A stretch of 35,795 bases of DNA, taken from NCBI GenBank assembly GCA_031271205.1, contig JAISWG010000009.1:1-35795 (forward strand). The letters run 5' to 3'. This DNA comes from Endomicrobium sp. GTDB taxonomy: Bacteria > Elusimicrobiota > Endomicrobiia > Endomicrobiales > Endomicrobiaceae. Positions 1 through 35,795 of the stretch are shown here, piece by piece. The notes below the pieces were generated by a model, which saw only the letters and a list, made by a program, of their open reading frames with translations, was not told the origin of the DNA and ran no database searches. The position numbers and the translations under genes were made by a program. Each line of letters opens with the position of its first letter. Within the stretch, counting starts at the first letter, position 1.

Positions 1-185
1 AAACAAAGTGTAGTAAGACTGTTAAAAATTAAAACTTCTAGTGTTATGAATTTGCAGCCAAAAAAACAATATCTCTGTTATTATGTTTTCACAGTATTTT
101 GCACAACGTTTTTTTGTTGATAGAGAAAAGAATGGCTATTTGATAAACTTATAAGAAATATAGGATTAATGTAAACAAAATTTGA

Positions 186-1259
186 TTAAGTGATAATTAT
201 TCCACCGCCAAGGACAATATTGTTTTTATAGAATACAGAGCTTTGTCCTGCTGTGATTGACATTTGAGGTTCTTCAAATTCTACTTTAGCTTTATCATTT
301 CCTATAGGTGTTATAACAGCTTTTGCAGTTGTGTGTTGTTGGCGTATTTTTACACTTGCTTTAATAGGTTTTTTTGGTGCAGGAATTGAATTCCATGTTA
401 CTTTTTTTGTTGTAAGCGATGAAGAGTATAAGTTTTCTTTAGTTCCGACAATCACAACATTTTGTTTAGTTAAAATATTTGTAACATATAATGGCTTTTT
501 TCTTCCGCCTGAAAGCCCCAGTCCTTTGCGTTTACCTATAGTATAGTTCCATATTCCAGTGTGCTTGCCTAAAATTTTTCCGGTTTTATCTATAATATCT
601 CCATGAGTTTCCGGAAATTGCAGTATGTTGTTGTAGTTGCCACAATAAAAATCTTGACTGTCTGGTTTCTCTGCTACTGGTAATTGTATTTTTTTAGCTA
701 TTTTTCTGATCTGTTCTTTTGTAAGCTCTCCAAGAGGAAAAATCGTTTCAGAAAGAATTTTCTGATTGAGTCTGTATAGAAAATAAGTTTGATCTTTGGC
801 AGTGTCTTTTGCCTTGCATAGCTGATACATATTTAGGGATTTGTTGAACGAAATTTTCGCATAATGTCCAGTAGCGAATTTATTAAATGTTATTCCGTTT
901 TTTCTTGCAGTTAATGGAAGGATGCCAAACTTAATATAAGTGTTGCACCATACGCAAGGATTTGGTGTGCGTCCTTCTTTATACTCATTTCTGAAGTTTT
1001 CAATAACAATTTTTTTGTATTCTTCTCTACAGTCCAGAATATGTACAGATATTTTAAGGAAATCTGCTATTTTACGAACATCCTCTATATCTTTTTCTTC
1101 AGGTCCCAGGCAGGCATTAATATTTTTATTTTTCGGAATAGGAATAAGGTCATTCCATACAGACATCATTGCACCAATTACTTCATACCCTTGCTCTTTT
1201 AATAAATATGCGGCTACAGCTGAGTCAACGCCGCCGCTTAACCCTATAAGTATTTTCAC
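186..1259 (-). CDS. mnmA: tRNA-specific 2-thiouridylase MnmA
   Basis: MnmA is a cytoplasmic enzyme that adenylates and thiolates U34 in the wobble position of Lys, Glu and Gln tRNAs. The 357-residue length is normal for the family. The N-terminal PP-loop GLSGGVDSA lies at residues 6-14. The catalytic cysteine pair is visible as C102 in NPCVWCN and C206 in DFYCGN. The tRNA-binding stretch KDQTYFLYRL (about 155-164) and ATGHYAKI (129-136) are also present. The gene lies 38 bases downstream of hydE on the same strand, so the two are probably co-transcribed. Nothing in it looks broken. Confidence 0.96.
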   Translation of the reverse strand: MKILIGLSGGVDSAVAAYLLKEQGYEVIGAMMSVWNDLIPIPKNKNINACLGPEEKDIEDVRKIADFLKISVHILDCREEYKKIVIENFRNEYKEGRTPNPCVWCNTYIKFGILPLTARKNGITFNKFATGHYAKISFNKSLNMYQLCKAKDTAKDQTYFLYRLNQKILSETIFPLGELTKEQIRKIAKKIQLPVAEKPDSQDFYCGNYNNILQFPETHGDIIDKTGKILGKHTGIWNYTIGKRKGLGLSGGRKKPLYVTNILTKQNVVIVGTKENLYSSSLTTKKVTWNSIPAPKKPIKASVKIRQQHTTAKAVITPIGNDKAKVEFEEPQMSITAGQSSVFYKNNIVLGGGIIIT

Positions 1260-1297
1260 TTTTTACACCTTTTTTTGTATTTTCTGTCAGGGAGAAG

Positions 1298-2335
1298 TCA
1301 GCTATTTGATTTATGATGACCTTCACTTTCAGCTATATTTCTATTTATAGACCTAATTTTGTTTTCTATGCAAAATCTACAATGTTTTGGCGAACTGGCT
1401 ATACAAATTTTTCCCGGATAAATTTCATAATGTTTTTTATATGCTGTTTCTGTAGCATTTGGCATAACTACGTTTGCCCCACATTGCAATGCTATCAACC
1501 GTCCATTAGGATTTAAAGTTTCCATCGCAGTTGTCGCGGGAATATTTATATCAGGCATAAGCAAACGTAATATTGCCATAACTTTGAGTGCCAATTCAAA
1601 GTAATTGCCTTCTATTTTTTCAATAGGGGTATCTGGATGATAAATAAAAGGGCCAATTCCTGCCATGTCAACAGGTATAGATTTAAGATAAATTATGTCT
1701 TTGGCTATGCTTTCTATTGTTTGCCCTGGAAGACCAACCATTATGCCTGAACCTACTTCATAACCTAACATTTTTATATACTCTAAACACCTCATCCTAT
1801 TTTTTAAACTCATTCCAGGGTTAAGTTTGTCATATAGAACTTTATCCGTTGTTTCTATTCGCAACAAATATCTGTCTGCTCCGGCTTCGCGATATGCTCT
1901 GTACTCTTCGAAGGTTTTTTCACCTATACTTAAAGTAACAGCAACATTAAACTTTTTTATTTCAAAAATTATTTTTGACATTCTATTAGTGGTATAGTAT
2001 GAATCCTCTCCCGATTGCAAAACAATTGTTTTGTAGTTATATTCTGCAGCTTTTTTTGCCAAATTTATTATTTCTTGAGGTTGTAAACGGTATCTTGTTA
2101 TTTTTGCATTGCCTCTTCTAAGACCACAATACAAACAGTTTTGTTTACAATAATTTGAAAACTCTATTAAAGCGCGTAAATGTATTTTATTGCCGACATG
2201 TTCTTTTCTTAATTTATCTGCTGCCTCAAAAATTTTAGTGTTTTCATCTATTTTTAAGAGATGCAATATTTCGCTTTTATCTAAATTATAAGTACTGATT
2301 GCCTTATTTAGTATAGAATAAATACATTTTGTCAT
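1298..2335 (-). CDS. hydE: [FeFe]-hydrogenase H-cluster maturase HydE
   Basis: HydE is a radical-SAM enzyme that helps build the H-cluster of [FeFe] hydrogenase together with HydF and HydG. The 345-residue protein has the radical-SAM cluster motif CKQNCLYC, with C63, C67 and C70 in CX3CX2C spacing. It also keeps the optional second-cluster cysteines near the C terminus, C311, C319 and C322 in CX7CX2C spacing, a feature of HydE that separates it from biotin synthase and HydG. Its presence implies hydrogen metabolism in this organism; the hydrogenase itself is not in the window. No strong ribosome binding site precedes the start codon. PylB is a related family, but the second cysteine triad favours HydE. 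Confidence 0.92.
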   Translation of the reverse strand: MTKCIYSILNKAISTYNLDKSEILHLLKIDENTKIFEAADKLRKEHVGNKIHLRALIEFSNYCKQNCLYCGLRRGNAKITRYRLQPQEIINLAKKAAEYNYKTIVLQSGEDSYYTTNRMSKIIFEIKKFNVAVTLSIGEKTFEEYRAYREAGADRYLLRIETTDKVLYDKLNPGMSLKNRMRCLEYIKMLGYEVGSGIMVGLPGQTIESIAKDIIYLKSIPVDMAGIGPFIYHPDTPIEKIEGNYFELALKVMAILRLLMPDINIPATTAMETLNPNGRLIALQCGANVVMPNATETAYKKHYEIYPGKICIASSPKHCRFCIENKIRSINRNIAESEGHHKSNS

Positions 2336-3237
2336 ATTGATAGTATTTTATCAAAAATATCACAACTAAATATGCATTTATAAGTTATAAACTTTACAAT
2401 TCTATTTATATTAAGTTGACGTTTTAATTTTTAAAATTTTTTCAAAATTTTAACAGTAGTAATAAATTAATACTATAAAAATTCAAAATAATGTAGCTTT
2501 TTTGATTCTGTTAATCAAATGATTACTAAGCTTCTATTTTTTAGATTTTATGAGTTGAAAAAAGGACTTACTGCAAATTCAAATATTTTAAGATTTATTC
2601 TAAAAGGAATGATGATTTTTAATATTTCTTTATCTTTACCATAACATTTTTCAACCGTTAAATGGTGTCGCAGAACTGAGTGGATATGGGGGCGTGTTTT
2701 GTTTGAAAAACTTTTCAACAGATTCTAATGGATGGAGCTGTTTTTTTATCTCTACATATAATAACGGTGTAGTTTTCAGTATTTTATTAACATTTGCGCT
2801 TCTTCAATAAATTAAGCTTTACTGGCAAAGTTAGTCTTTTATGTATGGGTTTAAAACAATTCTAATTAATTTTTATGGGAAAATAGCAAGCGGAAATTTA
2901 GACTATAGACAGATTGACATGAATTCAAATATTTAAAAATGTTAAAAATGTAGTGTAGTATCTAAAATAAATTTTATTTACAATAAAAACAATTGGAACT
3001 ATATATTAAAATGTCTTATACGTGTATAACGTAAATAATTATATTGACATAAAAATCTGTAACGTTGAACTTTCTAAAGTTTCTACAAAACTTGATATTT
3101 TGATTATGATTACAGTGGTTTTTGTGTAGATTATAGATTTAATTTAATAATAAAGTAATCTGTAAATTGACATAAAAAGTATCTTTTTATAAAATATATC
3201 TTTTGTAGTCCGTCTGTTCAAAACGTAAGAGGGCATT
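2336..3237. other. Gene-free stretch, possibly a decayed gene
   Basis: About 0.9 kb of AT-rich sequence separates the divergent hydE and hldD genes. No gene is recognisable. One stretch (about 2610-2810, plus strand) stays open for roughly 65 codons and encodes peptides such as NGVAELSGYGGVF, but it has no convincing start and I do not recognise it. A 13-base direct repeat AATTCAAATATTT occurs at 2576-2588 and 2922-2934, and ATTGACATAAAAA occurs at about 3043 and 3166, the second copy forming the hldD -35 box. The stretch may hold a gene too eroded to name. Confidence 0.4.
3167..3195 (+). promoter_or_regulatory. Sigma-70-type promoter of the LPS block
   Basis: A perfect -35 box TTGACA (3167-3172) is followed after 17 bases by TAAAAT (3190-3195), one mismatch from the consensus -10. 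It lies about 43 bases upstream of the hldD start codon and is the only clear promoter before the LPS gene block. Confidence 0.7.
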
Positions 3238-4200
3238 ATGATAATTTTAACTGGTGGCGCAGGATTTATTGGTAGTTGTTTTCTTTGGAAATTAAATCAG
3301 GAAGGAATAAAAGACGTTTTGGTTGTAGATCATTTGAACAGAGATGATAAATGGAAGAATTTAGTAGGTAAAAGTTATTACGATTATATACAAAAAAATG
3401 ATTTTTTCAATGCTGTAATTAGCAGACAAATTTCCAAGCCTCGGTTAATAATACATCTTGGGGCATGTAGTTCTACATCTTTAACCGATGCAAATTATTA
3501 CATAAAAAATAATTATGAATATTCTAAAGTTTTAGCTCTATGGGCTTTTGAGCTAGACATACCGTTTATTTATGCGTCATCTGCTGCTACTTATGGTAAT
3601 GGTGAGTTGGGTTATGATGACGATTTAGCAAAAATAAAAAACCTGTTACCTCTTAATATATACGGATACTCAAAACATATATTTGATTTATGGCTCTTAA
3701 ACAATAATTATATAAATAAGGCTACTGGGATAAAATTCTTTAATGTTTTTGGTCCTAATGAGTATCACAAGAGTAATATGAGAAGTTTAGTATGTAAAAA
3801 TTATGATGAAGTGTCTCAAGGTGGGCCGATAAAGTTGTTTAAGTCGCATAATGATAATTATCCTGACGGCGAACAACGCAGGGATTTTGTATATATAAAA
3901 GATGTTGTAGATGTAATGTATTTTTTATTTCAAAATACTTCAAAAACTGGCATATTTAATTTAGGTACAGGGAAATCAAGAACATGGGTTGATGTTTCAA
4001 AGTCAATGTTTGTAGCGGTTGATAAAAAAGAAAATATTAAGTATGTGGACATGCCGGATTATTTAAAAGCTAAATATCAATATTTTACAGAAGCAAAAAT
4101 GGATAATTTGAGAAAAGTTGGATACAACAAGCCTTTTATGAAGTTGGAAGATTCTGTTAAAGATTACTGTTTTTATCTAAAAAATAAATATTATTTGTAA
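3238..4200 (+). CDS. hldD: ADP-L-glycero-D-manno-heptose 6-epimerase
   Basis: HldD (RfaD) interconverts ADP-D- and ADP-L-glycero-manno-heptose, the last step in making the heptose donor for the LPS inner core. The 320-residue protein is an extended short-chain dehydrogenase. The NAD(P)-binding GGAGFIGS is at 6-13, the catalytic YGYSK at 142-146 (Y142, K146), and the family signature FFNVFGPNEYHK follows. A GAGGG ribosome binding site lies just upstream of the ATG. It is the first gene of the run that continues with the heptose kinase and Kdo genes. Confidence 0.95.
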   Translation: MIILTGGAGFIGSCFLWKLNQEGIKDVLVVDHLNRDDKWKNLVGKSYYDYIQKNDFFNAVISRQISKPRLIIHLGACSSTSLTDANYYIKNNYEYSKVLALWAFELDIPFIYASSAATYGNGELGYDDDLAKIKNLLPLNIYGYSKHIFDLWLLNNNYINKATGIKFFNVFGPNEYHKSNMRSLVCKNYDEVSQGGPIKLFKSHNDNYPDGEQRRDFVYIKDVVDVMYFLFQNTSKTGIFNLGTGKSRTWVDVSKSMFVAVDKKENIKYVDMPDYLKAKYQYFTEAKMDNLRKVGYNKPFMKLEDSVKDYCFYLKNKYYL

Positions 4201-4236
4201 GCAAACATTTACAGCTTTATTGATTCGGAATAAGAG

Positions 4237-5220
4237 ATGGAATTATTAAAATTAATTTCTTTATTTAAAAAACAAACGATTTTGGTTATTGGCGATACTA
4301 TGGTAGATAAGTTTATATGGGGAAAAGTTGTAAGAATTTCTCCTGAAGCTCCTGTTCCGATTGTTGAGGTTACAAAGGAAACAGATGTTCTCGGGGGTGC
4401 TGCAAATGTAGCAAGCAACATAACAGCATTAGATGGTAAAGTGTTTATAGTTAGTGCTATTGGTGAAGATATCACAGGGAAAATTTTAACAAAAATGCTT
4501 TCGGAAAAAAATATAAATTATAGTTATTTAGTTTATAGTTCCTGCCGCCCAACGATTATAAAAACAAGAATTATTGCTGCAAGTCAGCAAGTAGTTAGGG
4601 TAGATAAAGAAGTAAAGGGTATTTTTGAACGATCTATCGAACTGAAAATTATAAAAAACATAGAAGAGGCTATTCCGAAAACAAATGCAGTGATAATTTC
4701 TGATTATGGTAAAGGCGTTGTAAGTTCGGCTGTTCTTAAAAAAACAATTGTTCTTGCAAGAAGGTACAAAATTCCTGTTACAGTAGACCCTAAAATAGAT
4801 CACTTTAAAAAATATAAAAGAATTACAACAATGACTCCTAATGAAAAAGAGGCGATAGAAGGCATGGGGTTAAAAAATATAAAAACCGATGAAGATATAG
4901 CGATTTTAGGTAAGAAAATTTTGAAAACTTTATGTTTAAATTCAGTTGTTATTACACGTGGTGAAAAGGGAATGACTCTCATAGAGCACAATAATAAGAT
5001 TACGAATATTCCTGCAAGAGCAAAAGAGGTCTATGATGTTACGGGAGCTGGCGATACAGTTATTTCAGTTATGACATTGGCTTTAGCTGCTAAAGCAGAC
5101 TTGCTAAGTGCAGCCGAAATTGCAAATTTTGCTGCAGGAATAGTGGTCGGTAAACTTGGTACAGCGACTACAAATCATCAAGAGCTTGCAGATGTTGTTA
5201 AGGATTTTTATAATAAATGA
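4237..5220 (+). CDS. hldE: D-glycero-beta-D-manno-heptose-7-phosphate kinase (HldE kinase domain)
   Basis: This PfkB-family sugar kinase phosphorylates heptose-7-phosphate at C1 in ADP-heptose synthesis. The 327 residues cover only the kinase half of the bifunctional E. coli HldE. Visible motifs are GGAANVASN (53-61) in the sugar-binding lid region, and VTGAGDT (268-274), which carries catalytic D273. The C-terminal nucleotidyltransferase domain of HldE is absent, so the adenylyltransferase must be encoded elsewhere (the RfaE1/RfaE2 or HldA/HldC arrangement). Its stop codon overlaps the kdsB start as ATGA, implying translational coupling. Confidence 0.93.
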   Translation: MELLKLISLFKKQTILVIGDTMVDKFIWGKVVRISPEAPVPIVEVTKETDVLGGAANVASNITALDGKVFIVSAIGEDITGKILTKMLSEKNINYSYLVYSSCRPTIIKTRIIAASQQVVRVDKEVKGIFERSIELKIIKNIEEAIPKTNAVIISDYGKGVVSSAVLKKTIVLARRYKIPVTVDPKIDHFKKYKRITTMTPNEKEAIEGMGLKNIKTDEDIAILGKKILKTLCLNSVVITRGEKGMTLIEHNNKITNIPARAKEVYDVTGAGDTVISVMTLALAAKADLLSAAEIANFAAGIVVGKLGTATTNHQELADVVKDFYNK

Positions 5221-5945
5221 ATACAGCGGTAATTATTCCTTCAAGATACGGCTCAAGCAGATTCCCAGGAAAACCATTAGTTGTAATAAAAGGGAAACCT
5301 CTTATTGAGCATACTGTTGAGCAAGTAAAAAAATGTAAAAATGTTGATTATATTGCAGTTTCTACTGATGACAAAAGGATTTACGATTTTGTAAAAAAAA
5401 GCCTTAAGATTGATGTTTTTATGACTTCTAAAGCTTTCAAAAGTGGCACAGATAGAATTGCTTTCGTTGCATCAAAGTTTTTAAAAAAATTTGGAATTTT
5501 TATTAATGTTCAATGCGATGAGCCTTTAATAGACCCTACTCTTATAGACAAGATTATAAACTCGCTTAAAAAAGATAGTACTGTTGAGTATATAACTGCC
5601 GCTTTTCCGATAAAAGATATTGATTCAATAAATAATCCTAATGTTGTAAAAGTTGTTTTTGACAAGAATATGTACGCTTTGTATTTTTCAAGATTTGCAA
5701 TTCCATTTAATAGAGATGGATTAAAGATAAAATATTACAAACATATTGGGATATACGGATACAAAAGAAAGTTCTTGTTAGATTTTTCTAAGACCAAAAA
5801 TGCTTTCCTAGAAAGAATTGAAAGTCTTGAGCAATTAAGGGCTCTTGAAAACGGTAAAAAGGTTAAAATTGTTGTGTCCAAGAAAGATTCTGTAGGGGTG
5901 GATATTCCAAAAGATATTGCGAAAATTGAAAAATATTTACAGTAA
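5217..5945 (+). CDS. kdsB: CMP-Kdo synthetase (3-deoxy-manno-octulosonate cytidylyltransferase)
   Basis: KdsB activates Kdo with CTP to give CMP-Kdo, the donor for the Kdo transferase that builds on lipid IVA. The 242-residue length is typical. The N-terminal nucleotide-binding loop IPSRYGSSRFPGKPL begins at residue 7, and the metal/substrate motif VQCDEPLID is near residue 100. The gene overlaps hldE by four bases and is followed nine bases later by kdsA, so it sits in a tight operon. Confidence 0.95.
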   Translation: MNTAVIIPSRYGSSRFPGKPLVVIKGKPLIEHTVEQVKKCKNVDYIAVSTDDKRIYDFVKKSLKIDVFMTSKAFKSGTDRIAFVASKFLKKFGIFINVQCDEPLIDPTLIDKIINSLKKDSTVEYITAAFPIKDIDSINNPNVVKVVFDKNMYALYFSRFAIPFNRDGLKIKYYKHIGIYGYKRKFLLDFSKTKNAFLERIESLEQLRALENGKKVKIVVSKKDSVGVDIPKDIAKIEKYLQ

Positions 5946-5954
5946 GGAAAATGT

Positions 5955-6779
5955 ATGCATATAAAACAAGTAAAAATAGACGAAAATGTTACTTTAGCAA
6001 ATAGTAACCCATTTGCCATAATAGCAGGGCCTTGTGTTATTGAAAGTGAGAGGCATGCTTTAACTTTAGCGGCAAGTTTAAAAAAGATAACATCGGAATT
6101 AAAAATTTCTTTTATTTTTAAAACTTCTTACGATAAAGCTAATCGTTCTTCATTCAGTTCTTTTAGAGGACCTGGTGTGGAAGAAGGTTTAAAGATTTTA
6201 GGTAGGATAAGAGAACAGTTAAAAGTTCCTGTAATTACCGATGTTCATAATGAAAATCAAGCACATTTAGCTGCAGAGGTTGTTGATTTTTTACAGGTTC
6301 CCGCATTTTTATCCCGTCAGACAGATTTAATAAAAGCATGTGCTCTTACTGGAAAACCTATTAATATAAAAAAAGGACAATTTTTAGCCCCTGAAGATAT
6401 GGCTAATGTTATCAAAAAAGCTGAAAATTTTGGCAATAATAAGCTGACTTTAACGGAAAGGGGTACTTCTTTTGGTTATCACAATTTAGTAGTTGATTTT
6501 AGAGGTTTGGAAATAATGAAGAAAACTGGATACCCTATTATTTTTGATGCTACTCACAGTGTTCAGCTTCCTGGAGAACGTGGAATTTGCAGTGGAGGTA
6601 GTAGAGAATTTATTTTTCCTCTAGCAAAAGCAGCTGCAGCAATAGGTATTGCTGCGTTGTTTTTAGAAGTTCACGATAATCCAGACAAAGCTCTTTCTGA
6701 TGGAACAAATAGTTTGGAATTAAAAAATTTTAAGCAGTTTCTAAAACATATCAAAGCTATAGACAAAGTGGTAAAATGA
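5955..6779 (+). CDS. kdsA: Kdo-8-phosphate synthase
   Basis: KdsA condenses phosphoenolpyruvate with arabinose-5-phosphate to give Kdo-8-phosphate. The 274-residue protein carries the family motifs in order: GPCVIES (26-32), SYDKANRSS, TDVHNE, KKGQFLAP, ERGTSFGYHNLVVDFRG and FDATHSVQLPG. An AAGGAA element lies shortly before the ATG. The next enzyme in the pathway, KdsC, is only a pseudogene downstream, which leaves a step to be supplied from elsewhere. Confidence 0.96.
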   Translation: MHIKQVKIDENVTLANSNPFAIIAGPCVIESERHALTLAASLKKITSELKISFIFKTSYDKANRSSFSSFRGPGVEEGLKILGRIREQLKVPVITDVHNENQAHLAAEVVDFLQVPAFLSRQTDLIKACALTGKPINIKKGQFLAPEDMANVIKKAENFGNNKLTLTERGTSFGYHNLVVDFRGLEIMKKTGYPIIFDATHSVQLPGERGICSGGSREFIFPLAKAAAAIGIAALFLEVHDNPDKALSDGTNSLELKNFKQFLKHIKAIDKVVK

Positions 6780-6931
6780 AATATAAAAGCTCAGTTGAAG
6801 TTAAAAAAAAGAAAAATATTTTATAGAAAATTTTCTTGTGAGTGGTATTAAAACTCTGAAATTACCCTATGTGTTTTCTTACGGCGGAAACTTTCAAGTA
6901 AGGTTGTGATAGAATAAACAGACAATAAATA

Positions 6932-7460
6932 ATGAAATTTTGGGAAAAAGCTAAGAATATCAAACTTCTTGTCTGCGATGTGGATGGTATTTTAATGTTT
7001 GATGGGGTAATTATTTAGTGATGATGGATATGAGGGTGTTAAATATGAAATATTTAATTGAGTATGACAATGTATTATTTGTCAAAATGTCTTTAGAATT
7101 AAAACTGTGTTGAAATTCGTACAGCTAAAATAAAGATAACTATCTGATTAAAATTGTATGGGCAAAAAAGAAAGTCCTTTTGAAAATAACAGAAAAGGAA
7201 AATTAGATTTATTGTAATGGTATATATTATGGTGAACGATATTGTTGATATTAGTGTCTTAAAATCTCATAAGTTTTTTTGTGTTGTATAGTGTTTTCTT
7301 TTTTTGATACTTTGTGCTGATGTGAAAATGGACTATGAGTTTTGTTTCAGGTCTTATAACGGTAGTGATTGAGTGGTTAGGTAAAATGATAAGTATTATT
7401 AATGAGGGCTTTAGAGTGAGTGATAAAAAAGTTTGGAAAGGTACAAATGCTAGATTTTAA
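6932..7460 (+). pseudogene. kdsC: KdsC (Kdo-8-phosphate phosphatase) pseudogene
   Basis: KdsC is the HAD-family phosphatase that releases Kdo from Kdo-8-phosphate. Joining frames recovers the family from end to end. From the ATG at 6932 reads KNIKLLVCDVDGILMFDG, the HAD motif I with the expected DxD. Later pieces are VEIRTAK (about 7110), YIMVNDIVDISVLKSHKF (about 7222-7280), which matches the motif-IV region normally near YIGDDxxDxPVL, and VVREMISIINEGF (about 7374-7415), with a final stop at 7458. At least three frameshifts and several stops interrupt it. Its last codons overlap the preferred lpxL start, which shows the ancestral operon structure. About 150 bases between kdsA and this remnant hold nothing I recognise. 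Confidence 0.87.
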
Positions 7461-8382
7461 AAAAGTTCGTAGAAAAATATATTATTACTGTGCATATGTT
7501 TTTTCAAAATTAGTTTTAATTTTACCCTATAAATTTTCAGTTGGTTTTCTTAGTTCTTTATTTGGTAGGATAGCTTATTATGTTGCTATAGATGGAGCAA
7601 GAAGCGCTAAAAAGAATTTAAAGAAATGTTTTCATGAAAAACCCAATGAAGATATAAAAAAAATGGTAAAAAAAATGTTTTCGCTGGAAGCGAAGGTTTT
7701 TTTTGAACTTGCAAACTTTCCTCGCATGAATTCTAAATTTATGAGAAATATAGCTTTTGTTGAAAAACTTGACCATATACAAGAAAGTTTGAAAAATGGC
7801 AAAGGGGTACTTTTTGCAAGTGCTCATACTGGTAATTGGGAAATAACCGCTGCTATAATGGCGGAAATGGGTATTCCTGTAAATGTTGTGGCAAAAAAAA
7901 TTTATATTGATGGTCTTAACGACATGCTTGTCGAATATAGGAAGAGCAAGAATATAAAAGTTATATTAAGAGAAACTCCAGGTTCTGGAGTTAAGCTTTT
8001 AAGAGCTTTAAAAAGAGGTGAAACTATAGCGATGCTTATAGATCAAGATGTAGATGTTGCAGGAGTTTTTGTTAATTTTTTTGGTCAAAAAGCATGGACA
8101 CCTTCGGGACTTGCTGCTTTAGCTTTAAAAACTGAAGCAGATGTTTATGTAGCGTTTGATCAAAGAATAGATGAATATAAACACAAAACTGTTGTTAATG
8201 GTCCGATAAACTTTATAAAAACAGATGATTTTAAAAAAGATGTTAAAAAACTTACGCAAGATATCACGTCTATTCTAGAGGAGCATATAAAGATGTATCC
8301 TGAACAGTGGGTTTGGTTTCATGACAGATGGAAAACGAAGCCCGAACAAGTTTTAAAGAAGGATAGATATGAATTTTTATAA
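7447..8382 (+). CDS. lpxL: Lipid A acyltransferase, LpxL/HtrB family
   Basis: This inner-membrane enzyme adds a secondary acyl chain to Kdo-lipid A or its precursor. Starting at the ATG at 7447 gives 311 residues, close to the family norm. The catalytic HX4E motif reads HTGNWE (H127 to E132), and the C-terminal EQWVWFHDRWKTKPE is characteristic. A hydrophobic segment near residues 14-42 probably anchors it. A longer reading from a GTG at 7420 is possible, but GGAAAGG five bases upstream favours 7447. Which acyl position it serves cannot be told from sequence. Confidence 0.9.
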   Translation: MLDFKKVRRKIYYYCAYVFSKLVLILPYKFSVGFLSSLFGRIAYYVAIDGARSAKKNLKKCFHEKPNEDIKKMVKKMFSLEAKVFFELANFPRMNSKFMRNIAFVEKLDHIQESLKNGKGVLFASAHTGNWEITAAIMAEMGIPVNVVAKKIYIDGLNDMLVEYRKSKNIKVILRETPGSGVKLLRALKRGETIAMLIDQDVDVAGVFVNFFGQKAWTPSGLAALALKTEADVYVAFDQRIDEYKHKTVVNGPINFIKTDDFKKDVKKLTQDITSILEEHIKMYPEQWVWFHDRWKTKPEQVLKKDRYEFL

Positions 8383-8895
8383 AAAAGATTTATTTTGTGC
8401 ATTTTTTTTGTGTTTTTCTATTTTTTTTTTAGAGGATGCAAGTCGAAAAAAATTGTTATTGAAGAAATGTCATCAATGTCTAAGTGTGCTGTAGAGAAAT
8501 TTACTATAACTAAAATCGAAAATGGGAAACTAAAAATGATAATAGAAGCAGATTCGGCTATTATAGATGAAAAGGAGAACGTTGCTCATTTAAAGCTTTC
8601 TGTAGTAAAGTTTTATGATAAGGGTAGTTATGTTTCTACGCTTATTACAGAAAGTGCTGATATAAATTTAGAAACGTACGATGTTAAAGGAATAGGTAAA
8701 TGTATTATTGACACAGCAAATAATGAGCAATTGCAAACTACGGATTTAATGTATAATACAAAAAAGAATTTAATTTATAGCGATAACAATGTTAGAATTA
8801 AAAAATCTGGGTATATGATATACGGAACGAGGTTTGATGCGGACATTAAATTTGAAACGGTTACTATTAAGAATCAGCGAACAGTTTTTAATTGA
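8369..8895 (+). CDS. lptC: LptC-like LPS export protein, interrupted at a T10 run
   Basis: LptC is the bitopic inner-membrane component of the LPS transporter that passes LPS from LptB2FG to LptA. The body of the protein (about 8431-8895) reads as an LptC/OstA-like beta domain with repeats such as KMIIEADSAIID and YNTKKNLIYSDNNV. In that frame, however, there is no proper start, only TTG/GTG codons and no charged N terminus. The good start, ATG at 8369 after AAGGAT and overlapping the lpxL end, encodes MNFYKKDLFCAFFLCF, a typical signal/anchor, in another frame. The two frames meet at ten T residues (8421-8430). One extra T joins them into a protein of about 175 residues with a Cys after the hydrophobic stretch. 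It may be functional through slippage, a recent pseudogene, or a sequencing undercall. Confidence 0.72.
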
Positions 8896-9514
8896 TTTTG
8901 CTGTTTTGTTATTTGTTATTTTTTTTAGTGCAGCTGTTTCTTGTACTCATGATTCAATATTTAAATATAAAATCTTTGATAATGAAAATACAGAAATAAT
9001 TTCTGACAAAATATTTTTTGATAAAAAACATTCAGAATTTTTGGCTTCTGGGAATATAAAAGTTGTGTCAAAATTTACGAATGGGAAGAAAGTTGAAGCG
9101 TTGGGAAGTTTTGCCAAATATAATACAAATTCAGGAAAAGGCACGTTGTGGGGTGGTAGTGGTAAAAAAACTTCAGTAAAATATTTTATCAAAGATTCGC
9201 CAACGCCTGTTATAATATTGGCGGAAGAGTTGCAATTTGATGAGAACGAAAAAAATATAAAAGCATTCGGTGACGTGTTTGTTGTTATGTCTTCGGGTAC
9301 TGTTCGCTCCGATAATGCTATGTTTGATCAAGAAACATCTGTGGCGGTATTTAAAAAAGATAAAAAAAAACCTGTCGCTGAAGTTAGATATGAAGACAAA
9401 AAACAACTTTATGAAGCTAATAAAATAATTTTTTACGATGATAATTATGTCAAAAAAATATTTATGGAAGGGGATGTTAAAGGTAAGATAGAAATTAAAG
9501 ATACAATAAAATGA
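8837..9514 (+). CDS. lptA: LptA/OstA-like periplasmic LPS transport protein
   Basis: The roughly 225-residue protein has an N-terminal hydrophobic segment (about 17-34, ending SAAVSC, a possible lipobox) followed by an OstA/LptA beta domain. The domain shows the recurring pattern of LPS-bridge repeats, for example SDKIFFDKKHSEFLASGNI, FDENEKNIKAFGDV and DDNYVKKIFMEGDV. LptA links the inner-membrane LptC to the outer-membrane LptD. It overlaps the lptC end and runs into lptB as ATGA. The start at 8837 follows GAGG. The family assignment rests on repeat pattern and context, because LptA sequences diverge strongly. Confidence 0.83.
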   Translation: MRTLNLKRLLLRISEQFLIDFAVLLFVIFFSAAVSCTHDSIFKYKIFDNENTEIISDKIFFDKKHSEFLASGNIKVVSKFTNGKKVEALGSFAKYNTNSGKGTLWGGSGKKTSVKYFIKDSPTPVIILAEELQFDENEKNIKAFGDVFVVMSSGTVRSDNAMFDQETSVAVFKKDKKKPVAEVRYEDKKQLYEANKIIFYDDNYVKKIFMEGDVKGKIEIKDTIK

Positions 9515-10230
9515 TACTAAAAACCGAAGAATTATTTAAAAAATATAAGAGCAGAATGGTTGTAAACGGTGTAAGTATAAGTGTTAGACAGGGTGAGATT
9601 GTGGGCTTGCTTGGTCCTAACGGAGCTGGAAAAACTACAACTTTTTATATGACGGTTGGTATTGTTAAACCATATGACGGAAGAGTTTATTTTGGTGATA
9701 ACGAGATTACTGATTGGCCTATGTATCAAAGAGCGCGTGCAGGAGTCAGTTATCTTGCTCAAGATTCTTCAATATTTCGTGGTTTGAGCGTAGAAGACAA
9801 TTTAATGGCTGTTGTTCAAATGCTTGCTGTTTCAAAAAGCAAGCAACAAGAAAAAGTTGACTTGTTGCTTGAAAATTTTGGTCTTACAAGATTCAGAAAA
9901 CAGATGAGTGTTACTCTTTCAGGTGGCGAAAAAAGAAGACTTGAAATTGCGAGGGCTCTGATAATAGATCCTAAATTTTTACTTCTAGACGAGCCTTTTG
10001 TAGGAATTGATCCAATTACTGTTGACGATATACAAAAAATTATAAGGAGTCTTAAAGATAAAGGATTGGGAATTTTAATAACAGATCATAACGTAAGAGA
10101 AACTCTTGAAATTATTGATAGAGCTTACATTATTTATGAAGGAAAAATTTTACTTGAAGGTGGTGCCAAAGAACTACTAGAGAATCCTAAAGCAAAGAAA
10201 GTATATCTTGGAGATAATTTTAAGATGTAG
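9511..10230 (+). CDS. lptB: LPS export ABC transporter ATPase LptB
   Basis: LptB is the cytoplasmic ATPase that powers LPS extraction by LptFG. The 239-residue length is standard. Visible motifs are Walker A GPNGAGKTT (35-43), Q-loop Q84, signature LSGGE (136-140), Walker B FLLLDEP with D160 and E161, and the switch histidine in TDHNVRET. The gene is coupled to lptA by a four-base overlap. In many genomes rpoN follows lptB; here hpf follows directly. Confidence 0.96.
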   Translation: MILKTEELFKKYKSRMVVNGVSISVRQGEIVGLLGPNGAGKTTTFYMTVGIVKPYDGRVYFGDNEITDWPMYQRARAGVSYLAQDSSIFRGLSVEDNLMAVVQMLAVSKSKQQEKVDLLLENFGLTRFRKQMSVTLSGGEKRRLEIARALIIDPKFLLLDEPFVGIDPITVDDIQKIIRSLKDKGLGILITDHNVRETLEIIDRAYIIYEGKILLEGGAKELLENPKAKKVYLGDNFKM

Positions 10231-10242
10231 ATAAAATAGAAG

Positions 10243-10272
10243 TTTGTTAAATTTTCTTGACAATTTAACAAA
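10243..10272. repeat. Perfect inverted repeat between lptB and hpf
   Basis: The arms TTTGTTAAATT (10243-10253) and AATTTAACAAA (10262-10272) pair perfectly over 11 bases around an 8-base loop. There is no T-run after the second arm, so it is not a standard intrinsic terminator. A TTGACA hexamer (10257-10262) lies within it, about 56 bases before the hpf start, though the -10 partner is weak. It could be an operator over an hpf promoter or a processing hairpin. Confidence 0.5.
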
Positions 10273-10317
10273 TGTACTGAATTTTGTATATTTATATATA
10301 TCGTAAAGGGGAGATGA

Positions 10318-10782
10318 ATGCAAATTAACATAACGACAAGACATCTTAAACTGACAAATTCCATAGACTTTTACGTGCGAAAAAAAATTACAAAATGTGA
10401 AAAATTTTTCAATACAGTTGATGTGTTTGTCTATGTTATTTTGTCGGCTGAAAAAGACAGACAGACAACTGAAATTATTTTACGTTCCGAAAAAATTTCT
10501 TTTAGATTAAAAGAAGAATCAACAAATTTATACGCTTCAATAGATTTTGTTTCAGACAGATTTGAAAAACAACTCAGAAAACAAAAAGACATCTCAAAAA
10601 AAGTTCACAGAAAAGACAAGTTCGCAATTTTTAAGAAACGCAATACTGAAGAAGTTTTTTCTTATGATACTAATCGCTATAGAAGAAGATTTAAAAACAA
10701 AAATTTTAGAAACAAATACTTTGATTTGCAACCTGTTATGATTAAAAAAACAATTAACAAGATGACCAATTTAAATTATTAG
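10318..10782 (+). CDS. hpf: Ribosome hibernation-promoting factor, truncated long form
   Basis: HPF binds the 30S decoding region and silences ribosomes in slow growth. The N-terminal domain is intact (residues 1 to about 100), starting MQINITTRHLKLTNS after a strong GGGGAG ribosome binding site. After a basic linker, residues about 133-150 (KYFDLQPVMIKKTINKM) match the beginning of the C-terminal dimerisation domain of long HPF, where KxFxLKPM is typical. A TAG then ends the reading frame at 154 residues, and the rest of that domain is found as an out-of-frame remnant downstream. The protein may still inactivate ribosomes like short HPF, but long-HPF-style dimerisation is probably lost. Confidence 0.85.
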   Translation: MQINITTRHLKLTNSIDFYVRKKITKCEKFFNTVDVFVYVILSAEKDRQTTEIILRSEKISFRLKEESTNLYASIDFVSDRFEKQLRKQKDISKKVHRKDKFAIFKKRNTEEVFSYDTNRYRRRFKNKNFRNKYFDLQPVMIKKTINKMTNLNY

Positions 10783-10783
10783 G

Positions 10784-10811
10784 TTGTAAAGTATATAAAT
10801 ATATATATAAT
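10784..10811 (+). promoter_or_regulatory. Possible promoter for ptsN-hprK-rapZ
   Basis: TTGTAA (10784-10789) and TATAAT (10806-10811), separated by 16 bases, form a plausible sigma-70 promoter. Transcription would start near 10818, about 100 bases before ptsN. It lies inside the decayed end of hpf, so it may be newly formed or fortuitous in AT-rich DNA. Confidence 0.45.
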
Positions 10812-10849
10812 ACGTTAAGAACGTATTGAACGATAAAATAAACGTTCTT
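10809..10849. repeat. Two overlapping dyads before ptsN
   Basis: Dyad 1 has arms AATACGTT (10809-10816) and AACGTATT (10820-10827). Dyad 2 has arms AAGAACGT (10817-10824) and ACGTTCTT (10842-10849). They share bases, so in RNA they would be mutually exclusive; in DNA dyad 1 overlaps the proposed -10 and start site. The region is decayed hpf coding sequence, so a regulatory role is uncertain. Confidence 0.4.
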
Positions 10850-10917
10850 TACCATTGCAATGACAGTGAGTTTGTAGCTTTTATAGTTTAACGAAATGTA
10901 AATAGGAGAAAAAGTAG

Positions 10918-11376
10918 ATGAAGATTATGGATTTTTTGAGTCAGAATGCAATAATTGTTGATTTGAAAGCAACAGATAAAAAGTCGGCAATTGCAGAACT
11001 GGTTGAAGTTTTAAAAAATACTAAAAAGATTAAAAACAGTGATGATATAATAAATGTTGTTTTAGAAAGAGAGAGGCTCGGTTCAACAGGAATCGGCCAG
11101 GGTGTTGCGCTTCCTCATGGTAAGACTGATTTTTTGCAGGAACAAGTTGGAGTTCTTGGTATATCTCATAAAGGCATAGAGTTTAATTCTCTTGATGGCG
11201 AACCTGTTCATATGATTTTTCTTTTAATTGGACCCGTTGAAGTTGCTGGACAACATTTGAAGGCTTTGTCGAGAATTTCAAGATTATTTAAAGATAAATT
11301 TTTAAGACAAGCCATAAAAGAAGCTAAAACTAAACAAGAAGTGGCAAGGCTTATACAGCAAGAGGATACTTATTGA
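10918..11376 (+). CDS. ptsN: Nitrogen-type PTS EIIA component (PtsN/FruA-like)
   Basis: The 152-residue protein is a fructose/nitrogen-family EIIA domain. The phosphoacceptor is H67 in GVALPHGK, and the adjacent STGIGQG is typical. As a stand-alone domain beside hpf and rapZ it corresponds to EIIA-Ntr, a regulatory phosphoprotein, not part of a sugar permease. AGGAG lies about 11 bases before the ATG. With HPr and EI retained downstream, it is a plausible end point of the remaining phosphorelay. Confidence 0.92.
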   Translation: MKIMDFLSQNAIIVDLKATDKKSAIAELVEVLKNTKKIKNSDDIINVVLERERLGSTGIGQGVALPHGKTDFLQEQVGVLGISHKGIEFNSLDGEPVHMIFLLIGPVEVAGQHLKALSRISRLFKDKFLRQAIKEAKTKQEVARLIQQEDTY

Positions 11377-11380
11377 TTTG

Positions 11381-12316
11381 ATGGCTATGGATGTAGATCT
11401 TCTTATCAGAGAAAAAAGCTGGATTTTCAAATTCAAACTGTTAGCAGGAAAAGACGGTATTTGTAGGTGTATTACTGTGCCTGATATAAATAGGCCGGGT
11501 CTTGCTTTGGCTGGTTTCTTAGAACATTTTCCGTATGAGTGCATACAGGTTATAGGTATAACAGAATATACATATTTTAGACATTTGGATAATGATTTTC
11601 AAATAAAAGTGTTGACTAAAATTTTTTCAAACGAAAAAGCTGTGGCTTGTATTTTAACTAGAGATTTAGTGCCTACTGATACTATGCTTAAAGTTTTTTC
11701 TGATTTAGATGTTCCTCTTTTAAATACGCCTTTAATGGCTTCTCCTTTTGCTAGGGATTTAAATTATTACTTAGATAATAAGCTTGCACCTTCAATTAAA
11801 ATACACGGTGTTATGGCGAATGTTTATGGACTTGGGGTTTTAATTGTAGGAAAATCTGGAATAGGAAAATCAGAATGCGTACTTGAACTTATTAAAAGAG
11901 GACACAAATTTATTGCTGACGATATAGTTAATATAAAGAAACTTTCTTCTGGGAAATTTTTGACAGGAAGTGGTTTAGATATTACAGAACATTTAATGGA
12001 AGTAAGAGGTATAGGAATTATAGATATTAAAGAACTTTTTGGTGTTGGAAATATTTTATATGAGTCCAAAGTGGAGCTGGTTATAAAACTTGAAGAGTGG
12101 GACCAACTTAAAAAATATGATAGAATTGGAATTGACGATTATTATGTAGAGTATTTAGGTATTGAAGTTCCTGAGATTACAATTCCTATTGCACCTGGCA
12201 GAAATATTGCTATTCTTATTGAAACGGCAAGTTTAAATCAAAGGCTAAAAAACAATGGGCATTTTACTGCTAAAGCATTAGACTCTAAATTGCGTCAAGA
12301 ACTAAACAACCAATAA
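11381..12316 (+). CDS. hprK: HPr kinase/phosphorylase
   Basis: HprK phosphorylates HPr on Ser46 with ATP or pyrophosphate and reverses the reaction, linking PTS state to metabolism. The protein is about 311 residues, the usual length. It has an N-terminal DRTGG-like domain and a C-terminal catalytic domain with the P-loop GKSGIGKSE (near 157-165), the preceding conserved histidine in IHGVM, the acidic pair in IADDIV, and the HprK signature EVRGIGIID. A TTG three bases earlier (11378) or a later ATG are alternative starts. Target Ser46 is present in the ptsH product of this window, so the pair is functionally consistent. Confidence 0.95.
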   Translation: MAMDVDLLIREKSWIFKFKLLAGKDGICRCITVPDINRPGLALAGFLEHFPYECIQVIGITEYTYFRHLDNDFQIKVLTKIFSNEKAVACILTRDLVPTDTMLKVFSDLDVPLLNTPLMASPFARDLNYYLDNKLAPSIKIHGVMANVYGLGVLIVGKSGIGKSECVLELIKRGHKFIADDIVNIKKLSSGKFLTGSGLDITEHLMEVRGIGIIDIKELFGVGNILYESKVELVIKLEEWDQLKKYDRIGIDDYYVEYLGIEVPEITIPIAPGRNIAILIETASLNQRLKNNGHFTAKALDSKLRQELNNQ

Positions 12317-12319
12317 CCT

Positions 12320-13234
12320 ATGACTAAATTATATATAATTTCGGGTATGTCGGGAGCAGGCAAGAGTCAGGCCCTCAAAATTTTTGAAGATTTTGGGTTT
12401 GTTTGCGTCGATAATATGCCTGTTCAGATGATTGTTAATTTTATAGACATATGTGTAAGGGATTCCAAAAAATATAAAAACGTCGCAATAGGCATAGACT
12501 CCAGAGCTGGAGAATATCTTTCAGAATTAAAAAATTTTCTTGCAGTTCTAAAAGACAAAAAAATTAGCTATAAGATTATTTTTTTTACAGCTTCCGATGA
12601 TATTATTTTGAGACGTTATTCAGAAACTCGCCACCACCATCCTAGTGGCAAATCAGTTTGTGATGGAATAAAGCAAGAAAGAAAAATACTAGATAATATT
12701 TTTAGCGTTGCCGATGAATTTATTGACACTTCAAACCTTACGATAGGAGAGTTGAAAAAAATAATTTCAGTTCTTGTTGATATTCAGCAATTTGAAAAAC
12801 GATATTTAAACATTTCAGTTATATCTTTTGGCTATAAGTACGGTATTCCAAATGATGCAGATATAGTTTACGATGTGCGTTTTATAACAAATCCTAATTA
12901 TGTTCATGAATTAAAGTATAAAACAGGTCGTGATAAATCTGTTCAGAGATATATAGAAAAATATAAGGAGTTTAAAGTATTTTTTAAAAAATTTTCAGAA
13001 CTTATTGAAAGCACTCTCCCAGGTTACATAAACGAGGGGAAGAGTTATCTAATTGTCGCAATAGGATGTACTGGCGGACGCCACAGGTCTGTTTTTACAG
13101 CTGAAAAGCTAGTTGCTTTTTTGAAAAGCAAAAAATATAAAGTGAAGCTTAGTCACAGAGACATTCTAAGAGGTTGTAATAGTGGAAAATTAATATCTGA
13201 AATTTATAACAGAAGAAGAATAAAAGATGATTGA
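12320..13234 (+). CDS. rapZ: RNase adapter / nucleotide-binding protein RapZ
   Basis: RapZ (YvcJ family) is a P-loop protein that in E. coli guides small-RNA decay controlling glucosamine-6-phosphate synthase and in other bacteria binds nucleotides with less defined roles. The 304 residues include Walker A GMSGAGKS (9-16), the conserved ETRHHHP and DVRFITNP segments, and the C-terminal GCTGGRHRSV. It is three bases from hprK, and its end overlaps the start of a dead EIIA gene, showing that the original operon ran on into PTS permease genes. Confidence 0.94.
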   Translation: MTKLYIISGMSGAGKSQALKIFEDFGFVCVDNMPVQMIVNFIDICVRDSKKYKNVAIGIDSRAGEYLSELKNFLAVLKDKKISYKIIFFTASDDIILRRYSETRHHHPSGKSVCDGIKQERKILDNIFSVADEFIDTSNLTIGELKKIISVLVDIQQFEKRYLNISVISFGYKYGIPNDADIVYDVRFITNPNYVHELKYKTGRDKSVQRYIEKYKEFKVFFKKFSELIESTLPGYINEGKSYLIVAIGCTGGRHRSVFTAEKLVAFLKSKKYKVKLSHRDILRGCNSGKLISEIYNRRRIKDD

Positions 13235-13540
13235 GATTATTATGGTGGCTCATTACGACTTAGCTTCTGAACTGATAAGTTCTACTGTTAGCTATATCTG
13301 GCAAACAATCTAATCTTTATTTTATTGTATTTAGTCAAACGATATTTCTTTTGGACAGTGCGTTTACGTATATGTTTGGAGGTACTTCTTGCGATTATAT
13401 TATTTACTGTGATGTTAAGTAAAGCAGATGTAAGTTTGCCTGAACTTGCTAATAAAAAAGCATTGATTAATGGACAAAAAGTATAGTAAATATAAAAAAG
13501 ATGTTAAAAGAACCTTTAGGCTAAGTTATGTAAATGGAAA
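13227..13540 (+). pseudogene. Mannose-family PTS EIIA pseudogene
   Basis: From the ATG at 13227, overlapping the rapZ stop, the frame reads MIEIIMVAHYDLASELISS, the typical start of a mannose/sorbose-family EIIA, where the phosphoacceptor His is usually H9-H10 (here H9 in VAHYD). A stop follows after about 30 codons. Another frame gives YMFGGTSCDYI (about 13350-13385), matching the conserved DLFGGTPCN motif, and later VSLPELANKKALINGQK. Multiple frameshifts and stops make it nonfunctional. The end is approximate. Confidence 0.8.
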
Positions 13541-13554
13541 CCAAAATAATATCC

Positions 13555-14035
13555 ATGGTTTTTAATCAGAATTGATGACAGTTTGGTACATGGTCAAATA
13601 GTGCAAGGTTGGCTTAGAAGTCTTGACGTAGATATTGTTTTCAGTTGCTTCGATTTAGTTGCAAATGATAAAATGCGACAGATTCTTATGGAGTGGCTTT
13701 GACAAGTTTTATAAAATTTGACGTGAAGACTCTTAAAGATGTGACAGTCTCACTGCTTAATGTATAATAAAGACTATGACAAAGAAAGAATTATGTTTTT
13801 AGTTACTTTAGTCATCAGAGATGTTGTATATATGTTGAAGAGAGGTTTAAAAATCAAATCTAAATATTACTGAATGTACATTTATATCTGGCAAAAACAG
13901 TTGATAGAGAATATGTGTGTGAATAATGAAGAAGTTGAGAGTTTAAAACAATACACTTTAATGGAATTGAAACAGAAGACAGAGTTCTTCCAGATGATGA
14001 AGAGGATATGTTGTGATATATTAGAAAGAACATCG
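13555..14035 (+). pseudogene. Mannose-family PTS EIIB pseudogene
   Basis: The frame at about 13560 reads FLIRIDDSLVHGQIVQGWLR, the diagnostic EIIB start with the active-site histidine in LVHGQ, and continues to NDKMRQILM. A stop at 13699 and frameshifts follow. Further matching pieces are TSFIKFDVKTLKDVTV (about 13700-13750), IRDVVYMLKRGLKIK (about 13815-13860) and, near 13965-14030, GIETEDRVLPDDEEDML. The order and spacing follow an intact EIIB of about 160 residues. Confidence 0.85.
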
Positions 14036-14771
14036 TAGGCTGTTTATGATATAGATAAATGAGAATAAAGTTAAGTTTATTTTTTGTACTAATAAATCAT
14101 CAGGCCTATTTGTAGATAGAAGAGTAGATAGAAGAATTGTTTGGTTTTTTTGAGAAGGTTTATTTCATATGGCAATAATAAAACTTTTATGGATATTATG
14201 TTTAAACCATTCAGAGATAAAATGAAACATACACACGCCAGCGGAAGATTTAGAAATATTTTAAATGGAACTTCTTGATTGTATAAAAATGTAAAAAACT
14301 TGTATATATCGGAAATCTTGAAATATTGTTAAAGTAAAATATTGTGAGCCATTAATAGTTTCAACTCTTGGCGGAGGTGAGTTATGGCAAAATAATAAAA
14401 GTATGTTATTATGTTGTGTGCTAAGCAAACTCTAAGTACATGAAAATTTTTGATTGTAAAGAAGCCAAAGGAGTTGACTTGCTAAAAGAGTATGGAAGCT
14501 ACTAAGTATGGCGAAAATTTTGTCAAATGTGACGTGAACACACTATTTTGATTATTCTTATTTATTGTAGCATGTTATGAATGCAGAAGTGTTAATAGAT
14601 TATTTATTATACTACTAAAACTGTTTTAAATTCAGATATGGATTTGAAAAAACTTATCAAGGAACTGCTGTGATTTTTCTCGTAAAATTTTTGATCAAGT
14701 CGTATAAAATTAAAACTTTTTCTTTACTACAAATGCAATTTTAAGAAAACGAAAGGATTGCAAAAAAGTTG
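14036..14771. other. Decayed region between EIIB and EIIC, possible metallo-hydrolase relic
   Basis: About 0.7 kb carries no open gene. Near 14190-14260 a plus-strand frame reads KTFMDIMF, KPFRDKMKHTHASG, then in another frame AEDLEIF. This resembles the C-terminal HTSGHA...EDL motif of RNase J-like metallo-beta-lactamase-fold proteins, but the match is short. Around 14350-14400 PLIVSTLGGGELWQNN can be read, which I do not recognise. The stretch probably contains one lost gene that stood between EIIB and EIIC. Confidence 0.35.
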
Positions 14772-15394
14772 TGAATATTTTTTCTTGTTTCTTTCATCGG
14801 ATCATTGTGCAGTGCTAACATAACTGTTTTTTTGGACAGTTTATGACTTATCGTCCTATATTTTGTACTCCAATTGTTGGTTTTATGTGATGCGGTTACA
14901 GTTTTTATATAGAGAGTGATTATATCAAAATTGTTTTTGATAAAAATCGTTTCTTTGGGGTAGCTGTTATTATAGATGTTTCAATGATAGGTATTTATTT
15001 GTTTTTTTGAATATGCATGTATTTCCCAGTATTTAAAGATGTGGTAATTTTAAACATACTTTTAGCCGCTTCTTTTGTTTATTTATGTAGATGGTGAAAA
15101 TTTATATTAGGAGAAAGTTTAACGTTAAAATAATGCATTTAGTAGAAGGTGGCACTAGAGATATTAAAAATTGGTATTTGGGCGGAGCTACTTCTTTTTC
15201 ATTTAATAACTTTTTGTTTATTTATTTGCTATTGTGGTTGGAGGCGAACTATTTTGTGATATTTATGCAGATTGTCAAAATATATTTTAAATGGATTAGC
15301 GAAAGCATGGTATTTATTTCCAGTGGCAAGGTTTTGGAGTGGCGTGTTAATTTGACTAATATAAGAGCTTTGTTTTTGATGAGGGATTCTAGAA
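14772..15394 (+). pseudogene. Mannose-family PTS EIIC pseudogene
   Basis: Fragments in several frames follow the order of an EIIC membrane subunit. Near 14840-14890 the frame reads QFMTYRPIFCTPIVGFM, matching the QxMLSRPIVxGPLVGL motif of this family. Near 15085-15240 it reads IYIRRKFNVKIMHLVEGG and GGATSFSFNNFLFIYLLLWL, the usual cytoplasmic loop plus next membrane helix. GLAKAWYLFPVARFWSGVLI follows at about 15295-15354 in another frame. An open stretch of 103 codons (15091-15402) is part of this corpse and is not a separate gene. Confidence 0.8.
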
Positions 15395-16140
15395 ATGATT
15401 AAATTGTATTTTCTAAAGTTTTCATAAGAAGTTTTTTCTGCGGTTATTGTGTAATTATGATCGAATGAAAATATAGTCTTTATTTTTATATTAAGACCAA
15501 TTTTTGATGTGCTTTAGACTGCAGAAAAAGATAAAAAGAAATTCTTTATAAGACAATGTAGTAGAATACTTTAATACTCAACTATATATGGTTCTGGCGT
15601 GATGATAACAGGGATGGTTTGTCAACATGGAAAAAGAAACAGTCAAGATGGAACTACTGTGGGTGCTTAGTCGTAAATATGTAATATGAAAGAGTTAAAA
15701 GCAATATATCAGGCCCTCTTGCGGCTATGGAGAGCCTTATATAGAGTTTTGATAGAACATGTTATCATTTCTGAATATGGCTATAATGGTTATTTTTCTC
15801 TACTGGATTAGTAGAGTATATCATTTAGCTCGATTATTTTTTTATATTGTTTATAATTCCCTACATTTATAGATGAGAGTCTCTCTTTTATATGAAAGTT
15901 TTAAATATGGCGACAATAATATGGAAATCTTTAGTTTATTTTAACTCAATGTCAGATACTATGCTCGCTTCGGAGTCTTTATAATGTTTCTTGCAGCTTT
16001 TTTCTTCATATTTAGTTTTTTGGTTTTAGTAATGAAGGAAAGCTTTTTAATTTAAGTTATATTGATTTATTTGTATATATGGTGATTTTTTTTGTTTTCG
16101 TTTTTACAACAAGTAAATTCGGTTGATATTTTTTATGTTT
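15395..16140 (+). pseudogene. Mannose-family PTS EIID pseudogene
   Basis: From the ATG at 15395 broken frames give KVFIRSFF and NYDRMK (compare the RSFFLQASWNYERMQ start of EIID). VEYFNTQLYM (about 15560-15590) corresponds to the FFNTHPYxA motif. ISGPLAAMESLI (about 15708-15740) corresponds to MGPLAGIGDSL, and FFYIVYNSLHL plus MRVSLLYESFKYGD (about 15840-15915) to the family's NIxHLWxRxxGxxxGYxxG. Stops and frameshifts are frequent throughout. It ends just before ptsH. Confidence 0.8.
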
Positions 16141-16188
16141 TTTTGTTCTAATTATGTGCATAACAATATCTGTTTTAGGAATATAAAA

Positions 16189-16452
16189 ATGAAGGAAAAA
16201 ATTATAGTTGTTTTAAATAAAGCTGGGTTACACGCAAGACCTGCTGCAACTCTTGTACAAACTCTAAATAAATATCAATCAGTTATTAAAATTTTAAAAA
16301 ATGATCTTGAGGCTGATGCCAAAAGTGTAATAGGTGTTATGGCGTTAGCAGCTGCTTACGGAAGCAAATTAAAATTTATTGCGGATGGCCCTGATGAATA
16401 TGAAGCTATTGTTACCATAGAAAATTTATTTGATTCTAAATTTGGCGAATAA
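16189..16452 (+). CDS. ptsH: Phosphocarrier protein HPr
   Basis: HPr carries the phosphoryl group from EI to EIIA domains. With the start at 16189 (AGGA nine bases upstream) the protein is 87 residues, the normal size. H15 lies in AGLHARPAA, and S46 in KSVIGVM is the target of HprK. An upstream in-frame extension to 16123 covers only the tail of the EIID pseudogene and is not part of the protein. It is 12 bases from ptsI. All sites needed for both phosphorylations are present although the adjacent permease genes are dead. Confidence 0.95.
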   Translation: MKEKIIVVLNKAGLHARPAATLVQTLNKYQSVIKILKNDLEADAKSVIGVMALAAAYGSKLKFIADGPDEYEAIVTIENLFDSKFGE

Positions 16453-16464
16453 GGAGCTTCTAAT

Positions 16465-18219
16465 ATGTCTGTTGATGATAAGGATATAGTTCTAGAAGGT
16501 ATTGCTGCATCTGCAGGAATTGCCATAGGAAAAGTTTTTCTTCTGGAAGAAAATTTTTGTTTCGTTTGCAAAGAAGTTCCCAAGTCTTTTAGAGAAGCTG
16601 AAAAAAAACGGTTTGATGATGCTATAGAAAAAACTAGAAGTGAATTCACGATTACATACAACAGAATTAATGATGTTCTTGGTGAAAATTATGCTCGTAT
16701 AGCAGATGTTTATCTTTTGATTTTAGATGACCCCACATTAAAAAAAAACGTATATAAACTTATTACTGATGGCATCAACGCTGAATATGCTCTTTTTAAA
16801 GCCATTGATAAGATTATTCATTTTTTTGAGAATATAAATGATAGTTTTTTTAAAGAAAGAAAGGTCGATATCCAAGATGTAGGCAAAAAAATTCTTGCAA
16901 ATCTTTTTTGTAAAAAAGGGAAAAATCTTATAAGGGTAGATGAGGAATCTATCATTATCGCTAACAATTTGACGCCATCTGATACAGTATCAGTTAGAGG
17001 AAAAAAAATTGCAGGATTTGCCACAGACATTGGTGGCAAGACTTCTCACACAGCGATTATCGCGCAAGGGCTTGCTATACCTGCTGTAGTAGGTCTTAAA
17101 AATATATCTTTGCTTGTTAAAGCTGGTGAAACAATAATAATTGATGGAGATAAAGGCGAAGTTGTATTAAATCCTTCTTCCAAAACTTTGCTACATTATA
17201 AAAATAAATACGATTTACAGCTGTCAAGAACGGTAGAATTGGAAAAACTTAAAAACTTGATATCAGAAACTACAGATAATCATAAAATTTTTATTTTTGC
17301 CAATATTGACCATTCGGATGAAGTGCCACTTATTTTGAACAAAGGTGCAGTTGGTATAGGACTTTACAGAACAGAAACAATATATTTTAATCGTGATTCT
17401 ATCCCTAAGGAACAGGAGCATTTTGATATATACTATAGAGTAGTACAAGAAATATCACCTTATGCCATTACAATAAGAACGTTTGACTTGGGAGGTGATA
17501 AACTTACTAAAATGGGATTATTAAATTTAGGTTTTGAATCTAATCCGTCTTTGGGATTAAGATCTATAAGATTGTGTCTTAAATACCCTGAAATATTTAT
17601 AAGTCAGTTAAGGGCTATCTTAAGAGTTTCTGTTTTAGGAAAAGTAAAATTGATGTATCCAATGATTTCATGTCTTGCTGAAGTAAGAGCTGCAAATGCT
17701 ATTCTTAACAAAGTAAAAGAAGATTTAAGAAGAGAAAACATAAAGTTTAACGAGAATATGGAAGTTGGTGTTATGATAGAAGTACCGTCGGCTGGAGTGG
17801 TAATTGATTCCATTGCAAAAGAAGTAGATTTTGTATCAATAGGAACTAATGATTTGATACAATACATGCTAGCTGTGGATAGAGTTAATGAAAACGTTGC
17901 CTATTTATATGATCCTATGCATCCAGCAATTTTGAGATTTATAAAACGTATTGTTGATGAAGGGCATAAAGCTAGAATAAAAGTTGCTATGTGCGGAGAA
18001 ATGGCAGGAGAGCCGAAGTACACGCCTGTTATTTTAGGTATGGGTCTTGATGAATTTAGTGTATCTCCATCACAGATTGCGCCAATTAAAAAAATAGTAA
18101 GAAGTGTGTCTTTTATGGATTGTAAAACTATAGCAGATAAAGTTTTAAAATTAGAAGATAGTAAATCAATTTTGAAAGAGATTGATTTGTTTTGTGAGAC
18201 AAGAGATATAAATACTTAA
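16465..18219 (+). CDS. ptsI: PTS enzyme I (phosphoenolpyruvate-protein phosphotransferase)
   Basis: EI autophosphorylates from phosphoenolpyruvate and passes the group to HPr. The 584-residue length is typical of full EI. The phosphorylated histidine H195 lies in GGKTSHTAIIAQ. The C-terminal PEP-binding barrel shows LYRTE, the arginine motif TIRTFDLGGDK, GTNDLIQY and the MCGEMAGEP motif with its catalytic cysteine (about residue 512). AAGGAG precedes the ATG by eight bases. The gene is intact and directly follows ptsH. Confidence 0.96.
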   Translation: MSVDDKDIVLEGIAASAGIAIGKVFLLEENFCFVCKEVPKSFREAEKKRFDDAIEKTRSEFTITYNRINDVLGENYARIADVYLLILDDPTLKKNVYKLITDGINAEYALFKAIDKIIHFFENINDSFFKERKVDIQDVGKKILANLFCKKGKNLIRVDEESIIIANNLTPSDTVSVRGKKIAGFATDIGGKTSHTAIIAQGLAIPAVVGLKNISLLVKAGETIIIDGDKGEVVLNPSSKTLLHYKNKYDLQLSRTVELEKLKNLISETTDNHKIFIFANIDHSDEVPLILNKGAVGIGLYRTETIYFNRDSIPKEQEHFDIYYRVVQEISPYAITIRTFDLGGDKLTKMGLLNLGFESNPSLGLRSIRLCLKYPEIFISQLRAILRVSVLGKVKLMYPMISCLAEVRAANAILNKVKEDLRRENIKFNENMEVGVMIEVPSAGVVIDSIAKEVDFVSIGTNDLIQYMLAVDRVNENVAYLYDPMHPAILRFIKRIVDEGHKARIKVAMCGEMAGEPKYTPVILGMGLDEFSVSPSQIAPIKKIVRSVSFMDCKTIADKVLKLEDSKSILKEIDLFCETRDINT

Positions 18220-18551
18220 AACAGTCTCATGCAGATTGTGGTTTACAAAATGATGCAAGACAGTGTTATTTATTTTACTGGTAGATGATAAAAGATTGTA
18301 CTGAAAATGGAGAAGCTGAAACCGAAGCTGCAAACGAGAATTTTTAAAGGAACAGGATAAAACGTAATTTGTTAAATTTCAGATAAGAAAATATCTGATA
18401 TTTATTTATATTATTATTGGTGTTTTTATAGATGAAGACAAGTTATTTTCTTGCTTTTGGTTTTGGAAGAAATACTTTAGATTTTGATAAAAATGAAATA
18501 TCAAGGTATAGAATAAGTGGATATAAAATAAAGTTCAAGAGTTTCTTTCTT
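18220..18551. other. Gene-free stretch after ptsI
   Basis: No gene is recognisable in these 330 bases. A short open stretch (18432-18593, 53 codons) exists on the plus strand but lacks a ribosome binding site and runs through the promoter of the next gene. No terminator hairpin with a T-run is evident. Confidence 0.45.
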
Positions 18552-18580
18552 TTGACAATCAAAAAAAAAAAATATAAAAT
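18552..18580 (+). promoter_or_regulatory. Sigma-70-type promoter of the YccA-like gene
   Basis: TTGACA (18552-18557) and TAAAAT (18575-18580) are separated by 17 bases. The boxes and spacing are identical to those before hldD. Between the boxes is a run of 12 A residues. The gene starts 33 bases downstream after GGAGGG. Confidence 0.72.
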
Positions 18581-18612
18581 TGATTTACAATAAAGCTATT
18601 GGAGGGTATCAT

Positions 18613-19335
18613 ATGAGTAATCCACTTTTGAAGAACAGTGTTTTTCAAACGCCTGTTAGAAATGCAGAAGTTATGACAATTTCTGGTACAATAAACAAAA
18701 GTATAATTTTATGGGTTTTGCTTGCTGTAGGCGCATTTTACTCTTGGACTCATCCAAGTCTTATAATGCCGCTGATGTTGCCTATATTGTTAGGAGGTTT
18801 TGCCTTGGCTGTAATTTTATCTTTTAAGATGAAATTATCGCCGTTTTTGTCACCTATTTATGCTGTTTGTGAAGGTCTTATTTTGGGAATCATTTCCGTT
18901 TATTTTGAAAAATTATACCCTGGCATTGTTGTAAATGCTGTGTTGTTGACAATGTGTGTTCTGTTTTGTATGCTTGCAGCTTATAAAACAAATATGCTTA
19001 GAGCCACACCAATGTTTAAGAAAATTGTTATACTTTCAACATTTGCTATAGCTTTTGCGTATTTAATTGATTTATTGATTGGTGCTTTTGGTGCAAGAAG
19101 TTTTAACTTTTTGTCAGATTCTTTTTCATTGGGGAGTAGTGGTGGTATAATAATTAGCCTTATAATAGTTGTTATTGCTTCTTTAAATCTTATTATAGAT
19201 TTTGATTTAATTGAACGCGGTGCACAGTATGGAGTACCTAAATATATGGAATGGTACAGCTCTTTTGCTTTAATGGTAACGCTTGTATGGCTTTATCTTG
19301 AAACACTAAGATTTCTTTCAAAGACGAAAAATTAA
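18613..19335 (+). CDS. Bax inhibitor-1/YccA family membrane protein
   Basis: With the start at 18613 (GGAGGG six bases upstream) the protein has 240 residues and about seven hydrophobic membrane segments, the layout of the BI-1/YccA/YbhL family. The C-terminal part IIDFDLIERGAQYGVPKYMEW, including the conserved aspartate-rich region after the sixth helix, is characteristic. Family members include the E. coli YccA modulator of FtsH and the BsYetJ calcium leak channel; which function applies here is unknown. Its stop codon is three bases from engB, so engB is probably translated by coupling. Confidence 0.86.
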   Translation: MSNPLLKNSVFQTPVRNAEVMTISGTINKSIILWVLLAVGAFYSWTHPSLIMPLMLPILLGGFALAVILSFKMKLSPFLSPIYAVCEGLILGIISVYFEKLYPGIVVNAVLLTMCVLFCMLAAYKTNMLRATPMFKKIVILSTFAIAFAYLIDLLIGAFGARSFNFLSDSFSLGSSGGIIISLIIVVIASLNLIIDFDLIERGAQYGVPKYMEWYSSFALMVTLVWLYLETLRFLSKTKN

Positions 19336-19338
19336 AAA

Positions 19339-19919
19339 ATGCTTAAAAAGACGGTATTTTTTAGGATGGAGTCAAATGTAAAATTACTTCCTCAAAGTAT
19401 AGCTGAGATTATCTTATCTGGTAGGTCTAATGTAGGTAAAAGCAGCGTTATAAACGCTTTGTGTTCTCAAAAAAATTTAGCGAGAACTTCAAAAAAACCA
19501 GGCAGAACAAGAAGTATAAATGTTTACAGTGTAGCCATGAAAAAGTGGATGATAGATTTGCCTGGTTATGGTTTTGCAAGAGTAAGTTTTGAAGAAAAAA
19601 AAAATGGAATAAAATGGTAGAGGAATGTATAGTTCAAAGGAAAAACAAAAAAACTGTTTATATAATAATAGATGCTTTTGTAGGTCCTACGGAATTAGAT
19701 TTTGATATGGCTTGTTGGCTTAAAGAGCACAGTATTCCGTTTAAAGTTGTTGCGAATAAGTTTGATAAACTACCAGATACTATAACTGAGGATGAAGTTA
19801 AGACTAAAGCGGCGCAATATTTTGAAATAAGTAAATCTTTAGTGTTTACAGTAAGTGCAAAGAAAAAAGTAGGTTTTAATAAATTGAGGGACGATATTGT
19901 CAGATTTTTGGGTTATTAA
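19339..19919 (+). CDS. engB: Ribosome-assembly GTPase EngB (YihA/YsxC), split by a frameshift at A10
   Basis: EngB is a GTPase needed for 50S ribosomal subunit assembly and essential in most bacteria tested. The first frame (19339-19620) carries P-loop GRSNVGKSS (28-36), the switch region GRTRS and G3 DLPGYGFA (73-80). The second frame (19614-19919) carries G4 ANKFDK and G5 VSAKKK. They meet at ten A residues (19595-19604). One extra A gives [12 protein letters not shown], matching the family, and a protein of about 193 residues, the usual length. The first frame's stop overlaps an ATG (ATGGTAG), so reinitiation could also make two pieces. All conserved motifs are intact, which suggests function under selection or a recent change. 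Confidence 0.85.
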
Positions 19920-20057
19920 AAAGAAAATCTGAATGGGTAAATTATAGTTTAAGGGCTTTTTTTCGGTTGGTCGCTATAAGTTTTGTAATGAGATATAAAC
20001 TCTTGTAGAGAAATTTTCGAAACAAATAAATATACAAAGAGAAAGTGTTATGTTCCG

Positions 20058-22037
20058 TTATTTTTGATTTATATACATATCTGAAGCTGATATAGTTTTC
20101 TTGTAGTATTCTAACATAGAGTTGTGTTCATTAGTTGGTTCTGTTAAAGAAAGTGTTTTAGTTTTTTCATCGAAATTAAAATATGAAATTTTTCTATTTT
20201 CTGTGTTAAATAATACGGCTTTATCTCTTGATAATATGAAGCCGTTATTATTAAATGCTATGTGATTTTTGTTTTGGTCTAACATACTTACTCCTGCAGC
20301 TATGTATTTTACCTGAGAAAGTGACAAATCATAAAGAGTTGGTGCTATGTCAATATGACATGCTGTAATATTTGTATCAATTTTTTTCTTCAATTTCTCG
20401 GGTATATATAAATACATAGGGACTGCGTATCTTTTAAATAGTTCTTCATAAATAAAAGCTTTAACCTCCCTAAGATTATGATCACCTGTTATAACAATTA
20501 TAGTGTTATCTCTAAATTCGGAATTTTTTATAGTATCCAGAAATTTAGAGGCTTCTCTGTTGGCAAATTGATAAGTTTCAAAAATTTTTTTAAGATGTGG
20601 TTCCCCTGGCATCATGCGTTCAAGCTCTTTAGGAATTTCAAGTTTTAAAGGTTTGTAATATGGAGGTGTTTTATAAGGAGGATGAGTTGCCGTGGACATT
20701 GCGTAAATAAATTGAGGTTTATTGTTATTTTTTAGCTCTCTTAAAATAATTTCAAAAAATTGGGCATCATTAATACCCCACTCATGACGATGTTCATTTT
20801 TTATGGATCCTTCTCCGTATATTTCGTCAAATCCTTGTGCTTTTAAAAAACTTTCAAGTCCACGCCAAGCAAGACTCCCTCCGTAAATAGCTTTTGTAAC
20901 GTAACCAGACTTTTTATAAGGTAAAATTAAAGAGCTTGAAAAATATTTATATGCTTTAGGGCTTTGTGTTATTTGGATAGAAAAAGGTCTTTGGGGCATG
21001 TTAAGAATCGTTGATTCCAAGCAATGTATTGTTATTATACCTGCTGGTAAAAAATTATATAAAACCAAATCTTCGTCAAAATGTTTCTTCAACTCTCCTA
21101 GTATATTAAATTTTTTGCTATTGTACAAAACGGGAAGTTCCCCAAAACTTTCCAAAACTATAAAGATTACGTTTGGTTTTATCTTTTCGGCCTCAACATT
21201 TTTAATTGATATTTTGTTAAATATTGATAAATCAATATCTTTTTCATCTAAACCAAGTTTTTTTATAATATCTATTTTGTCTTTGCTTTGTTCAATTTTT
21301 GTTTGAATTGTGTCTGCAATAGAATGTGCTGCTGTTAATGCTATATTGTTTATGAATGAGTTTGTAGATACTTGAGCATGGAACTTTCCTAAAGGGAACA
21401 TTGAAATTGTACCTCTTGCAAATAAAAATGTTATAAGTGATATTAAAAAAACAACAAGTATTTTAACAAAAACATTCCAATAATAAGAGTTTATAAAATG
21501 ATGCATATTAAGAAGTTTTTTTGTGTTTATAGAAACAATTTTGTATATTATAAATCCGACTAAAATCAATGCAGTCAAAACTACATAAAAACGCCAATCA
21601 GAGATGATTGTCCTTATCAAAGCAAAGGTGTCATCATCAAAAAAATTAAATAACAGTATATTTATATGCTCGCCGAAACAAATATAAAAACCAAAATCAA
21701 CAGCAACAGCTAAAGCCATTGTTATAAAAGCAAGACAATACCAAAGTTTTATAATGGGTATTGTCTTTTTGAATAGCCTTAGGCTTCTTATCAACAAAAG
21801 AATCGTAAAAATTAGAATCACAAAAGAATTTATATATGCTAGAATCGACAAATCAAAACGCAAACCTAGAACAAATGCTTTAAATATGTCTCTAAAATTT
21901 TTAAATAGTGAAATATTTTTGAAGCAAAAAAAGAAAAATACTCTATAGAGAGTCATTGCTACAAGTGCTGCTACATTTATAGGAATTATTTTAATTATAC
22001 AATCAATATATTTTTCAAAATTGAACTTTTTAGACAT
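20058..22037 (-). CDS. LtaS-type membrane sulfatase/phosphoglycerol transferase
   Basis: The 659-residue protein has about five membrane helices in the first 215 residues and a large extracytoplasmic alkaline-phosphatase-superfamily domain. Visible motifs are NVIFIVLESFGE (metal-binding glutamate), a probable catalytic threonine in AGIITIHCLEST, STATHPPYKTPP and VITGDHN (metal-binding Asp/His). Relatives include lipoteichoic acid synthase LtaS and the OpgB glucan phosphoglycerol transferase. In a Gram-negative cell the likely role is to transfer phosphoglycerol or a similar head group onto an envelope glycan or lipid; the exact substrate cannot be told. A degraded paralogue lies at 28578-29540. 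Confidence 0.87.
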   Translation of the reverse strand: MSKKFNFEKYIDCIIKIIPINVAALVAMTLYRVFFFFCFKNISLFKNFRDIFKAFVLGLRFDLSILAYINSFVILIFTILLLIRSLRLFKKTIPIIKLWYCLAFITMALAVAVDFGFYICFGEHINILLFNFFDDDTFALIRTIISDWRFYVVLTALILVGFIIYKIVSINTKKLLNMHHFINSYYWNVFVKILVVFLISLITFLFARGTISMFPLGKFHAQVSTNSFINNIALTAAHSIADTIQTKIEQSKDKIDIIKKLGLDEKDIDLSIFNKISIKNVEAEKIKPNVIFIVLESFGELPVLYNSKKFNILGELKKHFDEDLVLYNFLPAGIITIHCLESTILNMPQRPFSIQITQSPKAYKYFSSSLILPYKKSGYVTKAIYGGSLAWRGLESFLKAQGFDEIYGEGSIKNEHRHEWGINDAQFFEIILRELKNNNKPQFIYAMSTATHPPYKTPPYYKPLKLEIPKELERMMPGEPHLKKIFETYQFANREASKFLDTIKNSEFRDNTIIVITGDHNLREVKAFIYEELFKRYAVPMYLYIPEKLKKKIDTNITACHIDIAPTLYDLSLSQVKYIAAGVSMLDQNKNHIAFNNNGFILSRDKAVLFNTENRKISYFNFDEKTKTLSLTEPTNEHNSMLEYYKKTISASDMYINQK

Positions 22038-23069
22038 ATATTAAAAATCCCTCGTTGTTTTAATAATAATATTTTACCAAAATTATATTTCATGGATATA
22101 TTAGTATTTAAATGCTAATTGTAAATTCAAAAACCTAAAATAATAGACTTTGCTTTCTAAAAACTAAAGCAATTTTTTCAATTTAATTCCTTCTAAAAGA
22201 AGTTGAAATGAAATAAATAGTTTTGTACTATTTATTTTATGAAAAAACTCACTAAAAGTAAAATGTGGTTTTAAGAAACGTGTTGCTATGTTTTTATTCC
22301 TACGGCAAAAAATCTATTTTAATGTTAGTATTTCTCTAGCGGTTATGTGTATGTTTGTTGTGTTGTGAGCAGGGATGTGTTTGGTCAATTTATATTTTGT
22401 TGGCAGATGCAGATTATACTAGTAAACATTAATAAAAGTTGACAATGAAATAATGATGTTAATGCTTGTACATAAACTTGATAAAATAAAAATTACGTTG
22501 TTGTGTGTGGTTTCACAGCAGATGATGAGAAAATTCGTAGTGTGTTTTGTGTGTCCTTATGGATAAAATCCATAGTAGAAGAAGAAAAAGGCTTCTGGTA
22601 GATTTAGAAAAAATAACTCACTTGCCCATAATGCTTTAATCCTTATTTTTTAGAAAAGCTTAATTTTCTCTAAGCTGTTTTTATGTCTTTTTCTGCAAAT
22701 AAATATTCTTTCTGAAAGGTATAAACTTATGTAGTAAAATTATAATGATATGCAAATAGAGCATAAGCGTGTGTAAGGTAAAATAAGCTGTAAGTTTAGA
22801 AACCTCAATTTAACAAATTATTTTTTTGCTGAGTTTTTAGAGGAGCGACAATGCTTAAAAAAAGCAAAAAAATATTTGGCAAAGTTTTTTGGAATATTTA
22901 TGCCGAAAAGCGTAAATAATAGGTGAAACTGCAAAATATAGAATTTTTCTCTACGCAAAAGTATTTGAAATATAAAAACAAATACATTTTTCTATAGCAG
23001 AAGGATTACAACTATACGGAAAAAATTTTCAATAACAGTAAAATAAAAAAATCAATGGAGCGAAAACGA
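22038..23069. other. Gene-poor stretch with probable decayed genes
   Basis: About 1 kb without a recognisable intact gene. At 22851 an ATG preceded by AGGAGCG opens MLKKSKKIFGKVFWNIYAEKRK and stops after 22 codons, which looks like the surviving start of a lost gene; the following bases (to about 23040) can be read as YLKYKNKYIF and AEGLQLYGKNFQ in other frames. Between about 22240 and 22640 there are short open pieces such as FTADDEKIRSVF and KIYFNVSISLAVMCMFVV, suggesting another decayed plus-strand gene. I recognise neither. Confidence 0.4.
22654..22682 (+). terminator. Possible intrinsic terminator of a decayed gene
   Basis: AGCTTA (22657-22662) and TAAGCT (22671-22676) form a stem with an 8-base loop, flanked by AAAA on the left and a T5 run (22678-22682) on the right. 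It fits a weak Rho-independent terminator at the end of the decayed stretch upstream. The stem is short and AT-rich. Confidence 0.4.
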
Positions 23070-23726
23070 ATGATGAATTTTTTTAGAAAGCATATGCGTG
23101 CTATTTTTATTGTAACTATACTGTTTTTTTTAGGCGGAATATTTCTTGTAGCGGGATCATTATTATTTAATAAATCATCAGATTTTGCTGCTAAAATAAA
23201 TAAAACTAAAATTTCAATGAATTTATTTTATTCAATTTATAGAAGTTCAGTGAAAAGTTATCAACAGACTATAAATAAATCTTTGGATGAAAAAGAGTTA
23301 AATGAAATTAAGATAAGAGTTATTCAGACATTAGTACAAATCGAGTTGTTTTGTCAGGAAGCTAAAAAATATGGAGTTATAGTTACAGATGAAGAATTGA
23401 AATCTGATTTACAAAACTCTTTGGAATTTAAAGATGGCAATTCTTTTAGTATGCTTAAATACACGGCATTTCTAAATGCCATGCAGATGAAACCTAAAGA
23501 TTATGAAAGTCTTAGAAAAAAGCAGTTGATGGCAAACAAGGTAAAAATGTTAATGGCATCTTCGGTAAAACTGTGGAATTACGAAATTGAACATGTAAGC
23601 AAACAAAATCTCCTTGTGCATAAAAATGATTTGTTTTTTACAAAAGTAAATATAATTTTAAAAGAGTGGCTTGATGGGACAATAAGAAATTCAAATGTAG
23701 TAAGCAACGATATAATCTTAAAGTGA
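23070..23726 (+). CDS. Membrane-anchored SurA N-terminal-domain protein
   Basis: The protein (218 residues from 23070) starts with a short basic segment and one membrane helix (about 11-32), then a helical SurA/PpiD N-terminal chaperone domain, typified by AKINKTKISMNLFYSIYRS and IQTLVQIELFCQEAKKYGVIVTDEEL. No parvulin PPIase domain follows. The C-terminal ILKEWLDGTIRNSNV resembles the end of full-length homologues, so this is probably a complete chaperone-like protein of the outer periplasmic folding type and not a fragment. GGAG (23057-23060) favours the start at 23070 over the in-frame ATG at 23055. Confidence 0.75.
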   Translation: MMNFFRKHMRAIFIVTILFFLGGIFLVAGSLLFNKSSDFAAKINKTKISMNLFYSIYRSSVKSYQQTINKSLDEKELNEIKIRVIQTLVQIELFCQEAKKYGVIVTDEELKSDLQNSLEFKDGNSFSMLKYTAFLNAMQMKPKDYESLRKKQLMANKVKMLMASSVKLWNYEIEHVSKQNLLVHKNDLFFTKVNIILKEWLDGTIRNSNVVSNDIILK

Positions 23727-23857
23727 TTTAACAAAACTTGTTTTACAATGCTCTATAGATTTTAATTTAAGGAATCTTGTTTTTATCTTCTTAAAATTCC
23801 TGTATTGCTTTTATAATTTTTTAAAGAAAAAATAATGAAAAATTAATATAAAATTTA

Positions 23858-23863
23858 TATAAT
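23858..23863 (+). promoter_or_regulatory. Probable -10 box upstream of purC
   Basis: A perfect TATAAT lies about 39 bases before the purC start codon, with only a weak -35 candidate (ATGAAA-like) upstream. I see no purine riboswitch aptamer or clear PurR-type operator in the 175 bases before purC. Confidence 0.4.
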
Positions 23864-23901
23864 CTTACTATGAAACGTGAGAACATTAAGAGGGAATCAA
23901 A

Positions 23902-24786
23902 ATGAATGATCAAGAAAACAGCATAAACCTTCCTTTGGTGCATAAAGGCAAGGTTAGGGATATTTATGACTTGGGTCAGAGTTATCTTATAGTAGCTTCT
24001 GACAGAATTTCGGCGTTTGACCATGTGCTTCCTACTCTTATTCCAAATAAAGGAAAGATTTTGCACAAACTTTCAATGTTTTGGTTTGATTTTGTTTATG
24101 GAATAGTCCCGAATCATATTATCACTGGAGATTTTTATACATTTCCTACAGGACTTAAGAAATATGAATATCTTCGCGACAGGTCAATGATAGTAAAAAA
24201 AGTCAATAGATTAGACATTGAATGTATAGTTAGGGGGTACTTAGCAGGCTCGGGCTGGGAAGAGTATCAAAAATTTCAAACAGTTTGCACGATAAAATTA
24301 ATGCCGGGATTAAAAGAGTCTTCCAAATTACCTGAGCCTATTTTCACACCGTCAAGTAAAGAAGAAGGTGGTAAGCATGATAAAAATATTTCTTTTGAAG
24401 AAACTGTAAAAAAAATTGGAAAAGACACCGCAGAAAGTTTAAAGAGAATTTCGATAGCACTTTATAAAAAAATTAGTGATTGTGCTTTGACAAATGGCAT
24501 AATAGTTGCGGATACAAAGTTGGAATTTGGTTTTTATGATAATAATCTGATACTAATAGATGAAATTTTTACACCAGATTCTTCAAGATTTTGGGAGATG
24601 AGCAAATATGAAGTTGGAAAATCTCAAAACAGTCTTGATAAACAGTATATCAGAGACTATCTTGAGAGTATAAATTGGGATAAGTCTTATCCAGCTCCTG
24701 TTCTTCCAAAAGAGGTTGTTAAAAAAACTATGGAAAAATACGTTACTGCATATGAAAAATTGACCGGAGAAATTTTTAATGTTTAA
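23902..24786 (+). CDS. purC: SAICAR synthetase
   Basis: PurC joins aspartate to CAIR in purine synthesis. The 294-residue protein shows KGKVRDIYDLG (13-23), the SDRISAFDH motif, RGYLAGSGWEEY and FTPSSKEE, and the substrate-binding DEIFTPDSSRFW near residue 225. AGAGGGA lies just before the ATG. Its length, about 50 residues more than the B. subtilis form, resembles the longer yeast/E-type branch. It overlaps purS by eight bases. Confidence 0.95.
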   Translation: MNDQENSINLPLVHKGKVRDIYDLGQSYLIVASDRISAFDHVLPTLIPNKGKILHKLSMFWFDFVYGIVPNHIITGDFYTFPTGLKKYEYLRDRSMIVKKVNRLDIECIVRGYLAGSGWEEYQKFQTVCTIKLMPGLKESSKLPEPIFTPSSKEEGGKHDKNISFEETVKKIGKDTAESLKRISIALYKKISDCALTNGIIVADTKLEFGFYDNNLILIDEIFTPDSSRFWEMSKYEVGKSQNSLDKQYIRDYLESINWDKSYPAPVLPKEVVKKTMEKYVTAYEKLTGEIFNV

Positions 24787-25231
24787 GATAGATATTTTTA
24801 CGAAAGAAGAATTTAAAGATTCTCACGGAGAGCGTGTGTTGTCTGACATCTTGAGTATTGGTATTAGGGATGTAAAAAAAGTTGATTATTTTCCATTCTA
24901 TATTATATATGGAGATATAAATAAGAGTGAAGCTAAAACAATAGCTTCAGAGCTGCTTAGTGATAAAATAACTGAGGGGTTTAAAATTAGTTCTGGTGCG
25001 GAAAAAAAATCCAAAAGTTCAATTATAGAGGTTTTGTATAAAAAAGGTGTTACAGACACTGTTTCTGAGAGCGTTATAAAAGCCATAAAAGATTTGGGAA
25101 TTACTAATGATGTTAAAGTTAAAACAGGGCATAAATATTATTTGCACGGAAATGTCTCTCAAGATGTTTTAAATAAAATAGCTGTAAAATTGTTAGCTAA
25201 TATATTGGTTCAAGAGTATAAAATAAAATGA
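24779..25231 (+). CDS. purS: FGAM synthase PurS subunit, tandem-repeat form
   Basis: PurS bridges PurQ and PurL in the three-part FGAM synthase. Usual PurS has about 80 residues; this one has 150 and reads as two PurS-like units, about 1-72 (KIDIFTKEEFKDSHGERVLS) and about 80-150 (VLYKKGVTDTVSESVIKAI). Both carry the beta-strand, then charge-rich loop, then helix pattern in which ammonia-channel proteins of this type pair as dimers. The gene overlaps purC and purL, and its position directly before purL supports the assignment. The N-terminal domain of one-chain PurL looks like a PurS dimer, so this form is a plausible natural covalent dimer. Confidence 0.82.
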   Translation: MFKIDIFTKEEFKDSHGERVLSDILSIGIRDVKKVDYFPFYIIYGDINKSEAKTIASELLSDKITEGFKISSGAEKKSKSSIIEVLYKKGVTDTVSESVIKAIKDLGITNDVKVKTGHKYYLHGNVSQDVLNKIAVKLLANILVQEYKIK

Positions 25232-27639
25232 AAAATAAAACTAATTGTAGTGCTATAGAAATTTTAAATTTGTCAGATGAAGAGTTAATAGATCTTAGTG
25301 TTAAAAATGTTCTTTCTTTGTCGCTTGACGAGATGAAATCTATACAGTTTTATTTTAGAAAGTTAAGAAGAAATCCCACAGACGTGGAAATAGAGACAAT
25401 AGCGCAGACGTGGAGTGAACATTGTAAGCATAAAACGCTTACTGGGATAATAGAATATACAGAAGAAAAGTATTCCAAAAAAATAAAAAGAACTTACAAC
25501 AACCTTTTAAAAGAAACTATTTTTAAAGCTGCTATGGAATTAAACAAAAAGTGGTGTCTATCGGTATTTAAAGATAATGCCGGTATAATGGAATTTGACG
25601 CTGAAAATGGAGTAGCTTTTAAAGTTGAGACCCATAATCACCCATCGGCTCTTGAGCCATATGGAGGTTCTGCTACTGGCATAGGTGGTGTTATAAGAGA
25701 TATACTAGGTGTTGGGCTTGGTGCGAAGCCTTTAGCAAATACCGACGTGTTTTGTTTTGGTAATCCTGGTATAAAAGATTCTCAAATACCTGATGGTATG
25801 CATCATCCGAAGAGAATAGTCAAAGATGTTGTGGCAGGTGTGAGAGATTATGGCAACAAAATGGGAATACCTACTGTAAATGGAGCTGTTTATTTTGACG
25901 ATGGATATATGGCAAACCCGCTTGTTTATTGCGGTACTATGGGGATAATTCCTAAAAATAAAATTGATAAAAAAGTTAATTCAGGTGATTTGATTTTGGT
26001 TGTTGGTGGAAGGACAGGTAGAGACGGAATACATGGAGCGACGTTTTCTTCCATACAACTCGATCAAAAGTCTGACGTGGGTGCTGTTCAGATAGGAAAC
26101 CCGATAGTTGAAAAGAAAGTTTTAGACACAATGCTCAAAGCTAGAGATCTGAGCCTTTATGGAGCTGTTACCGATTGTGGGGCTGGAGGGCTATCCAGTG
26201 CTATAGGTGAGCTTGGCGAAAAGACAGGGGCTATTGTTTATTTAGATAAAGTGCCTTTAAAATATGGCGGACTTGCACCTTGGGAAATATGGATTTCCGA
26301 AGCTCAAGAAAGAATGGTGTTAGTGGTACCGCTGAAAAACAAGAAACGGATAGTTGAATTATTTAAAAAAGAAAATGTTGAAGCTGTATTTATAGGAAAA
26401 TTTACAAAAGATAAAAAATTAACGTTGAAGCATAATGGTCATGTTGTGGCAAGCATGGATATGTCTTTTTTACATGATGGAATTTCAAAACCTAAAAGAT
26501 TTGCTATTTGTAAAATAAAAGAAGAAAAAGTTCAGAAATCTATTAAAATGACTTCAGTTGACCTTTCAAAAACTTTGAAATTTGTTCTTTCAGATTTAAA
26601 TGTGTGTTCAAAAGAATGGATTATAAGACAATATGACCATGAAGTACAGGGTCAAACTATTGTAAAGCCTTTACAAGGTACAGATATAGAAGTTTCAGGA
26701 CCCGGCGACGCATCTGTTATATTTCCTTATACATTGGTGAATGGAACTAAAAGAGGAATTGTTTTATCTAATGGATTAAATCCTAGTTATGGGAAAATAA
26801 ATACGTATAAAATGGCTGCTTCTGCTATAGAAGAATCTTTAAGAAATGCTGTAGCTGTTGGTGCAGATGTGGAAAAGATGTCACTTCTTGACAATTTTTG
26901 CTGGGGAAATCCTAACAACCCCGAAATTTTAGGGAGTTTGGTAAGGGCAGCAAATGCTTGTTACGATATGTCAAAAGCTTTTGATATTCCTTTTATATCT
27001 GGCAAAGACAGTTTGCATAATGAGTACTCCATTGGTGGGAAAAAATATTCTATACCGCCTGTGCTTTTAATATCTGCAATAGGTGTTATAGAAAATGTTG
27101 CAAATACAGTTACAATGCCGTTTAAAAATGATGGAAATAAAATATTTATTCTTGGTGTTACGAGAAATGAGATTGCCGGTTCTGTTCTTGCAAAAATAAA
27201 AAATATTAAAGATGGGGTTGTTCCTGTTGTGTATCCAAAAGAATCAAAAGAAGTAATGAAGAGAATTTATAAAGCTATAAACAATGACTTAATAGAGTCT
27301 TGTCACGATTGTTCTGAAGGTGGTCTTGTAGTTGCAATAAGCGAAATGGCTTTTGCTGGGGATAAAGGTGTAAAGATTAATATAGATGCAATCAGAATTA
27401 AAGGCAGGTTGAGTGTTGCCGAAACACTTTTTTCCGAGTCGAATGGTAGGTTTATAGTTGAAATAATACCTAAAAATAAATCTAAGTTCAGAGATATTTT
27501 TAAGGGTTGTGTTTTCGCTGAAGTTGGTTGTGTAACAAAAGATAAGTATGTAATTTTTGAAAGCCAAAAAGACAAAGTAAAAGTAAAAGAGAAATCAAGA
27601 AATCTTTTGAAAGTTTGGCGTAATACTATAAGCTGGTAA
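25228..27639 (+). CDS. purL: FGAM synthase large catalytic subunit PurL
   Basis: PurL uses ATP to convert FGAR to FGAM with ammonia delivered from PurQ. The 803-residue protein is the small-PurL type, somewhat longer than the 742 residues of B. subtilis. Motifs are TWSEHCKHKT (61-70), KVETHNHPSALEPYGGSATG with the ATP-binding region, GGRTGRDGIHGATFSS, and in the second half SGKDSLHNEY and CHDCSEGGL. It overlaps purS as ATGA, and its stop is directly followed by the purQ ATG. Confidence 0.95.
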   Translation: MKNKTNCSAIEILNLSDEELIDLSVKNVLSLSLDEMKSIQFYFRKLRRNPTDVEIETIAQTWSEHCKHKTLTGIIEYTEEKYSKKIKRTYNNLLKETIFKAAMELNKKWCLSVFKDNAGIMEFDAENGVAFKVETHNHPSALEPYGGSATGIGGVIRDILGVGLGAKPLANTDVFCFGNPGIKDSQIPDGMHHPKRIVKDVVAGVRDYGNKMGIPTVNGAVYFDDGYMANPLVYCGTMGIIPKNKIDKKVNSGDLILVVGGRTGRDGIHGATFSSIQLDQKSDVGAVQIGNPIVEKKVLDTMLKARDLSLYGAVTDCGAGGLSSAIGELGEKTGAIVYLDKVPLKYGGLAPWEIWISEAQERMVLVVPLKNKKRIVELFKKENVEAVFIGKFTKDKKLTLKHNGHVVASMDMSFLHDGISKPKRFAICKIKEEKVQKSIKMTSVDLSKTLKFVLSDLNVCSKEWIIRQYDHEVQGQTIVKPLQGTDIEVSGPGDASVIFPYTLVNGTKRGIVLSNGLNPSYGKINTYKMAASAIEESLRNAVAVGADVEKMSLLDNFCWGNPNNPEILGSLVRAANACYDMSKAFDIPFISGKDSLHNEYSIGGKKYSIPPVLLISAIGVIENVANTVTMPFKNDGNKIFILGVTRNEIAGSVLAKIKNIKDGVVPVVYPKESKEVMKRIYKAINNDLIESCHDCSEGGLVVAISEMAFAGDKGVKINIDAIRIKGRLSVAETLFSESNGRFIVEIIPKNKSKFRDIFKGCVFAEVGCVTKDKYVIFESQKDKVKVKEKSRNLLKVWRNTISW

Positions 27640-28440
27640 ATGGGATATGATATCATGAAAAAGGTAAAAGTATTGATTTTAAGAAGTGCAGGTACAAATT
27701 GTGACTATGAAACTAAAACCGCTTTTGAGATGTGTTCAGCAGTGGCTGAACAAGTACATATCAACTCTCTTATAGAAAATAAAGATAAAATTTTTGAATA
27801 CGATATCTTAGCTTTTCCTGGAGGTTTTTCTTATGGCGATGACATAGCTTCGGGAAAAGTGTTAGCTAATGAGATTAAAAATAAACTTGGAGATAAGATA
27901 AAAAAGTTCTCTCTGAGTGGTAAGCCTGTTATAGGCATATGCAACGGTTTTCAAGTTTTAGTTAAGATGGGCTTACTTCCTGAACCTAAATTGTTTAAGC
28001 AAATTTCAACGCTTTCTTATAACAATTCGAATAAATTTGAATGTCGTTGGATTTATTTAAAAACAGAAAAAAAAATTAAGAACGAATCTAATTGTATTTG
28101 GACAAAAAATCTTCCTGATATAATAACTTTACCTGTAGCGCATGCCGAGGGAAAATTTATCCCTTTAAATTTTAAACTTTTGGAAAAGCTAAATAAAAAT
28201 AATCAGATTGTATTTAGATATTCAACTAGAGATGGTATGGTTCCAAAATATCCTCTAGCTCCGAACGGTTCTGTTGAACAGATTGCAGGGATTTGTAACA
28301 CAAAAGGAAATGTTTTTGGTCTTATGCCTCATCCTGAACGATATATGTTTGCTCTTCAACATCCTGCAAGAGAAGGTTTTGCCGGCAAATATGGTTATGG
28401 GAAAGCAATATTTCAGAATGCTGTTGATTTCGTAAAATAA
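27640..28440 (+). CDS. purQ: FGAM synthase glutaminase subunit PurQ
   Basis: PurQ is a class-I glutamine amidotransferase that feeds ammonia to PurL. The nucleophile cysteine lies in GICNGFQVL, and the histidine/glutamate partners in AHAEGKF and MPHPER. The GGFSYGDD oxyanion region is also clear. At 266 residues (261 if the ATG at 27655 is used) it is longer than the approximately 227-residue B. subtilis protein. The start at 27640 immediately follows the purL stop; neither start has a strong ribosome binding site, which suggests translational coupling. Confidence 0.94.
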   Translation: MGYDIMKKVKVLILRSAGTNCDYETKTAFEMCSAVAEQVHINSLIENKDKIFEYDILAFPGGFSYGDDIASGKVLANEIKNKLGDKIKKFSLSGKPVIGICNGFQVLVKMGLLPEPKLFKQISTLSYNNSNKFECRWIYLKTEKKIKNESNCIWTKNLPDIITLPVAHAEGKFIPLNFKLLEKLNKNNQIVFRYSTRDGMVPKYPLAPNGSVEQIAGICNTKGNVFGLMPHPERYMFALQHPAREGFAGKYGYGKAIFQNAVDFVK

Positions 28441-28577
28441 CAGATATTTAGTCCACTTTTGAATTAGAGCGTATCAATTTATGTTATTGTCTTTGCTGTT
28501 TGCACCTTAGCAGAATTTATGTAACAGTTATTTTATTACTGTGAAAGTAGGAATAAAGTTTTATAAGAAAAGATAAT

Positions 28578-29540
28578 ATGAAAAATTTTAAATTGTTATT
28601 TTCTAAATGGATCTTTCTTAGTCTTGTATTTCTAATACTTATGCCTGTGTTAAGATTTATATTTAGACGCTATGGCAAAATGTATAAATTTTGATGGAGC
28701 GATGTAAATGTGATAAGACGTTCTAATTTGTGGTATATAGTTCAGCTAAAATATGCTTGTAAAAATATGATTTTATCGGATCGATTTCATATAAGAAAGT
28801 AACTATGAAGCAACATTTATGCATAGCGACAATACTGGTTGGAGAAACATAGGTAATTTTATGTCGAATTTAGAATTTGACACAAAAGGTTCTAGTGAAA
28901 TAAGTTTGAGCGTTTTTTTTGTCTCTGTAATCAATAGGAGTGTATGACGATGATTATTTGAGTACTTATTTGAAATTTTAAGTAAGGATAATAAAAGAAA
29001 ATTTGTTTTATGTAATGATTACTACCAACCATTCGTCGTGTTCTTTACATGATAATTACGAAGCTATGTCTATTAAAATTCCAAAAGAATTGGAGAAGAA
29101 TATTGTAAAACGAAAGTTTAATTCAGAATAGATTTGCTGTTTAATCAGTATTCAAATGAGATACTTGGTAGATTTGCAACAAAGATAAAAAATTTAAAAT
29201 ATACAATAATACAAAATCGTAGCTGTTACAGACGATCATGATTTATGATTGTTCGTCATATTCTAATGAAAGACTTTCAGATGTTTTGAATGTCCTTTTC
29301 TATTGTATATTTCAGAGGATATATTAAACCATCAAAATGTAGATATTTCTGTTTTTTTTGGTTCACATTTAGGTAGTATAATGTTTATTCTTTATGGATA
29401 ATGGAGCAATAATGAGCAAAAAAATGTGTTGTTGAGTATAATTTAGTGAAGATTTTTTATGTTCTGTTTGAAAAAATAAATATAAAGAACTTCTTCTTTA
29501 TTTAAATATATTTTTGGACTAAACGACGTGATTAAACATT
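28578..29540 (+). pseudogene. LtaS-type sulfatase pseudogene
   Basis: A second, dead copy of the LtaS-type family. It starts MKNFKLLFSKWIFLSLVF at 28578, like a membrane-anchored N terminus, then breaks. Pieces in order are HSDNTGWRNIGNFMSNLEF (about 28822-28876), MITTNHSSCSLHDNY and IKIPKELEKNI (about 29014-29106), KIVAVTDDHDL (about 29214-29246) and VPFLLYISEDILNHQNVDIS (about 29291-29350). The same motifs occur in the intact minus-strand gene at 20058-22037 as STATHPPYKTPPYYKPLKLEIPKEL-type and VITGDHN. The remnant is about half the intact length, so an internal deletion removed most of the membrane part. Confidence 0.82.
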
Positions 29541-30091
29541 ATTTGTATGTAATAGCAATTTCCAGAATACCTAATAAAACAGAGAAAGTAAAAATATAGC
29601 TTTTCTACGAAATAAGCTTCTTGTATAGCTAATTAATAGCCTAAAATTAAAGAAATAAAAAGTGGCAATTGCAATTCTGTTGCTATTAAATGCATTTGTT
29701 TTGTAAAATCTACTTTGGCTTGTTGTAGGTTTAAAGTTTTGTAAAAAGGTTGGTAAATAGGTTATTGAGTGAAGTATTTTTGTCAAGATGGCAATATAAT
29801 CTTTAATGAATGGGGGGAAGTGGCGGAGCTTTTGTATGGTAAAAAGAAAATGGCTAACTGAAAGTGTTTATGCGGATATTTTTCAGAATATGCTGGTCTA
29901 AGTAAGGGAAAAGTACTCAGTTAGTTTGTTATTGAGGTTATAGAGAAAGTTCGTTATCTTCAAGCAAAGGTGTGGTCGATACTGTAAAAGTCATTGCTGA
30001 ATTGTATTCATTCTTGTCCTAGTTTTTTATTTTAATAGTCAAGTTTTTAAAAAATACATTTAAACCAATTTTATCACAGATAGGAGATTTG
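29541..30091. other. Gene-free stretch before purD
   Basis: No gene is recognisable. Short plus-strand open pieces, for example EVAELLYGKKKMAN and FSEYAGLSKGKVLS (about 29817-29912), suggest another decayed gene, but I cannot place them in a family. Nothing here looks like the missing purF, purM, purN or purH. Confidence 0.4.
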
Positions 30092-31369
30092 ATGAAAGTA
30101 TTGGTTGTTGGGTCTGGAGGTAGAGAACATACTATATGTTGGAAATTTGTAAAAAGTTCTAAAATTGAAAAAGTATATTGTGCTCCTGGAAATGGCGGAA
30201 TATCTCAAGTTGCTGAAAATGTAGACATTAAGGTAAATGATTTTAATAGGCTCGCTGATTTTGTTAAGACAAACGGTATAGATTTTACTTTTGTAGGTCC
30301 AGAAGTTCCTTTGTCGTTGGGTATAGTAGATTACTTTAAAGAAAGAGGTTTAAAAATAATAGGACCTTCTAAAGCTGCTGCAAGATTGGAATCAAGTAAA
30401 ATATACTCAAAAGAGTTTATGTATAAATACGGAATTCCTACGGTTCAATATAATAGCTTTTCAAATATTGATAATGCATTAAAATTTCTTGCAAATTTGG
30501 AAGTAAACAAGAAAGTTGTAGTTAAAGCTGATGGTCTTGCTGCAGGTAAAGGTGTTTATATTTGTAGTGGTAGAAAAGATGTTGCGAGTGTAGTTAAACA
30601 AATGATGAATGAAAAAATTTTAGGAGAAGCAGGAACTGATATAATTATAGAAGAATATATAGATGGACCGGAACTTTCGTATTTAGTATTTACTGATGGT
30701 GAAACTTATTCTGTAATGCCTGTTTCTCAAGATCATAAAAGAGTAAACGATAATGATGAGGGCCCAAACACTGGTGGAATGGGTGTTTACGCTCCGGCTC
30801 CGTTAGCCACAGAAGAATTAAATAAGAAAGTTGAAGATACTATAATACATAAAGTTATTGACGGAATTAAAGCAGAAAAACTTGACTATAAGGGAGTTTT
30901 GTATGTTGGGATTATTATGAATGGATCTAGCCCTTATGTTTTAGAGTTTAATTGCCGTTTTGGAGACCCTGAAGCTCAGACTGTTTTTCCACTACTTGAT
31001 ACAGATTTTGTTGATATTTGTGAAGCAATTTTAGATAAAAATCTTGCAAACTTAAAAATAAATTGGAAGAAAATGTTTTCAGTTTGTGTAGTTTTAGCTT
31101 CAAGAGGATATCCAAAAAGTTTCAAGAAAGGTTTTGAAATAAAAGGTCTTGAGAGTATAAGAGACAAAGATTCTATGGTGTTCCATGCAGGAACGAAGTT
31201 GGAAAACGGAAAGATTGTCACTTCAGGTGGAAGAGTGTTGAATATTGTTTCAATTGCTTCTGATATAAAAAGTGCTATAGATAAAGTTTATTTAAATGTT
31301 TCTATAATAAAATTTGAAGGAATCCATTACAGAAAAGATATTGCATGGAGGGCTTTAAATGGAAAATAG
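30092..31369 (+). CDS. purD: GAR synthetase
   Basis: PurD ligates phosphoribosylamine with glycine. With the ATG at 30092, five bases after AGGAG, it has 425 residues, the family norm. Motifs are GSGGREHT (7-14), the ATP-grasp KADGLAAGKGVY, GGMGVYAPAP, and EFNCRFGDPEAQ near residue 290. It overlaps purE by eleven bases. The gap from purQ to purD is filled by a sulfatase pseudogene, so an originally longer purine operon may have been broken. Confidence 0.96.
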   Translation: MKVLVVGSGGREHTICWKFVKSSKIEKVYCAPGNGGISQVAENVDIKVNDFNRLADFVKTNGIDFTFVGPEVPLSLGIVDYFKERGLKIIGPSKAAARLESSKIYSKEFMYKYGIPTVQYNSFSNIDNALKFLANLEVNKKVVVKADGLAAGKGVYICSGRKDVASVVKQMMNEKILGEAGTDIIIEEYIDGPELSYLVFTDGETYSVMPVSQDHKRVNDNDEGPNTGGMGVYAPAPLATEELNKKVEDTIIHKVIDGIKAEKLDYKGVLYVGIIMNGSSPYVLEFNCRFGDPEAQTVFPLLDTDFVDICEAILDKNLANLKINWKKMFSVCVVLASRGYPKSFKKGFEIKGLESIRDKDSMVFHAGTKLENGKIVTSGGRVLNIVSIASDIKSAIDKVYLNVSIIKFEGIHYRKDIAWRALNGK

Positions 31370-31892
31370 AATTGATGTGGCAATTATTGCAGGGTCGAGA
31401 TCTGATTTGGTTTTAGTTGGTGAAACAATTAAAGTTTTAGATGAATTTAAACTTTTTTATAGTGTGAATATAGCTTCTGCTCATAGAACAGCTGAACATT
31501 TAAAGCAATGTATAAATAGAGCCGAAAGTTCTTGTGTAAAAGTTTTTATAGCTGTGGCTGGTATGTCTGCAGCTCTTCCGGGAGTTGTTGCTTCAGAAAC
31601 TGTTCTTCCAGTAATAGGTGTTCCTGTAGAGTGCAAGCATTTGGCAGGATTTGATGCCTTGCTGTCCATATCGCAAATGCCTAAAGGTGTACCTGTGGCT
31701 ACTGTTGCAGTAGGTAAAGCAGGAGCTGCAAACGCAGCGATTTTAGCCGTTCAAATAATTGCAATAGATAACTATGATTTGAAAGCAAAGTTAAAATCTT
31801 ACAAAATAGGTCTTGCTGAACTTATAGTAAAAGAAAATCTTGAACTTCAAAAAGACGGTTTTAAAAAATATATAACAGGTTTGAAAAAATAA
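31359..31892 (+). CDS. purE: N5-CAIR mutase, catalytic subunit PurE
   Basis: PurE class I moves the carboxyl group of N5-CAIR to make CAIR. The 177-residue protein has the family motifs GSRSDLVL (13-20), SAHRTAEHL and AGMSAALPGVVAS, with AGFDALLSISQMPKGVPVATV later. The partner PurK, which makes N5-CAIR in class-I systems, is not in this window. A pyrR pseudogene begins immediately after the stop. Confidence 0.94.
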   Translation: MENRIDVAIIAGSRSDLVLVGETIKVLDEFKLFYSVNIASAHRTAEHLKQCINRAESSCVKVFIAVAGMSAALPGVVASETVLPVIGVPVECKHLAGFDALLSISQMPKGVPVATVAVGKAGAANAAILAVQIIAIDNYDLKAKLKSYKIGLAELIVKENLELQKDGFKKYITGLKK

Positions 31893-31893
31893 A

Positions 31894-32399
31894 ATGGCAA
31901 AAATTATATTAGATTCTGACGCTTTTCAAGATGTGCTAAGCAAGGTTTCTGTAGAAATTTTTTGACGTTGATCGCAAATTTTGTTGTTTTCGGCATACAA
32001 AACAAAAAAAATGTTTCTTGCAGAGAGAATTATTTCTAAAATTGCAAAGTTTTATAGTGTATAAAGAATCTGAATTTTGCTTAGAACTTTATATATCACC
32101 AAACTTACAGAGAGGGTGAGCTTGATGATTCTGAGTTTGGCATGTCTGTACGATATGTGATCATACACCATTTGATTTAAACAGAAAAAATATAATTTTT
32201 GTTGATAATGATTTTTATTTACGGAAAGAACGATAAGAGTTACTTTTATGTGTGCTTGTGTATGTTTTGGCAAACTAAAAGTCTGTGTTCAATTGGCGAT
32301 TTTAATTAATAGAAATTTTTAGGAACTATAGTTTGTAGGAACCAAATATGTTTGAGTCAAATATGAAACAAAAAAAACATAAAAGTTGATTATGAGTAA
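31894..32399 (+). pseudogene. pyrR: PyrR (pyrimidine attenuation regulator) pseudogene
   Basis: Intact PyrR binds pyr mRNA and represses pyrimidine genes by attenuation. Here the ATG at 31894 gives MAKIILDSDAFQDVLSKVSV and stops after about 23 codons. Later pieces fall in order: LAERIISKIAK (about 32016-32048), HHFDLNRKNIIFVDNDFYL (about 32169-32222), which matches the PRPP-binding IPFDxxGKNIILVDDVLYTGRT motif, YTERTIRVT (about 32219-32245), QLAILINRN (about 32291-32317), then FVGTKYV and TKKT up to a stop at 32397. Several stops and frameshifts disrupt it. Confidence 0.87.
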
Positions 32400-32488
32400 C
32401 TAAACGTGAATATGAATATAAGGTTTTTGTAAGTTAATGATTGCCAAATGCGATCTTAAAAAAATATATAAAAATTATAGGAGCAAAG

Positions 32489-33424
32489 ATGTCCCTTAAT
32501 TGTAAAGATTTGCTTGGTCTTGAGCATTTGGATAAAAAAGACTTACAGACAATTTTGAATGCAACGAAACCTTTTAAAAGTCTTTTTACTAGGTCTGTTA
32601 GAAAGACTCCAACCTTGGCTGGCAAGACAGTAGTAATGCTTTTTTATGAACCTTCAACTCGCACAAGAAATTCTTTTGAAATTGCCGCAAAAAGACTTTC
32701 AGCAAATGTTGTAAATGTTGTTGTTAGTACTTCAAGTGTAGTTAAAGGTGAAAGTCTAATAGATACAGGTAAAACGCTTGAAGCTATGAAAGTTGATTAT
32801 ATAATTATTAGGCATTCGTTGACCGGAGCACCAGATATTCTGGCGAGAAATCTTAATACTTCAGTAATAAATGCAGGAGATGGTTTTCACGAGCATCCAA
32901 CGCAGGGTCTTCTTGATTTATATACGATATATGATAAAAAGAAAAAAATTGAAGGTTTAAAAGTGCTTCTTGTCGGTGATATTGTTCATTCAAGAGTTGC
33001 AAAATCTAATATTTGGGCATTAACCAAATTGGGAGCTGAAGTTGCAGTGTCAGGACCACCAACTTTAATTCCTGAAAATATAAAAGATTTGGGTGTAAAA
33101 ATATATTATGATTTAGACGAGGCAGTAAAAAAAGTTGATGTAGTAAATATTTTAAGAATACAGCTTGAACGTCAGCAAGAAAATTTGTTTCCGTCAGTTC
33201 ATGAGTATGTGGAGTTATATCAGCTAACAAAAGAAAGGCTTAACAAAGCAAAGCCAGGAGTTTTAATTATGCATCCTGGGCCTATGAATAGAGGCATAGA
33301 AATTTCTTCTGAAATAGCTGATAGTTCAAATGCAGTAATCAACGAGCAAGTAACAAATGGTATAGCTGTTAGAATGGCAGTTCTATATCTTTTAAAAAAG
33401 AGGGAAAATGTGTCTTCAAATTAG
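32489..33424 (+). CDS. pyrB: Aspartate carbamoyltransferase catalytic subunit
   Basis: PyrB forms carbamoyl-aspartate in pyrimidine synthesis. From the ATG at 32489 (AGGAG five bases upstream) the protein has 311 residues. The carbamoyl-phosphate loop STRTRNSFE begins at 56, [12 protein letters not shown] follows in the middle, and [11 protein letters not shown] lies near the C terminus. The in-frame extension to 32441 begins in non-coding sequence and is not part of the protein. It overlaps pyrC by 17 bases. No PyrI regulatory subunit gene is adjacent. Confidence 0.96.
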
Positions 33425-34679
33425 AAATATAAGAATCGTTGATCCGTCGCAGGATAAAGATGTTGTCAGTGATATTTTAATTGAAAACGGTAAAATAGTT
33501 TCAAAGCTCTCTGGAGACGGCAAGGGTAAAATTATTGATGGAAGTGGTAGAATTGCAGTGCCTGGTCTAATAGATGTCCATGCTCACTTAAGAGAACCGG
33601 GGCAGGAAGGCAAAGAGACAATTTATACTGGTACGCGATCAGCAGCAAAAGGTGGAATTACTACTGTTTTATGTATGCCTAATACTAAACCCCCGATAGA
33701 TAATGCTCCGACTGTTGAATTTGTTATCTTCAAAGCTCAGAAAGAAGGTATTGTAAACGTTTTTCCTATAGGGTGTGCAACAAAAGGTTCTTTAGGGGTT
33801 GAACTTTCAGAAATTGGAATTTTAAAGAAAGCTGGTATCGTTGCCGTAAGCGATGATGGTTTTTCTATAAAAAGTTCTCAAATAATGCGTAGAACTTTGG
33901 AATATACTAAGATGTTTAAGCTTCCTGTTATTTCCCATAGTGAAGATAAGGAGCTTAGCAAAAATGGATCAATGAATGAAGGCAAAAATTCAATGATATT
34001 GGGATTTAGAGGGATACCAAGACAGGCTGAGGAAATTATGGTAAGTCGTGATATAATACTTGCTGAGCTTACAGGTGGTTATCTACATGTAGCTCATGTT
34101 TCAACTGAAGGTTCTGTTGATTTAGTAAGACAAGCTAAAAAAAAAGGCATAAAAGTTACTGCTGAAACTTGCCCTCATTATTTTACGCTCACTGATGATG
34201 TTGTTAAAGTATATGATGCCAATACTAAAACAAATCCTCCTTTAAGAGAAAAAAGAGATGTAGAAGCTATCAAAAAAGGGCTAGTTGATGGTACAATAGA
34301 CTGTATAGCTACTGATCATGCCCCACATATGCAGGAAGAAAAAAACATAGAATTTGACTTAGCGCCTTTTGGCATTATAGGATTTGAGACTATGTTAAGT
34401 TTAGTTTTAAATGAGCTTGTAAATAAGGGAGTTTTGAATCTTTCTGAAGCTGTTGCTAAGATGACTTTAAATCCTGCAAAAATATTTAATCTTGCAGGTA
34501 GAGGTTCTCTCAAGGAAGGTAGTATTGCTGATGTAACAATAATAGATACTAAATATCACTATGATTTTACTAAAGAAAGCATATTTTCAAAAAGTAAAAA
34601 TTCGCCTTTTATAGGAAGAAGGTTTAAAGGTGGCGCTGTTATGACTATAGTAGGTGGTAATATAATCTGGCAGAAATAA
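33408..34679 (+). CDS. pyrC: Dihydroorotase, class I
   Basis: PyrC closes carbamoyl-aspartate to dihydroorotate. The 423-residue protein has the zinc-site motif [10 protein letters not shown] with H58, H60 and R62, and further metal ligands in ISHSED, HVAHVST and ATDHAPH. The length and motif set are class I (Bacillus-like). AGGG precedes the ATG, which lies inside the end of pyrB. Sixteen bases separate it from pyrK. Confidence 0.95.
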
Positions 34680-34694
34680 TATGGGGGATTAAGA

Positions 34695-35453
34695 GTGTGT
34701 ACAGTTAAAAAAAGATTTAATAAAAATTACGAGATAATTTCAAATAAAGAAGTTTGCGAAGGTTACTTTGAATTAGAAGTTAAGGCAGATGATGTTTTAG
34801 ACCACTGTTCCCCTGGGCAATTTTTTATGATAGAAATTCCCGGTGTTTTTTTGCGTAGACCAATAAGTGTGCACTCTACAAAAAAAGATACATTAAGTTT
34901 TTTGTATAAAGTTGTAGGCAAAGGCACAATGATTCTTTCTGGTATTGCTTCAGGTAAGATACATCTGCTAGGACCATTGGGCAAAGGTTATGATTTAGAA
35001 ACTTATAAAGCTTTTAATTATGTCATTGTTGCTGGCGGTACTGGGATTGCGTCAGTACATTTTCTTGCCATGAAATTAGATAAAAAGGGAATACTGTATT
35101 ATGGTGCTCGCTCATCAAAGGATCTGTTGTGTCTTAATAAGTTTGAGAAATTAGGCTGGAAAATAGAAGTTTCAACAGAAGATGGTTCAAAAGGGTATAG
35201 AGGTTATATAACGGATGTATTAGAGAAGAATTTAAAATCTGACGACATAATATTTGTTTGCGGTCCCGCTCCAATGTTAAAAAAGGTTATGGAGATTGCC
35301 AAGCTTAAAAATGTAAAAGGTTTTGCATCATTGGAAAAAAAAATGGCATGCGGATTGGGTAATTGTCAAGGTTGTGTTGTAAAAGTGGATGGCAAAATAA
35401 AAATGACATGCAAAGACGGTCCTGTATTTAAAATAGAGCAAGTGGAATTATAA
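34695..35453 (+). CDS. pyrK: Dihydroorotate dehydrogenase electron-transfer subunit PyrK
   Basis: PyrK passes electrons from class-1B dihydroorotate dehydrogenase to NAD via FAD and a [2Fe-2S] cluster. The 252-residue protein starts with GTG after GGGGGA. It shows the FAD-binding RRPISVHS, the NAD-binding GGTGIASVHFLA, and the cluster cysteines C219, C224, C227 and C239 (CX4CX2CX11C). Its normal partner PyrD often follows directly; here a methyltransferase gene does, so pyrD must lie elsewhere. Confidence 0.93.
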   Translation: MCTVKKRFNKNYEIISNKEVCEGYFELEVKADDVLDHCSPGQFFMIEIPGVFLRRPISVHSTKKDTLSFLYKVVGKGTMILSGIASGKIHLLGPLGKGYDLETYKAFNYVIVAGGTGIASVHFLAMKLDKKGILYYGARSSKDLLCLNKFEKLGWKIEVSTEDGSKGYRGYITDVLEKNLKSDDIIFVCGPAPMLKKVMEIAKLKNVKGFASLEKKMACGLGNCQGCVVKVDGKIKMTCKDGPVFKIEQVEL

Positions 35454-35795
35454 ATGGCAGAATATTTTCACAGCAATAATTTTGTTTTGTACAAAGGTGA
35501 TTGTATAAAAGTATTGCAAGGACTTTCCGAAAATTCTATAGATATGATATTTGCTGATCCTCCATATTTTTTGTCAAACGGTTCTTTCACGTGTCGTTCA
35601 GGAAAACGCTCCAATGTTAAAAAAGGCGATTGGGATATAGGGCAAGGTTCTATTAAAAATTTAGAATTTCATATAAAGTGGCTCAAAGAGTGCAAAAGAG
35701 TTCTAAAAGATAATGGAACTATTTGGGTGAGCGGAACATATCATTCTATCTATCAGTGTGGAGTAGCACTTGAAATAAATGGATACCATTTCTTA
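35454..35795 (+). CDS. DNA adenine methyltransferase, N-terminal part (cut by window end)
   Basis: The first 114 codons of a site-specific DNA methyltransferase are present. Motif IV DPPY is at residues 35-38 in FADPPYFLSNG, following the near-N-terminal YKGDCIKVLQGL, and a KKGDWD segment follows. The DPPY-first order is that of beta-class amino-methyltransferases, the group that includes DpnA. DPPY suggests N6-adenine modification. The start codon follows the pyrK stop with no gap. The C-terminal half, including the AdoMet-binding motif, lies beyond the window, so intactness and any partner nuclease cannot be judged. Confidence 0.86.
   Translation, partial: MAEYFHSNNFVLYKGDCIKVLQGLSENSIDMIFADPPYFLSNGSFTCRSGKRSNVKKGDWDIGQGSIKNLEFHIKWLKECKRVLKDNGTIWVSGTYHSIYQCGVALEINGYHFL

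Follow-up and report, generated by a model that had tools for sequence, protein, structure and literature searches.

The window, that is the whole stretch of 35,795 nucleotides analysed here and the entirety of contig C9, carries an engB gene whose coding sequence is divided between two open reading frames (ORFs) differing by −1, rather than lying in a single uninterrupted frame (Table 1). The frame change falls at a run of exactly ten A residues in the assembly (A10), above the threshold of at least nine A or T residues used here for slippage rescue, and within this run an A AAA AAA heptamer in the zero frame (19596–19602) conforms to the X XXY YYZ slippery pattern. No additional stop or frame change was found inside either half by reading of the ORFs or by comparison with relatives. 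The open gene upstream is taken to encode a BI-1/YbhL-like membrane protein (ybhL) and ends 3 nt before the first engB ATG. The two genes adjoin on one contig in 29 of 30 engB-bearing relatives and lie on different contigs in the other (G028). The longest A run of the window, an A12 at 18561–18572, is located just upstream of the ybhL-engB pair.

Table 1. Coordinates of the engB locus and of decayed genes in the window; relics are of genes open in relative G007.
Feature	Coordinates	Strand	Remarks
Relic of 181-aa G007 gene	2895..3144	+	tblastn; no Pfam match
Relic, HAD-type hydrolase gene	6893..7450	+	33% amino acid identity to G007 ORF; Pfam
Relic, sorbose-family PTS IIB gene	13562..14004	+	tblastn, Pfam
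Relic, GH57 amylase/glucanotransferase gene	14064..14603	+	tblastn, Pfam
Relic, PTS IIC gene	14744..15399	+	tblastn, Pfam
Relic, PTS IID gene	15383..16183	+	tblastn, Pfam
BI-1/YbhL-like gene	18613..19335	+	open, upstream of engB
engB ORF1	19339..19620	+	N-terminal half, 93 aa, G1–G3 motifs; ends TAG 19618–19620
A10 run	19595..19604	+	ORF1 reads AAA AAA AAT; ORF2 frame at −1
ATGGTAG start/stop overlap	19614..19620	+	ATGATAG in relatives L034, L035
engB ORF2	19614..19919	+	C-terminal half, 101 aa, starts MVEE, G4–G5 motifs, normal stop
Relic, peptidase M23 gene	22255..22752	+	tblastn, Pfam
Relic, sulfatase-family gene	28566..29395	+	tblastn, Pfam
Relic, phosphoribosyltransferase gene	31885..32209	+	tblastn, Pfam

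Identity was established with the TIGR03598 profile of the EngB/YsxC GTPase, for which the cut-off is 124.45 bits. Alone, both halves fall under it, ORF1 with 111.3 bits (residues 13–89 on profile positions 10–86) and ORF2 with 50.9 bits (profile positions 90–185), whereas the in-line protein of both halves, in which XX marks the break, reaches 180.1 bits, compared with 181.0 bits for the intact protein of relative L034. The residues taken to be the GTPase motifs G1–G3 and G4–G5 are all present and are the same or nearly the same as in relatives. An earlier note, made from the sequence alone, had described a GTPase gene with intact motifs broken at A10, and both parts of that description hold: the run divides an otherwise complete EngB/YsxC gene.

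The assembly consists of 29 contigs totalling 609,713 bases, is 53.5% complete and contains engB only once. The check for a second copy that the earlier note had called for gave none in this assembled part, and a third match of the EngB search was rejected as a candidate given that it sits in a 702-aa frame, presumably that of IF2. Der (EngA) likewise gave nothing over the cut-off in the same 53.5% of the genome, reflecting either the incomplete assembly or another loss. By ORF2, the closest relative is Ca. Endomicrobiellum devescovinae Gsp477_bin38 (L034), at 88%. The named relatives are Candidatus Endomicrobiellum or Endomicrobium records, a group described as symbionts of termite-gut flagellates (PMC11257099).

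Frame changes at A/T runs of at least 7 were scanned for in 197,853 bases, comprising the window and 12 further stretches, or 32% of the genome. Thirteen were flagged, and only engB was judged to be a split gene; visual inspection, the sole criterion applied, assigned the remaining 12 to neighbouring genes, antisense frames or readings out of frame. In the sampled 198 kb, open frames of at least 150 aa, judged by open length only, enclose five other A10/T10 runs as well as 25 of the 32 A9/T9 runs (the latter by manual count). The assembly therefore does not generally miscount runs. General homopolymer trouble was not seen in the sampled 32%, though engB itself may carry an isolated error or a run of variable length.

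To place the run in its history, 41 genomes of the genus were searched, consisting of the window genome and 40 relatives. EngB scores over the cut-off in 30 of the 40, with the other 10 having none, and in each of the 30 the gene is one open frame. The comparison of run length among relatives that the earlier note had proposed was carried out, and a run longer than A8 at the break site is present in none of these 30 intact genes. The frameshift is also absent from all 30, which are diverged relatives, the set holding no genome of the same species. Residues at the site are Leu-Trp in 26, Ile-Trp in two, and Ala-Trp and Phe-Leu in one each. The close relatives G007, G028 and G027 read GAA AAA GAA CTT TGG, from which the window differs only by G → A and CTT → AA, and relatives have GAACTTTGG or similar where the window has A10. 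Since the close relatives have GAA CTT TGG, the run is new in the window lineage. A programmed site conserved across the genus was rejected because the run is absent from every relative, and, with the break in none of the 30, long-term retention finds no support.

A10 may have arisen in any of several ways: deletion of one T from CTTT accompanied by substitutions, deletion of CTT followed by lengthening of the run, or passage through an A11 stage. The repair by one extra A described in the earlier note could be read as pointing to an A11 gene minus one A. As a recorded history this was rejected, given that G007, G028 and G027 all have GAA CTT TGG and that no recorded ancestor carries such a run; an A11 intermediate arising through substitutions is still possible. 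The related claim that one extra A repairs the gene is correct for the frame and fails for the ancestral codons and the earlier protein, relatives being without a long run at this site. In the engB of another species (G009, L007) an A11 run somewhere in the gene leaves the frame unbroken, so such runs are tolerated in engB.

Selection was estimated with a codon model that allows a separate ω on the window branch, using relatives G007, G027 and G026 where all were found and, for engB, omitting the two junction codons. On the window branch engB has an ω of 0.125, compared with 0.089 on the other branches, a difference that is not significant (2ΔlnL 0.67), and ω = 1 on the window branch is rejected for the whole gene (2ΔlnL 26.6), for the part before the break (ω 0.104, 2ΔlnL 19.1) and for the part after it (ω 0.148, 2ΔlnL 5.98). 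Among 25 comparison genes the window-branch ω has a median of 0.137 (range 0.084–0.613), and relaxed selection was not measurable in either half of engB, where ω is similar to that of other window genes. These 25 were kept from 28 tried, after mnmA, hydE and pyrK had been dropped for too few taxa, and the fits for hprK, surA and pyrC have three taxa each. Three of the 25 (lptC, hpf and pyrC) fail to reject ω = 1 at 2ΔlnL 3.84, and in several ω is higher on the window branch than on the other branches; the comparison set is therefore itself somewhat relaxed. In 24 of 24 comparison genes with G007 in the fit, the fitted branch is longer in the window lineage than in G007.

A model of selection followed by neutrality was used to date the break on the assumption that it is unrescued, the date being expressed as the neutral share of the window branch. 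For the whole gene the best share is 5–10%, with 2ΔlnL of 2.16 at 20% and 6.51 at 30%, and the interpolated 95% upper limit is approximately 24%; for the post-break part alone the limit is approximately 48% (2ΔlnL 3.01 at 40% and 4.07 at 50%). For most of the branch, both halves have thus been under purifying selection, and an unrescued break would fall within about its last quarter by the whole gene, with nearly half the branch allowed by the 3' part. The constraint on both halves leaves three readings, namely a recent break, a rescued one or an artefact, and does not distinguish the first two.

Decay is evident elsewhere in the window. Genes open in G007, the nearest relative, were searched for by tblastn, and nine of them are relics here, all syntenic, with 33–56% identity in the main piece and several in more than one frame; for comparison, the engB pieces are 91% and 83% identical to G007, and intact window genes 71–93%. 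Were the nine losses spread evenly over the branch, some 0.5–2 in the window would be as young as the engB break could be, which makes one fresh pseudogene ordinary. Losses concentrated early in the branch would lower this number. Within 13562–16183, a mannose/sorbose-type PTS permease (IIB, IIC and IID) and a GH57 gene have decayed, while homologues that we take to be ptsH, ptsI, ptsN, hprK and rapZ are open in the window, so the phosphorelay has outlived its sugar transporter.

Five relatives (G021, G022, G024, G025 and G036; L088, L089, L090, L091 and L092) have ybhL without engB beside it, and no engB was found within 2 to 4 kb after ybhL in any of them. With the EngB of L034 as query, matches in the ten EngB-less relatives lie only inside frames of 420–702 aa; whole-assembly matches in G021, G022, G024 and G025 are confined to frames of 436–469 aa, and G036 gave none. 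The five assemblies are 63–78% complete and four of them span 200–500 kb. The other five EngB-less relatives have no ybhL match either, and say little on engB loss. In a tree of ybhL the five genomes do not form one group, G025 joining the engB-bearing G032 and G021 joining G022, both at starred forks. This tree was built from a single protein, many of its forks are weak, and its rows G024 and G025 are flagged as long. It suggests two losses at supported forks, of which one depends on a flagged row, and G036 and G024 may represent further losses. Loss of engB in the reduced genomes of the genus thus looks repeated. Because five relatives keep ybhL with engB missing there and in the rest of their incomplete assemblies, the gene seems dispensable in the genus, and the term 'essential' applied to it by the earlier note is too strong here. 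Among Mollicutes, by comparison, EngB is reported as missing only in M. suis (PMC4014445). In G036, a gap of approximately 600 nt after ybhL (L092, 706–1308) is the size of engB and may hold a relic of it. Four of six queries match within 742–837 at E 0.66–3.1, with nothing at E 0.2 in a repeat search, and the relic was considered too weak to claim.

The reading preferred here, held tentatively at a probability of roughly 0.47, is that of a real, recent and leaky break in the only known engB of this genome, on its way to loss. Presuming that ten is the true base count, GAA CTT before the conserved Trp would have been replaced by A residues in a lineage shedding genes, leaving the sequence one base shorter. 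Normal reading would then give a 93-aa fragment without G4 and G5, and a minority of transcripts, probably one A longer, would give full-length EngB, leaving the break leaky rather than null. The frameshift would represent the first step in the loss of a gene already lost from other lineages of the genus. Retention of engB in 30 of 40 relatives counts against this reading, and the unrelaxed selection in both halves fits rescue or a misread run equally well.

Leakiness is likely on general grounds, as A runs this long induce slippage of bacterial RNA polymerase, and slippage at engB itself would follow by analogy. The enterobacterial enzyme slips on A or T runs of at least 9 (PMC6260861, PMC5009743), although bacterial polymerase is described as less slippage-prone than that of T7 (PMC6260861). 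The earlier note had called transcriptional rescue established in endosymbionts such as Buchnera. Slippage at poly(A) frameshifts is indeed described for aphid and ant endosymbionts (PMC5009743, PMC3017870), with 12–50% of the transcripts of frameshifted genes corrected (PMC5009743); it is also contested, since a transcriptome-wide study of E. coli and Buchnera describes insertions rising exponentially with run length and detected no frame-restoring case (PMC5574713), which counts against a leaky break. For Endomicrobia, a literature search found no report of slippage rescue.

A less probable account, though one of some weight, is that A10 is stably kept and that polymerase slippage or −1 ribosomal shifting yields enough full-length EngB for the gene to be functional and selected. 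The constraint on both halves, the post-break half included, would be expected of such a gene, as would an in-line protein scoring like a normal EngB, and the shifted product is plausible in that the solved EngB structure 1pui, presumably that of E. coli, likewise has Lys preceding the Trp. Precedent is offered by the transcript correction reported for endosymbionts of aphids and ants (PMC5009743) and by eight Blochmannia vafer genes with homopolymer frameshifts, of which the four exclusive to that species are not faster evolving (PMC3017870). Maintenance is harder to reconcile with the absence of the break from the 30 relatives with intact engB, with its being the sole such split read in 32% of the genome, and with the gaps in the distribution of engB across the genus. 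For −1 ribosomal shifting, the heptamer named in the earlier note is present, but a stimulator was not seen near the site: the nearest predicted stem starts approximately 25 nt downstream, with a z of −1.67 and 9 of 200 shuffles doing as well, and no Shine-Dalgarno-like sequence was seen by eye upstream of the slippery site. The proposal of the earlier note that slippage could make full-length EngB draws support from purifying selection on both halves, from the lack of a second engB in the assembled part and from published precedent; its claim of essentiality and an A11-loss history do not.

About as probable as maintained rescue is that the assembly or its consensus is wrong here, or that the run varies in length between cells while the main allele of the population is in frame. 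Indel errors, like genuine differences in length, are commonest in homopolymers, engB shows the selection expected of an intact gene, and the 29 contigs form an incomplete draft. The A10/T10 and A9/T9 runs that lie in open frames elsewhere speak against it, as does the use of Illumina NovaSeq reads for the MAGs of one large study of the group (PMC11257099), a study that may differ from the source of the window's MAG.

A further, improbable possibility is that A10 was itself selected as a suppressor, an indel in GAACTTTGG having come first and A substitutions having then been favoured for a slippage site restoring full-length EngB. A split gene, in which reinitiation at ATGGTAG yields ORF2 and a functional GTPase forms from the two halves, would suit the start/stop overlap and the constraint on both halves but is very improbable, as the cut parts G1–G3 from G4–G5 in a single small domain, no Shine-Dalgarno-like sequence was seen by eye before ORF2, and the overlap, which the earlier note had offered as a reinitiation device, is a by-product of conserved codons, given the ATGATAG at the same codons of the intact L034 and L035 genes.

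If the break is real, a ribosome-assembly gene has been caught at the first step of its loss with constraint measurable on both sides, and slippage-tolerated frameshifts would extend from insect endosymbionts to Endomicrobia. If A10 was selected, it would represent a suppressor that counters the frameshift of a GTPase acting in ribosome assembly. With engB absent from several other lineages of the genus, reducing symbionts may be able to do without a gene regarded as essential in model bacteria. A run-length error would instead urge caution when draft assemblies are used to infer the loss of essential genes.

Compared with the EngB/YsxC family (TIGR03598), the in-line protein of the window belongs by score and, unlike the family, is split between two frames, with each half under the cut-off. 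The locus shares with early pseudogenes of reducing symbiont genomes a single lesion amid many older relics, and differs from them in that no relaxation of selection is measurable yet. In Thermus, the slippage product of dnaX is programmed and functional. Bacterial dnaX and tssM of Citrobacter rodentium resemble the mechanism proposed here in that polymerase slippage on an A/T run changes the frame (PMC5009743, PMC4256274); unlike dnaX, engB bears no sign of programmed use. The nearest parallels are the frameshifted genes of Blochmannia (dnaX, dnaG and pth of B. vafer) and Buchnera. Unlike these, the window engB is known in one genome and from DNA alone, its run replaces non-A codons of the relatives, and it belongs to an Endomicrobia relative, a bacterium of another phylum with known relatives living in termite-gut protists, in a genus where engB is missing elsewhere. 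The likeness lies in an AT-rich symbiont with one poly(A) frame break in a housekeeping gene that is otherwise intact (PMC3017870), and extends to selection, the four genes tested in Blochmannia being reported to show no acceleration of evolution (PMC3017870).
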